64,000 nucleotides of DNA, taken from the NCBI RefSeq assembly GCF_000384115.1, contig NZ_KB913029.1, positions 3,509,057 to 3,573,056 on the forward strand. The letters are read 5' to 3'. Shown piece by piece: positions 1 through 64,000 of this stretch; the first letter of the stretch is position 1; every line of letters begins with the position of its first letter. A program made the translations under genes and the position numbers. The notes below the pieces were generated by a model that did not search any database, had not been told where the DNA came from, and was given only the letters and a program-made list of their open reading frames with translations. The DNA is from Sporichthya polymorpha DSM 43042 (GTDB lineage Bacteria > Actinomycetota > Actinomycetes > Sporichthyales > Sporichthyaceae).

Positions 1-359
1 TGGGCGACCGGCTCGACACCGACATCGAGGGCGCCGTGCGCGCCGGCACCGACAGCCTGCTCGTGCTCACCGGCGTGACCGGGGCCGCCGACCTGCTCGC
101 CGCGCCGCCGACCCGTCGACCCACCTACCTCGCGGCCGATCTGCGGGGGCTGCTCACGGCGCACCCCGACGTGGACGCCGCCGGTGGGGGCGCCGCGCTC
201 GGCGGCTGGACGGCCCGGGTGTCGGGCGGACGCCTGCGGTTGAGCGGGGAGGGAGACCCGGTCGACGCGTTGCGCGTCGCCTGCGTGGCCACCTGGTCGT
301 TCCCGGGGGACGTCGACACCTCCGAGGTCGTGGTGCGCCTGGCGGCGGGCTCCGTGTGA
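1..359 (+). CDS. HAD-superfamily hydrolase, C-terminal end (5' truncated)
   Basis: Only the last ~118 codons are in the window, entering in the frame that starts at base 3. The visible part opens with GDRLDTDIEGA, the acidic fourth HAD motif that binds Mg2+, followed by a GTDSLLVLTGVT segment typical of the NagD / 4-nitrophenylphosphatase branch (C2-cap HAD phosphatases). The tail of about 80 residues is variable and alanine/glycine rich. Likely a cytoplasmic phosphatase of small phosphorylated metabolites; the substrate cannot be read from this fragment. The stop overlaps the GTG start of the next gene by four bases (GTGA), so the two are probably translationally coupled. Confidence 0.8.
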   Translation, partial: GDRLDTDIEGAVRAGTDSLLVLTGVTGAADLLAAPPTRRPTYLAADLRGLLTAHPDVDAAGGGAALGGWTARVSGGRLRLSGEGDPVDALRVACVATWSFPGDVDTSEVVVRLAAGSV

Positions 360-1267
360 GGAACGGACTGATCGCGGCGACGGTCTTCGCCTGGACCGCG
401 CTCGTCCTCTGCGCGGACGGCGGCAGTGTGCTCGACGGTGCCCTCGGCGGTGTCCTCGACGGTGTGCTCGGCGACGGCGGTCTGGCGACCCAGCGGCTGT
501 TCGGGCTCGCGACGTGGGCGCTGCTGCTGGGTTTCCTGGCGGGGGAGAGCGCGCTCGTCCGCGCCCAGGTCGGGGTGGTCGTCGCGTTCGCGACCGCGGT
601 CGAGTACACGTTCTCGCCGCTGCTCGGCGTCTACACCTACCGCCTCGACAACGTCCCCGCGTACGTGCCGCCGGGGCACGGGCTGGTCTACCTCTGCGCG
701 CTCGCGCTCGGCCGCACGGCCTGGGTGCACCGGCACCACCGCCGTCTCCGGGCCGGCGTCGTCCTCGCCGGCGGCGCGTTCGCGGGCTGGGGTCTGTTCC
801 TGGCCGAGCAGACCGACGTCCTCGGCGCCTTCTGGTATCTCTGCCTGGTCGGGTTCTGCTGGTTCGGCCGGTCGCAGACGCTGTACCTCGGCGCCTTCGC
901 GATCGTCACCTACCTGGAGCTCGTCGGCACCTGGGCCGGGACGTGGACGTGGTCGACGCACGACCCGACCGGGCTGATCCCGATCGGCAACCCGCCCAGC
1001 GGGGCGGCCGGCGGCTACGGCTGGTTCGACCTGGCCGCGTTGTGGTCGGCGCCGTTCGTGCTCGCCTACGTCAGGTGGGCGAGGACCGCGCTGTGGAGGA
1101 GGCCGTTGGTCGCGACCGCACTGCCGCCGTCCGGGCCCGGCCGTCCGGAGACGTCGGTGAACGTCCCGCCGGCCTCGGACACGATCAGCGCGAGCGGGGC
1201 GAGGTCGTGCAACGCGACCTCGGGTTCCGCGGCCAGGTCGACCGTCCCCTCCGCGAGCAGCACGTAG
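356..1267 (+). CDS. Multi-pass membrane protein of unknown function
   Basis: A 303-residue product from a GTG start coupled to the upstream HAD gene. About seven hydrophobic segments span residues 5-240, with conserved-looking loops such as [11 protein letters not shown] and [19 protein letters not shown], so it is an integral membrane protein. No enzymatic motif was recognised. The last ~65 residues (after roughly residue 240) are polar, low in hydrophobicity and lie entirely over the antisense 3' end of hisN. The reading frame simply stays open there, so the tail may be non-conserved read-out rather than a domain. The membrane part is convincing; the function is unknown. Confidence 0.7.
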
Positions 1268-1857
1268 GACCAGAAGTCCCCGTACGCCCGCGTCCGCCAG
1301 CACGCGCGGGTCAGGTCGAGGAACCCCGGCAGCAGGCCGCGCTCCTCCCAGCCGGACAGGCTCGAGTACGACAGCGACGCGTCGGCGAGCGTCGCGACCG
1401 CGGAGACCTGGCAGCGCGCCGGCTCCGCCGCACCGCTGCGCGTCCAGGCGCCGCCACCCGCGCTCGCCCACCAGCGCCGGCCGAGCGCGGGGGCCGAGAC
1501 CACGCCGACGACGACGTCGTCGCCGTCCATGAGCGCGATCAGCGTCGCCCAGACCGGGACGCCGCGCACGAAGTTCTTCGTGCCGTCGATCGGATCGATC
1601 ACCCAGCGGCGGGCGCCGGAACCGGCGTCCCCGAACTCCTCGCCGTGGACCGCGTCGACGGGTCGCGCGTCGGCGAGCAGGTCCCGCAGGTGCTGCTCGG
1701 TGTCGCGGTCGGCGTCGGTGACCGGGGTCAGGTCGGGCTTCGACTCGATCCGCAGGTCGAGGGCGCGGAACCGGGCGGTGGTGATCGCGTCCGCAGCGTC
1801 GGCGAGGGAGAGGGCGAGACTCAGATCGTCCGCGTACTTGTCCTGGAAATCGCTCAT
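1066..1857 (-). CDS. hisN: Histidinol-phosphatase, inositol monophosphatase family (HisN type)
   Basis: Predicted to hydrolyse L-histidinol phosphate to histidinol in histidine synthesis, as the IMPase-family HisN does in actinobacteria. The 263-residue protein has the IMPase metal motifs: HGEEFGD near residue 70, [15 protein letters not shown] near 86-100, and a late [15 protein letters not shown] segment. Start chosen at ATG 1857; a GTG directly before it (1860) is an alternative. It follows rsgA by 31 bp on the same strand, completing the aroA-rsgA-hisN order common in actinobacteria. Its 3' end overlaps the convergent membrane protein gene by about 200 bp. An inositol-phosphatase role cannot be excluded from sequence alone. 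Confidence 0.9.
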
Positions 1858-1888
1858 CACTCGACACCGTAGCGGGGCTGACGTTTCG

Positions 1889-2866
1889 TCAGGTCGTGGG
1901 GTCCGCCTCGTCGCCGCGCTGCGGCACCGAGAGCAGGCGGCGCAGCGAGTCCAGTCGCGCGGGGTCGGCGTGCCCGCCGGCGACCCACTGGTCGAGGCCG
2001 CAGTCGGGTTCGTCGTGGGTGCAGCCGCGCGGGCACTCGGCCGTGCCCGGGAGCAGGTCGGTGAACGCGCTCAGGATGCGGTCCGGCGTGACGTGGGCGA
2101 GCCCGAAGCTGCGCACGCCCGGGGTGTCGATGACCCAGCCGCCCTCGGGGAGCTCGAGCGCGACCGCCGAGCTCGAGGTGTGCCGGCCGCGGCCGGTGAC
2201 CGCGTTGACCACCCCGGTCTCGCGGTCGGTGCCGGGTACCAGGGCGTTGACCAGCGTCGACTTGCCGACGCCGGAGGAGCCCACCAGCACGCTGACGCGG
2301 TCGCGCAGATGCTCGCGCAGCGCCGCGGGCTCCTCGCCACGCGTCGTGACCACGTACGGCGGGTCCAGCGCCGCGTAGGTCGCGAGCAGCTCGTCGGGGG
2401 AGGCGAGGTCGGCCTTCGTCAGGCAGAGCAGGGGTTCCAGACCGGCGTCGTAGGCCGCGACCAGGCAGCGGTCGATGAGGCGCGCCTGCGGCTGCGGGTC
2501 GGCGAGCGCGACCACGACGACGAGCTGATCGGCGTTCGCGACCAGGACGCGCTCGACGGGGTCGGTGTCGTCGGCCGTGCGCCGCAGGACCGAGGTGCGC
2601 TCGTGCAGGCGCACGATGCGGGCGAGGGAGTCCGGACCGCCGGACAGGTCACCGACCAGGGCGACGCGGTCGCCGACCGCGATCCCGCGCCGGCCGAGTT
2701 CGCGCGCCTTCACCGCACCGACCACGGACGGGCCCCTGCCGGGGGAGTCGAGGCGCACGGTGAACCGGCCCCGGTCGACGGTGATCACGCGCCCGTCGAC
2801 CGCCTCGTCGTGCCGGGGACGCAGCCGGCTGCGGGGGCGACTTCCGCGCCCGGGCCGCACCCGCAC
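1889..2866 (-). CDS. rsgA: Ribosome small subunit-dependent GTPase RsgA
   Basis: Circularly permuted GTPase acting in late 30S maturation. Visible parts: an N-terminal OB fold ([17 protein letters not shown] onward); the permuted G motifs with LTKAD (G4) before GSSGVGKST (G1) and DTPGVRSFG (G3); and a C-terminal zinc knuckle [12 protein letters not shown]. The start is uncertain. The conserved [11 protein letters not shown] segment suggests translation begins just upstream, but the only codon overlapping the aroA stop is CTG (2917), so GTG 2866 is given, yielding 325 residues. The frame is otherwise intact. Second gene of the leftward aroA-rsgA-hisN operon. Confidence 0.92.
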
Positions 2867-2913
2867 GTCGTCCTCGTCGAAGCGACGGGCCGGACGTGGG
2901 TTCCGTCGGTCGT

Positions 2914-4224
2914 TCAGCCTGCGCCCCCGAGCATCCCGGTCCAGAGGTCGACGAACTCGGGCAGCGTCTTCGCGGTCGTGCCGACGTCCTCGACCTGGAT
3001 CCCGGACACGACCAGGCCGAGAAGGGCGCCGGTCGTCGCCATGCGGTGGTCGGCGTAGGTGCGGAAGACGCCGCCGTGCAGCGGACGCGGGTGGACGCGG
3101 AGCCCGTCGCGGGTCTCGGAGACGTCGCCGCCGAGGTTGTTGATCTCGGTCGCGAGCGCCGCGAGGCGGTCCGTCTCGTGCCCACGCATGTGCCCGATGC
3201 CGCGCAGGGTGCTCGGGGTGTCGGCGAGCGCGGCGACGGCGGCGATCGTCGGCGCGAGTTCGCTGACCTCGCGCAGATCCGCGTCGATGCCGAGGATCCG
3301 ACCCCGGCCGCGGACGACCAGGCCGGAACGGCCGAGCCGGCACTCCGCACCCATGCGGGCCAGCAGGTCGCGCAGGGAGTCGCCCGGCTGCGTCGTGGTC
3401 GACGGCCACCCGGCCACCGTCACCTCGCCGCCGGTGACGAGCGCGGCGGCCAGGAACGGGGCCGCGTTGGACAGGTCGGGTTCGACGTCGAGGTCCCGGG
3501 CGCGGATCGGGCCCGGGCCCACGCGCCACCGCTGCGGCGTCTCGTCCTCGACGTCCACGCCCGCCTGACGGAGCATCAGAATCGTCATGCGGATGTGCGG
3601 CAGCGACGGGACCGGCGGACCGACGTGCACGACGTCGACGCCCTTGTCGTAGCGCGGGGCCGCCAGCAGGAGCCCGGAGACGAACTGCGAGGACGCCGAG
3701 GCGTCGATCTGCACGTTGCCGCCGGGCAGGGAGCCGCGGCCGGCGACCGTGAACGGCAACCGGTCCGGCCCGCCGCCGGCGACGGTGATGCCCGCGCCGA
3801 GGTGACGCAGCGCCTCCAGCACCGGGCCCATCGGGCGTTCCCGGGCGCGCGGGTCGCCGTCGAAGGCGATCTCGCCGTCGGCGAGCACCGCGACCGGCGG
3901 GACGAAACGCATCACGGTGCCGGCGAGCCCGCAGTCGACCGCCGCGGGGCCGCGCAGCGGCTGCGGTTCGACGACCCAGTCCGGGCCGGTGCCCGCCCCG
4001 GGCTCCTCGCGCACGGTGGTGCCCAGGGCGCGGACGGCGCGGAGCATCAGGTCGGTGTCGCGGGAGCGCAGCGGCCGCCGGATCGTGCTGGGTCCGTCGG
4101 CGAGGGCGGCGAGCAGCAGCGCGCGGTTGGTGATGGACTTCGACCCGGGCACCTGCACGGTCGCCGAGACCGGCCCCGCCGCGAGCGGAGCCGCCCAGAG
4201 CCCCTCGGCACCGTGAGCTGTCAC
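2914..4224 (-). CDS. aroA: 3-phosphoshikimate 1-carboxyvinyltransferase (EPSP synthase)
   Basis: Transfers the enolpyruvyl group of PEP to shikimate-3-phosphate in aromatic amino acid synthesis. The 436-residue product is full length, with the family signatures in order: [17 protein letters not shown] near the N-terminus (S3P binding), [27 protein letters not shown] mid-protein, [11 protein letters not shown] and the late [19 protein letters not shown] 4224 is chosen because it begins just before the alignable core ([14 protein letters not shown]). Divergent from the alpha/beta hydrolase gene with only 39 bp between start codons, so both promoters must share that gap or lie within coding sequence. 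Confidence 0.95.
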
Positions 4225-4263
4225 AGTGCGTGAGCGTAGTCGGCGAGTTCGGGAGGTCGGCCG

Positions 4264-4917
4264 GTGCCGGAGCCAGTGCGGAGGATCGAGACCCCGGTCG
4301 GGCCGGCGAGCGCCGAGGTGTTCCCCGCCGTCACACGCGGGCGGAAGCGCGCCGCGCGCACCCTCGTGCTCGGTCACGGCGCCGGTGGCGGCACGAACGC
4401 GCGCGACCTGCAGGCGCTGGCGGCCGCCCTCCCGGAGCGCGGGACGACGGTCGTGCTCGTCGAGCAGCCCTGGCGGCTGGCCGGCCGCAAGGTGGCGTCT
4501 CCGCCGGCGACGCTCGACGTCGCCTGGACGGCCGTGCTGGCCGATCTGCGGGCCGAGGGCCTGCTGACCCCGCGCCTGGTCGTCGGGGGCCGCTCCGCGG
4601 GCGCCCGGGTGGCCTGCCGGACCGCCACCGCCGTCGGGGCCACCGCCGTCCTCGCCCTGTCGTTCCCGTTGCACCCGCCCGGGCGGCCCGAGCGCAGCCG
4701 CGTCGACGAGCTCACGGGGGCCGGCGTCCCCACGCTGGTCGTGCAGGGGGCCAAGGACAGCTTCGGCGGCCCGCCCGAGTTCCCGCCCGGGACCGAGATC
4801 GTCGAGGTCCCCGACGCCGACCACGGCTTCAAGGTGCCCGCCCGGTCGGGGCTGGGGCAGGCGGGGGCGCTGGAGCTGATCGTCGCCGGGGTCGCCGCCT
4901 GGCTCGATCGCCGGTAG
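4264..4917 (+). CDS. Alpha/beta-hydrolase of the Tex30/KANL3-like family
   Basis: A 217-residue cytoplasmic hydrolase. The sequence shows an oxyanion region [16 protein letters not shown] near residue 35, the nucleophile elbow GGRSAGAR near 110, an acid position in [12 protein letters not shown] and the histidine in DADHGFKV, giving a complete Ser-Asp-His triad in family order. This small-lid group is widespread in actinobacteria and often annotated as dienelactone hydrolase-like; its substrate is unknown. It starts at GTG 4264, divergent from aroA, and is followed two bases after the end of its stop-flanking GCC by a perfect 33-bp palindrome. Confidence 0.75.
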
Positions 4918-4920
4918 GCC

Positions 4921-4953
4921 CGTTCAACAAGGGGTGACACCCCTTGTTGAACG
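4921..4953. repeat. Perfect 33-bp palindrome with CAAGGGGTGACACCCCTTG core (copy 1)
   Basis: Sixteen-base arms (CGTTCAACAAGGGGTG and its complement) around a single A. The core is identical to the palindrome at 34050-34082, while the outer arms differ but remain complementary. It lies just downstream of the hydrolase stop codon and before the sigR promoter, so it could be an intrinsic terminator without a T tract. It could also be a protein-binding site or a dispersed palindromic repeat. Confidence 0.8.
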
Positions 4954-4969
4954 TGGGCGAGCGCCACGG

Positions 4970-4995
4970 GGAATCCCTCCCGGGCCGCGGTGGTT
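4970..4995 (+). promoter_or_regulatory. SigR/SigH-type promoter upstream of sigR
   Basis: GGAAT at 4970-4974 and GTT at 4993-4995 are separated by exactly 18 bases, matching the GGAAT-N18-GTT consensus of SigR in Streptomyces and SigH in mycobacteria. The element ends 24 bp before the first sigR start codon, so the sigR-rsrA operon is predicted to be autoregulated by thiol oxidation. Confidence 0.75.
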
Positions 4996-5018
4996 GTGCT
5001 GAGCAGAAGGAGGCCCGC

Positions 5019-5699
5019 ATGACCGCCGCCGTGCTCGATCGCCCTGCATGCCGTCCACACCCCGACCGGGGTGGCATAGGCTCGCAGGCGATGACCGCTA
5101 CGGAGACCCAGGAGCAGCGTGTGGGGCGCTTCGAGCGCGACGCGCTGCCGTTCCTGGACCAGCTCTACGCCGCCGCGATGCGCATGACGCGCAACCCCGC
5201 CGACGCCGAGGACCTGGTGCAGGAGACGTTCGCGAAGGCCTTCGCCTCGTTCCACCAGTTCGAGGAAGGCACGAACCTCAAGGCCTGGCTCTACCGCATT
5301 CTCACCAACACCTTCATCAACTCCTACCGCAAGAAGCAGCGGGAGCCGAAGCAGAGTGGTACCGAGGACATCGAGGACTGGCAGCTCGCGCGAGCGGAGT
5401 CGCACACGTCGTCGGGCCTGAAGTCGGCCGAGGTCGAGGCGCTGGAGCACCTGCCCGACTCGGACGTCAAGGACGCGCTGCAGGAGCTGCCCGAGGACTT
5501 CCGGATCGCGGTCTACCTCGCCGACGTCGAGGGGTTCGCGTACAAGGAGATCGCCGAGATCATGGGCACGCCGATCGGCACCGTGATGTCGCGGCTGCAC
5601 CGGGGTCGCCGCCAGCTGCGGGACCTGCTCGCCGACTACGCCCGCGATCGGGGTCTGGTCCCGGCCGGCGACACCAATGGCACGGGAGAAGCGTCATGA
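5019..5699 (+). CDS. sigR: ECF RNA polymerase sigma factor SigR/SigH (thiol-oxidative stress)
   Basis: Directs transcription of the disulfide-stress regulon (thioredoxin, mycothiol recycling and proteases in relatives). The region 2 segment [30 protein letters not shown] and the region 4 segment [23 protein letters not shown] are close to the Streptomyces SigR sequences I know. Two starts are plausible: ATG 5019, preceded by a strong AGAAGGAGG Shine-Dalgarno (226 residues), and ATG 5091 (202 residues). In S. coelicolor a long unstable and a short stable SigR are made from two starts, and the same arrangement is possible here. The gene overlaps rsrA by four bases. Confidence 0.95.
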
Positions 5700-5968
5700 C
5701 GTCCGGCCTGCCTCACTTCACCTCCTGCGCGGACGTCATCGCGCGCGTGGCCGAGTTTCTCGACAACGAGCTCGATCAGGCGGACTGCACGAGGATCCAG
5801 GAGCACCTCGACGAGTGCGAGCCGTGCCTGCGGGAGTTCGGGCTCGACCAGCTCGTCAAGGACGTCGTGAAGCGCAGCTGCGGGTGCGAGACGCCGCCGC
5901 AGGACCTGCGGTCGAAGGTGATGATTCGTATCCGCGAGGTACAGGTACAAATCACCGTCGAGGATTGA
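5696..5968 (+). CDS. rsrA: Zinc-containing anti-sigma factor RsrA (redox-sensing ZAS family)
   Basis: Binds and inhibits SigR when reduced and releases it when its thiols form disulfides. The 90-residue protein has the ZAS motif H37-x3-C41-x2-C44 and the additional reactive Cys11, at the same spacing as S. coelicolor RsrA, plus a C-terminal Cys pair at 62 and 64 and an extra Cys31. ATG 5696 overlaps the sigR TGA (ATGA), ensuring coupled synthesis of sigma and anti-sigma factor. Cytoplasmic, with no membrane segment. The function follows from both sequence and position. Confidence 0.95.
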
Positions 5969-6043
5969 CGAATCTCACCGTCCGGTGAATGTCGCACGAA
6001 CCGTCGCCGACGAATGAGTGACACTCCACTCCAATAAGTCACG

Positions 6044-6075
6044 AAGGCCCCTGCCGCCATTGCGGCAGGGGCCTT
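6044..6075. terminator. Bidirectional intrinsic terminator between rsrA and bL37
   Basis: Fourteen-base perfect arms (AAGGCCCCTGCCGC and complement) around a CATT loop. The arms start with AA and end with TT, giving short U-runs in both directions. It sits between the convergent sigR-rsrA operon and the bL37 gene. Confidence 0.85.
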
Positions 6076-6093
6076 TCGCGTGTTGGTTCGGCC

Positions 6094-6168
6094 TCAGGCG
6101 TTGGGACGCCGACCGTGATTCGACTTCGACTTCTTCCGGGCCTTGCGGCGCCGAGCCTTCTTGCCCAT
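6094..6168 (-). CDS. 50S ribosomal protein bL37 (24 residues)
   Basis: A tiny, highly basic peptide that starts MGKKARRRKARKKSK and ends SNHGRRPNA. This matches the actinobacteria-specific 50S protein bL37 seen in mycobacterial ribosome structures, including the invariant NHG(R/K)RPN end. ATG 6168 is preceded by a GAGG Shine-Dalgarno. The gene is easily missed because of its length. The 3' side carries the strong bidirectional terminator at 6044-6075. Confidence 0.9.
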   Translation of the reverse strand: MGKKARRRKARKKSKSNHGRRPNA

Positions 6169-6353
6169 GGAGACCTCATTTCGTCCTCGGTTCGGTAGCC
6201 ATCGTCCCACGGATGTCTGGCGCAACGAGGCGCGGGTATCCGCAACCCGTTCGGGCGATCCAAGGCTCCTATTCGGCGTCTTGATGTGCGAACGTTCTCA
6301 AGATCAACTCCGAGAGCCGTCCGGAGGTTCTCGGCCGTAGAGAGGGCAATTCC

Positions 6354-6419
6354 ATGGGCAAGCTCCGCTCCGTTCTCGAGCAGTTCCTGTCGGCCGGCTC
6401 CACCGCCAAGTGGGAGTAG
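6354..6419 (+). CDS. Candidate 21-residue micro-ORF (unknown)
   Basis: ATG 6354 is preceded at proper spacing by GAGAGGG. The peptide begins MGKLRSVLEQFL and ends TAKWE, an amphipathic helix-like sequence with codon usage similar to neighbouring genes. It lies in a 446-bp stretch (6169-6614) between bL37 and the HD-GYP gene that holds no other long plausible frame. It could be a leader peptide, a small regulatory or membrane-associated peptide, or chance. I do not recognise a family. Confidence 0.4.
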   Translation: MGKLRSVLEQFLSAGSTAKWE

Positions 6420-6484
6420 GAACCCACCGCAATGCGCGGTCAGACGTGCCCGGTTCCGAGCCCCGGAAGGAGGTGTCGGTCGTC

Positions 6485-6514
6485 ATGCGCGAGGAGAACT
6501 GGAAGTGGGGCTGA
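6485..6514 (+). CDS. Candidate 9-residue micro-ORF MREENWKWG
   Basis: A near-perfect anti-SD match, GGAAGGAGGT (6465-6474), precedes ATG 6485 by ten bases, followed by nine codons and TGA. An in-frame GTG inside the Shine-Dalgarno would extend it to 13 residues. The two tryptophans in nine residues recall a leader peptide or a very short RiPP-like precursor, but no modifying enzyme or trp gene is adjacent. It sits 65 bp after the 21-residue micro-ORF, which ends in a similar KW pattern. Very short, so low confidence. Confidence 0.3.
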   Translation: MREENWKWG

Positions 6515-6614
6515 ACCCACCGAAGTAACAGCCGGAAAGTGAGATCCGCACCCTTCCCGACGGGCGATTCGGGGTTAGAGTCCGAATCGGTTCGGCCAAC
6601 GGGACGGGGAGGAG

Positions 6615-7979
6615 ATGTCGGCTCTTCCCTGGCGTGCGCGGATCTACGTCGTCGCGGTGTGTGTCGCGGCCCTCGCGGCCGCGTCCACCGTGATCGTCAC
6701 CGGAACCGATCCGGTGGCCCTGGTCGTCATCGGCCTGCTGTTCGCCGTGCTCGACCCCCTGTCCACCGTCTCCCTCGGCCGCGGCCGTGGGGTGACGCTG
6801 TCCGCGAGCTTCCCGGTGTCGCTCGCCGCCGTGATCCTGCTCGGGCCGGCGGGCGCCGCGATCGTCTCGCTGGCCAGCGCCGCCTACCAGCCGTCGCGGC
6901 CGCCGTTGGTCAAGCGGCTGTTCAACGCCGCCGAGCTCGCGGTCTCCGCTGCCTGCGCCGGAGTGGTCTACACGGCCCTCGGCGGCCAGGAGAAGCTCGG
7001 TAGCGACGACTTCCCGCTCGTCCTGCTCGTCGTCGTCGCGACGACCGCCGTCTACTGCGCGGTCAACGCCGGACTCGTGGCCGGCGTTCTGACCCTGGCT
7101 CAGGGCGTGCCGTTCGCGCACGGCCTGCGGACCACCCTGTCGACCGGTCTGGTCGGCTACCTGCTCTACGGGCTGTTCGGCCTGATGATGGCGGTGCTGT
7201 GGAGCACCGAGGTCGGTGCGCTGGCCGCGGTCCTCGTCCTGCTGCCCCTGCTCGTCGCCCGGTGGGCGTTCGGCCAGTACGCCGCGGAGCGGGAGGCGTA
7301 CGAGCGCACCGTCCGCACTCTGGTCGCCGCCGTGGAGACGAAGGACCTGTACACCCGCGGCCATTCCGAGCGCGTGTCCACCGGCGCCGAGCTGATCGCC
7401 CGCCGGCTGAACATGTCCGAGGACCGGGTGGAGCTCGTCCGCTTCGCCGGTCTGCTGCACGACATGGGCAAGCTCGGGGTCCCGACCCGCCTGCTGCAGA
7501 AGGACGGACCGCTCTCGCCGGAGGAGCTGCAGATCATCGCGCTGCACCCGGTCCGGGGCGTCGAGATGGTGCGCGAGATCGAGTTCCTGCGCGAGGCCTA
7601 CGACGGGATCATGCACCACCACGAGCGGGTCGACGGGCGCGGTTACCCGATGGGCCTGAAGGGCGATCAGATCCCCGAGTTCGCTCGGGTCATCTCGGTC
7701 GCCGACGCGTTCGACGCGATGACGTCCACCCGCTCCTACCGGCCGGCTCGCCGGACCGCGGAGGCGATGGCCGAGCTCGAGCGGTGCATCGGGACCCACT
7801 TCGACGCCCGGATGGTCGAGGCCTTCGCCGCCGCGATCGCCGAGTACGGCTGGACCGCCGCCGAGGTGCCCGAGCCCGCCGCCGGCGCCGCGACGCCCGC
7901 CGTCCGCTACGACCACGACGACCCGACCTCCGCCCCGATGCCGCCGCCGGTGGCCCGGCCGATCCGGGAGGACCGGTGA
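6615..7979 (+). CDS. Membrane-bound HD-GYP domain protein
   Basis: The 454-residue protein has six to seven hydrophobic helices over residues 8-220, then an HD-GYP phosphohydrolase domain (about 225-415). Visible catalytic motifs are YTRGHSERV, the paired LLHDMGKLG (HD), MHHHERVDGRGYP (the HH and GYP signature) and VADAFDAMTS. Intact HD-GYP domains hydrolyse cyclic di-GMP in characterised proteins, so this is a candidate inner-membrane c-di-GMP phosphodiesterase whose N-terminal helices may sense a membrane or extracellular cue. The start ATG 6615 has a GGGGAGGAG Shine-Dalgarno. The stop overlaps the GTG of the next, related gene, so the two form a coupled pair. Confidence 0.85.
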   Translation: MSALPWRARIYVVAVCVAALAAASTVIVTGTDPVALVVIGLLFAVLDPLSTVSLGRGRGVTLSASFPVSLAAVILLGPAGAAIVSLASAAYQPSRPPLVKRLFNAAELAVSAACAGVVYTALGGQEKLGSDDFPLVLLVVVATTAVYCAVNAGLVAGVLTLAQGVPFAHGLRTTLSTGLVGYLLYGLFGLMMAVLWSTEVGALAAVLVLLPLLVARWAFGQYAAEREAYERTVRTLVAAVETKDLYTRGHSERVSTGAELIARRLNMSEDRVELVRFAGLLHDMGKLGVPTRLLQKDGPLSPEELQIIALHPVRGVEMVREIEFLREAYDGIMHHHERVDGRGYPMGLKGDQIPEFARVISVADAFDAMTSTRSYRPARRTAEAMAELERCIGTHFDARMVEAFAAAIAEYGWTAAEVPEPAAGAATPAVRYDHDDPTSAPMPPPVARPIREDR

Positions 7980-9226
7980 GGTCGCACGTCGGGCCGCTGA
8001 TCCCGGTCGCGGCGGTCGTCGTCGTCGCCGCGGTCGCGCACACGGCCGCCGTCGGGGTCGTCGACCCATGGGTGGCCCTGGCGTTCGCCGCCTTCGTCGG
8101 CTTCGGCGAACTCGTCCGCCTGACGCTGCCGGGGGAGCGGGACGCCGCCCCGCTCGGCGTCGCCGGCGCGCTGGCCTACTGCCTGCTGCCCGAGGTCGCC
8201 GGCACCCCGGCCGAGCACGGGGCGTCCCAGGTCGTCGCGGTCGCCGCGATCGGGATCCTCGTCGGCGGGTTGCCGCACGCCGCGGCCGGCCGGGTCGTCG
8301 GGCTGGAGGACGCGGCGCGGCGCCTGCTCGTCGTCGCGGCCGCGGCCGCGGCCTTCCGACCGGTGGTGGACCCCGACGCGGTGGGGCTGGACCCCGGCCC
8401 GGGGCTGGCCGCGGTGATGATCGGCGTGCTGCTGGGGGTCCTGATCCTGGACGCCCTGCTCGCGGCCCTGAGCCGGGCCTCGACCGAGCGAGCCCGGCTC
8501 GGGGCGACGTGGCGGGACGAGCTCCGCACCGAGCTGAGCATCGGCTCGGCGATCGGCGCCACCGGGATGTTGATCGCGCTCGCGGTCGGCGTCATGGACC
8601 TGTGGGCGATCCCGGTCTTCTGCGCCCCGCTGCTGCTGACCCAGTTCTCCTTCCGCCGCTTCGTCGCGATCCGCGAGACCTACCTGCAGACCGTCCGATC
8701 GCTGTCCCGCGTCACCGAGCTCGGCGGGTACACCGAGACCGGCCACGCGCGCCGGGTCAGCGAGCTCGCGCTCGCGGTCGGCCGCGAGCTCGGCCTCGCC
8801 GGCGACGACCTGCGCGACCTGGAGTACGCGGCGCTGATGCACGACCTCGGGCAGCTCTCGCTCGCCGAGCCGATCCCGGGCGGCGCGACGATCATGGTCG
8901 ACGCCGGGGAGCAGCGCCGGATCGCGGAGGAGGGCGCCCGCGTCATCCGCGCCACCGGCGTGCTGGACCGGGTCGCCGACATGGTGGAGCGCTCGACCGA
9001 GCCGTACCGGCGTCCGCACGAGGCGATGGACCCGACGCTCCCGCTCGGGGCGTCGGTGATCAAGGCCGCGAACGCCTTCGACGACCTGGTCGGTGAGTCG
9101 ACGTCGTCCCGGGTCCGCCTCGACGCCCTGGAGCGGCTGCGCCTCGGCATGGCCTACGAGTACGACCCGCGCGTCGTCGCGGCGCTGTCCCGCGTGGTCG
9201 AGCGGTCCCTGAAGAGCTCGGTCTGA
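7976..9226 (+). CDS. Membrane-bound degenerate HD-domain protein
   Basis: A 416-residue paralogue-like partner of the preceding gene: hydrophobic N-terminal half (residues 5-230) and a C-terminal HD domain. It keeps the first histidine (TETGHARRVSE) and an HD pair (LMHDLGQLS), but the HH-GYP segment is replaced by PYRRPHEAMDP, so the GYP signature is missing. Catalysis is therefore doubtful; it may act as a regulatory or heterodimer partner of the intact HD-GYP protein. GTG 7976 overlaps the upstream stop (GTGA). Its own stop codon is followed at once by a 13-bp minisatellite. Confidence 0.75.
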   Translation: MRSHVGPLIPVAAVVVVAAVAHTAAVGVVDPWVALAFAAFVGFGELVRLTLPGERDAAPLGVAGALAYCLLPEVAGTPAEHGASQVVAVAAIGILVGGLPHAAAGRVVGLEDAARRLLVVAAAAAAFRPVVDPDAVGLDPGPGLAAVMIGVLLGVLILDALLAALSRASTERARLGATWRDELRTELSIGSAIGATGMLIALAVGVMDLWAIPVFCAPLLLTQFSFRRFVAIRETYLQTVRSLSRVTELGGYTETGHARRVSELALAVGRELGLAGDDLRDLEYAALMHDLGQLSLAEPIPGGATIMVDAGEQRRIAEEGARVIRATGVLDRVADMVERSTEPYRRPHEAMDPTLPLGASVIKAANAFDDLVGESTSSRVRLDALERLRLGMAYEYDPRVVAALSRVVERSLKSSV

Positions 9227-9340
9227 GCGGGCGCATTCAGCGGGCGCATTCGGCGGGCGCATTCGGCGGGCGCATTCGGCGGGCGCATTCGGCGGGCGCA
9301 TTCGGCGGGCGCATTCGGCGGGCGCATTCGGCGGGCGCAT
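9227..9340. repeat. 13-bp minisatellite, 8.8 copies
   Basis: Unit GCGGGCGCATTCG is repeated eight times plus a partial copy, almost without variation (one A in the first unit). It begins on the base after the upstream stop codon and ends 12 bp before the next start codon, filling the intergenic space. There are no spacers, so it is not a CRISPR. Copy-number change by slippage would alter the spacing between the two genes. Confidence 0.95.
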
Positions 9341-9352
9341 AGGGTCCCCGGC

Positions 9353-9856
9353 ATGGATCTGCAGGCCGGCGCACCCAAGCGCAAGCCGCTGTCCCGGCTG
9401 GGCCGGAGCTGGCGGCTGGGGACGCTCGCGGTCGCCTTCGGCCTGCTGATCCACGGCTCCGGCTGGGGCGACGACGACCTGTTCCCGTTCGGGCCGATGT
9501 CCCAGTACTCCTTCCGCATCGACCCGAACGGCGAGATCCGCGCGCTCTGGGTCGAGGCCGACCTGGCCGACGGCTCGCACCGTCGCCTCGACATCTCCAA
9601 CTCCGACGACGTCGGGGTGGCCCGGGCCGAGCTCGAGGGACAACTGCACCTGATCATCGCCGAGCCGCAGCGGCTCGCGACGCTCGCCGAGGCCTGGCAA
9701 CGCCTGCACCCGGACCGCCCCGAGCTGCGCCGGATCGTGGTCGGGCAGGACGTCGTCGAGTTGCGCGACGGACGCCAGGCCGACCGGCGCCAGGACGTGT
9801 TCACGTCCTGGGACGTCGTGCCCGGCGCGGCCCCGATCGACCCGGTGCCGGGGTGA
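9353..9856 (+). CDS. Conserved hypothetical protein linked to an HTTM-type gene
   Basis: A 167-residue product: a basic N-terminus, one hydrophobic segment near residues 27-38, then FPFGPMSQYSFR and a soluble beta-rich region rich in Asp/Arg. The single helix suggests membrane anchoring with the C-terminal domain outside, although it could be an uncleaved signal. The next gene starts only seven bases downstream, so they are surely cotranscribed. Small proteins with a similar FGPMS motif occur, as I recall, next to vitamin K-dependent carboxylase-like (HTTM) proteins. No catalytic motif is visible, and the function is unknown. Confidence 0.65.
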   Translation: MDLQAGAPKRKPLSRLGRSWRLGTLAVAFGLLIHGSGWGDDDLFPFGPMSQYSFRIDPNGEIRALWVEADLADGSHRRLDISNSDDVGVARAELEGQLHLIIAEPQRLATLAEAWQRLHPDRPELRRIVVGQDVVELRDGRQADRRQDVFTSWDVVPGAAPIDPVPG

Positions 9857-9863
9857 GCGGCGC

Positions 9864-10766
9864 ATGAGGTCCCCGGAGCGGTGGTTCTTCCCGCTGGTCC
9901 CGAACTCGCGGATCGTCGTGCTGCGCGCGGCGATCTACCTGTTCGTCGTCGTCGACGTCCTCGTGATGGTGAACGACGTCGTGCCCAAGGCCGCGGCCGG
10001 CGACGAGTTCTTCCAGCCCGTGCTGCTGGCCCGGCTGCTCCAGCTCCCGGCGCCGGCCGAGGGCCCGCTGGAGGCCCTGCGGGCGTTCCTGGTCGTCGCG
10101 GCCCTGGTCGCCGCCACCGGGCGCCTGCCGCGCCTGCTCGGGTGGCCGATCGCCGTCGGGCACCTGGTCTGGGTGCTCTACGGCATGTCCTACGGCAAGG
10201 TCGACCACGACCACCTCGCGCTCGTCGTCGCGCTGTTCGTGCTGCCGACCGTGGGGCGCGCCCACCCCCACGACCACCGCGCGGACGAGCGGGCCGGGTG
10301 GGCGCTGCGGTGCGTGCAGATCGCCGTCGTCGCGACCTACACGCTCTCGGTCTGGGCGAAGGTCCGCTACGGCGGCTGGGACTGGCCGAGCGGCGCGACG
10401 TTGCTGTGGGCGGTCGAGCGCCGGGGGACGTTCCTCGGCGAGCACCTCGTGCACGTCCCCGAACTGCTCGTGGTCGCGCAGTGGGTGACGGTCGTCGCCG
10501 AGCTCGCCGCCCCGCTGGCGTTGGTGCTGCGTGGCCGCGCCCTCGGGCTGGCCGCCGGGTTCTATCTGGGCTTCCACCTCACCACGTACGCGGTGATCTC
10601 GATCCACTTCCTGCCGCTGGTGGTGTGCTGGCTCGCCTTCGCCCCGCTGGAGAAGGTCGCCCAGCGCTGGCCCGGCGTCCTCGTCCCGCGGGTCCGGGGC
10701 GGGTGGCCGGCCCGGTCGGATCAGTCCGGCAACCGGCAGGCCGCGGAGCCGCCCGGGAGCCGGTAG
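9864..10766 (+). CDS. HTTM-like multi-pass membrane protein
   Basis: A 300-residue integral membrane protein with seven or eight hydrophobic helices. It resembles the horizontally transferred transmembrane (HTTM) / vitamin K-dependent gamma-carboxylase-like group by its helix pattern, conserved histidines (KVDHDHLALVV, GFHLTTYAVISIHFLP) and genomic pairing with a DCC protein. Catalytic carboxylase function is not established for bacterial members. Its final ~15 codons overlap the convergent DCC gene by 46 bp. It follows the preceding small gene by seven bases. Family assignment is inference from pattern and neighbours. Confidence 0.6.
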   Translation: MRSPERWFFPLVPNSRIVVLRAAIYLFVVVDVLVMVNDVVPKAAAGDEFFQPVLLARLLQLPAPAEGPLEALRAFLVVAALVAATGRLPRLLGWPIAVGHLVWVLYGMSYGKVDHDHLALVVALFVLPTVGRAHPHDHRADERAGWALRCVQIAVVATYTLSVWAKVRYGGWDWPSGATLLWAVERRGTFLGEHLVHVPELLVVAQWVTVVAELAAPLALVLRGRALGLAAGFYLGFHLTTYAVISIHFLPLVVCWLAFAPLEKVAQRWPGVLVPRVRGGWPARSDQSGNRQAAEPPGSR

Positions 10767-11095
10767 CGGTTGGCGGCGATCAGGCGGTAGACCCCGTGGG
10801 CGATCCAGCGGAACGGCGGGATCCGGAGCACCGCCCCGGGGACGGCCCACAGCCGGCCGCAGTCCAGCAGCAGCCGGGCGACGGCTTGCGCGCCGCCGTC
10901 GATCCGCCCGTCGGCGCCGACCCAGACGATCTCGTACTGCGCCTGTTCCGGCCGGACGCCGTACGCGGCCAGGTCGACGCGCTGCCAGGGCCGGACTTCG
11001 GCGGAGGTGGGCATCCGGCGGGTGATGAAGCGCGCGCACCGGGAGCAGAAACCGCAGTCCCCGTCGAAGATCAGCAGCGCTCGGCCGGTTCCCAT
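10721..11095 (-). CDS. DCC family thiol-disulfide oxidoreductase-like protein
   Basis: A 124-residue protein with the family signature LLIFDGDCGFCSRCARF at the N-terminus: the DG(D/E)CGFC motif gives the family name DCC and forms a thioredoxin-like CxxC active site. The later segment WAVPGAVLRIPPFRW is typical of the family. DCC proteins are predicted thiol oxidoreductases and frequently sit beside HTTM or carboxylase-like membrane proteins, as here, where an HTTM-like gene converges on it. ATG 11095 lies inside the 3' end of the DUF5317 gene (25-bp overlap), indicating cotranscription. Confidence 0.88.
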   Translation of the reverse strand: MGTGRALLIFDGDCGFCSRCARFITRRMPTSAEVRPWQRVDLAAYGVRPEQAQYEIVWVGADGRIDGGAQAVARLLLDCGRLWAVPGAVLRIPPFRWIAHGVYRLIAANRYRLPGGSAACRLPD

Positions 11096-11652
11096 CGGTT
11101 CATGATGCCGGACTCGGTGAAGATGCCCCGACGGCGATAGGCCGCCGAGAACGCGTACAGCCCGGCGCCGGCGGCGATCGCGACGTCGCCGAGGCTGTCG
11201 ACCTCCCGGTGGCCGGGGATCGGGACGGGGATGCGGTCGGCGAGTGGCGCCATCCGCGTCGCGCCGTCGAGCGGCTCGTGGCGGCCGTCGGTGTCGAGGG
11301 CGAGTCGCTCCACCGGAATCCCGGCGCGCACGGCCGCCGCCTCCGAGACCGGCATCGCGCCGTTCACCACGACGACGAGCGCGTTCGCGCAGACCCCGGC
11401 CGCGGCCAGCGCGACCCCGGGCGTCCGCAGGTTCCCGGCCGCGAACTGCACCATCAACGTCGCCGAGATCGCGAGGCAGAGCGGGTACGAGTAGGCGACC
11501 TCCGAGGCCACCAGCGGCTCGGCGAAGTGCACGCCCAGCGCCGCGACGAGCAGGCTGACGCGGCGCAACGGCGGCGCGGCCAGCGGACCCGGGCCCCCGG
11601 CCAGCCGGCCGAAGGCGAAGGCCGCGACGAGCACGAGGACGGTCAACCCCAC
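11071..11652 (-). CDS. DUF5317 family membrane protein
   Basis: A 193-residue protein with four or five hydrophobic helices and the DUF5317-like pattern: NALVVVVNGAMPVSEAA in the middle and SLGDVAIAAGAGLYAF near the C-terminus. The family is widespread in actinobacteria and clostridia and has no assigned function. Start GTG 11652. Overlaps the downstream DCC gene. The C-terminal positively charged tail (RRRGIFTESG) is probably cytoplasmic. Confidence 0.7.
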   Translation of the reverse strand: MGLTVLVLVAAFAFGRLAGGPGPLAAPPLRRVSLLVAALGVHFAEPLVASEVAYSYPLCLAISATLMVQFAAGNLRTPGVALAAAGVCANALVVVVNGAMPVSEAAAVRAGIPVERLALDTDGRHEPLDGATRMAPLADRIPVPIPGHREVDSLGDVAIAAGAGLYAFSAAYRRRGIFTESGIMNRWEPAERC

Positions 11653-11745
11653 GAGGGTTAGTGTCGCAACGCAGGACCGGTCGTCGCGGGAGCGACACAG
11701 GTGGTCACGAGTTCGTCAGCAGCCCGTCAGCGGAGGGAGGATCGG

Positions 11746-11976
11746 ATGACCGAGGGCACGCTCGGCGTCCGGGTCGAGCTGCCCGGCACGGTGGCCGCGG
11801 TCGCCGTGACGCCGGGGACGGCCGTCGCCGCCGGCGCCGAACTGCTCCGGCTGGACTCGATGAAGATGGACATCCCGGTCCGGGCGCCGCAAGCCGGGAC
11901 CGTCCGCCGCGTCCTCGTCGGCGTCGGCGACCGGCTCCAGCAGGGCGATCTCGCGGTGGTGCTCGACCTGCCCTGA
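11746..11976 (+). CDS. Biotinyl/lipoyl-attachment domain protein (stand-alone carrier)
   Basis: A 76-residue product that is a single biotinyl domain: beta-rich, with the attachment hairpin LRLDSMKMDIPVRAP and Lys40 as the predicted biotinylation site (S-M-K-M in place of the common A/E-M-K-M). Good Shine-Dalgarno GGAGGGAGG. Small free carriers of this kind occur in actinobacteria next to or apart from acyl-CoA carboxylases; no carboxylase subunit is encoded here. The neighbouring bsaP and the bio operon 4.5 kb away suggest, but do not prove, a link with biotin metabolism. Confidence 0.8.
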   Translation: MTEGTLGVRVELPGTVAAVAVTPGTAVAAGAELLRLDSMKMDIPVRAPQAGTVRRVLVGVGDRLQQGDLAVVLDLP

Positions 11977-11983
11977 CGTGCCC

Positions 11984-12190
11984 TCAGGTGACCGGGCCGT
12001 GCGCGGAGCAGTGAGCCTTCCAGCCGTTCGGCACGACCTGGACGACCAGGCGGCGCTTGCACTGCGGGCAGTAGCGCGGGGGCTCGAGTTCGCGCGACCT
12101 CCGGCAGGCCTCGTGCGTCGACTCCGGGGAGGGGCCGAGCTCGTCGCCGCAGCGGTCGCAGTAGGTGGGGGTGGTCACGGTCACGCTCAC
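11984..12190 (-). CDS. bsaP: Biotin synthase auxiliary protein BsaP
   Basis: A 68-residue zinc-ribbon-like protein with an N-terminal [10 protein letters not shown] CxxC, a HEACRR segment, then the conserved [14 protein letters not shown] and [17 protein letters not shown]. This matches the actinobacterial BsaP family, required for biotin synthase activity in mycobacteria, where it helps repair or maintain the auxiliary Fe-S cluster of BioB. In many genomes it is adjacent to bioB; here it lies about 4.3 kb from it, convergent with the biotinyl-carrier gene. Start ATG 12190. The assignment rests on motif recall and is fairly secure. Confidence 0.8.
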
Positions 12191-12200
12191 AGCTCTGGTC

Positions 12201-13841
12201 TCACAACATCGTCGTCCGGGGGTAGGCCACCGTCGGGTCCGTGACCACGTTGACCAGGTAGGGGGCGTCGGCCGCCAGGGCCCGGTCGAGGGCGGGTCCG
12301 ATGTCCTCGGGCCGGGTCACGATCTCACCTGCGCCGCCGAGCGCCGTCACCACCTCGTCGTAACGGCACTGCGGGGCGAGGTCGGCGACCACGTCGTAGC
12401 CGTACAGCGCCTGCATCGGGTGCTTCTCCAGGCCCCACATGCCGTTGTTGCCGACGACCAGGACCACCGGCATCCGGTGCCGGACCAGGGAGTCGACGTC
12501 CATCAGCGAGAACCCGGCGGCCCCGTCCCCGAGCAGGGCGACGATCTGTGCGTCGGGGCGGGCCACCCGCGCCCCGAAGGCGTACCCCAGACCGGTGCCG
12601 AGGCACCCGTAGGGGCCGGGGTCGAGCCAGCAGCCCGGACGGCGCGGCTCGACGAGGCGACCGGCCCACGAGACGAAGTCGCCGCCGTCGCCGATCATCA
12701 CGGCGTCCGGGTCGAGCCGGGGGAGCAGTTCGCCGAGGATGCGGGCCGGGTGGATGTCCGGGGTGTCGGTCGCGAGCAGATCGGTGTCCTTGGCCGCGCG
12801 GGAGGCGACCAGGCCCTGCAGGTGGGCGGCCCACTCGGGGCGGCCGGGCCGGTCGCCGAGGGCGTCGGCGAGGCCGGAGAAGATCGCCGACAAATCGCCG
12901 GCGGCGGTCGCCGCGGGCTGCACCAGTCCGCCGCCGAGTCGGTCCGGGGCGTCGACGAGGTGGACGACCGGCGTCGGGTCGTCGGCGTCCGGGCTGCCGA
13001 AGCGGCCGAAGCCCAGGCGGAAGTCCAGCGGGGTCCCGGCCACGAGCACCAGATCGGCGCCCCCGAGGGCCTGCCCGCGGGCCTTCGTGACCAACAGCGG
13101 GTGGCCGGCGGGCAGGACGCCGCGGCCCTGCCCGTTGGTCACCGTCGGGATCGAGAACGTCTCCGCGAACAGGCGGGCGGACTCTTCGGCGCCGTCGGTC
13201 CAGACGTCGGAGCCGAGGATCAGCACCGGCCGCACCGACGAGCGCAGCAGGTCGGCCACCCGGTCCAGGTCGCCGCCGTCGGGGGCGAGGCGCGTCCGTT
13301 CCGGCGGTGGCGGCAGTGCCGCCTCGGCGTCGCCGAACAACTCGTCGATCGGGAAGTCGACGAACGTCGGCCCGCGGTGCGGCGTCGTCGCCAGGCGGAG
13401 CGCCCGGTCGAGGTAGGCGGGCACGTCGGCGGTCGTCGGCGCGGTCGTGGCGAGCTTGGTGACCGGGGCGAGGATCTGCGGGTGATCGAGCTCCTGGAGC
13501 GATCCCGCGCCCCACAGTCCGGCCGGCGCGCGGCCACCGAGCACGAGGACGGGGGAGCCGTTGAAGTGCGCGGTGGTGATCGCCGAGACGCCGTTGGTGA
13601 CGCCCGGGCCGGCCGTCAGGACCGCGAGGCCGGGACGCCGTTCGAGCCGCGCCACCGCCTCCGCGGCGAAGACCGCACTCTGCTCGTGCCGGACGTCGAA
13701 CAGCGGCATCGGCGGGTCCGCCTTCACCGCTCCGTCGTAGAGCGGGAAGACGTGCCCGCCGGAGAGGGTGAACATCTCCCGCACGCCGTGGGCGCGCAGG
13801 ACGGGCAGGGCGAGGTCGCCGCCGGAACCGGAGAGCTCCAT
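12201..13841 (-). CDS. Thiamine diphosphate-dependent enzyme, acetolactate synthase-like
   Basis: A 546-residue protein with the full ThDP decarboxylase architecture: pyrimidine-binding domain with the catalytic Glu in [17 protein letters not shown] (about residue 53) and [14 protein letters not shown]; a central domain (about 190-340); and a pyrophosphate domain with the GDG...NN signature [18 protein letters not shown] to VVGNNGMWG (about 430-470). It is nearest to IlvG-type acetolactate synthase large subunits and oxalyl/benzoylformate-type relatives. No regulatory small subunit is adjacent, so anabolic acetolactate synthesis is not certain. It ends 10 bp from bsaP on the same strand. Confidence 0.8.
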
Positions 13842-13890
13842 CCGGCGAACCTACTGCGCGTCCGGCGGCCGCACCGGTCCCGGAGCCGGC

Positions 13891-14541
13891 CTACTTCGGG
13901 ATCGTGATGTCGAACGACCCGGCGATCTTGCCGTCCTTGAGGCCGCAGGCCGCGTAGCTGTAGTTGATCGTGTACGTGCCCGGGCCGGCGTAGGTGTTCG
14001 TGACCGAGTAGGTGTCCGCGACCTCGTGCACGGTGCGGGTCTCCGGGCCGGTGGGGCAGCGGCGGCCGGTGACCGGGACGTCGGCGGTGTTGCCGTCGCC
14101 CCAGGCGAGCGTCTCGCCCATGCCGATGTCCCGGGTCGCGGGTGTCGGGAACGTCAGGGCGGTGCCGTCCTCGGCCAGCGGCTCGACCACGTGGCCGGCG
14201 AAGGTGAACGTCAGGGTGAGCTCGCGGCCCACGCGCTGGTAGGCGATCTGGATCTTGAGCTGGGGCGCGGACGACGACGCGGTCGCGCTGGGGGACGCGG
14301 TCGCGCTGGGGGACGCGGTCGCGCTGGGGGAGGTGGGCGCGGTGGGGGAGGTGGTCGCGACGGTCATCGGCCGGTCGTAGGCGACCGGGGCGGTGCCTCC
14401 CGCGCCGGAGCCGGCGCCCGAGGCGACGCCGGCGGTCGCGAGCGCCGTGGCGGCGATCGCCGCGGCCCCGACGGCGGCCACCCGCCGCACGGTGCGCCGG
14501 TCGGCCTCGGTGGCGGCAGCGGACTCGTGCGCGTGCGACAT
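13891..14541 (-). CDS. Secreted protein with Ser/Ala/Thr/Pro linker and PKD-like domain
   Basis: A 216-residue product: a short basic N-terminus (about 25 residues), a hydrophobic Ala-rich segment near 25-45 acting as signal peptide or anchor, a low-complexity linker with three exact SATASP repeats (18-bp DNA repeats around 14275-14331), and a beta-sandwich-like C-terminal domain ending GTYTINYSYAACGLKDGKIAG. Two cysteines (near ..GRRCPTG and ..YAACGL) could form an extracytoplasmic disulfide. The pattern resembles PKD or Ig-like surface proteins; no enzyme motif was found. Start ATG 14541. Confidence 0.65.
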   Translation of the reverse strand: MSHAHESAAATEADRRTVRRVAAVGAAAIAATALATAGVASGAGSGAGGTAPVAYDRPMTVATTSPTAPTSPSATASPSATASPSATASSSAPQLKIQIAYQRVGRELTLTFTFAGHVVEPLAEDGTALTFPTPATRDIGMGETLAWGDGNTADVPVTGRRCPTGPETRTVHEVADTYSVTNTYAGPGTYTINYSYAACGLKDGKIAGSFDITIPK

Positions 14542-14612
14542 GGCGGGATCCCCCTGTTTGCGAGTTATGCCTGTTACGGGTGATTCCCTTGTAGCACGAG
14601 TGACGTATGGGA

Positions 14613-16235
14613 TTAGTGGGGGCGCGCCGGGACGGCGTCGGCCCGGTAGTCCTCCGGAGCGGTGCGGTCGACGCCGGCGGGCACCTTCACCGCACGGAAC
14701 AGGAAGGTGCCGACGATGCAGACGGCGAGGTTGACCAGGACGGCGACCAGGCCGGGGTAGATGGTCTTGTCGGTGTCGAACCCGAGGTCGGACCACCGGT
14801 ACAGCGAGCCGCCGAAGTGCGCCTTGCCCGTCGCGGGGTTCTCGGTCGTGTAGAGCATCGACAGTCCGACGACCATGCCGGCCACCCAGCCTGCGATCAG
14901 GGCGCTGCGGTGGAACCAGCCGCTGTAGAGCCCGAGCACGATCGCGGGCAGCGTCTGCAGGATGATCACGCCGCCGATCAGCTGCAGGTCGATGGAGAAC
15001 TGCGGGTCGAGGACGAGGATCGTCGCCACCGCGCCGGCCTTGACCACCAGCGAGGTGATCTTGCTGACCCGGGCCTGCTCGAGGTCGTCGGCCTGCGGGC
15101 GCACGTAGGCCTTCCAGACGTTCCGGCTGAACAGGTTCGCCGCGGCGATCGACATGATCGCCGCCGGGACCAGCGCGCCGATCCCGATGGCCGCGAACGC
15201 GATGCCGGCGAACCAGGCCGGGAACTGCGAGTCGAACAGTTGCGGCACGATCGTGTTCGGGTCGGGCTTGCCGTCCGTGACGATCGGCTTCACCCCGGCC
15301 GCGATGGCCATGTAGCCGAGCAGGGCGAGCAGGCCGAGCACCAGGCTGTAGGCCGGCAGCGCCGCCATGTTCCGCTTGATGGTGTCGCGGCTGCGCGCGG
15401 CGAGCAGGCCGGTGACGCAGTGCGGGTAGAGGAAGAGCGCGAGCGCGGAGCCGAAGGCGAGCGTCGAGTACCCGAGGATCTGCGCGTCGGCGAGCGTGAT
15501 GCCGTCGTTGGGGTTCGGGCTCGCCTCGAACTTGGCGTCCGCCGCCGCGAAGATCTCGTCGAACCCGCCGAGCTTGTAGGGGATGACGATGATCGCCGCG
15601 ATCACGACGATGTAGATCAGTGTGTCCTTGACGAAGGCGATCAGCGCGGGCGCACGCAGTCCGGCCTGGTACGTGTAGGCGGCGAGGATCGCGAACGCGA
15701 TGATCACCGGCCACTCGTCGGTGCCGAGGAACTCCTGGGTCCCGAGGCCCATCGTCTTCAGCACGGCCTCGATGCCGATCAGCTGCAGCGCGATGTACGG
15801 CATCGTCGCGACGATGCCGGTGAGCGCGATGATCAGCGCCAGCGCGGGGGAGCCGTGCCGCGCCTCGACGAAGTCCGCCGCGGTGACGTAGCCGCGGGCG
15901 CGGGAGACCGACCACAGCCGCAGCGCGACGAAGAAGACGATCGGGTAGACCACGATCGTGTAGGGGACCGCGAAGAACCCGAGGGCGCCGGCGCCGTAGA
16001 CGAGGGCGGGGACGGCGACGAACGTGTAGGCGGTGTAGAGGTCACCGCCGATCAGGAACCAGGTGATCCACGCGCCGAAGCTGCGCCCACCCAATCCCCA
16101 CTCGTCGAGGTGGTCGAGGTTCGCGGCCCGCCAGCGGCTCGCCGCGAAGCCGAGGACGGTGACCAGCGCGAAGATCAGGATGAAGATCGTGAGCTGGACG
16201 CCCTGGACGTCGATCTCGGTGTCGGGGACCGGCAT
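14613..16235 (-). CDS. Sodium:solute symporter (SSS family, monocarboxylate-permease-like)
   Basis: A 540-residue transporter with about 13 transmembrane helices. Typical SSS features: the N-terminal GGRSFGAWITWFLIGGDLYTAYTF, the TM2-3 segment YVTAADFVEARHGSPAL, and the substrate and sodium-site region GALVPAAIMSIAAANLFSRNVWK. It resembles MctP/MctC monocarboxylate carriers (pyruvate, acetate, propionate) more than proline or glucose carriers, but the substrate is inferred. It begins only six bases after the stop of a DUF3311 gene, the usual small partner of such symporters, so it belongs to a two-gene operon. Confidence 0.88.
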   Translation of the reverse strand: MPVPDTEIDVQGVQLTIFILIFALVTVLGFAASRWRAANLDHLDEWGLGGRSFGAWITWFLIGGDLYTAYTFVAVPALVYGAGALGFFAVPYTIVVYPIVFFVALRLWSVSRARGYVTAADFVEARHGSPALALIIALTGIVATMPYIALQLIGIEAVLKTMGLGTQEFLGTDEWPVIIAFAILAAYTYQAGLRAPALIAFVKDTLIYIVVIAAIIVIPYKLGGFDEIFAAADAKFEASPNPNDGITLADAQILGYSTLAFGSALALFLYPHCVTGLLAARSRDTIKRNMAALPAYSLVLGLLALLGYMAIAAGVKPIVTDGKPDPNTIVPQLFDSQFPAWFAGIAFAAIGIGALVPAAIMSIAAANLFSRNVWKAYVRPQADDLEQARVSKITSLVVKAGAVATILVLDPQFSIDLQLIGGVIILQTLPAIVLGLYSGWFHRSALIAGWVAGMVVGLSMLYTTENPATGKAHFGGSLYRWSDLGFDTDKTIYPGLVAVLVNLAVCIVGTFLFRAVKVPAGVDRTAPEDYRADAVPARPH

Positions 16236-16241
16236 CGCCGA

Positions 16242-16436
16242 CTACCCCTCGTCCCGCGTCAGCCGGTAGACGGTGAGCGTGCACAGCACCGAGAGCGGGA
16301 TCCAGAGCAACTGGTACCAGTAGAAGAACGGGACGTCGAGGAGTTGCGGGTCCCGTTTGTTGTAGACCCAGGGAAGCAGCGTGCCCAGCAGCGGCAGGGA
16401 CAGCAGGACGGGGATCGAGAGCCTGCGTTGACGCAT
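16242..16436 (-). CDS. DUF3311 small membrane protein, partner of the SSS symporter
   Basis: A 64-residue protein with two hydrophobic helices separated by WVYNKRDPQLLDVPFFYWYQ; this N-K-x-P / P-F-x-W-x-Q pattern is characteristic of DUF3311, found almost always directly upstream of monocarboxylate-type SSS symporters as a probable accessory subunit. Start ATG 16436. An imperfect inverted repeat (CTGAC-N5-GTCAG at 16459-16473) lies just upstream and could be an operator for the pair. Confidence 0.85.
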   Translation of the reverse strand: MRQRRLSIPVLLSLPLLGTLLPWVYNKRDPQLLDVPFFYWYQLLWIPLSVLCTLTVYRLTRDEG

Positions 16437-16496
16437 GGCGAACCTTCCGGCCCGGGGGCTGACGTGATGTCAGAACCTACCGGCGGGTTCCCATGA

Positions 16497-17528
16497 TCAG
16501 AAGGTGTCGGCGAGGGCCTTGATCGGCATCTTCAGCTCGTCGAGGAGGGCCAGGTCCTCCTTGGGGTCTCGGCCCAGGGTGGTCAGGTAGTTGCCGACGA
16601 TGACGGCGTTGATCCCGCCGAGCAGACCCTCGCGGGTGCCCAGGTCCCCGAGGGTGATCTCGCGGCCGCCGGCGTAGCGCAGGATCGTGCGGGGCATCGC
16701 GAGCCGGAACGCGGCGATGGTGCGCAACGCGTCCTGCGCGCTCAGGGGTTCCTGATCGCCGAACGGGGTGCCCGGGCGGGGGTTGAGGAAGTTCAGCGGG
16801 ACCTCGTCCGGGGTCAGCGTCGCCAGCTGGGCGGCGAACTCGGCCCGCTGCTCCAGGCTCTCGCCCATGCCGACGATCCCGCCGCAGCAGACCTCCATGC
16901 CCGCCTCGCGGACCATGGTCAGGGTCTCCCAGCGCTCCTCCCAGGTGTGGGTGGTGACCACGTTCGGGAAGTAGGAGCGGGCGGTCTCCAGGTTGTGGTT
17001 GTAGCGGTGCACGCCCATGGCGGCGAGCTCGTCGACCTGGGCCTGGGTGAGCATCCCCAGGGAGGCGGCGACCTGGATGTCGACCGCGGCCTGAATCGCC
17101 GCGACGCCCTCGCGCATCTGCTTCATCAACCGCTCGTCCGGACCCCGGACGGCGGCCACGATGCAGAACTCGGTCGCCCCGGTCGCCGCCGTGGCCTTCG
17201 CCGCCTCGACCAGCGCCGGGATGTCCAGCCACACCGAGCGGACCGGGGAGGTGAACTGGCCCGACTGGGAACAGAAATGACAGTCCTCCGGGCACCCACC
17301 GGTCTTGAGCGAGACGATGCCCTCGACCTCGACCTCGGGCCCGCACCAGCGCATCCGCACCTCGTGCGCCAGCGCGAGCAGGTCCTCCAGGTGCTCGTCC
17401 GGCAGGTTCAGCACGGCCAGCACCTGGGCCTCGTCCAGCCCCACGCCACGCTCGAGCACCTGCTCCCGCGCGGTCGCGAGGAGGTCGGCCGGGTCGGTCG
17501 CCAGCGGGCGGTCTTCGAGCGTGGTCAT
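16497..17528 (-). CDS. bioB: Biotin synthase
   Basis: Radical SAM enzyme that inserts sulfur into dethiobiotin. The 343-residue protein has the SAM-cluster motif C79-x3-C83-x2-C86 ([14 protein letters not shown]), the [13 protein letters not shown] segment and the late [16 protein letters not shown] region typical of BioB. ATG 17528 is chosen because it is preceded by a Shine-Dalgarno-like AGGA, although an upstream in-frame ATG (17558) exists. It is last in the leftward bioF-bioD-bioB order, 56 bp after bioD. The auxiliary protein gene bsaP is about 4.3 kb downstream rather than adjacent. Confidence 0.97.
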
Positions 17529-17584
17529 GGAAATCCTGTCGTTCGGGGGTGAAAGCACGGTACCCAGCGTGCCGCCGGGCCCCG

Positions 17585-18313
17585 TCAGCGGTGGAGAGTA
17601 GAGAGGTGCTTCGCCTTGAAGCCCGCCGCGTCGAAGGTCCCGCCGAACTGCGGGGACAGGCCCGCCTTCGCGGCGGCGAGGAAGGCGGCGCGGCTCAGGG
17701 AGCCCGCGTTCTCGGGGAGCGCACCGGCCAACGGCCGGGCCGCGAGGGTCTCCAGATCCATCAGGTTCGTCCGGTGGGCCAGACCCGGCTCGGCCGGCCA
17801 GGAACCGAGGACGAGCCCGGCGAGGTCCAGCCCGCGGTGCGCCATCGCCTCCAGCGTCAGCGCGGTGTGGTTGAGCGTCCCGAGCCCGGGCTCGGCCACC
17901 AGCAGCACCGGCGCGTCCAGCATCCGCGCCAGGTCGGCGATCGTGCGGCCGTCGGGGTCGAACCGGACCAGGAGACCGCCCGCGCCCTCCACGAGGACGA
18001 GGCGCCGGGTGCCCCGCAGTTCGCGGATCTGCTCGGCGGCGGCCGTCAGGTCGAGCGGTGGCTTCCCGGCCTGGCGCGCTGCGGCGGCCGGGGAGAGCGG
18101 GCGGAGGAATCGCGCGAACTCGTGGGTGTCGGTGACGCCGGAGAGGCGCTCGATCTCCGACAGGTCACCGGGCTCGCCGAAGCCCATGCCGGTCTGGGCC
18201 GGCTTCACGACGGCGACGGGGACCCCGCGGTCCGCGGCGAGGGCGGCCAGGGCCGCGGTCACCATGGTCTTCCCGACGCCGGTGCCGGTGCCGGTGACGA
18301 TCAGTGCGCTCAT
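17585..18313 (-). CDS. bioD: ATP-dependent dethiobiotin synthetase
   Basis: Closes the ureido ring of dethiobiotin from 7,8-diaminopelargonate with CO2 and ATP. The 242-residue product carries the P-loop-like [16 protein letters not shown] at the N-terminus, the VVKPAQTG motif with the catalytic Lys, and [13 protein letters not shown]. The start ATG 18313 overlaps the bioF stop (ATGA), so translation is coupled to bioF. No bioA (the aminotransferase that would make its substrate) is present in this operon. Confidence 0.97.
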
Positions 18314-19485
18314 GCTTGCGAATTCAACCGTGCGGCCACCGCGGCCAGCGCAGCGCGGGCCCGTTGGACGTCGGCGTCCGTCAGGTCGGCGCGGGCCGTG
18401 ACCCGCAGCCGGGAGACGCCGTCCGGCACGGACGGGGGCCGGAAGCAGCCGACCCGCACGCCGCGGGAGAGGCAGAGCTCGGCGGCCGCGACCGCCGCGT
18501 CGGCCTCGCCGATCAGCACCGCCGCCACCGCGCCGTGAGGCTCGGGGGAGTCGAGGCCGAGCGATCGCGCGAGGGCCGAGATCTCCCGGGCCCGGTCGCG
18601 GACCTCGGCAGCGAGCTCGGGGTGGCCGGTCAGCAGCCGCAGGGCGGCCAGCGCGCCGGCCGCCGTCGCGGGGGCCAGACCGGTGTCGAAGATGAAGCTC
18701 CGGGCGGTGTCGACCAGGTGCTCGACCACGCGGGTCGGGCCGAGGACGAGCCCGCCCTGGCTGCCGAGCGACTTCGACAGCACCGACGTGATGACGACGT
18801 CGGGAGCGCCGGCCAGGCCCGCGGCGTGCACGGTCCCGCGGCCGCCCTCGCCGACGACGCCGAGCGCGTGGGCCTCGTCGACGAGCAGGGCCGCGCCGTG
18901 CCGTCGGGCCACGGCGGCCAGCTCGGCGACCGGCGCGATCGCCCCGTCGACGGAGAAGACGCCGTCGGTGATCACGAGCGCTCGCTCCTCGGTGCGGGCG
19001 CCGAGCGCGTTCTCGACGGCGGCGACGTCGAGGTGGGGCACGATCTCGACCCGGGCCCGGGACAGGCGGCACGCGTCGACGAGCGAGGCGTGGTTGCGGG
19101 CGTCGGAGACGATCAGCGACCCGGCGCCGGCCAGCGCGGTGACCGCCCCGAGGTTGGCGAGGTAACCCGAGGAGAAGACCAGGCCGGCCTCGGCGCCGAC
19201 GTGGGCCGCCGCGGCGGCCTCGAGGTCGCGGTGCACCGTCGTCGACCCGGTGACCAGCCGCGACCCGGTGGAGCCCGCGCCCCACTCCTTCGCGGCCGCG
19301 GCGACGGCCTCGGCCACCTCGGGGTGTCGGGCCAGGCCCAGGTAGTCGTTGGAGGCGAGGTCGAGGACGGGGTCGTCGGAGACGCGGTGGCGCAGGCGGC
19401 GGCGTAGGCCCGCCGCGGTCCGCCGCGCGGCGTGGGCGTCGAGCCAGTCGAAGGGATTCGCCGAGTTCGCGGGTCGAGCGGTCAT
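18310..19485 (-). CDS. bioF: 8-amino-7-oxononanoate synthase
   Basis: PLP enzyme condensing pimeloyl-thioester and L-alanine. The 391-residue protein shows the alpha-oxoamine synthase features: LDLASNDYLGLARHP, the DEAHALGVVGEGGRG PLP segment near residues 203-217, and the Schiff-base lysine K238 in SVLSKSLGSQGG. It overlaps the DUF2785 gene upstream and bioD downstream by four bases each, so the DUF2785-bioF-bioD part of the operon is tightly coupled. Confidence 0.96.
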   Translation of the reverse strand: MTARPANSANPFDWLDAHAARRTAAGLRRRLRHRVSDDPVLDLASNDYLGLARHPEVAEAVAAAAKEWGAGSTGSRLVTGSTTVHRDLEAAAAAHVGAEAGLVFSSGYLANLGAVTALAGAGSLIVSDARNHASLVDACRLSRARVEIVPHLDVAAVENALGARTEERALVITDGVFSVDGAIAPVAELAAVARRHGAALLVDEAHALGVVGEGGRGTVHAAGLAGAPDVVITSVLSKSLGSQGGLVLGPTRVVEHLVDTARSFIFDTGLAPATAAGALAALRLLTGHPELAAEVRDRAREISALARSLGLDSPEPHGAVAAVLIGEADAAVAAAELCLSRGVRVGCFRPPSVPDGVSRLRVTARADLTDADVQRARAALAAVAARLNSQA

Positions 19486-20426
19486 CGCCGGCTCCCCGGC
19501 AGTCGGCCGGGCTCGAAGTGGGGCCCGGAGCTGCGCAGCGCCGCCTGCAGCGCCCCGAGGACCTCGACCCGCGCGGCGGGCGGGCCCGGGAACGGCTCAC
19601 GCCCCGCGCTCGGACGGACGCCGAGCAGCAGCTGCAGGTGCAGCGCCCGGGCGAAGGCGACCGTGTTGCGGACCTGCGGCGGCACCAGTCCGTTCGGCTC
19701 GCCGGGGTCGTCCTCCGAGTGCGGCCGCCAGGCGACGGCGAGGTGGTCGATCCAGGCCTGCAGGAACACCGGCTCGACGGCGTCGCGGTGCAGCACCGTC
19801 ATGGCGCTGTAGGCGAGGTGGTCCGCCTCCTGGCCGGAGAAGGCGTGCGGGGTGGGGCGCAGGAGGCGCTCGGCGAGGGCGTCGAGGAGGACGCCCAGCC
19901 CCTCACCCTGCAGGTGGCGCGACTCCGCCATCGCCCGCAGGAGCTCCGCGCCGTGCTCCATCGCGGCCGCGCGGCCGGCACCGGGGACGTGCCCGCGCAG
20001 GTCGCGCTCGGCCAGCAGCCAGCTCAGCCCGCGGTCACCCCAGCGGAGCACGGCCTCGCGGTGCATGCCGTGCAGGACGTTGTCGCGGTCGATCACCGCG
20101 GCCAGCACCCGCGCCGAGAACGAGCGCCGCAGGACCGAGGGCGTGCCGTCCTCGCCCAGGCCGGGCCGCAGGCCCTCGCTGATCCCGTCGCCCATCGCGG
20201 GCAGCAGGTCGTCGTAGACGCCCGCGGCGATCCACCGGAGCAGGACCGTCAGCGCAAGGTCGTCCCGCAGGTGCGGGTCGAGGTCCCCGAGCAGCTCGAC
20301 GAGCTCGACGGTCATGTCGTCGAGACGGCGGTCGGTGGGGACGATCCCGCCCCGGGCCAGGACGTCCTCCCAGAAGCCGGGGTCCAACGCGGCACCGGCG
20401 CGCGCGCGCCGGTCCGGGTCGGTCAC
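19482..20426 (-). CDS. DUF2785-like protein, first gene of the bio operon
   Basis: A 314-residue, mostly helical protein with no signal peptide or catalytic motif that I recognise; its repeated helical pairs and segments such as MGDGISEGLRPGLGEDGTPSVLRRSFSARVL suggest the DUF2785 (ARM-like helical) family. GTG 20426. The 4-bp overlap with bioF shows cotranscription with biotin genes, which is a curious partner for an unknown protein; it may simply share the promoter. The family call is tentative. Confidence 0.6.
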   Translation of the reverse strand: MTDPDRRARAGAALDPGFWEDVLARGGIVPTDRRLDDMTVELVELLGDLDPHLRDDLALTVLLRWIAAGVYDDLLPAMGDGISEGLRPGLGEDGTPSVLRRSFSARVLAAVIDRDNVLHGMHREAVLRWGDRGLSWLLAERDLRGHVPGAGRAAAMEHGAELLRAMAESRHLQGEGLGVLLDALAERLLRPTPHAFSGQEADHLAYSAMTVLHRDAVEPVFLQAWIDHLAVAWRPHSEDDPGEPNGLVPPQVRNTVAFARALHLQLLLGVRPSAGREPFPGPPAARVEVLGALQAALRSSGPHFEPGRLPGSRR

Positions 20427-20577
20427 CGCGTACCTCCGCGATCGGGAGCCGGTCCGAAGGAGCGGGCCGGCGGGGCTGGGCCAGGGGATGGGGACTGGAT
20501 AGCCGTGCGGGTCGCGTTGAATTTACCTGCCGGAGCCGACCGCCGGGCCGCCCGTGCCCGGCCCGTACGCTGCGGAC

Positions 20578-22080
20578 GTGGCGTCTCTCACCGAACTGGT
20601 CCGGGCGAGCACGGATCTCGACGCCGCCGACCGGGAGTGGCTGCAGGTGCTGGTCGCGGACTGGCAGCTGCTCGCCGACCTCTCCTTCTCCGACCTGGTC
20701 CTGTGGCTGCCGGTGCGGGACGGCACCGGGTACCTCGCCGCCGCCCAGATGCGCCCGACGACCGGGCCGACGGCCTTCCACGACGACCTCGTCGGGTCGT
20801 TCACGGCCCGCGGGCACCGGCCGCTGCTCGACATCGCCCACGACGAGGCGCGCATCGTCCGTGAGGGCGACCCCGAGCTGCGCAGCGACGTCCCGGTCCG
20901 CATGGAGGCGATCCCGGTCCGGCGGGCCGGCCGCGTCCTCGGAGTCATCGCGCGCAACACCAGCCTCATCTCGGTGCGCACGCCCAGCCGCCTGGAGCTC
21001 ACCTACATCCAGTGCGCCGCGGACCTGGCCCGCATGATCGCGGCCGGCCTGTTCCCCCACGTCGCGTCGACCGGCTCGGTGTCGAACGTGCTGCAGGACG
21101 GCTCGCCGCGCGTGGGTGACGGGTTGATCCGGCTCGACCCCGACGGCGTCGTCACCTACGCGAGCCCCAACGCCCTGTCCGCCTACCGGCGGCTCGGGTT
21201 GGCCACCGACCTCGTCGGGACCCACCTCGGCACGGTCACCGCCGAGCTCGCCCCGACGCACGGCCCGGTGGAGGAGGCGCTCGCCGTGGTCGCCGGCGGC
21301 CGCAAGCCGCGGGGTCTGGAGATCGAGACCGACGACGTCGTCGTCGGCCTGCGCGCGATCCCGCTGGACTCGCCCGAGGCCCATCTCGGCGCGATCGTGC
21401 TGCTGCGCGACGTCACCGACGTCCGCCGTCGCGAGCGGGAGCTGATCACGAAGGACGCGACGATCCGCGAGATCCACCACCGGGTGAAGAACAACCTGCA
21501 GACGGTGGCCGCGCTGCTGCGCCTTCAGGCCCGCCGGCTGACCGAGCCGGGCGCGCGGACCGCGCTGGAGGAGGCGGTGCGCCGGGTCGGGTCGATCGCG
21601 ATCGTCCACGACACGCTCTCGCTGTCCCCGGACGAGAACCTCGCGTTCGACGAGGTCGTGGACCGGGTGCTTGCGATGCTTTCCGACGTCTCGTCGGTCG
21701 AGGCCGGCCTGCTGCCCCGGCGCGAGGGGGAGTTCGGCACGGTCGCCGGCGAGCTTGCGACCCCGCTGTCGATGGTGCTGACCGAGCTGCTGCAGAACGC
21801 GCTCGAGCACGGGATTCTTCCGGGCTCGCAGGTCCTCGTCGTGCGCGCCCGGCGCACACCCAACGAGGACGGCCCGGGGGAGACCCTCTACGTGGAGGTC
21901 GACGACGACGGGCGCGGCCTGCCGCCGGACTTCGACCCGGTGTCCTCGTCGAACCTCGGGCTGCAGATCGTCCGGACGCTGGTCACCGGCGAGCTGTCGG
22001 GCGACCTCGAGATCGGCGCCCGGCCCGGCGGGGGGACGCGGGTCGCGCTGACGATTCCGCTGCGTACGCGGGCCCACTGA
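20578..22080 (+). CDS. pdtaS: Sensor histidine kinase, PdtaS-like (GAF-PAS-HisKA_2-HATPase)
   Basis: A 500-residue soluble kinase: GAF domain about 1-145 (VADWQLLADLSFSDLVLW), PAS domain about 175-285 (GLIRLDPDGVVTYASPNAL), HisKA_2 phosphoacceptor helix IREIHHRVKNNLQTVAALL with H300/H301, and an HATPase domain with TELLQNALEHG (N box) and DDGRGLPPDF (G1). Order and motifs match M. tuberculosis PdtaS closely. PdtaS phosphorylates the ANTAR regulator PdtaR to control translation of nutrient and copper genes; no pdtaR is visible nearby, which is also usual in mycobacteria. GTG 20578 fits the family N-terminus. Confidence 0.92.
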   Translation: MASLTELVRASTDLDAADREWLQVLVADWQLLADLSFSDLVLWLPVRDGTGYLAAAQMRPTTGPTAFHDDLVGSFTARGHRPLLDIAHDEARIVREGDPELRSDVPVRMEAIPVRRAGRVLGVIARNTSLISVRTPSRLELTYIQCAADLARMIAAGLFPHVASTGSVSNVLQDGSPRVGDGLIRLDPDGVVTYASPNALSAYRRLGLATDLVGTHLGTVTAELAPTHGPVEEALAVVAGGRKPRGLEIETDDVVVGLRAIPLDSPEAHLGAIVLLRDVTDVRRRERELITKDATIREIHHRVKNNLQTVAALLRLQARRLTEPGARTALEEAVRRVGSIAIVHDTLSLSPDENLAFDEVVDRVLAMLSDVSSVEAGLLPRREGEFGTVAGELATPLSMVLTELLQNALEHGILPGSQVLVVRARRTPNEDGPGETLYVEVDDDGRGLPPDFDPVSSSNLGLQIVRTLVTGELSGDLEIGARPGGGTRVALTIPLRTRAH

Positions 22081-22127
22081 CGGCGTCTCAGTTGCTCCGC
22101 CTCAGCTGATCAGCGGGTCCCGTCACA

Positions 22128-22159
22128 TACGAACCCCGGCCGATCGGCCGGGGTTCGTA
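22128..22159. terminator. 32-bp perfect palindrome, terminator between pdtaS and whiB1
   Basis: Sixteen-base arms (TACGAACCCCGGCCGA and complement). It lies between the convergent pdtaS and whiB1 genes, so it probably stops transcription from both sides. Confidence 0.85.
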
Positions 22160-22189
22160 GGGGTCTGCTGGACCGATCCGACGATCTGC

Positions 22190-22441
22190 TCAGACGACGC
22201 GGGCGCGGGCGCGAGCGGTGCGGCGCTTGAGAGCGCGACGCTCGTCCTCGGAGAGACCGCCCCAGACACCGGCGTCCTGGCCGGACTCGAGGGCCCACTG
22301 CAGGCACGTCTCGACGACGTCGCAACGCCGGCACACGGCCTTGGCCTCTTCGATCTGCATCAGGGCGGGGCCGGTGTTCCCGATCGGGAAGAACAGCTCG
22401 GGATCCTCGTCCCGGCAGACTGCGCGGTGGCGCCAGTCCAT
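22190..22441 (-). CDS. whiB1: WhiB1-type [4Fe-4S] transcriptional regulator
   Basis: An 83-residue Wbl protein with four cluster cysteines C9, C37, C40 and C46 (C-x27-C-x2-C-x5-C), the GVWGGLSEDER motif that contacts domain 4 of the primary sigma factor, and a C-terminal basic tail RRTARARARVV for DNA binding. The short length and N-terminus MDWRHRAVCRDEDPELFFP are the WhiB1 subtype, which is NO-sensitive and essential in mycobacteria. The ATG has a clear GAAGGAG Shine-Dalgarno. A 421-bp upstream region carries a CRP-like palindrome. Confidence 0.96.
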   Translation of the reverse strand: MDWRHRAVCRDEDPELFFPIGNTGPALMQIEEAKAVCRRCDVVETCLQWALESGQDAGVWGGLSEDERRALKRRTARARARVV

Positions 22442-22862
22442 GGGTGTAGCTCCTTCAGTGGTGGGCTCCGGACTCGGGCGAGCTCCGGCCCCGGCGAATG
22501 TGTGCCTGGGGGATTTCGCTAACTAGTGAACCGTTTCACGAGCGTTAACGGTCCCCCAACACGAGAGATATTTGTGTGAGATGAAGCACGGGTCCAGGGA
22601 CCTTCGGTCCTGGTCAGAGCGATATTTCGAGCCAGTTCGCCCCGAACCGTGGACCACCTTGAACCACCCGCTAGCGTCGGCACAAGACCTCGAATCAGGG
22701 AATTGCGCCACACATCGGGCGGCCCGTCGGTCGGTCGGTGCGGAGGGCCGGGACGACGCATACGTACAGAGCTTCCGCACCGTAGCTGTGGTATGCACCG
22801 CGGCGCACGATCTTGAACCGGGAAATCCGGTCACAGTCCGGCAAAGGGTAGGGAATACAGCG
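22442..22862. other. 421-bp intergenic regulatory region of whiB1
   Basis: No convincing gene. GC content is visibly lower than in the surrounding genes, consistent with promoters for whiB1 (leftward) and for the small membrane protein (rightward). It contains the CRP-like site at 22526-22539, a CGTTAACG palindrome near 22543, and a second weaker TGTGA-N6-GCACG element near 22573-22588. A start codon further upstream for the rightward gene (22572) is open but lacks membrane or domain character. Confidence 0.6.
22526..22539. promoter_or_regulatory. CRP/FNR-like site GTGA-N6-TCAC upstream of whiB1
   Basis: GTGAACCGTTTCAC matches the GTGA-N6-TCAC core of cAMP-CRP sites and has five-base complementary arms. 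It lies 85 bp upstream of the whiB1 start. M. tuberculosis whiB1 is controlled by the CRP protein Rv3676, so a conserved input is plausible. Confidence 0.5.
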
Positions 22863-23306
22863 GTGAAACCGGCAGGTGAGGATGGGGGCGCGAACCCTTC
22901 CGCGGGTCCGCTCGACGTCCCGGCGATGATCTTCGACGCCCGTCGCCACCCCCGGTTGCTGGTCGTCGCGGCCCTCGCCCAGGCCCTTCAGGCCCTGGCG
23001 CTGCTGGGCGTGGGCGTCGTCACGCTCGTGGTGGGAATCACGGGCGGCGGGAGCCTCGTCGACGGCCTGTTGGTGGGGGCGCTCGCCACCGGCGGCGGGG
23101 TCGGTCTGCTCGCCGTCGCCCGGGGACTGCTCGGTGCGCAGGGCTGGTCCCGCGCCCCGGCGCTGGTCTGGCAACTGATCACGCTGCCGATCGCGTTCAC
23201 GACCATGGACGACCTGCCGGCGGCCGGCTACGCGCTCCTGACCTCGGCGATCGTCATCCTCGCGGCGCTGTTCGCCCCGTCGACCGGCGCGGCGCTGCAG
23301 GACTGA
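22863..23306 (+). CDS. Small four-helix membrane protein of unknown function
   Basis: A 147-residue protein from GTG 22863 with four hydrophobic helices (about residues 32-60, 66-90, 100-117, 120-142) and a short polar N-terminus. The pattern resembles small actinobacterial integral membrane proteins of unknown role. GTG 22863 is preferred over upstream starts because the added residues would be polar, lie in the whiB1 control region and lack coding character; it has AGGGTAGGG upstream. Convergent with sigF, with 34 bp between stops. Confidence 0.65.
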   Translation: MKPAGEDGGANPSAGPLDVPAMIFDARRHPRLLVVAALAQALQALALLGVGVVTLVVGITGGGSLVDGLLVGALATGGGVGLLAVARGLLGAQGWSRAPALVWQLITLPIAFTTMDDLPAAGYALLTSAIVILAALFAPSTGAALQD

Positions 23307-23340
23307 CCCGTTGGGCTCCGGTCGCCGGCCGGGTCCGACG

Positions 23341-24171
23341 TCACTCCTCGATCAGGAGGTCCGCGCGCAGCTTCGCGAGGGTTCGGGCGAGCAACCGGGA
23401 GACGTGCATCTGGGAGATGCCGAGCTCGGTCGCGATCTGCGACTGGGTCATCCCGCCGAAGAAGCGGAGGAGCAGGATGCGCTTCTCGCGCGGGGGCAGC
23501 CGCTCCAGCAACGGCTTGAGCGACTCGCGGTACTCGACGCCTTCGAGCGCTTCGTCCTCACCACCGAGGGAGTCGACGACCGCGGGGGAGTCGCCCTCGC
23601 CCTGCTCCGGGACGTCGAGCGAGAGGGTGCTGTAGGCGTTCGCCGACTCCAGGCCCTCGAGGACCTCTTCCTCGGACCGGCCGAGCCGTTGGGCGAGCTC
23701 GGAGACGGTCGGGGCGCGGCCGAGCTGCTGGGAGAGTTCGGCCGTCGCGGTCGAGAGGTGCAGCCGCAGCTCCTGCAGCCGACGGGGAACCCGAACGGCC
23801 CAACCGCGGTCGCGGAAGTGGCGCTTGATCTCGCCGACGATGGTCGGGGTGGCGTACGTGGAGAACTCGACGCCCCGGTCGATCTCGAAGCGGTCGACGG
23901 ACTTGATCAGCCCGATCGTCGCGACCTGCACGAGGTCGTCGAGGGGTTCGCCGCGGTTGCGGAAGCGGCGGGCCAGGTGCTCGACCAGCGGCAGGTGGAG
24001 CTCGACGAGCGCGTCGCGCAGCGCGGGACGGCGGGGGTCGTCGGGAGCCATCGCGGCGAGCTCGGTGAGCATCGCGCGCGCCCGGTCCCGTTCCACCTCG
24101 CGGGCCGAGTCCCGGACGGTCTCGCCCTGGATCTCCTCGGCCACGTCAGCCGCGTCCCCGCCCCGCGCCAT
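23341..24171 (-). CDS. sigF: SigF/SigB-type general stress sigma factor
   Basis: A 276-residue group 3 sigma-70: region 2 VEHLARRFRNRGEPLDDLVQ through FSTYATPTIVGEIKRHFRD, region 3 VPRRLQELRL and APTVSELAQRLG, region 4 LPPREKRILLLRFFGGMTQSQIA and GISQMHVSRLLARTLAKLR. These are characteristic of the actinobacterial SigF/B/G family controlled by RsbW-like anti-sigma kinases. It abuts the anti-sigma gene with no gap (rsbW stop ends where the sigma ATG begins), so synthesis is coupled. Which paralogue (F, B or G) it corresponds to cannot be told. Confidence 0.93.
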   Translation of the reverse strand: MARGGDAADVAEEIQGETVRDSAREVERDRARAMLTELAAMAPDDPRRPALRDALVELHLPLVEHLARRFRNRGEPLDDLVQVATIGLIKSVDRFEIDRGVEFSTYATPTIVGEIKRHFRDRGWAVRVPRRLQELRLHLSTATAELSQQLGRAPTVSELAQRLGRSEEEVLEGLESANAYSTLSLDVPEQGEGDSPAVVDSLGGEDEALEGVEYRESLKPLLERLPPREKRILLLRFFGGMTQSQIATELGISQMHVSRLLARTLAKLRADLLIEE

Positions 24172-24570
24172 TCATGCCGCCCCCTCGGCGGTCTTGCGCA
24201 GGGTGATCGTGAGGTGCTGGTCCGAGTCCACGGTCGCCGTCACGTCCCCGGCCAGCGCCGACAGGACCGTCCAGGCGAAGGTGTTCCGCGGGGGCACGGC
24301 GCCGTCCCGCGTGGGCGCGGTGACCTCGACGGTCAGCGTCGGGGCGTCCAGCGTGAACCGGCAGAGCAGATCGGTGTCGGGGACGACCTGCGCGAGCAGC
24401 ATCGCGCAGGCCTCGTCGACGGCGATGCGCAGGTCCTCGATCTCGTCGATCGTGAAATCCAGGCGCGCGGCCAGACCCGCGGTGGCGGTGCGCAGCACGG
24501 ACAGATAGGCGCCGTCGGCGGGGAGCCGCACCTCGACGAAGTCGTCAATGGGTCGGTCGAAGTCGTCCAT
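24172..24570 (-). CDS. rsbW: RsbW-like anti-sigma factor / serine kinase
   Basis: A 132-residue GHKL ATPase-fold protein with the N-box-like segment IEDLRIAVDEACAMLLAQV near residues 43-61 and a C-terminal strand HLTITLRKTAEG. Proteins of this type sequester SigF-family sigma factors and phosphorylate anti-anti-sigma partners. Start ATG 24570. It lies 35 bp after sodN and directly before sigF, an arrangement that couples the sigma switch to a superoxide dismutase transcript. No anti-anti-sigma gene is nearby. The glycine-rich ATP lid is weak, as in several actinobacterial anti-sigma kinases. Confidence 0.88.
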   Translation of the reverse strand: MDDFDRPIDDFVEVRLPADGAYLSVLRTATAGLAARLDFTIDEIEDLRIAVDEACAMLLAQVVPDTDLLCRFTLDAPTLTVEVTAPTRDGAVPPRNTFAWTVLSALAGDVTATVDSDQHLTITLRKTAEGAA

Positions 24571-24605
24571 CGGTCTGCCGACGGCGCCATCAGGCTCCGA
24601 GGAGC

Positions 24606-25013
24606 TCACGCGGCCTTTTTGGTGGCCCAGAAGATCTCGGCGATCTCGTCGATCTTCGCGAGCAGCTTGTCCGCGACCTCGACGTCGACCGAGCCCTTCG
24701 TGCCGCCGGCGCCGGCGAGCTTGGTGGCCTCGTTGAACAGCTGGTGCAGGTTCGGGTAGGCCTCGAAGTGCGGCGGCTTGAAGTAGTCGGTCCACAGCAC
24801 CCAGAGGTGGTGCTTGACCAGGTCGGACCGCTGCTCCTTGATCTGCAGAGCGCGCTCGCGGAAGACCGGGTCCTCGTTACCGACGTACTTCTCGCAGATC
24901 GCCTTGACGGACTCGGCCTCGATGCGGGCCTGGGCGGGGTCGTACACGCCGCAGGGCAGGTCGCAGTGGGCGGAGACCTCGATCGGCCGGGTGATCGTGC
25001 GCAGCAACGGCAT
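24606..25013 (-). CDS. sodN: Nickel superoxide dismutase precursor
   Basis: A 135-residue precursor: a 15-residue propeptide ending EVSA is followed by the Ni-hook HCDLPCGVY (H16, C17, C21, becoming mature His1, Cys2, Cys6), which ligates nickel after cleavage. The remainder is the four-helix bundle with HHLWVLWTDYFKPPHFEAYP. Dismutates superoxide in the cytoplasm as a hexamer. ATG 25013 gives the known propeptide length. Cleavage needs the SodX peptidase encoded divergently 82 bp away. Followed closely by rsbW-sigF. Confidence 0.98.
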   Translation of the reverse strand: MPLLRTITRPIEVSAHCDLPCGVYDPAQARIEAESVKAICEKYVGNEDPVFRERALQIKEQRSDLVKHHLWVLWTDYFKPPHFEAYPNLHQLFNEATKLAGAGGTKGSVDVEVADKLLAKIDEIAEIFWATKKAA

Positions 25014-25054
25014 CAGAGCGGTCCCTTCGTTGCTTTCGGAAAGTGTCAGGGGGT

Positions 25055-25072
25055 GGACGTCGGGTGACGTCC
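25055..25072. promoter_or_regulatory. Inverted repeat in the sodN-sodX intergenic region
   Basis: GGACGTC-N4-GACGTCC, seven-base perfect arms, located between the divergent sodN and sodX starts (42 bp from sodN). It could be an operator for a nickel- or redox-responsive repressor serving both promoters. It does not match the Streptomyces Nur consensus that I remember, so the regulator is unassigned. Confidence 0.45.
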
Positions 25073-25095
25073 GCGTCGGTCGCGACACTACCCCT

Positions 25096-25413
25096 GTGGG
25101 CACGGACCGAGAGCGGAAGGGCTGGGGGACCGCGCGCGTCTCCGGCGACTCGATGCGGCCCACCTACCGACCCGGTGACCTGCTGCTGATCCGCTACCGC
25201 GCCCGACCGCGGGTCGGGCGCGCCGCGATCGTCCGGCTGCCGGACCGCGGCCTCGCGGTCAAACGCGTGACCCGGCGCGAGCCCGACGGCTGGTGGGTCG
25301 AGCGGGACAACCCACGGGCCGGGGTCGACTCCTGGCTGGTGGGGGCGATCCCCGACGCCGACGTCGTCGCGGTCGTCGTCGCCCGGCTGTGGCCCCTCCT
25401 CCGACGGACCTGA
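25096..25413 (+). CDS. sodX: Nickel-type superoxide dismutase maturation protease
   Basis: A 105-residue S26 (signal peptidase-like) protease with catalytic Ser19 in VSGDSMRPTY and the general-base Lys56 in LAVKRVTRR, plus the WVERDNPRAGVDSW box. It lacks a membrane anchor, which fits the SodX subgroup that removes the SodN propeptide in the cytoplasm. GTG 25096. In Streptomyces sodN and sodX are read in the same direction; here they are divergent. Confidence 0.93.
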   Translation: MGTDRERKGWGTARVSGDSMRPTYRPGDLLLIRYRARPRVGRAAIVRLPDRGLAVKRVTRREPDGWWVERDNPRAGVDSWLVGAIPDADVVAVVVARLWPLLRRT

Positions 25414-25463
25414 CACGAAACGGGGCGGAGGCAAACCGGACTTCTCGCCACTAGGGTCGGACC

Positions 25464-26429
25464 ATGTTCGCTGTCAGCGCTGCGCGCTTCTCCGACTCCG
25501 ACCCGCTGTCCGCCCTCGACCTCGGTGAGCGGCCGGACCCGATCGCCAAGGACGGCTGGGTGACGGTCGACGTCAAGGCGGCCTCTCTCAACCACCACGA
25601 CCTGTGGAGCCTGCGGGGGCGCGGGCTGAAGGAGGAGCAGCTCCCGATGATCCTCGGCTGCGACGCGGCCGGGACCGACGAGGACGGCAACGAGGTCATC
25701 GTGCACGCGGTGATCGGCGACCCGGAGTGGAAGGGCGACGAGACCTTCGACCCGAAGCGCTCGCTGCTCTCCGAGCGCTACCAGGGCACGTTCGCGGAGA
25801 AGGTCGTCGTCCCGCGGCGCAACCTGGTGCCCAAGCCGGCGCAGCTCTCCTGGGAGGAGGCGGCCTGCCTTCCGACGGCGTGGCTGACCGCCTACCGGAT
25901 GCTCTTCACCCGCGCGGGCATCTCGCCCGGCGCCACGATCCTGGTCCAGGGCGCGGGCGGCGGTGTCGCGACTGCGCTGATCAGCCTCGGCCGCGCGGCC
26001 GGCCTCCGTGTGTGGGCCACGAGCCGGGACGAGGCCAAGCGCGAGCGCGCCCTCTCCCTCGGCGCCGACCAGGTCTTCGCCTCCGGCGCCCGGCTGCCCG
26101 AGCGGGTCGACGCGGTTTTCGAGACGGTCGGCGAGGCGACCTGGTCGCACTCGGTCCGCTCGCTCAAGCCCGGCGGCACCATCGTCATCTCCGGCGCGAC
26201 CAGCGGCGACGCCCCGCCGGCCGAGCTGACCCGCATCTTCTTCCTCCAGCTCTCCGTCGTCGGCTCGACGATGGGCTCCCGGGACGAGCTGGAGCGCCTC
26301 GCTCAGTTTATGGCGACCACCGGCGTGAAGCCGTTGATCGACGAGGTGCTGCCGCTCCAGGACGCCCGCCGCGGCTTCGAGAAGATGCATTCCGGCGACC
26401 TGTTCGGGAAGATCGTCTTCACCGTCTGA
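25464..26429 (+). CDS. Zinc-independent MDR family alcohol dehydrogenase / quinone oxidoreductase
   Basis: A 321-residue medium-chain reductase: GroES-like N-terminal domain (SLNHHDLWSLRGRG, LGCDAAGTDEDG) and Rossmann domain with the NADP-binding ILVQGAGGGVATALI near residue 157-170. The structural zinc cysteine loop of alcohol dehydrogenases is absent, so quinone or enone reduction is more likely than alcohol oxidation. The C-terminal VLPLQDARRGFEKMHSGDLFGKIVF is typical. Cytoplasmic; substrate unknown. Monocistronic, 50 bp after sodX. Confidence 0.88.
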   Translation: MFAVSAARFSDSDPLSALDLGERPDPIAKDGWVTVDVKAASLNHHDLWSLRGRGLKEEQLPMILGCDAAGTDEDGNEVIVHAVIGDPEWKGDETFDPKRSLLSERYQGTFAEKVVVPRRNLVPKPAQLSWEEAACLPTAWLTAYRMLFTRAGISPGATILVQGAGGGVATALISLGRAAGLRVWATSRDEAKRERALSLGADQVFASGARLPERVDAVFETVGEATWSHSVRSLKPGGTIVISGATSGDAPPAELTRIFFLQLSVVGSTMGSRDELERLAQFMATTGVKPLIDEVLPLQDARRGFEKMHSGDLFGKIVFTV

Positions 26430-26534
26430 CCCACCGGCCGACCTGGATCGTCCGGTCCAGTTGGGACGTTCGGAGGGTCATGTCCCGGCTTTAGGCTGCC
26501 GACAACCGGATGGCGGCGGGAGCAAGGGACACCG

Positions 26535-29210
26535 GTGGAGAAGCTGGGCATCAGCGAGCAGCTCATCGAGCAGCTGCCGGACGCGGTCTTCGTGGTCGAT
26601 TCGTCCGGAAAGATCCTGTTCGTCAACGGGCAGGGCGAGACCCTGTTCGGCTGGACCCGTGAGGAGCTGATCGGGCGACCGATCGAGACGCTCGTCCCGC
26701 CGACCGCGCGCGCCGCGCACCCGATGCACCGCGCGCAGTACTTCGGCGCACCCCAGGTGCGGCCGATGGGTGCCGGGCTCGACCTGTTCGGCTGCCGCAA
26801 GGACGGTTCCCAGTTCCCGGCCGAGATCTCGCTGTCCTCGATCGAGACCGAGGAGGGCCGGCTCGTCACCGCTGTCGTCCGGGACGCGACCGACCGGCTC
26901 AAGACCCAGGCCAAGTTCTCCGGCCTGCTCGAAGCCGCCCCCGACGCGATGCTCGGCGTCGACGACTCCGGGCTGATCCAACTGGTCAACACCCAGGCCG
27001 AGGTCATGTTCGGCTGGTCGCGCAACGAACTGCTCGGCCGGCCGATCGAGACGCTGGTGCCCGACCAGGCCCGGACCGCGCACCGCAAGCACCGCACCGG
27101 ATACTTCGCCGAGCCCGTGGTGCGGTCCATGGGTGCCGGGATCGACCTGTCCGCCCGCCGCAAGGACGGCTCGGAGTTCCCGGTCGAGATCTCGCTGTCC
27201 TCGATCGAGACCGAGGACGGTCTGCTCGTCACCGCGGCCGTCCGAGACGTGACCGAGCGCAAGGCGTTCGAGGGCGTCGTCGCCCGCGCCCGCGACACCG
27301 CCGAACGAGCTGCCCGATCGCGCCAGGAGTTCCTGGCGAACATGAGCCACGAGATCCGCACCCCGATGAACGCGATCATCGGCATGACCAGCCTGCTGCT
27401 GGACACGCCGATGGACCGTCAGCAGCGCGACTTCGTCGAGACGATGCGGACCTCGGGCGAGCACCTGCTCACGATCATCAACGACATCCTCGACTACGCG
27501 AAGATCGACGCGGGCAAGCTCGTGCTCGAGGAGGTCGCGTTCGAGATCCGCGACTGGTTGGGGGAGACCGTCGACCTCGTCACCCTCCAGGCGCACGAGA
27601 AGGGTCTCGAGCTGGCCTGCGACGTGGCGCCCGAGGTGCCGGCGATCGTCATCGGCGACCCGGCCCGCACCCGCCAGGTGCTGGTGAACCTGCTCGCGAA
27701 CGCCGTGAAGTTCACGCACGCCGGCGAGGTGGTGGTCCGCGTCGAGGTGGAGCGTGTCGACCACCGCCCCGACGGGACGCCTGAGACCTGGCTGCGGTTC
27801 GAGGTCGCCGACACCGGCATCGGTGTGGCCGCCGACCGCATCGACTCACTCTTCGAGCCCTTCACCCAGGGCGACAGCACCACGACCCGCATCTACGGCG
27901 GCACCGGTCTCGGCCTTGCGATCAGCCGCCGGCTGGTGGAGTCCATGGGTGGCGTCATGGAGATGACGTCGAGCCCGGGAGCGGGCACCACGGTCACCTT
28001 CCGCTTCCCCGTCATCGGGCGCGACGCCGTGGAGAGTGTCGCTCCGGCCGGCCTCGCCGGGCAGCGCGTTCTCATTGTGGACGACAATGCGACGCACCGT
28101 CAGATTCTGGAGGCGTGGGCGCAGCAGCACGAGATGGACACCGTCACCGCCGGGGGCGGCGAGGAGGCGCTCGACCTCGTCGACCTCGACCAGGGGCGCA
28201 ACCGGAGGTTCGACCTCGCCCTGCTCGACCTGGACATGCCCGGCATGGACGGTCACGAGCTGGGCCGCGCGCTGCGGCAGCGGAGCCCCGGGATCCGACT
28301 CGTGCTGCTCCATTCGACCGCCCCGGCGCGGGTCGTGGAGCCGGGGTTGTTCGACCTCGTGCTGGCCAAGCCGGCCCGCGCGGAGAAGCTGACCGAGCTC
28401 CTGCTCGAGCTGATCCGCACCGGACGGGTCCGCGACACCGTCACCTCGTCCCCGTCCTCGGTCTTCGACCTGCCGGTGCCGGCCCGCAAGCTCTCGATCC
28501 TCGTGGTCGAGGACACCCCGGTGAACCAGAAGGTCGCCCAGCACCTGCTGGCCCGGTTCGGTTTCCGCGCCGACGTGGCCGCCAGCGGCCGGGAGGCCCT
28601 GGACGCCCTCGCCCAGCGGGCCTACGACCTGGTCCTGATGGACATTCAGATGCCCGAGATGGACGGCCTGGAGGCCACCCGGCGGATCCGTGCCCGGTGG
28701 CCCGACCGTGGGCTGCACATCGTGGCGATGACCGCGAACGTCGCGACCGAGGACGTCCGCCGCTGCTACGAGGCCGGCATGGACGCCTTCCTCCCCAAGC
28801 CGATTGACGTCGCCTCGCTCGGCCGCATGCTGAGCGGACTGCTCAGCACTCCCGCCGGGGAGGACCCGGTCGTCGACCCCGAGGTCGTGAGTCGGCTGCG
28901 TGAGGAGATCGGACCGGAGGTCGTCCGCGAGCTCGCCGAGGAGTTCCTCGCCGACCTCGACGTCTCGCTGCCGGACCTCGAGGCGGTCTGCCAGGCGCAG
29001 GACCGGGCCGCGCTGGCGGCGGCCGCCCACAAGCTCAAGTCACCCGCGCGGTCTCTCGGCGCCGAGGCGCTCGGACAAATGCTCCACGACCTCGAGCAGC
29101 GCGCCGCCGAGGAGGACTGGGCGACCCTGACCCGCCTCGTCGGCCGCGTCGTCGGGCAGCGGCAGTCCCTCGACGACCAACTCCGCGCGGCGGTCGCACT
29201 CAGGGACTGA
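26535..29210 (+). CDS. Soluble hybrid sensor histidine kinase (PAS-PAS-HisKA-HATPase-REC-REC-HPt)
   Basis: An 891-residue multi-step phosphorelay in one chain. Two PAS domains (about 8-120 and 128-245) are tandem duplicates: [20 protein letters not shown] and [20 protein letters not shown]. HisKA carries H272 in [12 protein letters not shown]; the HATPase has [10 protein letters not shown] and [12 protein letters not shown]1 has D565 ([11 protein letters not shown]), REC2 has D703 ([11 protein letters not shown]), and the HPt has H832 ([13 protein letters not shown]). No membrane segment was seen, so the stimulus is intracellular or diffusible. No cognate DNA-binding regulator is adjacent. 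GTG 26535 is the start. Confidence 0.92.
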
Positions 29211-29229
29211 CGCACCACGACGGGGTCCG

Positions 29230-29406
29230 TCAGTCCTCGTCGTCGTCCAGTCGCGCGAGCCACGTGGCGAGGCGCTCGATCGGGACCTCGAACTCGGGGT
29301 GAAGGTCCACGAACTCCGAGAGCCGGTCCGCGAGCCAGGCGAGGTTGACGTCCTCCTCGCCCCGGCGCGCGGCCAGCTCCTCGATCCCGCGGTCGGTGAA
29401 GTACAT
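29230..29406 (-). CDS. DUF6104 family small protein, directly downstream of kgd
   Basis: A 58-residue acidic protein, MYFTDRGIEELAARRGEEDV followed by a conserved EVPIERLATWLARLDDDED end. This matches the DUF6104 family found beside kgd/sucA in actinobacteria. It lies 11 bp after the kgd stop on the same strand and is surely cotranscribed. Function unknown; the constant neighbourhood suggests a role with 2-oxoglutarate metabolism. Confidence 0.85.
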   Translation of the reverse strand: MYFTDRGIEELAARRGEEDVNLAWLADRLSEFVDLHPEFEVPIERLATWLARLDDDED

Positions 29407-29417
29407 CTGCTCCGCCG

Positions 29418-32400
29418 TTACCGGGCGAACGCCTGCTCGATGAGCAGCTGCTGCTCGTACTCGTGGACGGAGTGCGAGCCGACCGCCGGCGCCGAGGACG
29501 CCGGGCGGGAGACCCGGTAGAGCACGCGGCCGACCTGCTCGGCGAAGTGCAGGGCCATGAACGGCCACGCACCCTGGTTCGCCGGCTCCTCCTGGACCCA
29601 GCGCACCTCGCCCGCGTTCGGGTACTTCGCGAGCGCCGCCTTCAGCTCCTCGACCGGCAGCGGGTAGAGCTGCTCGACCCGGACCAGCGCGGTGTCCTGC
29701 GCCGACCCGTGCTGCTCCCGCTGCGCCGACAGGTCGTAGAAGACCTTGCCGGTGCACAGGATCACCCGCGTGACCGCCGACGGGTCGACGGTGTCGTCCG
29801 CGATAACCGGCTGGAAGTGCCCGGAGGTGAACTCGCCCGGGGCCGAGACCGCGGCGCGATGCCGCAGCAGCGACTTCGGCGTGAAGATCACCAGCGGCCG
29901 GTGGAACGGACCCAGTGCCTGCCAGCGCAGCAGGTGGAAGTGGTTCGCCGGCGTGGTCGGGATCGCGACCGTCATGTTCCCCTGCGCGCACAGCTGCAGG
30001 AAGCGCTCCGGGCGGCCGGACGAGTGGTCCGGACCCTGACCCTCCATGCCGTGCGGGAGCAGGAGCACGACGCCCGACGTCTGGCCCCACTTCTGCTCAC
30101 CGGAGGAGATGAACTCGTCGATGATCGTCTGGGCGCCGTTGACGAAGTCGCCGAACTGGCCCTCCCAGCACACGAGCGCGTCGGGCCGCGCCACCGAGTA
30201 GCCGTACTCGAAGCCGAGTGCGGCGAACTCGCTCAGCAGCGAGTCGTAGACGTAGAACGTGCCCTGGTCGGGGGACAGGTTCTGCAGCGGGTTGTACTCG
30301 GCCGCGGTCTTGCGGCAGACGAGCACCGCGTGGCGCTGGGTGAACGTCCCGCGGCGGCTGTCCTGCCCGGCCAGGCGGACCGGACGGCCCTCCAGCAGCA
30401 GGGAGCCGTAGGCGATCAGCTCGCCGAAGCCCCAGTCGATGTTGCCGGTCTCGATCATCGCGGCGCGCTTCTGCAGCAGTGGCGCGACGCGGGGGTGGAC
30501 GGAGAAGCCCTCGGGGACGTTGACCTGGCTCTCGACGATCCGCTTGAGCGACTCGCTGCTGATCGCAGTGTTCACCGAGGTGGCCGGCGCCTGGTCGTTG
30601 CTGACGGGCTGCGCCACGGTCGCGGGCGTGCTCGAACTGCCGCGCGTCTCGGCGAAGACCTTCTCGAGCTGCTCGCGGTAGTCCTTGAGGGCCTCCTCGG
30701 CCTCCTCGAAGGTGATGTCGCCGCGCCCGATTAGCGCCTCGGTGTAGAGCTTGCGGACCGAGCGCTTCTGGTCGATCAGGTCGTACATCAACGGCTGGGT
30801 CATCGAGGGGTCGTCGCCCTCGTTGTGGCCCCGTCGCCGGTAGCAGATCATGTCGATGACGACGTCCTTCTTGAACGCCTGGCGGAACTCGAACGCCCAC
30901 CGCGCGACGCGCACGCAGGCCTCCGGGTCGTCACCGTTGACGTGGAAGATCGGCGCTGCCACCGTGCGCGCGACGTCGGTCGCGTACAGGCTCGAACGGC
31001 TGGACGTCGGTGAGGTCGTGAACCCGACCTGGTTGTTGACGACGACGTGGACGGTGCCGCCGGTGCGGTAACCGCGCAGCTGCGACATCTCCAGCGTCTC
31101 GGCCACGACACCCTGGCCGGCGAACGCGGCGTCGCCGTGGAGGAGGACGGGCAGGACGGTGAAGCCGCTCTCGCCGCGGTCGATGATGTCCTGCTTCGCG
31201 CGGACGATGCCCTCGAGGACGGGGTTGACCGCCTCCAGGTGCGACGGGTTCGCGGCGAGGTAGGTCTTGACCGTCGAGCCGTCGTGTGCCGTGTACACGC
31301 CCTCCTGGCCGAGGTGGTACTTCACGTCGCCCGAGCCGTGCATCGACTTCGGGTCGATGTTGCCCTCGAACTCGCGGAAGATCTGGCCGTAGCTCTTGCC
31401 GACGATGTTGGCGAGCACGTTCAGGCGGCCACGGTGCGGCATGCCGACCGCGACCTCGTCGAGCCGGGACTGCGCCGCGGCGACGAGGAGCGCGTCGAGC
31501 AGCGCTATGACGGACTCGCCACCCTCGAGCGAGAACCGCTTCTGGCCGACGTACTTGGTCTGCAGGAAGGTCTCGAAGGCCTCGGCCTCGTTGAGCTTGC
31601 GCAGCACGCGGAGCTGGTCGTTGCGCGGGAGCCGGTCCGGGGCGCGCTCGACGCGCTCCTGGATCCAGAGCCGCTCCTTCGGGTCGGCCATGTGCATGTA
31701 CTCGATGCCGACCGTGCGGCAGTACGAGGAGCGCAGCACCCCGAGGATGTCGCGCAGCTTCATCAGGCCCGACAGGGAGAACGTCGTGCCGGAGACGAAC
31801 TCGCGGTCGAGGTCCCACAGCGTCAGACCGTGCTTGACGATGTCGAGGTCGGGGTGGCTGCGCTGCTTGTACTCGAGCGGGTCCGTGTCGGCCATCAGGT
31901 GGCCGCGGGTGCGGTAGGCCTCGATCAGCTCGTGGACGCGGGCCTGCTTGGAGACCTGGTCCTCGTGGCTGGTCGCGATGTCGGTCTCCCAGCGGATCGG
32001 CTCGTACGGGATCCGCAGCGCCGCGAAGACGTCGTCGTAGAAGTTGTCCTCGCCGAGGAGGAGCTGGTGCAGGCGGCGCAGGAACTCACCGCTCTGCGCG
32101 CCCTGGATGATCCGGTGGTCGTAGGTGGACGTCAGCGTCATGATCTTGCTGACCGCCATGTTCGCCAGCGTCTCGGGCGAGGCGCCCTGCCACTCGGCCG
32201 GGTACTCCATCGCGCCGACGCCGATGATCGTGCCCTGACCCTGCATCAGACGCGGCACCGAGTGGACGGTCCCGATCGTGCCCGGGTTGGTGAGGCTGAT
32301 CGTCGTGCCGGCGAAGTCGTCGACGGTGAGCTTGTTGTTCCGGGCCCGGCGGACGATGTCCTCGTAGGCCAGCCAGAACTGCGCGAAGTCGAGCGTCTCC

Positions 32401-33194
32401 GCCTTCTTGATCGAGGGGACCAGCAGCGACCGCGAACCGTCGGCCTTGGTCACGTCGATGGCGAGACCCAGGTTCACCGACTCCGGCGTGACGAGGGCGG
32501 GCTTGCCGTCGATCTCGGTGTAGCCGCAGTTCATCGCCGGCACGTCCGCCAGCGCGCGGACCACCGCGAAGCCGATCAGGTGGGTGAAGGAGACCTTCCC
32601 GCCGCGGGCCCGCTTCAGGTGGTTGTTGATGACGATGCGGTTGTCGATGAGGAGCTTCGCCGGGACCGCGCGCACCGACGTCGCGGTCGGGACGGTGAGG
32701 CTCGCCTCCATGTTCGTGACGACGCGCGCCGCCGGGCCCTTGAGCGGGCTGACGTTCTCCGCCGGGGCCGCGCTCTTCGCGGGGGCGGGGGCCGCGCTCT
32801 TCGTCGGGGCCGGAGCCGCGGGCGCGGCGGACTTGGCCGCGGGAGCCGGGGCCGCCGGAGCCGGAGCGGGGGCCGCGGGAGCGGGGGCCGGTGCGCCCTG
32901 GGCGGGGGCCGGTGCGCTCTGGGTGGCGGCCGGCGCGGGGGCCGGGGGAGCCGCGGCGGGGGCGGCGGAGGCGGCCGGAGCGCCGGTTGAGGCGCTCTCA
33001 CCACCGGCCGGGGTGGCGGGCCGGGTCAAGATTCGGTGAATTCCGGTGTCGGAACTCGGGGTGTAGTCGGCGAAGAACTCCCACCAGGCGGGATCCACGC
33101 TGTTCTTGTCCCGCAGATACGCCTGGTAGATCTCGTCGACCAGCCACTCGTTGGTCCCGAACCCGGACAGCGGATTGGACTGCGGTGACGACAC
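29418..33194 (-). CDS. kgd: Multifunctional 2-oxoglutarate metabolism enzyme (Kgd/SucA-E2o fusion)
   Basis: Thiamine enzyme of the TCA cycle: E1 component of 2-oxoglutarate dehydrogenase, also able to act as decarboxylase or carboligase in mycobacteria. The 1258-residue chain is the actinobacterial fusion: a short N-terminal segment ([17 protein letters not shown]), an Ala/Pro-rich low-complexity linker about 60-150, an E2o-like succinyltransferase domain about 150-385 ([20 protein letters not shown]), then E1 ThDP domains ([35 protein letters not shown]). No lipoyl domain, as in relatives. GTG 33194 fits the conserved N-terminus. GarA-type regulation is likely but garA is not here. Confidence 0.96.
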
Positions 33195-33516
33195 GGTTTT
33201 GATCAACCTCTTCCGGGCTGCGCACAGGGACCAGACGGGACCTCGAACCACTGGTTCCGCCGCTCTGACCAGCGTAGTCGCCGTGTTCGTCCGGTCACAG
33301 GTCGGTATGGGTGGCCCAACTCACCTGCCCGCTTCCGCGCGTTCCGGCCCTGCGAATTGGATGTGCCGCCTGACCTTCGTGGTCTACCGCTCACCCGTTC
33401 GGCGTGGATGTTTGCCACCGTTTTGGGGGCATTTGTCAGGTTTCGGCGGATCCTGACGGGCACGTGAAATCCGTTCGAGACCCCTGGGGGGTTCTCGGGA
33501 GATGGGGCGAGGACTC
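33195..33516. other. Intergenic region between kgd and the secreted barrel protein
   Basis: About 320 bp holding the divergent promoters of kgd and the next gene. An imperfect hairpin GAGACCCC...GGGGTTCTC lies at about 33477-33497, directly before the rightward gene. No gene seen. Confidence 0.6.
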
Positions 33517-34035
33517 ATGGTTACTCGACGTTTCACCTCGGCCGCTCTGGCCGCCGGGGTCGCCACCGCGGTGGGCGTCACCTTGTTCATGGCCGGCGCG
33601 CCGAGCGCCGGCGCGGCCGTGGCCGACGACGACCTGCGCGGCCGCGCACTGCAGGACTACACGGTCGACACGGGGCGCAACGGCCCCAGCGTCGGTGACC
33701 GGTACGTCTTCTCGGAGCGGCTGTTCAACGAGGACAACAAGCGGGTCGGCATCCTCGCGGCGACGTGCGACGTCACGTACGTCAACCGGAGCTCGAGCGG
33801 TCGGGTGAAGAACGTCCTCACGCAGTGCACGGGCACCTTCCGCCTGGACGACGGCCAGATCACCGTCGCCGGCACGATCACCCGGACGGCGAACAGCGCG
33901 GTCCTGGCGGTCACCGGCGGCACCGGCCGCTACGACGACGCCCAGGGCGAGGTCGGACTCAGATTCGTCAACGACAAGCGGACGGACTACGACTTCGACT
34001 TCGAGAACAACGGCGGCGGCACGATCGTCGGCTGA
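33517..34035 (+). CDS. Secreted allene-oxide-cyclase/dirigent-like barrel protein
   Basis: A protein of 172 residues (177 if ATG 33502 is used). Basic MVTRRF, hydrophobic helix, and a signal-peptidase-like APSAGAA cleavage region near residue 30-35 mark a secreted protein. The mature part (residues 45-170) has the allene oxide cyclase-like barrel pattern SVGDRYVFSERLFNEDNKRVG, CTGTFRLDDGQITVAGTI and AVTGGTGRYDDAQGEVGLRF. Bacterial members have no proven enzymatic role. Two cysteines (ATCDV, TQCTG) could form a disulfide. Followed 14 bp after the stop by a perfect palindrome. Confidence 0.8.
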   Translation: MVTRRFTSAALAAGVATAVGVTLFMAGAPSAGAAVADDDLRGRALQDYTVDTGRNGPSVGDRYVFSERLFNEDNKRVGILAATCDVTYVNRSSSGRVKNVLTQCTGTFRLDDGQITVAGTITRTANSAVLAVTGGTGRYDDAQGEVGLRFVNDKRTDYDFDFENNGGGTIVG

Positions 34036-34049
34036 CACATCGGCTGAGT

Positions 34050-34082
34050 GTGTTGACAAGGGGTGACACCCCTTGTCAACAC
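34050..34082. repeat. Perfect 33-bp palindrome with CAAGGGGTGACACCCCTTG core (copy 2)
   Basis: Sixteen-base arms (GTGTTGACAAGGGGTG and complement) around a central A. The 19-base core equals that of copy 1 (4921-4953) while the outer arms differ, yet still pair. It sits 14 bp after the stop of the secreted barrel gene, convergent to the oxidoreductase gene, so a terminator role is possible. Confidence 0.8.
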
Positions 34083-34084
34083 CG

Positions 34085-34115
34085 GTCGACCAAGGGGTGA
34101 CAACCCCCGGTCGAC
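34085..34115. repeat. Degenerate third palindrome of the same family
   Basis: GTCGACC ... GGTCGAC arms (seven bases) enclose CAAGGGGTGACA followed by an imperfect right half. It begins three bases after copy 2. The left half-core is intact, but the right half has mutated so the inner stem is broken. Confidence 0.6.
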
Positions 34116-34140
34116 GTCGACGACTGGGGACGTGGGTCGG

Positions 34141-35718
34141 TCAGGCGAGTGCCCGGCCGAGGTCGGCCAGGATGCGGACGGCGGCGTTGTGTCCCGCCGC
34201 CCCGATCACCGACCCGGCCGGGTGACAGCCGGCCGATCCGGCGTACAGCCCGGGCAGCCCGGTCGCGTACGGCACCCGGTCGGCGAACGCCACGGTGTTG
34301 TCGACGTGGTGGATGTGCCCACCGGTGATGCCGAACCGGGCCTCGATGCCCGGCGGGGGGAGCGCGAGGGTGTCGGCGACGCTCGCCGACGTCCCCGGGG
34401 CGAACCGGTCGCAGACCTCGAGGAGGTGCGCGACGTAGCCGGGTAGCTCGGCGTCCCAGTCCGAGCCCTGCGGGACGTGCGGCACCGACTGCACGAACAG
34501 CGCCGACGAGTGGTGCCCGGCCGCGTCGTGCAGGCTCGGGTCGACGGTCGTGTGCACGTACCACTCGATCGTCGGGAACGTCGGGTATCGCGGCAGCCGC
34601 CCGGCCTGCACGTCGGCCCACATCGCGCGCACCGCCTCGAGCGGGCGGTCCTCGCCGGGCAGGAGGTGCACGGTCGCCCCGCCCGTCGCGCCGCCGCCGG
34701 GGGCGTTCGCGAGCGCCGGGAAGTGCGGCACCTCGCGCAGCGCGAGGTTGAGCTTCAGCGTGACGCCCGGCCGGCGGATCCGTTCCAGCCGGTCGGACAG
34801 GTCCGCGGGCAACGCGTCGCCGACGAGGTCAGGGAGGCGGAACGGGTCGCAGGCCGCGAGGACCACGGCGGTGTCGATCCGGCCCCGGTCGGTCTCGACG
34901 CCGCGGACGACGCCGCCTGTCGTGTCGATCGCGCGGACCGGTGCCGACGTCCGCACCTGCGCCCCGGCCGCGCGGGCGGTCTCGGCGAGCGCGCCGGTGA
35001 CGGTGCCCATACCGCCGCGGACGATCATCCAGGTCCCGTCCGACCCGGGCAGCCGGCCCATGTTGTGGGCGAGGAAGTTGTGGCCGGTGCCGGGATCGTC
35101 GACGCCCGCGGTCAGCCCGGAGATCCCGTCGGTGACCGCGTACATGGCGACCAGACGTTCGGAGGTGAAGCCGAAGCGGGCGAGGTGGTCGACGACCGAG
35201 CCGCGGCAGAGCGCCACGAAGATCTCGCGCAGCGCGGGGCGGATGTACCGCTCGGCGGTGTCCTCGACCGACAGCGGTTCGGCGAGCCAGGCCGGCGCCA
35301 GGTCGGTGCGCAACTGGTCGAGCTCGGCGTTCAGGGCGGCGTCGGCGCGGGCGTCGGCGGGGGAGAAGGCCGCCTCGATCGCCGCGGCGTTCGCGGCTGC
35401 ATCGGCGCCGAGGAGCACCGAGGGCAGTGACGATCCCGCCGGGGCGGGCAGGGCGTAGTGCGGGTTCCGGCGCAGCACGGGCAGGTCGAGGCCGAGGGTC
35501 GCGATCAGCTCCGGCGGCATCAGCCCGAGCAGGTACGCGCCCGTCGAGTGGCGCAGTCCCGGCACAGCGGCGAAGGGTTCCTCGGTGCGCGCCGCACCGC
35601 CGACGACATCGGCCGTCTCGCAGACCACGACGTCGAGTCCGGCCCGGGCGAGCAGGGTCGCGGCGACCAGCCCGTTGTGCCCGGCTCCGATCACGACGAC
35701 GTCGGCGCGTGCAGTCAC
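34141..35718 (-). CDS. NAD(P)/FAD-dependent oxidoreductase, phytoene desaturase-like (PYROXD2 group)
   Basis: A 525-residue flavoprotein with an N-terminal dinucleotide-binding GAGHNGLVAATLLARAG and the FAD motif VVGGAARTEE, a central MIVRGGMGTVTGALAETARAAGA segment, and the C-terminal GLYAGSAGCHPAGSVIGAAGHNAA that closes the FAD site. These proteins resemble carotenoid desaturases and human PYROXD2; substrates are unknown, and no carotenoid genes are near. Convergent with the secreted barrel protein. Start ATG 35718, 77 bp from the divergent mce operon. Confidence 0.88.
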   Translation of the reverse strand: MTARADVVVIGAGHNGLVAATLLARAGLDVVVCETADVVGGAARTEEPFAAVPGLRHSTGAYLLGLMPPELIATLGLDLPVLRRNPHYALPAPAGSSLPSVLLGADAAANAAAIEAAFSPADARADAALNAELDQLRTDLAPAWLAEPLSVEDTAERYIRPALREIFVALCRGSVVDHLARFGFTSERLVAMYAVTDGISGLTAGVDDPGTGHNFLAHNMGRLPGSDGTWMIVRGGMGTVTGALAETARAAGAQVRTSAPVRAIDTTGGVVRGVETDRGRIDTAVVLAACDPFRLPDLVGDALPADLSDRLERIRRPGVTLKLNLALREVPHFPALANAPGGGATGGATVHLLPGEDRPLEAVRAMWADVQAGRLPRYPTFPTIEWYVHTTVDPSLHDAAGHHSSALFVQSVPHVPQGSDWDAELPGYVAHLLEVCDRFAPGTSASVADTLALPPPGIEARFGITGGHIHHVDNTVAFADRVPYATGLPGLYAGSAGCHPAGSVIGAAGHNAAVRILADLGRALA

Positions 35719-35757
35719 CCGGCCGAGTCTGGCAGGACTAGGGTCGCAGCGTTCGGA

Positions 35758-35773
35758 CGTCCCGCGCGGGACG
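35758..35773. promoter_or_regulatory. 16-bp palindrome upstream of the mce operon
   Basis: CGTCCCGCGCGGGACG, perfectly self-complementary, 22 bp before yrbEA and 40 bp before the divergent oxidoreductase start. The position fits an operator for a local TetR- or GntR-type regulator, although none is encoded beside it. In such GC-rich DNA a chance palindrome is possible. Confidence 0.35.
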
Positions 35774-35795
35774 CGAAGCCCCGTGAGGCAATGCC

Positions 35796-36638
35796 ATGGC
35801 CGAGATCCCGGTGACCGCCGTCCGGCGGGCGCGCCGGCGGGCGCCGGTGCGGTTGCCCGGGCCGGTCGACGCGGGTCTCGTCACCGTCGGACGGCTGACG
35901 ACGCTGGCGATCGCGAGCGTCCGGTACCTCGTCACGGACCTGGTGCGCGGCCGCTTCCCGTGGCGGGAGTTCCTGCTGCAGGCCTGGTTCGTCGCGAGTG
36001 TCTCGCTGCTGCCGGCGATCCTGGTCGCGATCCCGTTCGGCGTGATCGTCGCGATCAACGTCGGCAGCCTCGCGCAGCAGGTCGGGGCGTCCTCGTTCGT
36101 CGGCGCGGTCAACGGACTCGGTGTCATCCGCGAGGGCGCGCCGGTCGTGACGGCGCTGCTGCTCGCCGGCGCGGCCGGGTCGGCGATCTGCTCCGACCTC
36201 GGGTCGCGGACGATCCGCGAGGAGATCGACGCGATGCGCGTCATGGGCATCTCGCCCGTCCGCCGTCTGGTGGCGCCGCGCGTCGCCGCTCTCGTCGTCG
36301 TCGGCGTGCTGCTCTGCTCGATCGTCGCGATGACCGGGGTGCTCGCCGGCTACTTCTTCAACGTCTACGTCCAGCACGGAACGCCCGGGACCTACCTGAA
36401 CTCGTTCACCGACTTCGCCACCGCCGGCGACTTCGTCGTCGCGGAGATCAAGGCCGCCGTGTTCGGGTTCCTTGCCGCGATCGTCGCCGCCCACAAGGGG
36501 CTGAACGCGCGCGGCGGGCCGAAGGGCGTCGCCGACGCGGTGAATCAGTGCGTCGTCCTGAGCTTCCTGCTGCTGTTCAGTACGAACATCCTCATCACCC
36601 AGGCGTACCTGCTGATCTCGCCGCCGGTGGTGGTCTGA
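35796..36638 (+). CDS. yrbEA: MlaE/YrbE-type ABC permease, first of the mce operon
   Basis: A 280-residue permease subunit of the Mce lipid transporter. Five to six hydrophobic helices; the MlaE signature includes GLGVIREGAPVVTALLLAGA and GSAICSDLGSRTIREEIDAM, the cytoplasmic EExDA coupling helix contacted by the ATPase MceG. Starts ATG 35796 with a GAGG. The following gene begins one base after the stop. Together with yrbEB it forms the membrane channel into which Mce proteins feed lipid. The MceG ATPase is encoded elsewhere, as usual. Confidence 0.93.
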   Translation: MAEIPVTAVRRARRRAPVRLPGPVDAGLVTVGRLTTLAIASVRYLVTDLVRGRFPWREFLLQAWFVASVSLLPAILVAIPFGVIVAINVGSLAQQVGASSFVGAVNGLGVIREGAPVVTALLLAGAAGSAICSDLGSRTIREEIDAMRVMGISPVRRLVAPRVAALVVVGVLLCSIVAMTGVLAGYFFNVYVQHGTPGTYLNSFTDFATAGDFVVAEIKAAVFGFLAAIVAAHKGLNARGGPKGVADAVNQCVVLSFLLLFSTNILITQAYLLISPPVVV

Positions 36639-36639
36639 G

Positions 36640-37482
36640 GTGGTCGTGCTCTCGCCCGCGGCGCGGGCTCGCCGCGGCGCGAAGCGGGTCGGTGATTCGT
36701 TCGCGAACCTCGGCGAGCAGGCGACGTTCTTCGCCAAGGCCGTCGGTTACCTGCCCTACGCCGTACGGCACTACCGCGGCGAGATCTGGCGGCTGCTCTC
36801 GGACATCAGCTGGGGCAAGGCGTTGCTCGTCGGCGGCGGAATTCTCGGCGTGATGCTGCTGCTGTCGGCGTTCGTCGGGACGTCGGTCGGCATCGCCGGG
36901 TTCACCGGGCTCGACATCATCGGCCTCGCGCCGTTCGCGGGTTTCGTCTCGGCGCTGGCGAACACCCGCGAGTTCGCCCCGCTGATCGCGGCCCAGGCGT
37001 TCGCCGCCCAGGTCGGCTGCCGCTACACCGCGCAGCTCGGCGCGATGCGGATCTCCGAGGAGATCGACGCGCTGCAGGCGATGGCCGTCCGCCCGGTGCC
37101 GTACCTGGTGAGCACCCGGCTGATCGCCTCGATGCTGGCGATCCTGCCGATGTACGTCGTCGGCCTGTTCGGGTCCTACTTCGCCACGCAACTCGTGGTG
37201 ACGACGTTCTTCGGGCAGTCGGCCGGGACCTATCAGCACTACTTCCTGGCGTTCCTGAACCCGTTCGACATCGTGCTCTCCACGGTGAAGGTCGCGATCT
37301 TCATCGTGCTCGCGACGCTGATCCACTGCTACTTCGGCTTCTACGCCTCGGGCGGCCCGGAGGGCGTCGGCCGCGCGACCGGGCGGGCGATCCGCGCCAG
37401 CATCATCCTGATCATCGTCTCGGACATGTTCCTCACGCTCGCGTTCTGGGGTTACGACCCCGGGGTCCGGATCTCGGGATGA
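36640..37482 (+). CDS. yrbEB: MlaE/YrbE-type ABC permease, second of the mce operon
   Basis: A 280-residue paralogue of yrbEA with the corresponding ALANTREFAPLIAAQAFAAQV and MRISEEIDALQAM coupling motifs and five to six helices. GTG start one base after yrbEA. The pair is expected to form the heterodimeric permease of the Mce system. Followed by mceA after 10 bp. Confidence 0.93.
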   Translation: MVVLSPAARARRGAKRVGDSFANLGEQATFFAKAVGYLPYAVRHYRGEIWRLLSDISWGKALLVGGGILGVMLLLSAFVGTSVGIAGFTGLDIIGLAPFAGFVSALANTREFAPLIAAQAFAAQVGCRYTAQLGAMRISEEIDALQAMAVRPVPYLVSTRLIASMLAILPMYVVGLFGSYFATQLVVTTFFGQSAGTYQHYFLAFLNPFDIVLSTVKVAIFIVLATLIHCYFGFYASGGPEGVGRATGRAIRASIILIIVSDMFLTLAFWGYDPGVRISG

Positions 37483-37492
37483 GGGGACCCTC

Positions 37493-38719
37493 GTGAGGCC
37501 GGGTCTGAGACGGGGACGGCTCGGAGCGAGCCGCGGTGACCTGATCGTTCGCGGCGTGGCCTATGTCGTCGTGATCGCGCTGGCGATCGGGCTCGTGCTC
37601 GCGCGGTTCTCCGGGGCCTTCGCCGACCGCGTCACCGTGATCGCCCTGCTCACCGAACCGGGCGACGCCCTCGCGCCCGGGTCGGATGTGAAGATGCGCG
37701 GCGTTCTCGTCGGCCGCGTCGGCTCGATCGCACGGCAGCTCGGCCGGGGCGGGGCCGAGGTGGAACTACGGCTCGACCCGGGCACGGTCGACCGGATCCC
37801 GGCCGAGGTGACGGCACGCAGCCTGCCCGCCAACTTCTTCGGGCAGTCCTTCGTCGACCTCGTCCCGCCGCAGCGCTCCGCCGGCCCGATCCGCGGCGGC
37901 GCCCGGATCCCGGCCGACACCTCCGCCGCGACCGTCGAACTGCAGGACGTCTTCGGCAAGCTCTACCGCGTCCTGTCGGCCGTGCAGCCCGCGAAGCTCG
38001 CGACGGTGATCGGGGCGCTGTCCGAGGCCCTCGACGGCCGCGGCGCGCAGATCGGTCAGCTCGTCGGCCGGACCGACGCCTACCTCCGGGCGCTGGCGCC
38101 GTCGCTGCCGGCGTTGCGCGCCGACCTCACCGCGTTCAGCCGCTTCGCCACGGACCTCAACCGGCGGGCGCCGTCGCTGCTCGACTCCGTCGACGACGTG
38201 CTGGTCCTCGCCCGGACCCTGGTGGACCGTCAGGAACAGTTCCTCGCGCTCCTCGGCGGCGGGCTCGGCCTGACCGCGAACGCGCGCACGCTGGTGGGCG
38301 AGAACGAGACGCGGCTGATCCGGGTGAGCGGGCAGACCCGGCAGATCGTCGACGTCCTCGGCCGGCACCCGACCGCGTTCTCCCGCGGGTTCGTCGACCT
38401 CGGCGCGTTCCTCGGCGGGCTCGCGACCACGGACGCGGGCCGGATCGGGCTCGACACCCGCCTCACCACGACGCCGCTGCCGACCTACACCGCGGCGGAC
38501 TGCCCGCGGTACCCCGGGCTCGACGGTCCGAACTGCCCCGGCGGCGGCGCGCGCAACGTCGACTACGGCGGGATCGGGTCGGTCGGCAGCGTCTCGGACC
38601 GCCTGGTGCTCTCGCAGATCCTCGCCGCGCTCGAGGCCGGACGCGGGTCGAGCGGTGACATCGGCCTGCTGCTCGCCGGATCGATGGTGCGCGGGTCGAC
38701 GGTGGTGATGCCGGGATGA
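37493..38719 (+). CDS. mceA: Mce-family lipid-transfer protein, first position (MceA-like)
   Basis: A 408-residue exported protein: one N-terminal membrane anchor (about 20-40), an MlaD domain (about 45-130) with LLTEPGDALAPGSDVKMRGVLVG, a long alpha-helical region (about 150-310) that forms the Mce tube, and a C-terminal variable part with TAADCPRYPGLDGPNC, typical of MceA tails. GTG 37493. Overlaps mceB by four bases. Cell-envelope location inferred from family structure. Confidence 0.92.
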   Translation: MRPGLRRGRLGASRGDLIVRGVAYVVVIALAIGLVLARFSGAFADRVTVIALLTEPGDALAPGSDVKMRGVLVGRVGSIARQLGRGGAEVELRLDPGTVDRIPAEVTARSLPANFFGQSFVDLVPPQRSAGPIRGGARIPADTSAATVELQDVFGKLYRVLSAVQPAKLATVIGALSEALDGRGAQIGQLVGRTDAYLRALAPSLPALRADLTAFSRFATDLNRRAPSLLDSVDDVLVLARTLVDRQEQFLALLGGGLGLTANARTLVGENETRLIRVSGQTRQIVDVLGRHPTAFSRGFVDLGAFLGGLATTDAGRIGLDTRLTTTPLPTYTAADCPRYPGLDGPNCPGGGARNVDYGGIGSVGSVSDRLVLSQILAALEAGRGSSGDIGLLLAGSMVRGSTVVMPG

Positions 38720-39717
38720 ACGCCATGAGCGTGCGGGGTGCCGTGGTCCGCCTCGTAGTGTTCGCCGTCGTCGCGGCGTCCATCGGGATGCTGCTGCACA
38801 ACACCCTGACCAACCGCCTCGGCGGCCCGACCACCTCGTACTCCGCGACGTTCACCGACGCCTCCGGACTGCACCCGGGCGACAACGTCCGCGTCGCCGG
38901 GGTCCGGGTCGGCCGGGTGGACGCGGTGAAGCTGCGCGAGAACGTCGCGTGGGTGAAGTTCACGGTGCGCTCCGAGCAGCCCGTGCTGCGGAGCACCGGG
39001 GCGGCGATCCGCTACCAGAACCTGATCGGCCAGCGGTACCTCGCGCTGCTGCCCGGCCCGGGTTCCGCCGACCCGCTGCCGCCCGGCAGCGAGATTCCCC
39101 TGACGCAGACTCAGGACGCGTTCGACCTCACGGTCGTCACCAACGGGTTCCAGCCGTTGTTCGAGGTGCTGTCCCCGGCCGACATCAACCGGCTCGCCGC
39201 GCAGCTGATCCAGGTCCTCCAGGGGGAGGGCGGGAGCATCACCAGCCTGCTGCGGACGACCGCGGAACTCTCGGGCCGGCTCGCCGACCGCGACGAGGTG
39301 ATCGGCCGGGTCGTCGAGAATCTCGCCCAGGTCGCCGGTGACATCGCGCAGCGGGACACCGAGGTCGACGCCCTCGTCGGACAGCTGCAGCGCCTGTCCG
39401 CCGCGGCGGCGAAGGACCGGACCCGGATCGGGTCCTCGATCGCCGCCCTCGCCGACCTCACCGACGCGACCACCGGCCTGCTGACCGACATCCGGCCGTT
39501 GCTGCGGGAGGACGTCGCGAAGCTGAACCGGGTGCTCGGCACCTACGCCCGGGCCAGCCAGCCGTTCGGGGAGGCGGTGCGTGGGTTGCCCGTCGCGCTC
39601 TCGGCGTTCGCCCGCCAGATGCAGTACGGCTCCTGGATCAACATCTACATCTGCAACCTGACCGCCGGTCAGCAACGGGTGCTCGACTCCGGGGCGAACT
39701 CGGAGGTGTGCGCGTGA
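38716..39717 (+). CDS. mceB: Mce-family protein, second position (MceB-like)
   Basis: A 333-residue protein: N-terminal anchor (about 10-30), MlaD domain with TFTDASGLHPGDNVRVAGVR (about 40-120) and helical tube region (about 150-290). Ends with YICNLTAGQQ, a conserved MceB tail. Start ATG 38716 overlaps mceA; an alternative Met lies three codons later. Lipid-tunnel component. Confidence 0.92.
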   Translation: MNAMSVRGAVVRLVVFAVVAASIGMLLHNTLTNRLGGPTTSYSATFTDASGLHPGDNVRVAGVRVGRVDAVKLRENVAWVKFTVRSEQPVLRSTGAAIRYQNLIGQRYLALLPGPGSADPLPPGSEIPLTQTQDAFDLTVVTNGFQPLFEVLSPADINRLAAQLIQVLQGEGGSITSLLRTTAELSGRLADRDEVIGRVVENLAQVAGDIAQRDTEVDALVGQLQRLSAAAAKDRTRIGSSIAALADLTDATTGLLTDIRPLLREDVAKLNRVLGTYARASQPFGEAVRGLPVALSAFARQMQYGSWINIYICNLTAGQQRVLDSGANSEVCA

Positions 39718-40721
39718 AGCAACTTCCCGGTGCGCTGCGCGGCCTCGTGGGCCGGCTCGTGCCCCGCACCCCGCGGGCCACCGGCATCGCGACCGTCACC
39801 GTCCTCGCCGTGCTGGCCGGGCTGCTGTTCGTCCCGAGCGGGCTGGCCCTGGGCAAGCAGACCTTCGCCGCGGAGCTCGCACGGTCGGGCGGGTTGCTGC
39901 CGGGCGACTCGGTCCGCATCGCGGGGATCTCGGTCGGGCAGGTGACGTCGTTGAAGATCCGGGACGCGAAGGTCCGGGTCACGTTCCGCGTCGGCGACAG
40001 CGTGAAGCTGGGTCGGGACACCCGCGCCGACGTGAAGATCGCGACGCTGCTCGGGACGCACTACCTCGGGCTGACCCCGTCCGGGGCCGAGCCGCTGCCG
40101 AACCGGACGATCCCGATCACGCAGACCAGCGTGCCGTTCGAGGTGCAGGACATCATCGAGGCCGGCGCCCCGGCACTGGAACAGCTCGACGGCGACCGGC
40201 TGCGGCGGGCCCTGCGCGTGCTGGCGGACGGGTTCCGGAACACACCGGCGCTGACGCGCGAGGCCGTGGAGAACATCGCGCGGCTCTCGGACGTGGTCGT
40301 GACGCGGCGCGAGCAACTCGGCGAGCTCGTGTCGCGCACCGCGGCGGTGACGGCGAACCTGGATGCGAACCGGGACACCCTCGTCGACCTGCTGGAGCAG
40401 GCGAGCGCGATCTTCGCGGAGATCTCCACCCGGCGGGCGGTGCTGCGGGAGCTGCTCGCGGACACCCGGGCGTTGGCGCGGGTGCTCAGTGCGCTGGTCC
40501 GGGAGAACTCGGCGCAGATGACACCGCTCCTGCGCAACCTCAACGTCGTGCTGGAGACGTTGCGGGCGAACGACGCCGCGCTGCGCCGGGTGGCCGTGCT
40601 GCTCGGACCCGCGGCCCGGTACTTCGGCAACGCCGCCGGCAACGGGCCCTACGTCGACGCGAACGGGCCGAACGCCGTCCTGCCCGACGCCGCCCTCTGC
40701 AAGCCGCAGGGGACGTGTTGA
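39714..40721 (+). CDS. mceC: Mce-family protein, third position (MceC-like)
   Basis: A 335-residue protein from GTG 39714 overlapping the mceB stop (GTGA); GTG 39708 is an alternative. Anchor helix about 20-40, MlaD domain with LLPGDSVRIAGISVGQV, coiled helical region, and a C-terminal YVDANGPNAVLPDAALC. Cysteine near the end (DAALCKPQGTC) may form a disulfide in the envelope. Confidence 0.92.
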   Translation: MKQLPGALRGLVGRLVPRTPRATGIATVTVLAVLAGLLFVPSGLALGKQTFAAELARSGGLLPGDSVRIAGISVGQVTSLKIRDAKVRVTFRVGDSVKLGRDTRADVKIATLLGTHYLGLTPSGAEPLPNRTIPITQTSVPFEVQDIIEAGAPALEQLDGDRLRRALRVLADGFRNTPALTREAVENIARLSDVVVTRREQLGELVSRTAAVTANLDANRDTLVDLLEQASAIFAEISTRRAVLRELLADTRALARVLSALVRENSAQMTPLLRNLNVVLETLRANDAALRRVAVLLGPAARYFGNAAGNGPYVDANGPNAVLPDAALCKPQGTC

Positions 40722-41794
40722 GCCGCCTGCGGTGCGCGCTCGCCGCCGCCACCGCGTCCGCCGCGCTCCTCGCGGGCGGTGGCTGCGGTGTGCTGGGCGA
40801 GGACTCGATCACGATCACCGCGCACTTCACCGACTCCGTCGGGCTGTTCCCCGGCAACCACGTCGACGTCCTCGGGGTGCCCGTCGGCACCGTGACCCGC
40901 ATCGAGCCGCAGGGCACGAGCGTCGCGGTCACGCTGCGCATCCCGGCCGATCTCAAGGTGCCGGCGAACGCGGGGGCGCTGATCATCCCGCCGACCGTCA
41001 TCACCGACCGGTACGTGGAGCTGACCCCGGTGTGGACGTCCGGCCCGGTGATGGCGGACGGCGGCGTCATCCCGCTGGAGCGCACGCGCACACCGGTGGA
41101 GTTCGACCGGGTCATCGCGGCGCTGGACACGCTGGCGAACTCGCTGACGGCCGACTCCCGGACCCTGGGCGCGATCCAGGACGCGCTCGGCGTGGCGGCG
41201 AAGAACGTTCGGGGCAACGGCGCCGAGATGGCGAAGGGCATCGCCGGGCTGTCCGCGGTGATCGACACCGTCGCCGAGAACCGCGGCGACCTGACCGCGC
41301 TGATCCGCAGCCTGGACTCCCTGTCCGCGACCTTCGCGCAGAACGACGCGACGCTGCGCCGGTTCGGCCGGAACGTCGCGCGGGCCACGACCGTGCTCGC
41401 GGACAACGGGGCGCTGCTGCGGCAGACCCTCGACGCGCTCACGACCGCGCTCGCCGACGTGCGGCAGTTCGTGAACACGAACGCCGGAGCGGTGCGGACC
41501 GGGGTGCGCGACCTGACCGCGGTGCTCGACGTCCTCGTCGACCACCGCGTCGAGCTGACCGAGGCGCTCGACGTGCTGCCGCTGACGCTGCAGAACCTCG
41601 CGCGGGCGGTGGACCCGGAGCAGCGCCGGGTCCGGTTCAACGCCTCCGCCGCCGCGAACCTGCTCAACCCGGTCGTGCTGCAGCAGCTGTGCGACGCCGT
41701 CGGTGCGCTGTGCCCGAATCGCGGCAAGCCGATCGGGGCGCTGTCCGACGTCTTCGGGCCCGCCGCCGCCCGCGCGCCCGGGGGTCCGCGATGA
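40715..41794 (+). CDS. mceD: Mce-family protein, fourth position, possible lipoprotein
   Basis: A 359-residue protein. Start GTG 40715, or TTG 40718 directly overlapping the mceC stop. The N-terminus ends in LLAGGGCGVLG, a permissive lipobox, so it may be lipid-modified. In canonical mce operons only the fifth protein (MceE) is a lipoprotein; here both the fourth and fifth look so. MlaD domain about 33-115 (DSVGLFPGNHVDVLGVPVG) and helical region to about 320. Confidence 0.9.
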   Translation: MLSRLRCALAAATASAALLAGGGCGVLGEDSITITAHFTDSVGLFPGNHVDVLGVPVGTVTRIEPQGTSVAVTLRIPADLKVPANAGALIIPPTVITDRYVELTPVWTSGPVMADGGVIPLERTRTPVEFDRVIAALDTLANSLTADSRTLGAIQDALGVAAKNVRGNGAEMAKGIAGLSAVIDTVAENRGDLTALIRSLDSLSATFAQNDATLRRFGRNVARATTVLADNGALLRQTLDALTTALADVRQFVNTNAGAVRTGVRDLTAVLDVLVDHRVELTEALDVLPLTLQNLARAVDPEQRRVRFNASAAANLLNPVVLQQLCDAVGALCPNRGKPIGALSDVFGPAAARAPGGPR

Positions 41795-42789
41795 GGCGCG
41801 CGCGGGTGGTCGGCGCCCTGCTCGCCGGTGTGCTCGTGGCCGCGGGGCCGGCGGGCTGCAGCGTCACGCTCTCGGACCTGCCGCAGCCCGGGGCCGGCGT
41901 CGCGGGTCCGACGTACGAGATCACTGCGGTGTTCTCCGACGTGCTGAACCTGCCGGACGGGGCGCGGGTCCGGGTGAACGGCGTCGACGTCGGCCGGGTC
42001 GTCGGCATCGAGACCCGCGACTTCCTCGCCCAGGTGCGCCTACGGCTGCCGACGCGGGTGGTGCTCACCGACCGGGCGACGGCGGAGCTGCGGATCACCA
42101 CGCCGCTCGGCGAGGGGTTCGTCGACCTCGACCCGGGTCGCGGGAAACGCACGCTCGCCGACGGGGCGGTCCTGCCGCTGACGGCGACGAGTACGACCGC
42201 CGGCGTCGAGGACATGCTCAGCGCGGCCTCGCTGCTGCTGACCGGAGGCGGGCTCGGGCAGCTGCGCACGGTGATCACCGAGCTCAACGCCGCGCTGGAC
42301 ACCAAGCGTGGCGACGCCGGGCAGCTGCTGCGCTCGCTGACCACGGTGCTGGACGCGTTCAACGACCGCTCCGCGGACATCGACCGCACGCTGACCGCGC
42401 TCGACGGGCTCTCCGGGACGCTGGCAACCCGCCGCGACACGCTCCTCGCCGCGCTGCGCGACGCCACCCCCGCCGCGAAGCTGCTCGCCGACTCGACCTC
42501 CCGGCTGACCGAGTTGCTCTCCCGGCTCGAGGAGCTCGCCCGCGTCTCCGACCGCGTCGTCCGGCGCACCCGCGCCGACCTGGTCGCCACCCTGCGGGAG
42601 ATCCAGCCCGTGCTCGACGCATTGATCTCGATCTCCGACGACGTCGAGCCGACGCTGCGTCAGCTCGTCCGGTTCGGGGAGTTCCTCGACGACGCCACCC
42701 CCGGCGACTACCTGACCGGGGACATGGAGCTGACCGACGGCTCGGTGGGGGCGTCGTCCGCTCAGGGACGGACGGGGGGTCGGCCGTGA
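41791..42789 (+). CDS. mceE: Mce-family lipoprotein, fifth position (MceE/LprK-like)
   Basis: A 332-residue protein with a clear lipoprotein signal: MRRARVV, hydrophobic stretch, then AAGPAGCSVTL (lipobox PAGC, Cys23). MlaD domain about 45-125 (VLNLPDGARVRVNGVDVGRV) and helical region to about 305, tail GSVGASSAQGRTG. ATG 41791 overlaps the mceD stop (ATGA). Expected on the outer face of the cytoplasmic membrane within the Mce assembly. Confidence 0.92.
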   Translation: MRRARVVGALLAGVLVAAGPAGCSVTLSDLPQPGAGVAGPTYEITAVFSDVLNLPDGARVRVNGVDVGRVVGIETRDFLAQVRLRLPTRVVLTDRATAELRITTPLGEGFVDLDPGRGKRTLADGAVLPLTATSTTAGVEDMLSAASLLLTGGGLGQLRTVITELNAALDTKRGDAGQLLRSLTTVLDAFNDRSADIDRTLTALDGLSGTLATRRDTLLAALRDATPAAKLLADSTSRLTELLSRLEELARVSDRVVRRTRADLVATLREIQPVLDALISISDDVEPTLRQLVRFGEFLDDATPGDYLTGDMELTDGSVGASSAQGRTGGRP

Positions 42790-44042
42790 CCGCCGCGCTG
42801 CGCCGGCACGGGACGCTGCTGGCGAATCTCGCCGTCCTCGTCGTGCTGGTGGTCGGGGTCTACCACGTCGGGATCAACGTCCTGCGGCTGCAGATCGGGC
42901 GCGACCCGTTCACCGTGCGCGTCGAGCTCACCGCGGCCGGGGGCCTCTACGAGCGCTCCGAGGTCAACTACCGCGGCAAGCTGGTCGGCCGGGTGACCGC
43001 CGTGCGGCTGCGGGACGGCGGTGCGGTCGCCGACCTGCGGCTCGACGAGGGCACGAGGATCCCCGCGGACACCGACGTCGTCGTCGCGAGTCTGTCCGCG
43101 GCGGGGGAGCAGTTCGTCGACCTTCGGCCGCGCCGTAACGACGGGCCGATCCTGCGCGACGGCGACGTCATCCCCGTCGAGCGCACGTCGGTGCCGATCT
43201 CGACCGCGGCCGTCGTCCGGGACGTCACGAAACTGCTGGACCAGGTGAACTCCGACGACCTGGCGACCGTCGTGGAGGAACTGGCGATCGCCCTCGACGG
43301 TAACGGGGACGCGCTCGGCCGGCTGGTCTCGTCGTCGAGCGAGCTGATCGAGGCGCTGCGCGGGAGCCTGCCGCAGACCGTGCGCCTGCTCGCCAACGCG
43401 CGGCGCAACCTCGACACCGCCAACGCCCTCTCCGGTGACTTCGAGACGTTCACGACCCAGCTGCGGCGCCTGACGCGCGAGCTCCGCGGCACGGACCCGA
43501 ACGTCCGGCGTTTGCTCGACACCGGCCCGGCGGCGGTCGCGGACCTCGACACCTTCGTCACCGCGTTGACCTCCCCGGTGGGCGCACTGCTCGGCAACCT
43601 CGTCGTGCCCGGCGACCTGATCACGGCGCGGCTGCCGGCGCTGGAGGCGCTCGTCATCGCGTTCCCCGACGCCACCGGGGCGCTGCGCACCACCGTGCGG
43701 AACGGCAAGCTCGCGATCGACCTGCACCTGACGAACAACCCGACGTGCAGTTACGCCGGGCCGCGGCGCACCCCCGTCGACCCGACGCGCGTGGAGCCGG
43801 ACCGGAAGCGCACCTGCACGAGTCGGTTGCCGGGCGTCCAGGTGCGCGGGTCGCAGAACGCGCCCAGGCCCGCGCCGTCCGGCCCGGGCGCGCCCGGCTA
43901 TCCCGCGGTGGTGCTGGGTTATCAGCCGGCGAACGGGCTCGTCACGCTCCCGGACGGGACGCGCTACTCGCTCGGTCCGGTTCGCGCCGACGGCTCGATG
44001 ACCGCCGCGATCGCGCTGCTCGTCGCGCTGCTGCGGACCTGA
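42786..44042 (+). CDS. mceF: Mce-family protein, sixth position (MceF-like)
   Basis: A 418-residue protein: anchor about 13-32, MlaD domain about 35-120 (AAGGLYERSEVNYRGKLVGR), helical region to about 290, and an extended tail with NNPTCSYAGPRRTP and KRTCTSRLPGVQVRGSQNAP, matching MceF C-termini. GTG 42786 overlaps the mceE stop. Last of the six tube proteins. Confidence 0.92.
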   Translation: MTAALRRHGTLLANLAVLVVLVVGVYHVGINVLRLQIGRDPFTVRVELTAAGGLYERSEVNYRGKLVGRVTAVRLRDGGAVADLRLDEGTRIPADTDVVVASLSAAGEQFVDLRPRRNDGPILRDGDVIPVERTSVPISTAAVVRDVTKLLDQVNSDDLATVVEELAIALDGNGDALGRLVSSSSELIEALRGSLPQTVRLLANARRNLDTANALSGDFETFTTQLRRLTRELRGTDPNVRRLLDTGPAAVADLDTFVTALTSPVGALLGNLVVPGDLITARLPALEALVIAFPDATGALRTTVRNGKLAIDLHLTNNPTCSYAGPRRTPVDPTRVEPDRKRTCTSRLPGVQVRGSQNAPRPAPSGPGAPGYPAVVLGYQPANGLVTLPDGTRYSLGPVRADGSMTAAIALLVALLRT

Positions 44043-44073
44043 GCGGCCCCGTGACCCCTACGATCGGCACGCC

Positions 44074-44613
44074 ATGACCGACGACACCACGACGCCCGCC
44101 GTCCCGACCGAGGTCGAGCCGTCGCGGCCCGCAGGGCGCCTCGCGCGGGCGAGCCGGCCGATTCCCCTGCTGTCGCTGGCCCTGGTGGCGAGCCTGCTGT
44201 TCTCGGCGTTCCTGCTGCTGCGGGGGAGCGAGGACGACGAGGGCGAGCGCGGCGAGCTGCTCGCGATCGCCGAGACCTACGCGGTGAATCTGACGACCTA
44301 CGACTCCGCCCGGCTGGACGCGGATTTCGCGCGCGTCATGGACGTGGCGACGGGCCAGTTCCGCAGCGAGTACGAGGTCGCGCAGGACTCCCTGCGCGAG
44401 CTGATCGTGAAGTACCAGGGCAAGGCGACGGGGAAGGTGCTCGCCCGCGCCGTCCTGAGCCTCGACGGCGGGCGCGGCGAGGTCGTGCTGTTCGTCGATC
44501 AGACGGTGACCAACACGAACTCGGACCAGCCCAAGATCGACCGCCTCCGGATGCGCATGGGACTGGAGAAACAGTCGGGGCGCTGGTTGATCAACAAGTT
44601 GGATCTGGTCTAG
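44074..44613 (+). CDS. Mce-associated membrane protein (Mam)
   Basis: A 179-residue protein: cytoplasmic basic N-terminus, one membrane helix about 30-50 (IPLLSLALVASLLFSAFLLL), and an extracytoplasmic NTF2-like domain with YAVNLTTYDSARLDADFARVM and WLINKLDLV at the end. This is the standard Mam family encoded at the 3' end of mce operons and thought to stabilise the transporter. 31 bp after mceF. Confidence 0.88.
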   Translation: MTDDTTTPAVPTEVEPSRPAGRLARASRPIPLLSLALVASLLFSAFLLLRGSEDDEGERGELLAIAETYAVNLTTYDSARLDADFARVMDVATGQFRSEYEVAQDSLRELIVKYQGKATGKVLARAVLSLDGGRGEVVLFVDQTVTNTNSDQPKIDRLRMRMGLEKQSGRWLINKLDLV

Positions 44614-44627
44614 AGCAACGGAAGTGG

Positions 44628-44643
44628 CGGACCGTCAGGTCCG
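44628..44643 (+). terminator. Weak hairpin after the mce operon
   Basis: CGGACC-GTCA-GGTCCG, six-base arms 15 bp after the Mam stop, followed 13 bp later by a CCTTTT run. A possible but weak terminator. Confidence 0.35.
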
Positions 44644-44709
44644 AGCGGGTTGTCGGTCCTTTTGCGTACCGGCGGGCTGTTGTTGGCTTGATGTCGGGGG
44701 TGCGGGACG

Positions 44710-44889
44710 TCAGCCGATGGAGGCGGCGGGGACGACGCCGGCCATCCAGATCCCGAAGACCACGGTGACCGCCGCGCAGACGACCGCGAGGCCCAACAGC
44801 AGTGCGGAGCCCCGGTTCACACGGCGGGACTCGACCTCGGCGTCGTAGCTGCCGAGGACGGTCAGCGACGCGGTGCGGTGGCGCGACAT
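44710..44889 (-). CDS. Small single-pass membrane protein (59 residues)
   Basis: MSRHRTASLTVLGSYDAEVE then one hydrophobic helix (residues 28-52). ATG 44889 is chosen because the upstream extension is basic and less gene-like. Convergent with the mce operon and divergent from the desaturase. Function unknown. Confidence 0.5.
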   Translation of the reverse strand: MSRHRTASLTVLGSYDAEVESRRVNRGSALLLGLAVVCAAVTVVFGIWMAGVVPAASIG

Positions 44890-45061
44890 GGCGGGAATCG
44901 TGCCCGAAAAGACACGCTGCGGAACGCGGCGCGCCCAGTCATGGACGAGGTTTGACATCCCGTTTTCGTCGGAATCATCTCGGATAACCGAGCGTCGATC
45001 CGCCCTGACGCAGGGGAACGAGACACGCCTCACTCGGGGCGGGGATCGACACGGTACCTAC

Positions 45062-45073
45062 GGTTACGTAACC
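45062..45073. promoter_or_regulatory. 12-bp palindrome GGTTACGTAACC before the desaturase
   Basis: A perfect palindrome ending seven bases before the ATG, in an unusually AT-rich stretch that continues TTAAGTT into the start codon. There is no Shine-Dalgarno, so the mRNA may be leaderless and this site would overlap the core promoter or transcription start. The position fits repression by a TetR-family lipid sensor. Confidence 0.5.
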
Positions 45074-45080
45074 TTAAGTT

Positions 45081-46022
45081 ATGACGGTCGAAGCACTCTC
45101 CGACGAGGCCATCCTCCGCGAGCTCGAACCCGTCGTGGAACGAGAGCTCGAACGCCACCTGAAGACGGCGAAGGAGTGGTTCCCCCACGAATACGTCCCG
45201 TGGAGCGAGGGCCGGAACTACGACGGCCTGCTCGAGGGCGAGGCCTGGGCACCGGAGCAGTCGAAGGTTCCGTCCGCCGTCGCCACGGCCCTGGCGGTCA
45301 ACCTCCTGACCGAGGACAACCTCCCCAGCTACCACTTCGAGATCGCCGTCCTGTTCGGCCGCGACCGCGCCTGGGGCGAGTGGGTCCACCGCTGGACCGC
45401 CGAGGAGGGCCGGCACGGCCAGGCGATCCGCGACTACCTCCTCGTGACCCGCGCCTGCGACCCCGTCGCGCTCGAGCGCGAGCGCATGGTCCACATGGCC
45501 CAGGGCTTCCAGAACGACAACCCGGGCGACGCGATCGCCTCCATCGCCTACGTCTCGTTCCAGGAGCTCGCGACCCGCGTGTCCCACCGCAACGTCGGCA
45601 AGGCGACCGGGGACCCGATCGGCGACAAGCTCTTCGCGCGGATCGCGACCGACGAGAACCTGCACATGGTCTTCTACCGGGCCCTGCTGGAGGCGTCGCT
45701 GGAGCTCGCCCCCGACCGGACGATGCAGGCCATCACCCAGGTCGTGAAGAAGTTCCAGATGCCCGGCTACGACCTCCCCGGCTTCCAGCGCAAGGCCCTG
45801 GAGATCGCCATGGCCGGCATCTACGACCTCCGCCAGCACCGGGACAACGTCGTCATGCCCGTCCTGAACCAGTGGCGGGTCTGGGACCGCGACCTCGGCG
45901 CCGAGGGCGAGAAGGCCCGCCTCGAGCTCGACGCGTACCTGAGTGAGATCGACGCCGCCGCCTCCCGCTTCACCGAGCGCCGCGAGGCCCGCCTCGCCCG
46001 CCAGGCCGCCCGTCAGGGCTAG
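45081..46022 (+). CDS. Acyl-ACP desaturase (ferritin-like di-iron)
   Basis: Introduces a double bond into acyl-ACP; the soluble type also found as DesA1/DesA2 in mycobacteria and as plant stearoyl-ACP desaturase. The 313-residue protein has two di-iron ligand sets: Glu78 region (LLTEDNLPSYH), E108-E109-x2-H112 in TAEEGRHG, and the later ATDENLHMVFY (ExxH). N-terminal helices and a basic Ala-rich end are cytoplasmic. Electrons must come from an unlinked reductase. A candidate operator overlaps the start region. Confidence 0.92.
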   Translation: MTVEALSDEAILRELEPVVERELERHLKTAKEWFPHEYVPWSEGRNYDGLLEGEAWAPEQSKVPSAVATALAVNLLTEDNLPSYHFEIAVLFGRDRAWGEWVHRWTAEEGRHGQAIRDYLLVTRACDPVALERERMVHMAQGFQNDNPGDAIASIAYVSFQELATRVSHRNVGKATGDPIGDKLFARIATDENLHMVFYRALLEASLELAPDRTMQAITQVVKKFQMPGYDLPGFQRKALEIAMAGIYDLRQHRDNVVMPVLNQWRVWDRDLGAEGEKARLELDAYLSEIDAAASRFTERREARLARQAARQG

Positions 46023-46095
46023 CTCTCGGCCCGCCCCTGCCGGGGACCGCGGCCGGGTTCGGCCTGTATCCCGCCGCCCCTCCCCGGGCCGTGCC

Positions 46096-46195
46096 GTTCT
46101 GCTCATGCATGAGCGGAGTGTCGATTTTCGGGCATCCGCTGTCCGAATTTCGACCACCCGGTCATGCAAGAGCCACCACTCGCTCATGCATGAGC
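46096..46195 (+). repeat. Repeat element copy A (palindromes GCTCATGCATGAGC)
   Basis: A 78-bp unit (46096-46173) made of GCTCATGCATGAGC (46101-46114), an imperfect stem-loop GTCGATTTTCGG...CCGAATTTCGAC, and a decayed palindrome GGTCATGCAAGAGC (46160-46173), followed by a further perfect GCTCATGCATGAGC at 46182-46195. The unit is about 90% identical to the inverse complement of copy B (47343-47421). Confidence 0.9.
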
Positions 46196-46237
46196 GGACT
46201 GCGGGCTCGGGCAGCGCGTCCCGGGCGGGACGGTGCC

Positions 46238-46293
46238 AGCGGGGACGGGTGAACGGGGACGGGCGAGCGGGGACGGGTCAGCGGGGACGGGTC
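46238..46293. repeat. 14-bp tandem repeat, four copies
   Basis: Unit AGCGGGGACGGGTC with small variants, immediately at the 3' end of the AbiEi/DUF559-like gene and overlapping its stop codon by two bases. Confidence 0.85.
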
Positions 46294-47266
46294 AGCTCAA
46301 GTAGCGGCCGCGGCAGCGTTCGAGGGCGCGGGCGAGTCCAGCGTTGATCTTGGCGGCGAGGATCTCGGGGTTGTTCGCCTCGTACCAACCCCAGCGGATG
46401 ATCTCGGCGCCGGTGTCGAGGAGTTGCTGATGCCGGTACCGCTCGGCGCGGATCCGGCGGACGGTGTCGAGACGGTTGACGCCGACGGACTTCTCGGTGC
46501 CGTCGGCCTCCCCGATCACCAGGATCGGGAGGTGGTCCCACAGGCAGTCCACGAGGTAGGCGTCCTCGCCGTTGTTCACGATGACGGCCTGCTGCCACTT
46601 GGGCAGGATCACGCCCTTCGCGTACATGCCGACGTGGGACACCGACTCCAGGACCGACTGCGTCCATGGGCTGGCGAACGTCAGCGCCTTTCGGGCCTGT
46701 TCGATGCCGGGGCGTCCCTCCGACGCCTCGAGGATGGCGTCCAACTCGGGCTTGGTGGTGAGCCCTTTCCGCAGGGCTGACTCGGCGAACACGACAGATC
46801 GGTTGAACGGCAGCGCGGACGACAGGTCGAGCAACGTGCGCGCCGGGGAGGTCAGGGGGACATCGTGACGCCGGATCACGTGCTCGGCCGGCAAGGGCGC
46901 TGAGCGCAGGTAGTAGTCGTTCTTGTGGGTCCCGGAGACGCCGGGGTCGTCGGTGCAGACGATCAGCGCGGGCGGCGGACGGTCGAGGAAGTCCAGCCCG
47001 AGGATCTGCGCCGCCGACGTCCCCGCCGCCACGACGTTCTGCCGGTGCAGCGCCAGGCGCAGTGCCTGGATGTCCTGCGCGTGCAGGGTTTCGGACCCCG
47101 CCGCAGCCGCGGCGCGGTCCTCGGCGGAGACGAGCACGCCCCGCCGCAGAACGACGATGCGGTTCCGCTTCACCGCCGTCCGCAGCGTCGCGTGGGTGAA
47201 CCCGAACTCGGCCGCCCGCCGGCGCAGGAACGGCCCGGTTCCGAGGGGTACCAAGGGCTCCAGCAT
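46292..47266 (-). CDS. AbiEi-like / DUF559-type nuclease-fold protein
   Basis: A 324-residue protein. N-terminal winged-helix-like domain (about 10-60: FGFTHATLRTAVKRNRIVVLRRGVLVS) as in AbiEi antitoxins, a central AbiEi-like region (to about 160), and a C-terminal Vsr/DUF559-like PD-(D/E)XK domain with E207 (QSVLESVS), D240 (YLVDCLW) and the GEADGTEK motif (E253, D255, K259). Such solitary fusion genes are common in actinobacteria; whether they are antitoxins or nucleases is not settled. No AbiEii toxin is adjacent. ATG 47266. The gene is bracketed by inverted copies of a 78-bp repeat, suggesting a mobile or repeat-associated unit. Confidence 0.8.
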   Translation of the reverse strand: MLEPLVPLGTGPFLRRRAAEFGFTHATLRTAVKRNRIVVLRRGVLVSAEDRAAAAAGSETLHAQDIQALRLALHRQNVVAAGTSAAQILGLDFLDRPPPALIVCTDDPGVSGTHKNDYYLRSAPLPAEHVIRRHDVPLTSPARTLLDLSSALPFNRSVVFAESALRKGLTTKPELDAILEASEGRPGIEQARKALTFASPWTQSVLESVSHVGMYAKGVILPKWQQAVIVNNGEDAYLVDCLWDHLPILVIGEADGTEKSVGVNRLDTVRRIRAERYRHQQLLDTGAEIIRWGWYEANNPEILAAKINAGLARALERCRGRYLS

Positions 47267-47305
47267 CGGGCGAGGGTGCCATAACGACCTGTCGACGACC
47301 CCGAC

Positions 47306-47314
47306 TTATCCACA
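47306..47314 (+). promoter_or_regulatory. Perfect DnaA-box sequence TTATCCACA
   Basis: A single nine-base match to the DnaA-box consensus 40 bp upstream of the AbiEi/DUF559-like gene start and inside the repeat-bracketed unit. A single box is not an origin. Confidence 0.4.
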
Positions 47315-47342
47315 GGCCCGCCCCGCCCGCCCTTGTCGCTCT

Positions 47343-47421
47343 GCTCATGCATGAGCGGGTGGTCGAAATTCGGACATCGGGAGCCGGGAAATCGACACTC
47401 TGCTCATGCATGAGCAGAGCG
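47343..47421 (-). repeat. Repeat element copy B, inverted relative to copy A
   Basis: Contains GCTCATGCATGAGC at 47343-47356 and a longer 22-bp palindrome CTCTGCTCATGCATGAGCAGAG at 47398-47419, separated by the stem-loop-like middle. Read on the minus strand it aligns with copy A over about 78 bp with roughly 90% identity. It begins 76 bp upstream of the AbiEi/DUF559-like gene start. Confidence 0.9.
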
Positions 47422-47459
47422 ACGGGCCTCGGGAGCAGCGGGCGGGGGCGCCGGAAGCC

Positions 47460-47487
47460 GGGGCCGGGGCGGGGGGCGGGGGCGGGG
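47460..47487 (+). other. G-run cluster, potential G-quadruplex
   Basis: Five runs of four or more G (GGGG, GGGG, GGGGGG, GGGGG, GGGG) separated by one or two C, lying 55 bp before the HerA-like ATPase gene. Fold not verifiable here. Confidence 0.5.
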
Positions 47488-47541
47488 AGACGGCAGTGGC
47501 GGTGCCGCTGGGGCGGGGTGGGGCTGCACTAGGTTCGGCGC

Positions 47542-49086
47542 ATGGCCGAGACCGAAGACTTCGCCGCGCGCATCGCGGCCGCGTACACCTCCTCCGGACC
47601 GGCGCTCGAGCTCGGGCGCGGGATGCTCGGGGGGACGACGCACCCGGGGGCGACGGTGCGTCTGCCGGCCGCGATGGCGAACCGGCACGGGCTGATCGCC
47701 GGGGCGACGGGGACCGGGAAGACCAAGACGCTCCAGCTGCTCGCGGAGCAGCTGTCGGCGATCGGGGTGCCGGTGTTCGCCGCCGACATGAAGGGCGACC
47801 TCTCCGGGCTCTCGGCCCCCGGCGAGGAGAACGACAAGGTGAAGTCCCGGGTGACGGAGCTCGGGGTCGAGTGGACGCCGACGGGGTATCCGGTCGAGTT
47901 CCTCGCCCTCGGCGGGCTCGGGCCGGGCGTGCCGGTGCGCGCGACGATGGCGAGCTTCGGCCCGCAGCTGCTCGCCAAGGTGCTGGGTTGCAACGAGACG
48001 CAGGCGTCGTCGCTGACGCTGGTGTTCGCCTACGCCGAGCAGAAAGAACTCGCGCTGCTCGACCTCGCGGACCTGCGGGCGACGCTGCAGTACCTCGTCA
48101 GCGACGAGGGCAAGGCGGAGCTCAAGACCATCGGTGGGCTGTCGACGCAGACCGCGGGCGTGCTGCTCCGCAAGCTCGTCGAGCTCGAGGCGCAGGGCGG
48201 GGAGGCGTTCTTCGGTGAGCCCGAGCTCGTGGTCGCGGACCTGATGCGCACGACGCCGGACGGCAAGGGCGTCATCAGCTGCCTGGAGCTCGCGGCCGTC
48301 GCGGACAAGCCCAAGCTGTTCTCGACGTTTCTCATGTGGCTGCTCGCCGAGCTGTACGAGACGCTGCCCGAGGTCGGCGACCTCGACAAGCCGAAGCTGG
48401 TCTTCTTCTTCGACGAGGCGCACCTGCTGTTCGAGGACGCGTCGAAGGACTTCCTCGACCAGATCGCGCAGACCGTTCGCCTGATCCGGTCGAAGGGTGT
48501 CGGCGTCTTCTTCGTGACGCAGCTGCCGGACGACGTGCCCGGCGAGGTCCTGGCGCAGCTCGGCAACCGGGTGCAGCACGCGCTGCGCGCCTTCACGCCC
48601 CGGGACGCGAAGGCGCTCAAGGCGGCCGTGACGACGTATCCGAAGACCAGCGACTACGACCTCGAGGAGGACCTCACCCAGCTCGGGACGGGCGAGGCCA
48701 TGATCACGATCCTGTCCGAGCGGGGCGCGCCCACACCGGTGGTGTGGACCAAACTCTGCCCGCCGACCTCGCTGATGGCCGCGATCCCGACCGACTCGGT
48801 GGCCAACGCGGCCAAGGCCTCGCAGCTCTGGGCCCGCTACGCGGAGGAGGTCGACCGCGAGTCCGCGCGCGAGCGGCTCGAGGCCAAGGTCGCGGCCGCG
48901 ACCGAGCCCGCGCCGGCCGCCCCGGCCGAACCGAAGGCAGAACCGAAGGCGGAACCGCAGGGCAAGCGCAGCAAGCCCGGCAAGGGTGACAACGCCGTTG
49001 TCGACTACCTGAAGAGCCGCGAGGGCCGCAGCATGATGAACACGGTCGTGAAGGGCGTGTTCGGGATGCTCAAGAAGAAGCGCTGA
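47542..49086 (+). CDS. HerA-like ATPase (DUF853/YjgR family)
   Basis: A 514-residue P-loop ATPase: Walker A GATGTGKTKTL near residue 54, Walker B LVFFFDEAHLL near 292, sensor-like VFFVTQLPDDVP and arginine-finger-type RAFTPRDAKALKAA. The order and spacing match DUF853, distant relatives of the HerA/FtsK translocases; in vivo role unknown. An acidic-basic C-terminal tail (PKAEPKAEPQGKRSKPGKG) is low complexity and ends in a KKKR. The stop is followed by a near copy of the last codons (AAGAAGAAGCGCTGA repeated). Confidence 0.85.
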   Translation: MAETEDFAARIAAAYTSSGPALELGRGMLGGTTHPGATVRLPAAMANRHGLIAGATGTGKTKTLQLLAEQLSAIGVPVFAADMKGDLSGLSAPGEENDKVKSRVTELGVEWTPTGYPVEFLALGGLGPGVPVRATMASFGPQLLAKVLGCNETQASSLTLVFAYAEQKELALLDLADLRATLQYLVSDEGKAELKTIGGLSTQTAGVLLRKLVELEAQGGEAFFGEPELVVADLMRTTPDGKGVISCLELAAVADKPKLFSTFLMWLLAELYETLPEVGDLDKPKLVFFFDEAHLLFEDASKDFLDQIAQTVRLIRSKGVGVFFVTQLPDDVPGEVLAQLGNRVQHALRAFTPRDAKALKAAVTTYPKTSDYDLEEDLTQLGTGEAMITILSERGAPTPVVWTKLCPPTSLMAAIPTDSVANAAKASQLWARYAEEVDRESARERLEAKVAAATEPAPAAPAEPKAEPKAEPQGKRSKPGKGDNAVVDYLKSREGRSMMNTVVKGVFGMLKKKR

Positions 49087-49122
49087 AGAAGAAGCGCTGA
49101 GCCGGACCCCGGGCAGCCGGGC

Positions 49123-49890
49123 TCAGACCTGCCAGCGGGGCTTGCGCTTCTCGATGAAGGCGTTCATGCCCTCCTTGGCCTCCTCGGAGTCGAAGAGTCC
49201 GGCGGAGAGCTTGGCGATGGCCTCGCCCTTGGCGTCGATCAGGTCGGCGATGTCGCGGCCGAGGAGCTTCTTCGTCTCGGCGAGACCCTGCGGCGAGGCG
49301 AGCTTGAGCTGGGCGATGACGCCGTCGACGGCGGCGTCGAGCTCGGTCGGCGGGACGGCTTCGGAGATCAGGCCCGCGGCGGCGGCCTGCGCGGCGGTGA
49401 ACGTCTCGCCGGACAGGCACCAGCGGTGGGCGAGGCGCGGGTCCATCTTCGGCAGCGTCGTCAGCGAGATGATCGCCGGCGCGACGCCGATCCGGGCCTC
49501 GCTGAACGCGAACGTGACGGTGTCGTTGGAGATCACGACGTCGGCGGCGCCGACGATGCCGAGGCCACCGGCGCGCACCGGGCCGTCGAGGCGGACCACG
49601 ACCGGCTTCGACAGCGTCACGAGCTGCTTGAGCAGCTTGAGGATCAGGCCCGAGGTCGACTCAAGGCCGACGACGACGGCCTCCTTGAGGTCCATGCCCG
49701 CGGAGAACACCGGGCCGTTGTGGGTGAGCTTGACGACGCGGGCGGCGTCATCCGCCTCCACCGCGTCCATCGCCTCGGTCAGCGCGGTCAGCATTGCCAC
49801 GGACAGCGCGTTGCGGTTGCCGGGGGAGTTCAGCGTCACGGTGGCGACGCCGTCGGCGGTGCTGACCAAAACCAGGGGCTCGTCGCTCAC
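49123..49890 (-). CDS. Enoyl-CoA hydratase/isomerase family protein
   Basis: A 255-residue crotonase: oxyanion-hole segments NRNALSVAML and GPVFSAGMDLKE, and the second hole in GPVRAGGLGIVGAADVVIS; the acidic catalytic Glu pair is less evident, so hydratase versus isomerase is open. C-terminal FIEKRKPRW is the family end. GTG 49890 with GAAGGAAC. Last of the leftward thiolase - FadB-type - hydratase group, but separated by a strong terminator from the fadB-like gene, so it probably has its own promoter. Confidence 0.88.
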   Translation of the reverse strand: MSDEPLVLVSTADGVATVTLNSPGNRNALSVAMLTALTEAMDAVEADDAARVVKLTHNGPVFSAGMDLKEAVVVGLESTSGLILKLLKQLVTLSKPVVVRLDGPVRAGGLGIVGAADVVISNDTVTFAFSEARIGVAPAIISLTTLPKMDPRLAHRWCLSGETFTAAQAAAAGLISEAVPPTELDAAVDGVIAQLKLASPQGLAETKKLLGRDIADLIDAKGEAIAKLSAGLFDSEEAKEGMNAFIEKRKPRWQV

Positions 49891-49911
49891 GCAAGTTCCT
49901 TCCGCGCACAC

Positions 49912-49951
49912 AAGACTGATGGCCCCGCCCGGAGGCGAGGCCATCAGTCTT
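49912..49951. terminator. Terminator between fadB-like and enoyl-CoA hydratase genes
   Basis: Thirteen-base arms (AAGACTGATGGCC and complement) around a 14-base loop, 13 bp after the fadB-like stop on the minus strand. Confidence 0.75.
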
Positions 49952-49964
49952 TCAGCGGAGAGGA

Positions 49965-52178
49965 TCAGCCCTCGAGGCGGGCCTTGCCCTGCTTGGACGC
50001 CTCGATCAGCGACGCCGGCGGGGTGAAACGCTCGCCGTACTTGGCGGCCAGCTCCTCGGCGCGGGCCACGAACGCCGCCGGGCCGGTCTCGCCCGCCGCG
50101 TTGGTGTAGCCCTTGATGTACTGCATGACGCCACCGGTCCACGGCGGGGTGCCGATGCCCATGATCGAGCCGATGTTGGCCTCGGCGTCGGAGCGCAGGA
50201 CGCCCTCGTCGAAGCAGCGAACCGTCTCGATGGACTCGATGAACAGCATCCGCTCCTGCATCTCGCGCAGGACCTCGGTGCCGACGACCTTCTCACGGCC
50301 GGTGTCGAAGGCCTCGCGGACGACCTGCGAGATGCCGGCCTTCTGACCGTTCTCGTAGTCGTAGAAGCCCTTGCCGGCGGCGCGGGAGGGACGGTCGAGC
50401 TCGTCGATCATCTTGTCGACGACCGCGTCGGCCGGGTGGCCGTGGCCGCCCATCACCGAGTTGTCCTTGTTCGCCTCGCGGATCTTGCGCATCAGGGTGA
50501 GCGTCAGCTCGTCGGACAGCGCGAGCGCGCCGACCGGGTAGCCGGCCTGCAGGCAGGCCTGCTCGATCGTCTGCGGGTCGATGCCCTCGCCGACCATCGC
50601 CAGCGCCTCGTTGAGGTACGTGCCGATCACGCGGCTGGTGAAGAAGCCGGGGGAGTCGTTGACGATGATCGGCGTCTTCTTGATCTGCTTGGCGAGGTCG
50701 AGCGCCTTCGCCAGCGTGGCGTCGGAGGTCTGCTCGCCGGCGATGATCTCCAGCAGCGGCATCTTGTCGACCGGCGAGAAGAAGTGCAGACCGATGAAGT
50801 CCTGCGGGCGCTGCACACCCTTCGCCAGTTCGGTGATCGGCAGGCTGGAGGTGTTCGAGCCGAGTACCGCGTCGCCGGCGACCAGGCTCTCGATCTCGCC
50901 GAAGACCTTGTGCTTGAGCTCGACGGACTCGAAGACCGCCTCGATGACCAGGTCGGCGCCCGCGACGTCCTCGGCCTGGTCGGTCGGGGTGATCAGGGCG
51001 AGGAAGGAGTCGGCCTGCTCCTGCGTCATCTTGCCGCGGGAGACGGACTTGCCGACGATCTTCTCCGAGTAGGCCTTGCCCTTCTGGGCGGCCTCGAGCG
51101 AGACGTCCTTGAGGACGACCTCGATGCCGGCCTTCGCGCAGACGTACGCGATGCCGGCGCCCATCATCCCGGCGCCGAGGACGGCGACCTTCTTCGCCTT
51201 CCACGTGTCGTACCCCTGCGGACGGGCGCCGCCGGAGTTGACGTACTGCATGTCGAAGAAGAACGCCTGAATCATGTTCTTCGCGACCTGGCTGGTGGCC
51301 ACGTCGATGAAGTACTGCGTCTCGATCTTCAGCGCGGTGTCGAGGTCGACCTGCGCACCCTCGATCGCGGCGGCGAGGATGTTGCGCGGGGCCGGCATCG
51401 GGGCGCCCTTGATCTGCTTGCGCAGGGTCGCCGGGAACGCCGGGAGGTTCGCGGCGAAGCCCGGGTTGTTCGGGCCGCCGCCGGGGATCTTGAAGCCCTT
51501 GGCGTCCCACGGCTGCACGCCGCCGTTGGGGTTCGCCTGGATCCAGGCCTTCGCGTTGGCGATCAGCTCCTCGGGCGTGGCGACGACCTCGTCGACCAGG
51601 CCCTTCTCCAGCGCCTGGGCGGGGGAGTACCGCTGGCCCTGGAGCAGGACGTTCAGCAGCGCGTCCTGGATGCCGAGCAGCCGCGTGCTGCGCACGACGC
51701 CGCCGGCGCCGGGGAGCAGGCCGAGGCCCACCTCGGGGAGGCCGATCTGGCTGCCGCGGGCGTCGAGGGCGATGCGGCGGTTCATGATCAGGCACATCTC
51801 GTACCCGCCACCGAGGGCCGCGCCGTTGATGGCCGCGACCTTCGGTACGGGCAGCAGCTCGAGGCGGCGCATGTTGCGCTTCATCTCGTCGACCTCGGCG
51901 GTCCAGGCCGCGGCGCGGTCCGGCGTCGCGGCGAGGATCTCGCCGAGGTTGCCGCCGGCGAAGAAGGTCTTCTTCGCCGACGCGAGCACGATGCCCTTGA
52001 TCGAGTTCTTGTCGGCCTTGTACTCGGCCTCGAGCGCGTCGACCACCTGACCGAGCGAGGTCTGGAAGTCCTGGCTCATGGTGTTCGCCGAGCCGGCCGG
52101 GTCGTCCATCGTCAGGGTGACGATCCCGTCGGCGTCCTTGGCGATCTTGAACGTGCCGATCGTGTCCTGCAGCGTCAT
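49965..52178 (-). CDS. fadB: Fatty acid beta-oxidation multifunctional enzyme (enoyl-CoA hydratase / 3-hydroxyacyl-CoA dehydrogenase)
   Basis: A 737-residue FadB/FadJ-type protein. Hydratase domain about 1-300: [13 protein letters not shown] and [29 protein letters not shown] with catalytic Glu. Dehydrogenase domain about 335-640: the NAD Rossmann motif [42 protein letters not shown] with the catalytic His, and two C-terminal domains. ATG 52178. The thiolase gene lies 37 bp upstream on the same strand, giving an alpha-beta pair of the trifunctional type. Confidence 0.94.
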
Positions 52179-52215
52179 GGGTTCAACAATTCCTTCTCGG
52201 CAGTCCGTACCGGGG

Positions 52216-53442
<1,227 letters not shown>

Positions 53443-53582
53443 GGCTGCCTCCGAACGATAAGTGACTCGCCAGTAGCTTAGCGGCCCGACGTGGGCGGCC
53501 CGCCACCGGTCAGCATTGACTGCCTGTGCCGTGCAACACCCACATCGGTCGCCGAATTTCCGCGGCGGGCTAGGTTCGGCGC

Positions 53583-54884
53583 ATGCATGATGCGCGCGAG
53601 TTGATCTCCCTCGGCGACGCGGCGGTCGCCGCCCTGGCCCGCCGGGGGTACACCCTGGATCCGGGCCCCGTCGCCGAGCTGCTGTCCGCCCGAAATGCGG
53701 CGATCCGCACCGGGGACGAGATGCGCGCGGAGTCCAAGCGCATCGCGGGCGAGGTCGGGAAGGCGGCCAAGTCCGGCGCGGACCGCGACGCGGTCGAGGC
53801 GCTCAAGGAGCAGGCGCGGACGCTCAAGGACCGGGTCCGCGAGACCGAGGAGGAGGCCGACCGGCTCAGCGCCGAGCTCCACGAGCTGATGCTCGGCATC
53901 CCGAACCTGCCGTCGCCGGACGCGCCGGACGGGCTCAGCGAGGACGACGCCGTCGAGGTCCGCCGGGTCGGCACGCCGCCGCCCCTCGAGGGCGAGGTGC
54001 GCGACCACGTCGACCTCGGCGAGGCCCTCGGGATCCTCGACTTCGGCCGGGCGACCAAGCTCTCGGGCCCGCGGTTCGCCGTCGCCCGCGGCGCCGGCGC
54101 CGCCCTGGAGCGTGCGATCGCGACCCTGTTCCTCGACCTGCACACCCGCCGCCACGGCTACACCGAGTTCTCGGTGCCGACGCTCGTCACCCGGGAGACG
54201 ATGACCGGGACCGGCCAGCTGCCCAAGTTCGAGGCGGACCTGTTCGCGACCGCGGCCGGCGACCGGGAGCTGTTCCTGATCCCCACCGCCGAGGTGCCGC
54301 TGACCAACCTGCACGCGAACGAGATCCTCGACGCGTCCGCGCTGCCGCTGGCCTACACGGCCCACACGCCGTGCTACCGCTCGGAGGCCGGCTCCTACGG
54401 CCGCGACACCCGCGGGATCCTCCGGCTGCACCAGTTCTCGAAGGTCGAGCTCGTGCGGATCAGCACGGCCGAGACGTCCAACGCCGAGCTGGAACTGATG
54501 GTGTCTCACGCCGAGGCGTGCCTCGCCGAGCTCGAGCTGCCGTACCGCGTCGTCCGTCTCGCCGCGGGGGACATGGGCTTCTCCGCCCAGCTGACCTACG
54601 ACCTCGAGGTCTGGCTGCCGAGCCAGGACCGGTACCGCGAGATCTCGTCCTGCTCGGACTGCGGGACGTTCCAGGCCCGCCGGGCCGGGATCCGCGTCCG
54701 CGGGGCGGACAACTCGCGGCAGCCGGCCGCGACCCTGAACGGCTCGGGCCTGCCGATCGGCCGGACGCTGGCCGCGATCCTCGAGAACTACCAGCAGCCC
54801 GACGGATCGGTGGAGATGCCGAAGGCGCTCGTGCCCTACCTCGGCTTCTCCGCGCTGGCGGCCGACGGCTCGCTCGTGTCGTGA
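53583..54884 (+). CDS. serS: Serine-tRNA ligase, atypical form
   Basis: Charges tRNASer (and tRNASec where present). The 433-residue protein has the N-terminal antiparallel coiled coil (about 30-105), motif 2 [20 protein letters not shown] and motif 3 [20 protein letters not shown]. The usual actinobacterial enzyme, as I remember it, has ELTSTSNCTTFQARR and LNGTLATTRW at the corresponding places; here [15 protein letters not shown] and [10 protein letters not shown] resemble proteobacterial-type SerRS. It may be a horizontally acquired replacement or a second copy. No T-box was found upstream. Overlaps the PPK2 gene by four bases. Confidence 0.9.
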
Positions 54885-55720
54885 CGCTCTCGTCCCTGCT
54901 GCGCGCCGCGCCGACGGTCGACCTCGCCGCGATCGACTCCCGGTCCACGCCGGGATTCGCGGGGGACAAGGCGGCGGGGGAAGCCGCGCTCGCCGCGCTC
55001 GCGGCGCCCCTGGCCGACGTCCAGGAGCGGCTCTTCGCCGAGGGGGTCAGCGGGGGTCGGCGCTCGGTGCTGGTCGTGCTCCAGGGCATGGACACCTCGG
55101 GCAAGGACGGGACGATCCGCAAGGTCGTCGGGATGGTCGACCCGCAGGGCGTGCGGATCTTCTCGTTCAAGCGGCCCACCTCCGAGGAACTCGCGCACGA
55201 CTTCCTGTGGCGGATTCGGCGGCGCCTGCCCGAGCCCGGGCTGATCGGGGTGTTCAACCGGTCCCACTACGAGGACGTCCTGATCGTGCGGGTGCACGAC
55301 CTCGTGCCGCGCGAGGCCTGGGAGCGGCGCTACGACGCCATCAACGCTTTCGAGGCCGAGCTCGCCGAGGCCGGGACCACCGTGATCAAGGTGTTCCTCC
55401 ACATCTCCGCGACCGACCAGGAGGAACGCCTCGCGGCTCGGCTCGAGGAGCGGGCGAAGCACTGGAAGTGGGACTCGGCCGACCTCGACGAGCGTCGGTA
55501 CTGGAGCGCCTACCAGGAGGCCTACGAGGCCGTGCTGACGCGCTGCAACCCCGACTCCGCCCCGTGGTACGTCGTCCCCGCGGGCCGGAAGTGGTACCGC
55601 AACTGGGCGGTCGCGACCCTGCTGCACGAGACGCTGACGGCGATGGGCCCGACCTGGCCCGACCCGGGACTCGACGTTCCGGCGTTGCGCGCCCGGTTGC
55701 AGGACGAGAAGCCTGGTTGA
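54881..55720 (+). CDS. ppk2: Polyphosphate kinase 2 family protein
   Basis: A 279-residue PPK2: Walker A-like QGMDTSGKDGTIRKV near residue 71, the lid FSFKRPTSEELAHDFLWRI and the Walker B-like VFNRSHYEDVLI, and WKWDSADLDERRYW. These enzymes transfer phosphate between polyphosphate and nucleotides; class (ADP, GDP or AMP phosphorylation) cannot be read safely. GTG 54881 overlaps the serS stop, coupling a tRNA synthetase with nucleotide phosphorylation. Confidence 0.9.
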   Translation: MTLSSLLRAAPTVDLAAIDSRSTPGFAGDKAAGEAALAALAAPLADVQERLFAEGVSGGRRSVLVVLQGMDTSGKDGTIRKVVGMVDPQGVRIFSFKRPTSEELAHDFLWRIRRRLPEPGLIGVFNRSHYEDVLIVRVHDLVPREAWERRYDAINAFEAELAEAGTTVIKVFLHISATDQEERLAARLEERAKHWKWDSADLDERRYWSAYQEAYEAVLTRCNPDSAPWYVVPAGRKWYRNWAVATLLHETLTAMGPTWPDPGLDVPALRARLQDEKPG

Positions 55721-55748
55721 CGGGTGTCGGTCGAAGGAGGGTGACGGC

Positions 55749-56684
55749 ATGCGGATCGCGATGAACGTCGGAGGAGACGTGCTCGGGGCGCCGGTCGCCC
55801 CGATCCAGATGGCCGCGGACGCGCAGACGGCGGAGGAGGCGGGTTTTCCCGCGGTCTGGACGACGCACGTCGCCCGGGGCACCGACACCCTGGCGGCGAT
55901 GGCGGTCGCCGGCGCGCAGACCCGGTCGGTCGAGCTCGGCATCGGCGTCGTGCCGACCTACCCGCGGCACCCGCACGCCCTCGCGCAGACGGCCGCGACC
56001 GTGCAGTCGCTGTGCGGCGGGCGCTTCACGCTCGGGATCGGGTCCTCGCATCGACCAGTGATCGAGACCGCGCTCGGCCTGGAGTACGCCAGCCCCGCCG
56101 CCCACATGCGCGAGTACCTGCAGGTGCTCACCGCGCTGCTCAGCACCGGCGAGGTCAGCCACTCCGGCCGGTTCTACCGCGTCGAGGCGAGCTTCACCGT
56201 CGTCGGTGCGACGACGCCCTCGGTCCTCGTCGCCGCGCTCGGGCCGAAGATGGTCGAGGTCGCCGGGACGTACGCCGACGGGACCGTCACGTGGATGACG
56301 GGGGCGCGGGGGATCGGCGAGCAGATCGCACCGGGGCTGGCGAAGGCGGCGGAGGCGGCGGGTCGCCCGGCGCCCCGGATCGTCGTCGGCGTCCCGGTGG
56401 CGGTGTGCGACGACGTCGACGCCGGTCGGGCGGCCGCGCTGGCGACGTTCGCGCGTTACCACACCCTCGACAACTACCGCGCCCAGTACGACCGCGAAGG
56501 GTCGTCAGGTGTCGTGGACCAGACGATCTACGGGCCGGAGGAGACCGTGCTCCGCCGGCTGCGGGAACTGCGCGACGCCGGCGCCACCGAGCTGTGGGCG
56601 GTGCCGTTCGGGGCCGGGCCCGACCCGGCCGCCGGCATCGCGCGGACTGTCACGTTCCTCGCGTCACTCGCTCCAGAGCTCTGA
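55749..56684 (+). CDS. LLM-class F420-dependent oxidoreductase
   Basis: A 311-residue luciferase-like TIM barrel (MRIAMNVGGDVLG, IQMAADAQTAEEAGFPAVWTTH, GGRFTLGIGSSHRPVIE, EYLQVLTALLSTGEVSHSGRFY). The set of motifs is that of F420-type flavin-independent reductases in actinobacteria; substrate unknown. ATG 55749 follows an AAGGAGGGTG Shine-Dalgarno. Convergent with the small Cys/His protein. Confidence 0.88.
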   Translation: MRIAMNVGGDVLGAPVAPIQMAADAQTAEEAGFPAVWTTHVARGTDTLAAMAVAGAQTRSVELGIGVVPTYPRHPHALAQTAATVQSLCGGRFTLGIGSSHRPVIETALGLEYASPAAHMREYLQVLTALLSTGEVSHSGRFYRVEASFTVVGATTPSVLVAALGPKMVEVAGTYADGTVTWMTGARGIGEQIAPGLAKAAEAAGRPAPRIVVGVPVAVCDDVDAGRAAALATFARYHTLDNYRAQYDREGSSGVVDQTIYGPEETVLRRLRELRDAGATELWAVPFGAGPDPAAGIARTVTFLASLAPEL

Positions 56685-56700
56685 GTCGACTGACTTCCCG

Positions 56701-56907
56701 TCAGTTGGCCGGACCGGTGGTCGAGGTGAGAACGGACCGGCGCTGACCGGGGATGCGCCGCGCGAAGTTGGCCTCCTGCAGGAGCTTGTGCTCGGTGCAG
56801 AACCACATCGTCGCGCGGTAGAGGGGAGTGGTCACGGTGACCTGGTGAGGCGCCGGGGCGCCGCACTCCGGGTGCTCGTTCGAGCTGAACCAGGAGCAGG
56901 TGTGCAT
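56701..56907 (-). CDS. Small cysteine/histidine-rich protein (68 residues)
   Basis: Begins MHTCSWFSSNEHPECGAPAP and contains HQVTVTTPLYRATMWFCTEHK; cysteines 4, 15 and one in FCTEHK plus histidines could bind zinc as a compact ribbon. ATG 56907 is chosen because a GAGGAC lies upstream and added residues would be non-conserved. The 250 bp upstream (56908-57159) are non-coding and relatively AT-rich. Function unknown. Confidence 0.55.
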   Translation of the reverse strand: MHTCSWFSSNEHPECGAPAPHQVTVTTPLYRATMWFCTEHKLLQEANFARRIPGQRRSVLTSTTGPAN

Positions 56908-57159
56908 GTCGTCCTCCGTGCAAAGGGTCGCCGGTGCAGGCGGTGTGGTGCGGGTCGCTCCATTCCCCAACTCAGACGGGCGCGCATCCAAACCGGTTTC
57001 CTGGGGAGGGGAAATCCACCGGTCGACCGGCCTTGAGTCAGCCGAACGGCCGGTTTCGCGGGGACGTACCCGGAAAAATCGGGCCGCCGGCGGCTGGACC
57101 TGGCGTCGGAAGCACGGTGTGCTGGACCCGCCGGTCGAACGTCAGGTCAGGAGTCTTTG

Positions 57160-57678
57160 ATGCCGCAGCCCGAAGGTGCCGAACTCGAGGCGGTCCGCGC
57201 CCGTCGCGAGGAGTTGAAGGCCAAGTACGTGCGCCCCCGGGCGGAGCGGCCGGCGCCGCCGACGGGCGGGATCCACCACCTTGCGCTGATCTGTCGCGAT
57301 GTCGAGGAGACCATCCGCTTCTACCAGGAGTTCCTCGGCTTCCCGCTGGTCGAACTCGTGGAGAACCGCGACTACGCCGGGTCGAGCCACTTCTTCTTCG
57401 ACCTCGGCAACCGGACCCTGCTCGGGTTCTTCGACTTCCCCGGGCACGAGCACCCCGAGTTCACCGAGACCCTCGGCAACGTCCAGCACATCGCGCTCTC
57501 CGTCACCCCCGAGCGCTTCGACGAGATCCGGGCCAAGCTCGACGGCGCCGGCGTCGACTACCTCGGCCCCGACCGCGGCGTCCACAACAGCCTGTACATC
57601 CGCGACCCCAACGGCACCGGGATCGAGTTCTACCGGGAGCGCCAGGGCTGGTTCGAGGACGTCCACCTCGTGGACTGA
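57160..57678 (+). CDS. VOC family (glyoxalase/dioxygenase-fold) protein
   Basis: A 172-residue protein with two beta-alpha-beta-beta-beta modules: IHHLALICRDVEETIRFYQE and NVQHIALSVTPERFDEIRAK, with metal-type His and Glu positions (GIHHL, GNVQHIAL, GTGIEFYRER). The charged N-terminal helix (about 1-30) is an extension. Enzyme type is not assignable. ATG 57160 is preferred to TTG 57157 because of CAGGAG. Its stop lies inside a 14-bp tandem repeat. Confidence 0.8.
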   Translation: MPQPEGAELEAVRARREELKAKYVRPRAERPAPPTGGIHHLALICRDVEETIRFYQEFLGFPLVELVENRDYAGSSHFFFDLGNRTLLGFFDFPGHEHPEFTETLGNVQHIALSVTPERFDEIRAKLDGAGVDYLGPDRGVHNSLYIRDPNGTGIEFYRERQGWFEDVHLVD

Positions 57679-57708
57679 CCCTCGTGGGCTGACCCTCGTG
57701 GACTGACC
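57667..57708. repeat. Triplicated 14-bp segment at the VOC gene 3' end
   Basis: CTCGTGG(A/G)CTGACC repeated three times, each copy carrying a TGA. The first copy holds the VOC stop codon; the others lie downstream. It looks like slippage or small duplication. Confidence 0.8.
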
Positions 57709-57735
57709 CGGACCCGGGGGATCCGGTTGCACAGT

Positions 57736-57751
57736 TCGAACGCGTGTTCGA
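57736..57751. promoter_or_regulatory. LexA (SOS) box upstream of imuA
   Basis: TCGAAC-GCGT-GTTCGA, a perfect match to the actinobacterial LexA consensus TCGAAC-N4-GTTCGA, ten bases before GTG 57762. DNA-damage induction of imuA is predicted. Confidence 0.9.
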
Positions 57752-57761
57752 CAATGGTGGG

Positions 57762-58574
57762 GTGAGTGCCACCGTCGCCGACCTGCGGGCCCTGCTCGAG
57801 CGGGCACAGCCCGGAGCGGTGCGCGTCGCCACGGAGACGCAGGCGACGAGTGGGGTGCTGCCGGTCGCGGCGGCGCTGCGGCCGCTGTTCCCGGGTGGCG
57901 GGCTGCGGCGGGGAACCGCCGTCGAGATCGGGGTCCGTGAGGACGCGGTCCCGGTCGGCCCGCGCGGTCGGCGGCCGTCGGGTTCGCCGTCGGGTTCGCT
58001 GTCGGGTTCGCCGTCGGGTTCGCCGTCGGGCGGGTACGACGAGCGGCCCGGGGCCGGCGGGTGCTCGCTGGTGCTGGCGCTGCTCGCGGAGGCCTCGGCC
58101 GCGGGCTCGTGGTGCGTGCTGGTCGGGGCACCCGGGCTCGGGCTCGCCGCGGCCGCCGAGGTGGGCATCGACCTGAGCCGGTTCGCGCTGGTCCCGGCGC
58201 CGGGGCAGAACTGGGCCCGCGCGGTCGGGGCGCTGCTGGACGGCTTCGACCTCGTCGTCGCCCGGCCGCCGGCGGACCTGGCCCCGGCCGAGGCGCGGGC
58301 GCTGACCGCCCGGGCCCGCCACCACGGGACCGTCCTGGTCTCGCTCGGTCCGTGGCCGGGTGCCCAGGTGCGGCTCACGCCCGTCCACTCGCGGTGGGAG
58401 GGCCTGGGGAACGGGCACGGCCGCCTGAGTGCGCGCCGGCTCCGGGTTTCCGCCACCGGTCGCGGCACCGCGGGCGGCCGGACGCGCAGTGCCGAGCTCT
58501 GGCTCCCGGCCGCCGACGGCACGCCCGCCGCTCTGGAGGCGGCGTTCGTCCCGCCGGTCGAGGCGGCCGGGTGA
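57762..58574 (+). CDS. imuA: ImuA-type SOS mutagenesis protein (RecA-like, actinobacterial)
   Basis: A 270-residue protein of the actinobacterial ImuA' group, which links the DnaE2/ImuB mutasome to recombinase activity. Visible: N-terminal VADLRALLERAQPGAVR, FPGGGLRRGTAVEIG, then a strand-rich RecA-like core (LVLALLAEASAAGSWCVLVGAPG, LVVARPPADL). A low-complexity PSGS repeat (57975-58031) replaces part of the Walker-like loop region, so ATPase activity is uncertain. GTG 57762 is chosen because GTG 57744 would fall inside the LexA box. Divergent or antisense neighbour is an FHA-like gene. Confidence 0.85.
   Translation: MSATVADLRALLERAQPGAVRVATETQATSGVLPVAAALRPLFPGGGLRRGTAVEIGVREDAVPVGPRGRRPSGSPSGSLSGSPSGSPSGGYDERPGAGGCSLVLALLAEASAAGSWCVLVGAPGLGLAAAAEVGIDLSRFALVPAPGQNWARAVGALLDGFDLVVARPPADLAPAEARALTARARHHGTVLVSLGPWPGAQVRLTPVHSRWEGLGNGHGRLSARRLRVSATGRGTAGGRTRSAELWLPAADGTPAALEAAFVPPVEAAG
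57975..58031 (+). repeat. 12-bp tandem repeat within imuA
   Basis: CCGTCGGGTTCG repeated about 4.5 times in frame, encoding (PSGS)n. It lies in the linker before the RecA-like core. Confidence 0.85.
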
Positions 58575-58602
58575 GGCGTGGCGGGGCGCGGTCGGGTGGG
58601 GT

Positions 58603-59298
58603 TCAGCTGCCGGGCGAGGGGGCTCCGGCCTCCGGGAACAGCTCCGGGCGCAGCCAGCCGGCCTGGACGAGCAGGTGGACGTACTCGGGGTCGGCGATCG
58701 TGACCTCCGGCGGCAGGCCGAGGGCGACGGCGCGGTTGCGGACCTCCTCGAGGCGGCGTAGAAGCGTCTCGGTGGTGACGCGCAGCTCCCGCGCGACCTG
58801 CTCGATGCCTGGAGGCCACTCCGTCAGCAGCGGGGGCCACTCGAGCAGGTCGGGGAACAGCAGGCGCAGGGCCTCCAGTTCGGCATGCGTCGGGTCGCCG
58901 GGGAGGCCGCCGGAGGAGTTCGAGCGGCCGGGGCGGGCCGAGGCGAGCCGGGTGTCGTCCTCGAGAAGCACCCAGTGCTCGCGCACGATCGAGCCGACGA
59001 CCCGCAGGGCGACCCGGGGCGCCGAGGTCGTCTCCTCGCGCTGGGCGTACCGCGGGGGCTGGCCCCAGGGGTGGATGAGGACCCCGTTGCGGTTGGTGGA
59101 CTCGAACGCCCAGCCGTCCTCGGTGCACGTCACCGTGAGCGCCAGTCGGGAGATCCGGGCGTCGTGGGTGTGCCCGATCGGGAGCTCCGCGGCGCGGCCG
59201 ACGGTCACCGAGTCGCCGGGATGCAGACCTCGGGTGCCGAGGGTGTGCAGTACGTCGTCGATGCGTTCGACCACGACCAGTCGACGATCGCCCAACAC
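58603..59298 (-). CDS. FHA-like domain protein between imuA and imuB
   Basis: A 231-residue protein. Residues 1-90 resemble an FHA phosphopeptide-binding fold (VTVGRAAELPIGHTHDARIS, then ESTNRNGVLIHPWGQ), though the canonical GR...S/T..H positions are only partly kept. The C-terminal half (about 135-231) is helical with IEQVARELRVTTETLLRRLEEVRNRA and no recognised domain; it resembles proteins that pair an FHA with a helix-turn-helix-like part. GTG 59298 with GGAGG. Antisense to and inserted between imuA and imuB; the LexA box at 59410 could serve it as well. Confidence 0.7.
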   Translation of the reverse strand: MLGDRRLVVVERIDDVLHTLGTRGLHPGDSVTVGRAAELPIGHTHDARISRLALTVTCTEDGWAFESTNRNGVLIHPWGQPPRYAQREETTSAPRVALRVVGSIVREHWVLLEDDTRLASARPGRSNSSGGLPGDPTHAELEALRLLFPDLLEWPPLLTEWPPGIEQVARELRVTTETLLRRLEEVRNRAVALGLPPEVTIADPEYVHLLVQAGWLRPELFPEAGAPSPGS

Positions 59299-59409
59299 GA
59301 CACCTCCGGTTGTGCCCGATTTGGGCCCAAGTGTCGGTCACCTTAGGGCGAGGTTCCCGCGTGTGGCCACTGTGCGGCGCGTCCCGACTCGCCGAACCGC
59401 TTGACTTGC

Positions 59410-59425
59410 TCGAACATGCGTTCGA
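59410..59425. promoter_or_regulatory. LexA (SOS) box upstream of imuB
   Basis: TCGAAC-ATGC-GTTCGA, again a perfect consensus match, ten bases before the imuB ATG and 111 bp before the divergent FHA-like gene. imuB and dnaE2 are thereby placed directly in the SOS regulon. Confidence 0.92.
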
Positions 59426-59435
59426 ACATCGAGGT

Positions 59436-61028
59436 ATGGGACGTGCGGCGCGGACGATCGCGATCTGGTCGCCGGACTGGCCGGTGGTGACCGCCGCCGC
59501 GGCCGCGGGGCTGGACCCGGCCGCCCCCGCCGCGGTGCTCGCGTCCGGGCGCGTCCTCGCCTGCACGGCCTCGGCCCGGGAGGCCGGGGTGCGGCGCGGG
59601 TTGCGGCGGCGCGAGGCCCAGTACCGCTGCCCGAACCTGGCGATTCTCCCCCGCGACCTCGCCGAGGAGTCCCGCGCGTTCGAGCCGATCGTCGTCGCCG
59701 TCGAGTCGCTGGCGCCGGGGGTCGAGATCGTCCGGCCGGGGCTGTGCACGGTCTCCGCCCGGGGGCCCGCCCGGTACTTCGGGGGCGACGAGGCGGCCGC
59801 CGCGCGCCTGGCCGACGAGGCCTCCGCGGCCGGCCCGGGCGACCTGTGCCGGGCCGGGGTCGCCGAGGGCGCGTTCGCCGCCGCCCTGGCCGCGCGGGTG
59901 GGCCGGATCGTGCCGGCGGGGCAGACCCCGGAATTCCTCGCCCCCTACCCGGTCGACGTCCTCGACCGGCCCGACCTCGCCGATCTGCTCCGCCGGCTCG
60001 GCCTGCGGACCCTCGGGGACTTCGCCGGGCTGCCGCCGGCCGACGTCACGGCCCGGTTCGGGGCCGACGGCGGCTTCGCCCATCGGCTGGCCCGGGGCGA
60101 GGACCCCCTGCCGCCGGACGGGCGGACCCCACCGCCGGACCTCGTCGTCACCACCCACCTCGACCCGCCCGCCGAGCAGGTGGAGCGCGCCGCGTTCGCC
60201 GCCCGCCCGCTCGCCGACCAGTTGCACGCCCGGCTGACCGCGGTCGGCCTGGGTTGCACCCGGCTCGTGGTGGAGGCCGAGACCGAGACCGGCGAACGCT
60301 ACGAACGCATCTGGCGCTACGAGGGCGTGCTGGACGCCGCGGCGATCGCCGAGCGCGTCCGCTGGCAGCTCGACGGGTGGCTGACGGCCAGTCAGAGTCG
60401 TGCCGGTCAGGTCAAGCACCGGCCTCGCGGTGGGATCGCCGTCCTGCGCCTGGCGCCGGACGAGGTGATCCCGCACGGGGGTGACCAGCTCGGGTTCTGG
60501 ACGCACGGCGCCGACGCCGAGGCCGCCGAGCGCGCCGGCCGGGCGCTGGCCCGGGTGCAGGGGATGCTCGGCCAGCCGGCCGTCCTCACCGCGGTGCTGG
60601 CCGGCGGCCGGGGCCCGGGGGAGCGGATCCGTTACGTCGCGTGGGGCGACCCGCGCGGCCCGCTCGAGCGCGAGGCCGAGGAGACGGGCCCGTGGCCCGG
60701 GCGGATCCCCGCCCCCAGCCCGGCCCTGGTCCCGCCGTCCCCGGTCCCGGCCCAGCTCGTCGACGACGGTGGGCTCCCGGTCGCGATCAGCTCCCGCTAT
60801 GCGATCTCCGCCCCGCCCGCAAAGCTCCGCGTGGGCGAGGAGTCCCCGCGGCCCGTGCTGTCCTGGGCCGGTCCCTGGCCCGCCGAGGAGCGCTGGTGGG
60901 ACCCGGCCGCCCGGGCCGACGGGACCGCTGGGGTGAAGGTCCGCGTCCAGGTCGCCACCGCCGACGGCACCGGCTGGCTGCTGATCAGCCAGGGCGGCCG
61001 CTGGTTCGTCGAGGCGGTCTATGACTGA
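59436..61028 (+). CDS. imuB: ImuB, Y-family polymerase-like mutasome protein
   Basis: A 530-residue DNA polymerase Y-family protein (TIAIWSPDWPVVTAAAAAGL, ACTASAREAGVRRGLRRREAQ, PYPVDVLDRPDLADLLRRLG). In characterised homologues ImuB lacks catalytic carboxylates and instead bridges DnaE2, the beta clamp and ImuA; I see no canonical SID(E) motif here, in line with that. ATG 59436 is the start that follows the LexA box. The dnaE2 ATG comes 17 bp after its stop, so the two are cotranscribed. Confidence 0.9.
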   Translation: MGRAARTIAIWSPDWPVVTAAAAAGLDPAAPAAVLASGRVLACTASAREAGVRRGLRRREAQYRCPNLAILPRDLAEESRAFEPIVVAVESLAPGVEIVRPGLCTVSARGPARYFGGDEAAAARLADEASAAGPGDLCRAGVAEGAFAAALAARVGRIVPAGQTPEFLAPYPVDVLDRPDLADLLRRLGLRTLGDFAGLPPADVTARFGADGGFAHRLARGEDPLPPDGRTPPPDLVVTTHLDPPAEQVERAAFAARPLADQLHARLTAVGLGCTRLVVEAETETGERYERIWRYEGVLDAAAIAERVRWQLDGWLTASQSRAGQVKHRPRGGIAVLRLAPDEVIPHGGDQLGFWTHGADAEAAERAGRALARVQGMLGQPAVLTAVLAGGRGPGERIRYVAWGDPRGPLEREAEETGPWPGRIPAPSPALVPPSPVPAQLVDDGGLPVAISSRYAISAPPAKLRVGEESPRPVLSWAGPWPAEERWWDPAARADGTAGVKVRVQVATADGTGWLLISQGGRWFVEAVYD

Positions 61029-61045
61029 CGCGGGCGGGGGCTGAG

Positions 61046-64000
61046 ATGGGGTGGGAGAACCCGCCGATGCCGTGGCGGGAGCTGGAGAAGCGGCTGTCGG
61101 GGAAGTTCCCGCCGACTGGCCAGAACCGGGCCCCTGAGGACCAGGCTGAGAACCGGGCACCCAACGGGCAGAAGCTGGCGTTCGGGCCGGAGGTGGAGCG
61201 GCCGGGGAGTTACCGGCGGGCGCCGTACCGGCCGAAGGAGATCGAGCGCGCGACCGACGTCGTGCCCTACGCCGAGCTGCACGCGCACTCGAACTTCAGC
61301 TTCCTCGACGGGGCGAGCCACCCGGAGGAGATGGTCGAGGAGGCGGTGCGGCTCGGGTTGACCGGGCTCGCGATCACCGACCACGACGGGTTCTACGGCG
61401 TCGTCCGGTTCGCGGAGGCGGCCGAGAAGCACGGCCTGTCGACGATCTTCGGCTCGGAGCTCTCGCTCGGTCTGACGAAGGCTCAGAACGGCGTGCCGGA
61501 TCCGGAGGGGACGCACCTGCTCGTCCTCGCGCGGGATCCGGACGGGTACGCCCGCCTCTCGACCGTGATCAGCGAAGGTCACGCGCGGGGTGGGGAGAAG
61601 GGCCGACCGATCCATCACCTCGAGGAGGTGGCCGCGGCGGCCGACGGGCACTGGCTGATCCTCACCGGGTGCCGGAAGGGCGCGGTGCCGGCCGCGTTGA
61701 CCAGGCCCGGGCCGCACGGCGGCGAGGAGGCGGCGGCGCGTGAGCTCGACCGCCTGGTCGCGCTGTTCGGCCGGGACCACGTCGCCGTCGAGCTGACCGC
61801 CCACGGCTACCCGGACGACGACGCGCGGCTCGATGCGCTCGCCGGCCTGGCTCGCCGCTTCCGGCTCCCGGCCGTCGCGACGGGCAACGCCCACTACGCG
61901 ACGCCCGAGCGGCGCCGGCTCGCGACCGCCCTCGCGGCGGTGCGGGCGCGGCGCAGTCTCGACGAGCTGGCCGGCTGGCTGCCCGCGGCCGGGACGGCGC
62001 ACCTGCACTCCGGGGCGGAGATGGCGGCGCGGTTCGCGCGGTACCCCGGCGCGGTCGCGAGCGCCCACGCCCTCGGGCAGGAGTGCGCTTTCAACCTCTC
62101 GCTGATCCGTCCCCGGCTGCCGGACTTCCCGGTCCCGGCCGGGCACACCGCGATGAGCTGGTTGCGCGAGCTCACCTACCGCGGGGCGCGGGAGCGCTAC
62201 GGCCCGCGGGAGGCGGAGACCCAGCCGGGCGCCTGGGCGCAGATCGACCACGAGCTCGCGATGATCGAGCGGCTGGACTTCCCGGGCTACTTCCTCATCG
62301 TCCACGAGATCGTCGACTTCGCGCGCAGCCAGAACATCCTCTGCCAGGGCCGCGGCTCGGCCGCGAACTCCGCGGTCTGTTACGCGCTCGGCATCACCGC
62401 CGTCGACGCCGTCTACTACCAACTGCTCTTCGAACGCTTCCTCTCGCCGGAACGCGGCGAACCGCCGGACATCGACATCGACATCGAGTCCGGCCGCCGG
62501 GAGGAGGTCATCCAGCACGTGTACGAGCGCTACGGACGCCGGCACGCGGCGCAGGTCGCGAACGTCATCTCCTACCGGCCGCGGTCGGCGGTGCGCGACA
62601 TGGCCAAGGCGCTCGGGTACTCGACCGGTGCCCAGGACGCCTTCGCGAAGGAGGTGCACCGTTACAGCGGTGACGTTTCCGACACCGACGACATGCCCGC
62701 GGACGTGCTCGAACTGGCCGGGCAGGTGGCGCGCTTCCCGCGGCACCTGGGCATCCACTCCGGGGGGATGGTGATCTGCGACCGTCCGGTGGTGGAGGTC
62801 GTCCCGGTCGAGTGGGCGCGGATGGAGAACCGCACCGTCATCCAGTGGGACAAGGACGACTGCGCCTCGCCGCTGGTCAACCTCGTCAAGTTCGACCTGC
62901 TCGGGCTCGGGATGCTCTCGGCGCTGCACGGCTGCTTCGACCTGATCCGCGACGTCCACGGCACGGAGTGGACGCTGCAGTCGATGCCGAAGGAGGACCC
63001 CGAGGTCTACGAGATGCTCTGCCGGGCGGACTCGGTCGGGGTGTTCCAGGTCGAGTCCCGGGCGCAGATGGCGACGCTGCCGCGGCTCAAGCCACGCTGC
63101 TTCTACGACCTCGTGCTGGAGATCGCGCTGATCCGGCCCGGGCCGATCCAGGGCGGCTCGGTGCACCCGTTCATCCGTCGCCGCGCGGGCAAGGAGCCGA
63201 TCACCTACCCGCACCCGTCGCTGGAGAACTGCCTGAAACGCACGCTCGGCGTCCCGATGTTCCAGGAACAGCTCATGCAGATGGTGGTCGATGCTGCCGG
63301 CTGCACGCCCGAGCAGGCCGACCGGGTCCGGCGCGCGGTCGGGTCGAAGCGGTCGCCGGAGCGGGTCGCCGAACTGCGCGCCGAGCTCTACGAGGGCATG
63401 CGCCGCACCCACGGCATCACCGGCGAGACGGCGGACACGATCTTCAACCTGATCGCGGCGTTCGCGAACTTCGGCTTCGCCGAGAGCCACTCGATCAGCT
63501 TCGCGCTGCTGGTCTACGCCAGCTCGTGGCAGAAGTTGCGCTACCCGGCCGCGTTCTGCGCCGCGCTGCTCAACGCCCAGCCGATGGGGTTCTACTCACC
63601 GCAGTCGCTGGTCGCCGACGCCCGTCGGCACGGGGTCGAGGTGCGGCGGCCGGACGTCAACCTCTCCGCCGCCGGGGCGAGTCTGGAGCCGGCCGGGCCG
63701 GGGAACCGTGAGCCGGAGACCTCCTGGGGGAGGGCCGCGATCCGGCTCGGGCTCTCCGGGGTCCGCTCGATCGGGGACGATCTCGCCGAGCGGATCGAGT
63801 CCGAACGCCGCGCGAACGGCCCGTACGTCGACCTCGCCGACTTCGCGCGGCGGACGTCGGCCGGCGCCGCGCACATCGAGGCGCTCTCCACCGCGGGGGC
63901 GTTCGACAGTCTCGGCCTCGCCCGGCGCGAGGCGCTGTGGGCGGCGGGGGCCGTCGCGCAGACGGGGCCGGATCAGATCGCCGGCACGGTGGTCGGGCAC
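61046..64000 (+). CDS. dnaE2: Error-prone DNA polymerase DnaE2 (3' truncated by window)
   Basis: Alpha-type replicative-fold polymerase that carries out translesion synthesis with ImuA-ImuB in the SOS response. The 985 visible residues start MGWENPPMPWRELEKRL, as in mycobacterial DnaE2, followed by a PHP domain (YAELHAHSNFSFLDGAS), the polymerase core with the catalytic DIDIDIES region (PPDIDIDIESGRREEVI) and HSGGMVICDRP, the finger motif SVGVFQVESRAQMATLPRL, the GSKRS loop and the helix-hairpin-helix start (AQPMGFYSPQSLVADARRHG). The C-terminal OB domain and end lie beyond base 64000. No separate LexA box; expressed from imuB. Confidence 0.95.
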   Translation, partial: MGWENPPMPWRELEKRLSGKFPPTGQNRAPEDQAENRAPNGQKLAFGPEVERPGSYRRAPYRPKEIERATDVVPYAELHAHSNFSFLDGASHPEEMVEEAVRLGLTGLAITDHDGFYGVVRFAEAAEKHGLSTIFGSELSLGLTKAQNGVPDPEGTHLLVLARDPDGYARLSTVISEGHARGGEKGRPIHHLEEVAAAADGHWLILTGCRKGAVPAALTRPGPHGGEEAAARELDRLVALFGRDHVAVELTAHGYPDDDARLDALAGLARRFRLPAVATGNAHYATPERRRLATALAAVRARRSLDELAGWLPAAGTAHLHSGAEMAARFARYPGAVASAHALGQECAFNLSLIRPRLPDFPVPAGHTAMSWLRELTYRGARERYGPREAETQPGAWAQIDHELAMIERLDFPGYFLIVHEIVDFARSQNILCQGRGSAANSAVCYALGITAVDAVYYQLLFERFLSPERGEPPDIDIDIESGRREEVIQHVYERYGRRHAAQVANVISYRPRSAVRDMAKALGYSTGAQDAFAKEVHRYSGDVSDTDDMPADVLELAGQVARFPRHLGIHSGGMVICDRPVVEVVPVEWARMENRTVIQWDKDDCASPLVNLVKFDLLGLGMLSALHGCFDLIRDVHGTEWTLQSMPKEDPEVYEMLCRADSVGVFQVESRAQMATLPRLKPRCFYDLVLEIALIRPGPIQGGSVHPFIRRRAGKEPITYPHPSLENCLKRTLGVPMFQEQLMQMVVDAAGCTPEQADRVRRAVGSKRSPERVAELRAELYEGMRRTHGITGETADTIFNLIAAFANFGFAESHSISFALLVYASSWQKLRYPAAFCAALLNAQPMGFYSPQSLVADARRHGVEVRRPDVNLSAAGASLEPAGPGNREPETSWGRAAIRLGLSGVRSIGDDLAERIESERRANGPYVDLADFARRTSAGAAHIEALSTAGAFDSLGLARREALWAAGAVAQTGPDQIAGTVVGH

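Follow-up and report, generated by a model that had tools for sequence, protein, structure and literature searches.

A nuclease gene bracketed by hairpin repeats in Sporichthya polymorpha: a candidate REPtron-like system with an enzyme unrelated to RAYTs

The locus and its bracketing repeats

We analyzed a 64,000-nt stretch of the Sporichthya polymorpha DSM 43042 genome (the window), in which a nuclease gene lies between two repeat copies, A and B. The features of the locus are as follows.

46292..47266, minus strand: AbiEi-Vsr-like nuclease gene, 324 aa (open reading frame, sister-species orthologs, PADLOC, AlphaFold2)
46670..47266, minus strand: residues 1-199, candidate repeat-binding module made up of an AbiEi-type winged helix and an antitoxin-like domain (structure match)
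46319..46657, minus strand: residues 204-316, Vsr / I-Bth0305I-like PD-(D/E)XK nuclease domain (structure match, alignment)
46098..46198, no strand: copy A, the 3′ bracket, with a hairpin unit at 46101-46173 and an extra palindrome at 46182-46195
47335..47423, no strand: copy B, the 5′ bracket, with palindromes at 47343-47356 and 47402-47415
47306..47314, plus strand: TTATCCACA, resembling a DnaA box and located between the gene's start codon and copy B
46227..46296, no strand: 14-bp tandem array of about five copies, overlapping the 3′ end of the nuclease gene

A repeat unit is a pair of 14-bp palindromes, in most cases spaced 59-60 bp apart, with arms GGTCGA..TCGAC and a variable loop; in copy B, the palindromes have these arms together with outer arms GTCGCTCT/AGAGCGAC. 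The exact palindrome GCTCATGCATGAGC occurs at 46101, 46182, 47343 and 47402, with a degenerate copy at 46160. When up to two mismatches are allowed, 0.22 copies are expected in the window by chance, and none of 100 shuffles contained five. As single-stranded DNA, each copy folds into a long hairpin (z = -6.3 for copy A and -10.9 for copy B).

A first-pass annotation had described this locus as a gene between inverted 78-bp repeats of about 90% identity. Bracketing units are present at both places, but copy A is longer than described, comprising one unit plus the extra palindrome. The two copies are 89% identical over 75 nt and, as inverted repeats, 81% complementary over 104 nt; the contrast with the direct orientation (72%) is a weak one because each unit is itself a near-palindrome. 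The annotation had also put perfect palindromes and a stem-loop 76-97 bp outside the gene, in agreement with the hairpin folding and with nearest palindromes at 76 and 96 bp beyond the gene ends, and it had noted a perfect DnaA box and a 14-bp tandem repeat inside the unit; the DnaA-box-like site and the tandem repeat are both present there. The DnaA-box-like site is the sole TTRTCCACA in the window. The gene's neighbors encode a fatty-acid desaturase and a HerA-like ATPase, and no AbiEii nucleotidyltransferase toxin gene is adjacent to it.

Domains and fold of the protein

Pfam and NCBIfam, searched with normal cut-offs, assigned no family to the window protein, and we therefore placed it by structure. 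The AlphaFold2 model has a pLDDT of 94.9 and a pTM of 0.90. When the model was compared with known structures (VIA-align), residues 1-199 matched AbiEi (6y8q, Z 11.8) and Rv2827c (1zel, Z 10.1). Residues 204-316 matched the homing endonuclease I-Bth0305I (3r3p, Z 11.4, 2.7 Å, with 96 residues aligned on a 97-residue chain), followed by 3hrl (Z 9.9) and Vsr (1cw0, Z 8.6). In an alignment of 78 relatives, E207, D240, E253 and R278 are invariant and D255 is nearly so. The PADLOC defense library gave an AbiEi match (E 7e-11), and against Pfam the AbiEi-like domain stays below the cut-off. The model thereby confirms a predicted fusion of an AbiEi-like DNA-binding module to a Vsr / I-Bth0305I-like PD-(D/E)XK nuclease, the two folds that had been recognized from the sequence.

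Both parts have characterized counterparts. For the first, Streptococcus agalactiae AbiEi and M. tuberculosis Rv2827c are autorepressors, and the 23-bp inverted repeats to which they bind lie in the promoters of their own genes (PMC7319586). For the second, I-Bth0305I dimerizes on a target that is nearly 60 bp long (PMC3943268). The length of the latter target is close to the 59-60 bp spacing of the palindromes here, which may be a coincidence.

Dispersed copies of the repeat in Sporichthya

The palindrome GCTCATGCATGAGC has 28 exact copies at 14 loci in the 5.5-Mb single-contig genome, and 13 of these chromosomal loci are gene-less. The copies are arranged as doublets, with 25 of the 28 palindromes paired, compared to at most two in 2000 random draws. 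Exact copies are found in three Sporichthya species (28 in the window genome, 11 in G001 and 35 in G002); in the sister genus, G003 has a single copy and G004 has zero, and a further 35 genomes of the class have none. Inspection of 38 units found no GTAG or CGTC tag at their ends. The window gene has orthologs in G002 (93% identical) and G001 (71%), each accompanied by the same repeats; the G001 contig ends inside the 3′ copy. The gene itself is single-copy, and its nearest paralog in the genome shares 33% identity with it. The suggestion that the gene and its repeats may be one mobile element is not supported: the gene stays single and the gene-less repeats multiply, as with RAYTs and REPINs and unlike an ordinary insertion sequence.

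We compared occupied and empty sites between sister species. Related repeat copies are present at the counterpart site in G002, the nearest species, for 13 of the 14 loci, indicating that turnover is slow. Locus L024 is occupied in the S. polymorpha genome only and is empty in G002 and G001, and the unit at L044 is found in G002 only, the orthologous S. polymorpha site having no repeat. That site (near C1:2299550-2300186) carries a small two-gene toxin-antitoxin-like insert, which from our reading we take to be MazF-like. For the repeats of a paralogous gene (L034 type), all four sites examined in G002 are occupied, and L251 carries a copy where L101 does not. The clean excision at empty sites that the first-pass annotation had suggested looking for was not found: in the sister-species comparisons, the flanks were too diverged to define junctions, and neither a clean empty site nor a duplicated target nor a product of excision was seen.

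At two loci (L017 and L027), the repeat unit is read in frame inside a coding gene, adding about 25-30 residues, in a manner reminiscent of the Rickettsia palindromic elements. The host genes are, presumably, FlhF-like and CobG-like, as judged by reading; copies were relied upon as lying inside genes only where they are read in frame, as in these two cases. The in-frame copies and the presence differences between sister species count in favor of the REPtron-like reading proposed below, as do a near-absence from plasmids and the lack of any match in phages; the slow turnover and the lack of clean empty sites count against it.

The same repeats might instead be kept for a domesticated role in genome maintenance, with the nuclease processing hairpins or cruciforms that form at them during replication. 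Hairpin folding, the DnaA-like site, slow turnover, positions near gene ends and the near-absence from plasmids all agree with such a role. We nevertheless consider it quite unlikely, as each gene has an unrelated repeat family that differs among related genomes (see below), a pattern better fitted by selfish pairs.

A role in defense, with a restriction- or abortive-infection-type nuclease and repeats that serve as self marks or remain as integration scars, is suggested by the AbiEi similarity in the defense library and by the Vsr/REase-like fold. It appears very improbable. There was no match in phages; the repeats bracket the gene and disperse within the same chromosome; and the gene's neighbors are the desaturase and the ATPase in place of an AbiEii toxin.

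Bracketing across the gene family

Distant relatives of the gene, in the same genome and in sister genomes, are also bracketed, each by a different sequence. Examples of the bracket repeats are listed by locus.

L069: GCTCATTCATGAGC with CTCATACG hairpins
L072: GCATCCATGCC
L030: GCGCTTCACTCGC
L034: AAAGGGTGACACCCCTT
L039: CCCGAAAGCGCA

Related proteins have related repeats, as seen in the groups L038/L039/L077/L081/L083, L030/L075, L034/L085 and L032/L082. In S. polymorpha, the repeat families of three paralogs are found at many more loci. The L034-type (F34) repeats form near-identical, perfect A-tract/T-tract hairpins of about 52 bp at 14 loci (L087-L100), and orthologous sites in G002 also carry copies.

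We surveyed 297 genomes of the class, of which 95 contain a relative at E ≤ 1e-10, and scored 63 relatives for inverted matches between their 300-bp flanks. A match of at least 20 was found for 46% of the relatives, compared to 0 of 171 control genes (called by a rough GC-frame method) and 0 of 746 mismatched pairs; at a score of at least 16, the proportions were 63% of relatives, 2.3% of control genes and 0.3% of mismatched flank pairs (Mann-Whitney p = 1.7e-19). The gene is thus associated with flanking repeats family-wide, but not universally: about 37% of relatives score below 16 within 300 bp and have no detectable bracket. Bracket arms are self-complementary (score of at least 16) in 64% of cases, compared to 1.6% of random segments, and consequently arm orientation, inverted or direct, is not diagnostic.

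In the genomes searched, the repeat families are genome-specific. When 18 bracket arms were searched together against 17 genomes, every match listed fell in the arm's own genome. Gene-less copies were present in at least 14 of the 17 genomes, with at least 27 sites in G022, at least 14 each in G048 and G157 and at least 13 in G029 (all counts are lower bounds, with 25 candidates scored per genome); for G061, G182 and G257, there was none among the matches listed. Across sister genomes, repeat families track the presence of the gene. The F69 type occurs in G003, together with cross-hits of its homologue F70; F70 and F76 occur in G004, and F72 and F29 in G001. The one weak exception is a pair of weak F30-like repeat matches in G001, where an F30-type gene was not found. 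In G004, the F70-type gene (G004:C112:12517-13438) is split by a frame change and many diverged F70 repeats remain, possibly a gene-repeat pair in decay.

These results bear on what had been put forward as a refutation, namely repeats at many unrelated sites. The repeats are indeed scattered, yet each family matches a resident gene; the proposed test was wrongly set, as the REPs that belong to RAYTs are scattered as well and the match between repeat and resident gene is what matters. The co-occurrence of copies and gene family that had been proposed as a check holds, apart from the exception above.

The dispersed hairpins could also be terminators of transcription, or they could be ordinary MITEs mobilized by a different transposase, with the bracketing produced by chance insertion. 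The F34 copies, as perfect A-tract/T-tract hairpins near gene ends, look the part. The difference in bracketing between relatives and controls (46% versus 0%), the copies upstream of the gene and the genome specificity of the repeats make this explanation the least credible that we considered. In addition, a search for the Y1/RAYT transposase (Y1_Tnp, PF01797) found none in ten genomes including S. polymorpha, with positive controls matched.

A DnaA-box-like motif upstream of the genes

In the 200 bp upstream of the gene, 37 of 95 relatives and 3 of 179 control genes have the motif TTRTCCACA; 0 of 95 relatives have it downstream. Its core, TCCACA/TGTGGA, lies upstream of 85 of 95 relatives and 15 of 179 controls, and downstream of 7 of 95. 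Among 56 well-bracketed relatives, 47 have the core in the interval from the upstream repeat to the start codon. None of 13 gene-less copies has the full motif nearby. From its sequence, we take the motif to be a putative DnaA box. A DnaA-box-like leader is unusual for a nuclease gene.

Repeats close to the start codon, combined with an AbiEi module, raise the alternative that they are operator sites, where the AbiEi-like module is an autorepressor and the dispersed copies are its regulon, as the 23-bp operators of S. agalactiae AbiEi and Rv2827c would lead one to expect (PMC7319586). Such known autorepression on inverted repeats weighs against mobilization, as binding need not imply it. We still regard the operator reading as unlikely. 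Repeats also lie downstream of the gene, and few dispersed copies lie between divergent genes (1 of 14 for F34, 2 of 14 for F29 and 0 of 6 for F30, using a rough open reading frame caller); many sit near gene ends, and some fall within genes. The repeat families also turn over between genera, and the catalytic residues are invariant.

Interpretation and comparison with known systems

Taken together, the locus is probably part of a REPtron-like system in which a nuclease unrelated to RAYTs spreads or maintains its own hairpin repeats. The AbiEi-like module would recognize the palindromic repeats around its gene, and the Vsr / I-Bth0305I-like domain would nick or cut the repeats, or their single-stranded hairpins at replication forks. 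Repair or replication would then copy the short, gene-less hairpin units to new sites and keep them alike. We infer that this mobilization acts in trans, as RAYTs are thought to do with REPINs, and the DnaA-box-like leader site suggests that expression may be tied to replication. The broader proposal is that selfish pairs of repeat and nuclease form a large family in the Actinomycetes, as a parallel to REPtrons, with several independent pairs per genome; in each pair, the AbiEi-Vsr-like nuclease would recognize and spread a private hairpin in trans by an undescribed, replication-linked (DnaA box) route of nick or break copying. We judge the case for this proposal to be evenly balanced.

REPtrons have a single-copy enzyme gene, flanking palindromes and dispersed hairpin doublets (PMC3116915, PMC3733652). 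The system described here shares with REP/REPIN elements and their RAYTs (REPtrons; TIRYTs/TIRtrons) a single-copy chromosomal enzyme gene between palindromic repeats, and repeats that are dispersed, largely extragenic, hairpin-forming and arranged as inverted doublets with a preferred spacing, together with, presumably, repeat-specific enzymes. It differs in its enzyme (AbiEi plus a Vsr-like PD-(D/E)XK nuclease in place of an HUH/Y1 tyrosine transposase), in having many unrelated repeat families per genome, in its DnaA-box-like leader and in the absence of the GTAG/CGTC tag. The analogy with REP sequences and RAYTs, already drawn in the first-pass annotation with a PD-(D/E)XK enzyme in the transposase's place, is strengthened by family-wide bracketing, gene-less copies, genome specificity, co-occurrence and the lack of a RAYT in the genomes searched.

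The other known systems each resemble one part of the arrangement. The EDxHD / Vsr-like homing endonuclease I-Bth0305I has the same catalytic domain fold and conserved acidic residues; here, in contrast, the DNA-binding part is AbiEi-like, there is no intron or intein, and the repeats bracket the gene and disperse without it. In type IV AbiE systems, the AbiEi antitoxins share the N-terminal winged helix and the domain that follows, and known ones bind inverted repeats (PMC7319586), whereas here a nuclease is fused, the AbiEii gene is not adjacent and repeats flank the gene on each side and recur throughout the genome. MITEs and insertion sequences likewise have inverted repeats about one open reading frame and short, gene-less copies elsewhere, but here the gene does not multiply, there is no known transposase fold and target duplication was not found.

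The system is therefore set apart from the known kinds considered: unlike RAYTs, it has no HUH/Y1 enzyme; unlike AbiE, it has no toxin as a partner; and unlike insertion sequences, it has no full-length element that multiplies. We count it as a new kind because a defining feature of each is missing. The open-access literature searched contained nothing relevant on DUF559, AbiEi or Vsr in connection with palindromes, inverted repeats or transposition. The window locus is thus a repeat-plus-nuclease unit from a large family that is apparently undescribed, in line with what had first been supposed.

REP-like repeats occur in many bacteria, and CGTC REPs have no known mobilizing enzyme (PMC3733652). 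The present findings tie an unrelated enzyme family, by a tight and testable link, to hairpin repeats dispersed in genomes throughout a major class of bacteria; the system would also mean that the REPtron arrangement arose independently a second time. The link suggests a function for the abundant group of ‘AbiEi/DUF559’ genes, and it supplies many natural enzyme-target pairs for the study of sequence-specific nucleases.

Other repeats in the window

A second repeat family, of GGGTGWCACCCCTT hairpins, is found in the window at 4929-4945, 34058-34074 and 34092-34105; these hairpins are of the type that brackets the L031 and L034 nuclease genes elsewhere in the S. polymorpha genome. The window also contains a 13-bp tandem array of GCGGGCGCATTCG, with about nine copies, at 9201-9356.

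Follow-up and report, generated by a model that had tools for sequence, protein, structure and literature searches.

A probable division of the imuA'-imuB-dnaE2 cassette of Sporichthya polymorpha into two predicted SOS units, with a probably unrelated FHA-like gene lodged between them

The mycobacterial ImuA'-ImuB-DnaE2 (ImuC) mutasome comprises the same three proteins as the locus described here (with an ImuA protein of the ImuA' type), is likewise associated with LexA boxes and SOS control, and is encoded by a cassette that is also 'split' (PMC10421592, PMC3901139). The point of division differs between the two systems: in mycobacteria imuA' and imuB form one operon and dnaE2 is found elsewhere, whereas in Sporichthya polymorpha imuA' stands alone and imuB and dnaE2 are found together (PMC10421592, PMC3901139). 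Split mutasomes are already described; according to a published review, which cites a survey of split imuA/imuB/imuC cassettes by Erill and others, the genes imuA, imuB and imuC occur in practically all possible configurations, among them those in which each gene possesses its own SOS box (PMC3901139). Because these configurations have been reviewed, the split reported here does not represent a new kind of system. Compared with the split cassettes of that survey, the present locus differs in that its two units are adjacent and have a single unrelated gene between them.

The explanation that best accounts for this arrangement, to which a probability of roughly three in four is assigned, is that two SOS units have an unrelated phospho-signalling FHA regulator lodged between them. 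According to this explanation, a LexA-controlled ImuA'-ImuB-DnaE2 cassette would be split into two SOS transcription units, one consisting of imuA' alone and the other of imuB-dnaE2; LexA would block both, by virtue of a LexA box that covers the promoter spacer of each, and RecA-triggered cleavage of LexA would presumably relieve the block on both units. The intervening FHA gene would be transcribed leftwards from a promoter of its own, outside the control of the LexA box of imuB, and most likely represents a regulator linked to a kinase, with relatives of the Frankia type, that happens to be situated between the two units. Its FHA domain would probably bind a phosphorylated protein and its HTH-like tail may bind DNA, while both its status as a bystander and its link to a kinase are presumptive. 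Separate SOS promoters for imuA' and for imuB-dnaE2 would permit the amounts of their products to be set independently, and an independently set amount of ImuA' would be useful for asking what role that protein plays.

The window (the whole stretch of DNA that was analysed, 64,000 nucleotides in length) is a piece of the complete, single-contig genome of S. polymorpha (5.5 Mb). Profile matches indicate that the mutasome protein set is complete at the locus, consisting of ImuA' (57762-58574, forward strand; 270 amino acids from a GTG start; NCBIfam NF058630, E 1.5e-49), ImuB (59436-61028, forward strand; 530 amino acids from an ATG start; Pfam IMS domain, E 2e-12) and DnaE2 (61046-64000, forward strand, running past the end of the window; PRK05672, E 0, 1309 bits). 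The imuB and dnaE2 genes are separated by 17 bp, and ImuB displays 74-98% identity among relatives in the family. Between imuA' and imuB, in antisense orientation and divergent from imuB, is found a gene for an FHA-HTH-like protein (58603-59298, reverse strand; 231 amino acids from a GTG start), which is present in a single copy in the genome and is preceded by an SD-like GGAGG sequence that imuA and imuB both lack. This SD-like sequence, together with a dN/dS of 0.21 against the sister species G003, indicates that the antisense reading frame is a real gene, and the latter value further indicates that its product is under constraint. Within imuA itself, a 12-bp tandem repeat, GCCGTCGGGTTC, was observed at 57974-58030 (4.8 copies), where it encodes a Gly-Ser-Pro-Ser stretch; this repeat is missing from the sister species.

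Perfect matches to the LexA motif CGAACNNNNGTTCG occur at exactly two sites in the whole window (in which even the looser core GAACN4GTTC would be expected by chance 0.68 times): the box of imuA, CGAACGCGTGTTCG, at 57737-57750, and the box of imuB, CGAACATGCGTTCG, at 59411-59424, neither of which is assigned to a strand. A previous sequence-only reading of this DNA had placed imuA and imuB each behind a perfect LexA box; both sites were found, and each ends 11 bases before a start codon (GTG 57762 for imuA and ATG 59436 for imuB). Genome-wide (5.5 Mb), the motif yields 37 perfect sites, against 2 for a reversed control pattern, and the genes directly 3' of it include lexA, recA, ruvC, radA, dinB, an AlkB-like dioxygenase and several DUF222 proteins (with radA and the AlkB-like gene identified from sequence and Pfam domains). 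The distance from box to start is at most about 20 nt at imuA, imuB, ruvC, radA, dinB and several DUF222 genes, and is 63 nt at lexA. Control of imuA' and imuB-dnaE2 by LexA, through their respective SOS boxes, is predicted from these features. As a separate observation, at least eight DUF222-type paralogs (L033, L037, L038, L045, L070, L072, L078 and L083; four of the eight confirmed by Pfam and the others assigned by sequence similarity) each begin within a perfect LexA box or immediately after one, and no other group observed in the predicted SOS regulon is as large.

A sigma-70 consensus scan of the region found no site above threshold, either for the mutasome genes or for the FHA gene, and for that reason the SOS promoters were called by counting hexamer matches at a fixed geometry, a measure in which a score of 8 was reached by 4 of 3000 random window positions. 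The predicted imuA promoter (57727-57755, forward strand) consists of a -35 element TTGCAC at 57727-57732 and a -10 element GACAAT at 57750-57755, with the LexA box contained in the 17-nt spacer; in their best register (TGCACA/GACAAT, at a spacing of 16) the hexamers match at 8 of 12 positions. The predicted imuB promoter (59402-59429, forward strand; -35 TTGACT at 59402-59407, -10 GAACAT at 59424-59429) also harbors its LexA box inside the spacer and, in its best register, scores 8 of 12 in the direction facing imuB. The layout of both promoters is identical in the congener G003, and the boxes of recA, lexA, ruvC and dinB do not display this -35/-10 geometry, which is therefore a feature of the mutasome promoters rather than a general SOS rule in this organism. 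Because the predicted transcription starts fall on the start codons, the imuA and imuB mRNAs are probably leaderless, with starts expected at GTG 57762 and ATG 59436.

The sequence-only reading had further noted a LexA box upstream of the FHA gene and had proposed that this gene might be part of the SOS response. A box is indeed present in the shared intergenic region, but it is the same box as that of imuB, counted twice. That shared position would allow the FHA gene to be a true SOS gene, with LexA at 59411-59424 repressing both divergent promoters; such an arrangement is nevertheless very unlikely, given that the LexA box nearest to the FHA start codon is 113 bases away (the boxes of imuA, imuB, ruvC, radA, dinB and several DUF222 genes being within about 20 nt of a start, even though that of lexA is farther), that the FHA-facing hexamers (the same geometry, reversed at the box of imuB) match at 3 of 12 positions and so correspond to background, and that relatives of the FHA gene are found without LexA boxes. 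Promoter geometry assigns the box to imuB, and the proposed membership of the FHA gene in the SOS response was not sustained, although a LexA dimer at 113 bp could still weakly affect that gene. Since the consensus scan returned no promoter for the FHA gene, its separate promoter is a supposition; a weak candidate (TGGCCA, 18 nt, TAAGGT), noted by eye in the stretch that separates the gene from the box and kept in G003, failed that scan. A 10-bp perfect palindrome, TTGGGCCCAA, is also found in this interval at 59321-59330 (no strand assigned), 22 nt upstream of the FHA start and about 80 bp from the imuB box; it is the sole copy in the window, is conserved in G003 and, speculatively, might serve as a self-regulatory site of the FHA gene.

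The generality of the split was assessed in 50 further loci, selected within the class so as to cover about 40 genera. As a rule, imuA and imuB are nearly contiguous in these genomes, with most gaps falling within about 40 bp, as the sequence-only reading had assumed; a perfect core is found upstream of imuA in 34 of the loci, and in 48 of the 50 the two genes have no perfect LexA box between them. The division of imuA and imuB-dnaE2 into separate SOS units is therefore unusual in the class, again in agreement with that reading. In one of the exceptions, G022 (L118 1684-4265), a perfect box accompanied by a TTGACA -35 element precedes imuB, and a 2.6-kb insert containing three genes (NAD-binding, ECF sigma-like and VOC-like, as named by eye from sequence) is situated between imuA and imuB; this is an independent split in an unrelated actinomycete. 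In the other exception, G248, the box overlaps the end of imuA and no insert precedes imuB. A few additional loci (G137, G034) display imuA-imuB gaps of 270-385 bp with no perfect box. In all, LexA boxes immediately preceding imuB were seen in three lineages of actinomycetes, namely the family of the window and two that are unrelated to it.

The history of the split was judged from four informative genomes of the family, all of which carry two boxes; a third congener, G004, was left out because a contig end interrupts its imuB and its assembly lacks the part that would hold imuA and the FHA gene. (In that assembly, at L150 2040-3459, the glyoxalase-like gene that is upstream of imuA in the window is followed, as judged by eye, by an AbiEi-like gene.) The two genomes of the sister genus, G001 and G002, possess a perfect box at imuA and another at imuB, these genes being separated by 154 and 116 bp, and the FHA gene was not found in either of them. 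The split and both boxes thus exist without the FHA gene, and the split therefore does not require it. The sister species G003 keeps the gene order of the window, with 95% identity in the FHA protein, but is so close to the window species (dS 0.13) that this conservation carries little weight. An alternative history, in which insertion of the FHA gene between imuA and imuB severed imuB from the imuA promoter, followed by loss of the inserted gene from the sister genus, is possible but doubtful, and the same tentative standing applies to its corollary that the imuB box was selected after the insertion, a sequence of events compatible with the explanation based on two SOS units. The pairing of a 2.6-kb insert with a perfect box before imuB in the unrelated G022 is consistent with that order of events, as is the retention of an unusually long gap (116-154 bp) in the sister genus; against this, it costs one event more than a scenario in which the gene entered a locus that had been split beforehand, and in G248 imuB is preceded by a box although no insert is present.

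The suggestion that the antisense gene encodes an FHA-like protein held up when its predicted structure was compared with solved FHA domains, even though Pfam and NCBIfam scans of the protein returned no FHA match. An AlphaFold2 model built from a 9-sequence alignment displays a pLDDT of 82.9; residues 1-116 resemble FHA domains of known structure (best Foldseek hit at E 1.4e-5), and alignment to 3gqs by VIA-align yields a Z of 11.1 and an rmsd of 2.0 over 95 residues. The modelled protein does have the FHA beta-sandwich fold. None of 15 family members (14 relatives included) matched the Pfam FHA model at E 1, a search of PDB sequences with the family profile gave nothing significant, and the product is at best to be filed as a divergent member of the FHA fold. 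The canonical phosphothreonine-binding residues of FHA domains are a GR pair, a serine, an N-G pair and the histidine of an SxxH motif. In this family G34-R35, S50 and G72 are invariant, N71 is kept in most members, and the SxxH histidine is replaced by alanine (S50-R-L-A53). By its secondary structure and by weak profile matches, the C-terminal third tentatively resembles an HTH: the tail (approximately residues 138-212) contains helices at 165-171 and 176-192, and a few family members display weak profile matches to Sigma70_r4 or HTH_8 (E 0.02-0.05). When folded alone, the tail gave a low-confidence model (pLDDT 60) with no significant fold match.

EmbR of Mycobacterium tuberculosis, which is among the structural matches, similarly joins an FHA domain to a putative DNA-binding part. 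The two proteins differ in that here the FHA part is first and the HTH-like part last, in that no EmbR-type domains were found by Pfam, and in that the present protein is part of a separate family, which is small and has relatives in Frankiaceae. The same FHA fold is found in GarA/OdhI and FhaA of Actinobacteria (VIA-align Z 9.5-9.7), from which this protein is distinguished by the alanine noted above and by its extra C-terminal tail.

Clear relatives of the FHA gene were found only in Frankiaceae, at 36-45% identity, among 393 genomes of the class; a scan of genome contigs with the single protein returned nothing, and a scan with an alignment identified 8 Frankiaceae loci. Searching a 396-genome sample of the phylum with a profile recovered no family member except that of the window, from which the family is judged to be narrow, and a plasmid search for the protein found none. 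In 12 stretches of 14-20 kb surrounding the Frankiaceae relatives, neither imu genes nor the GAACN4GTTC core were found, and wherever the same Frankiaceae genome was surveyed, imuA was located away from the FHA relative. Ser/Thr kinases, some with WD40 repeats, adjoin the Frankiaceae copies in four genomes, and XRE-DUF5753/DUF397 pairs are often nearby; by reason of these neighbours, the surroundings suit a phospho-signalling regulator of a general type. Inspection by eye revealed no shared operator upstream of the relatives.

These distributions bear directly on the proposal that the FHA-HTH protein regulates the mutasome by binding the shared intergenic region (for example at TTGGGCCCAA) and, without involvement of LexA, tuning imuB-dnaE2 according to a signal from a Ser/Thr kinase. 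The divergent arrangement with imuB (common for local regulators), the retention of that arrangement and of the intergenic palindrome in G003, the combination of an FHA fold with an HTH-like tail, and the purifying selection acting on the gene would all fit such a role. It is nonetheless unlikely: these genes are regulated in the sister genus in the absence of an FHA gene, no imu gene is found near any Frankiaceae relative examined, the palindrome is beside the FHA start and distant from the imuB box, which fits self-regulation better, and the closeness of G003 leaves its conservation with little meaning. The related idea that a kinase-linked FHA-HTH regulator was recruited to the space between imuA and imuB, where it uses a phospho-signal to gate imuB-dnaE2 alongside LexA, is quite unlikely; if true, such gating would provide a second switch on induced mutagenesis, and any regulation of imuB by the FHA gene would cause phospho-signalling to act on that process. 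The sequence-only reading had raised the possibility of a phospho-signalling link to mutagenesis, a suggestion that gained no positive support and is disfavored by the split without an FHA gene in the sister genus and by the separation of the Frankiaceae relatives from the mutasome; the location of the gene proved variable at the level of the family, with the order kept only in the close sister species. The favored reading remains that of two SOS units with an unrelated FHA regulator between them. Among the Frankiaceae copies, those at L053, L054, L056 and L048 adjoin recQ (in three related genomes) or polA (in one), neighbours that constitute the sole hint of a link to DNA repair and that may reflect chance.
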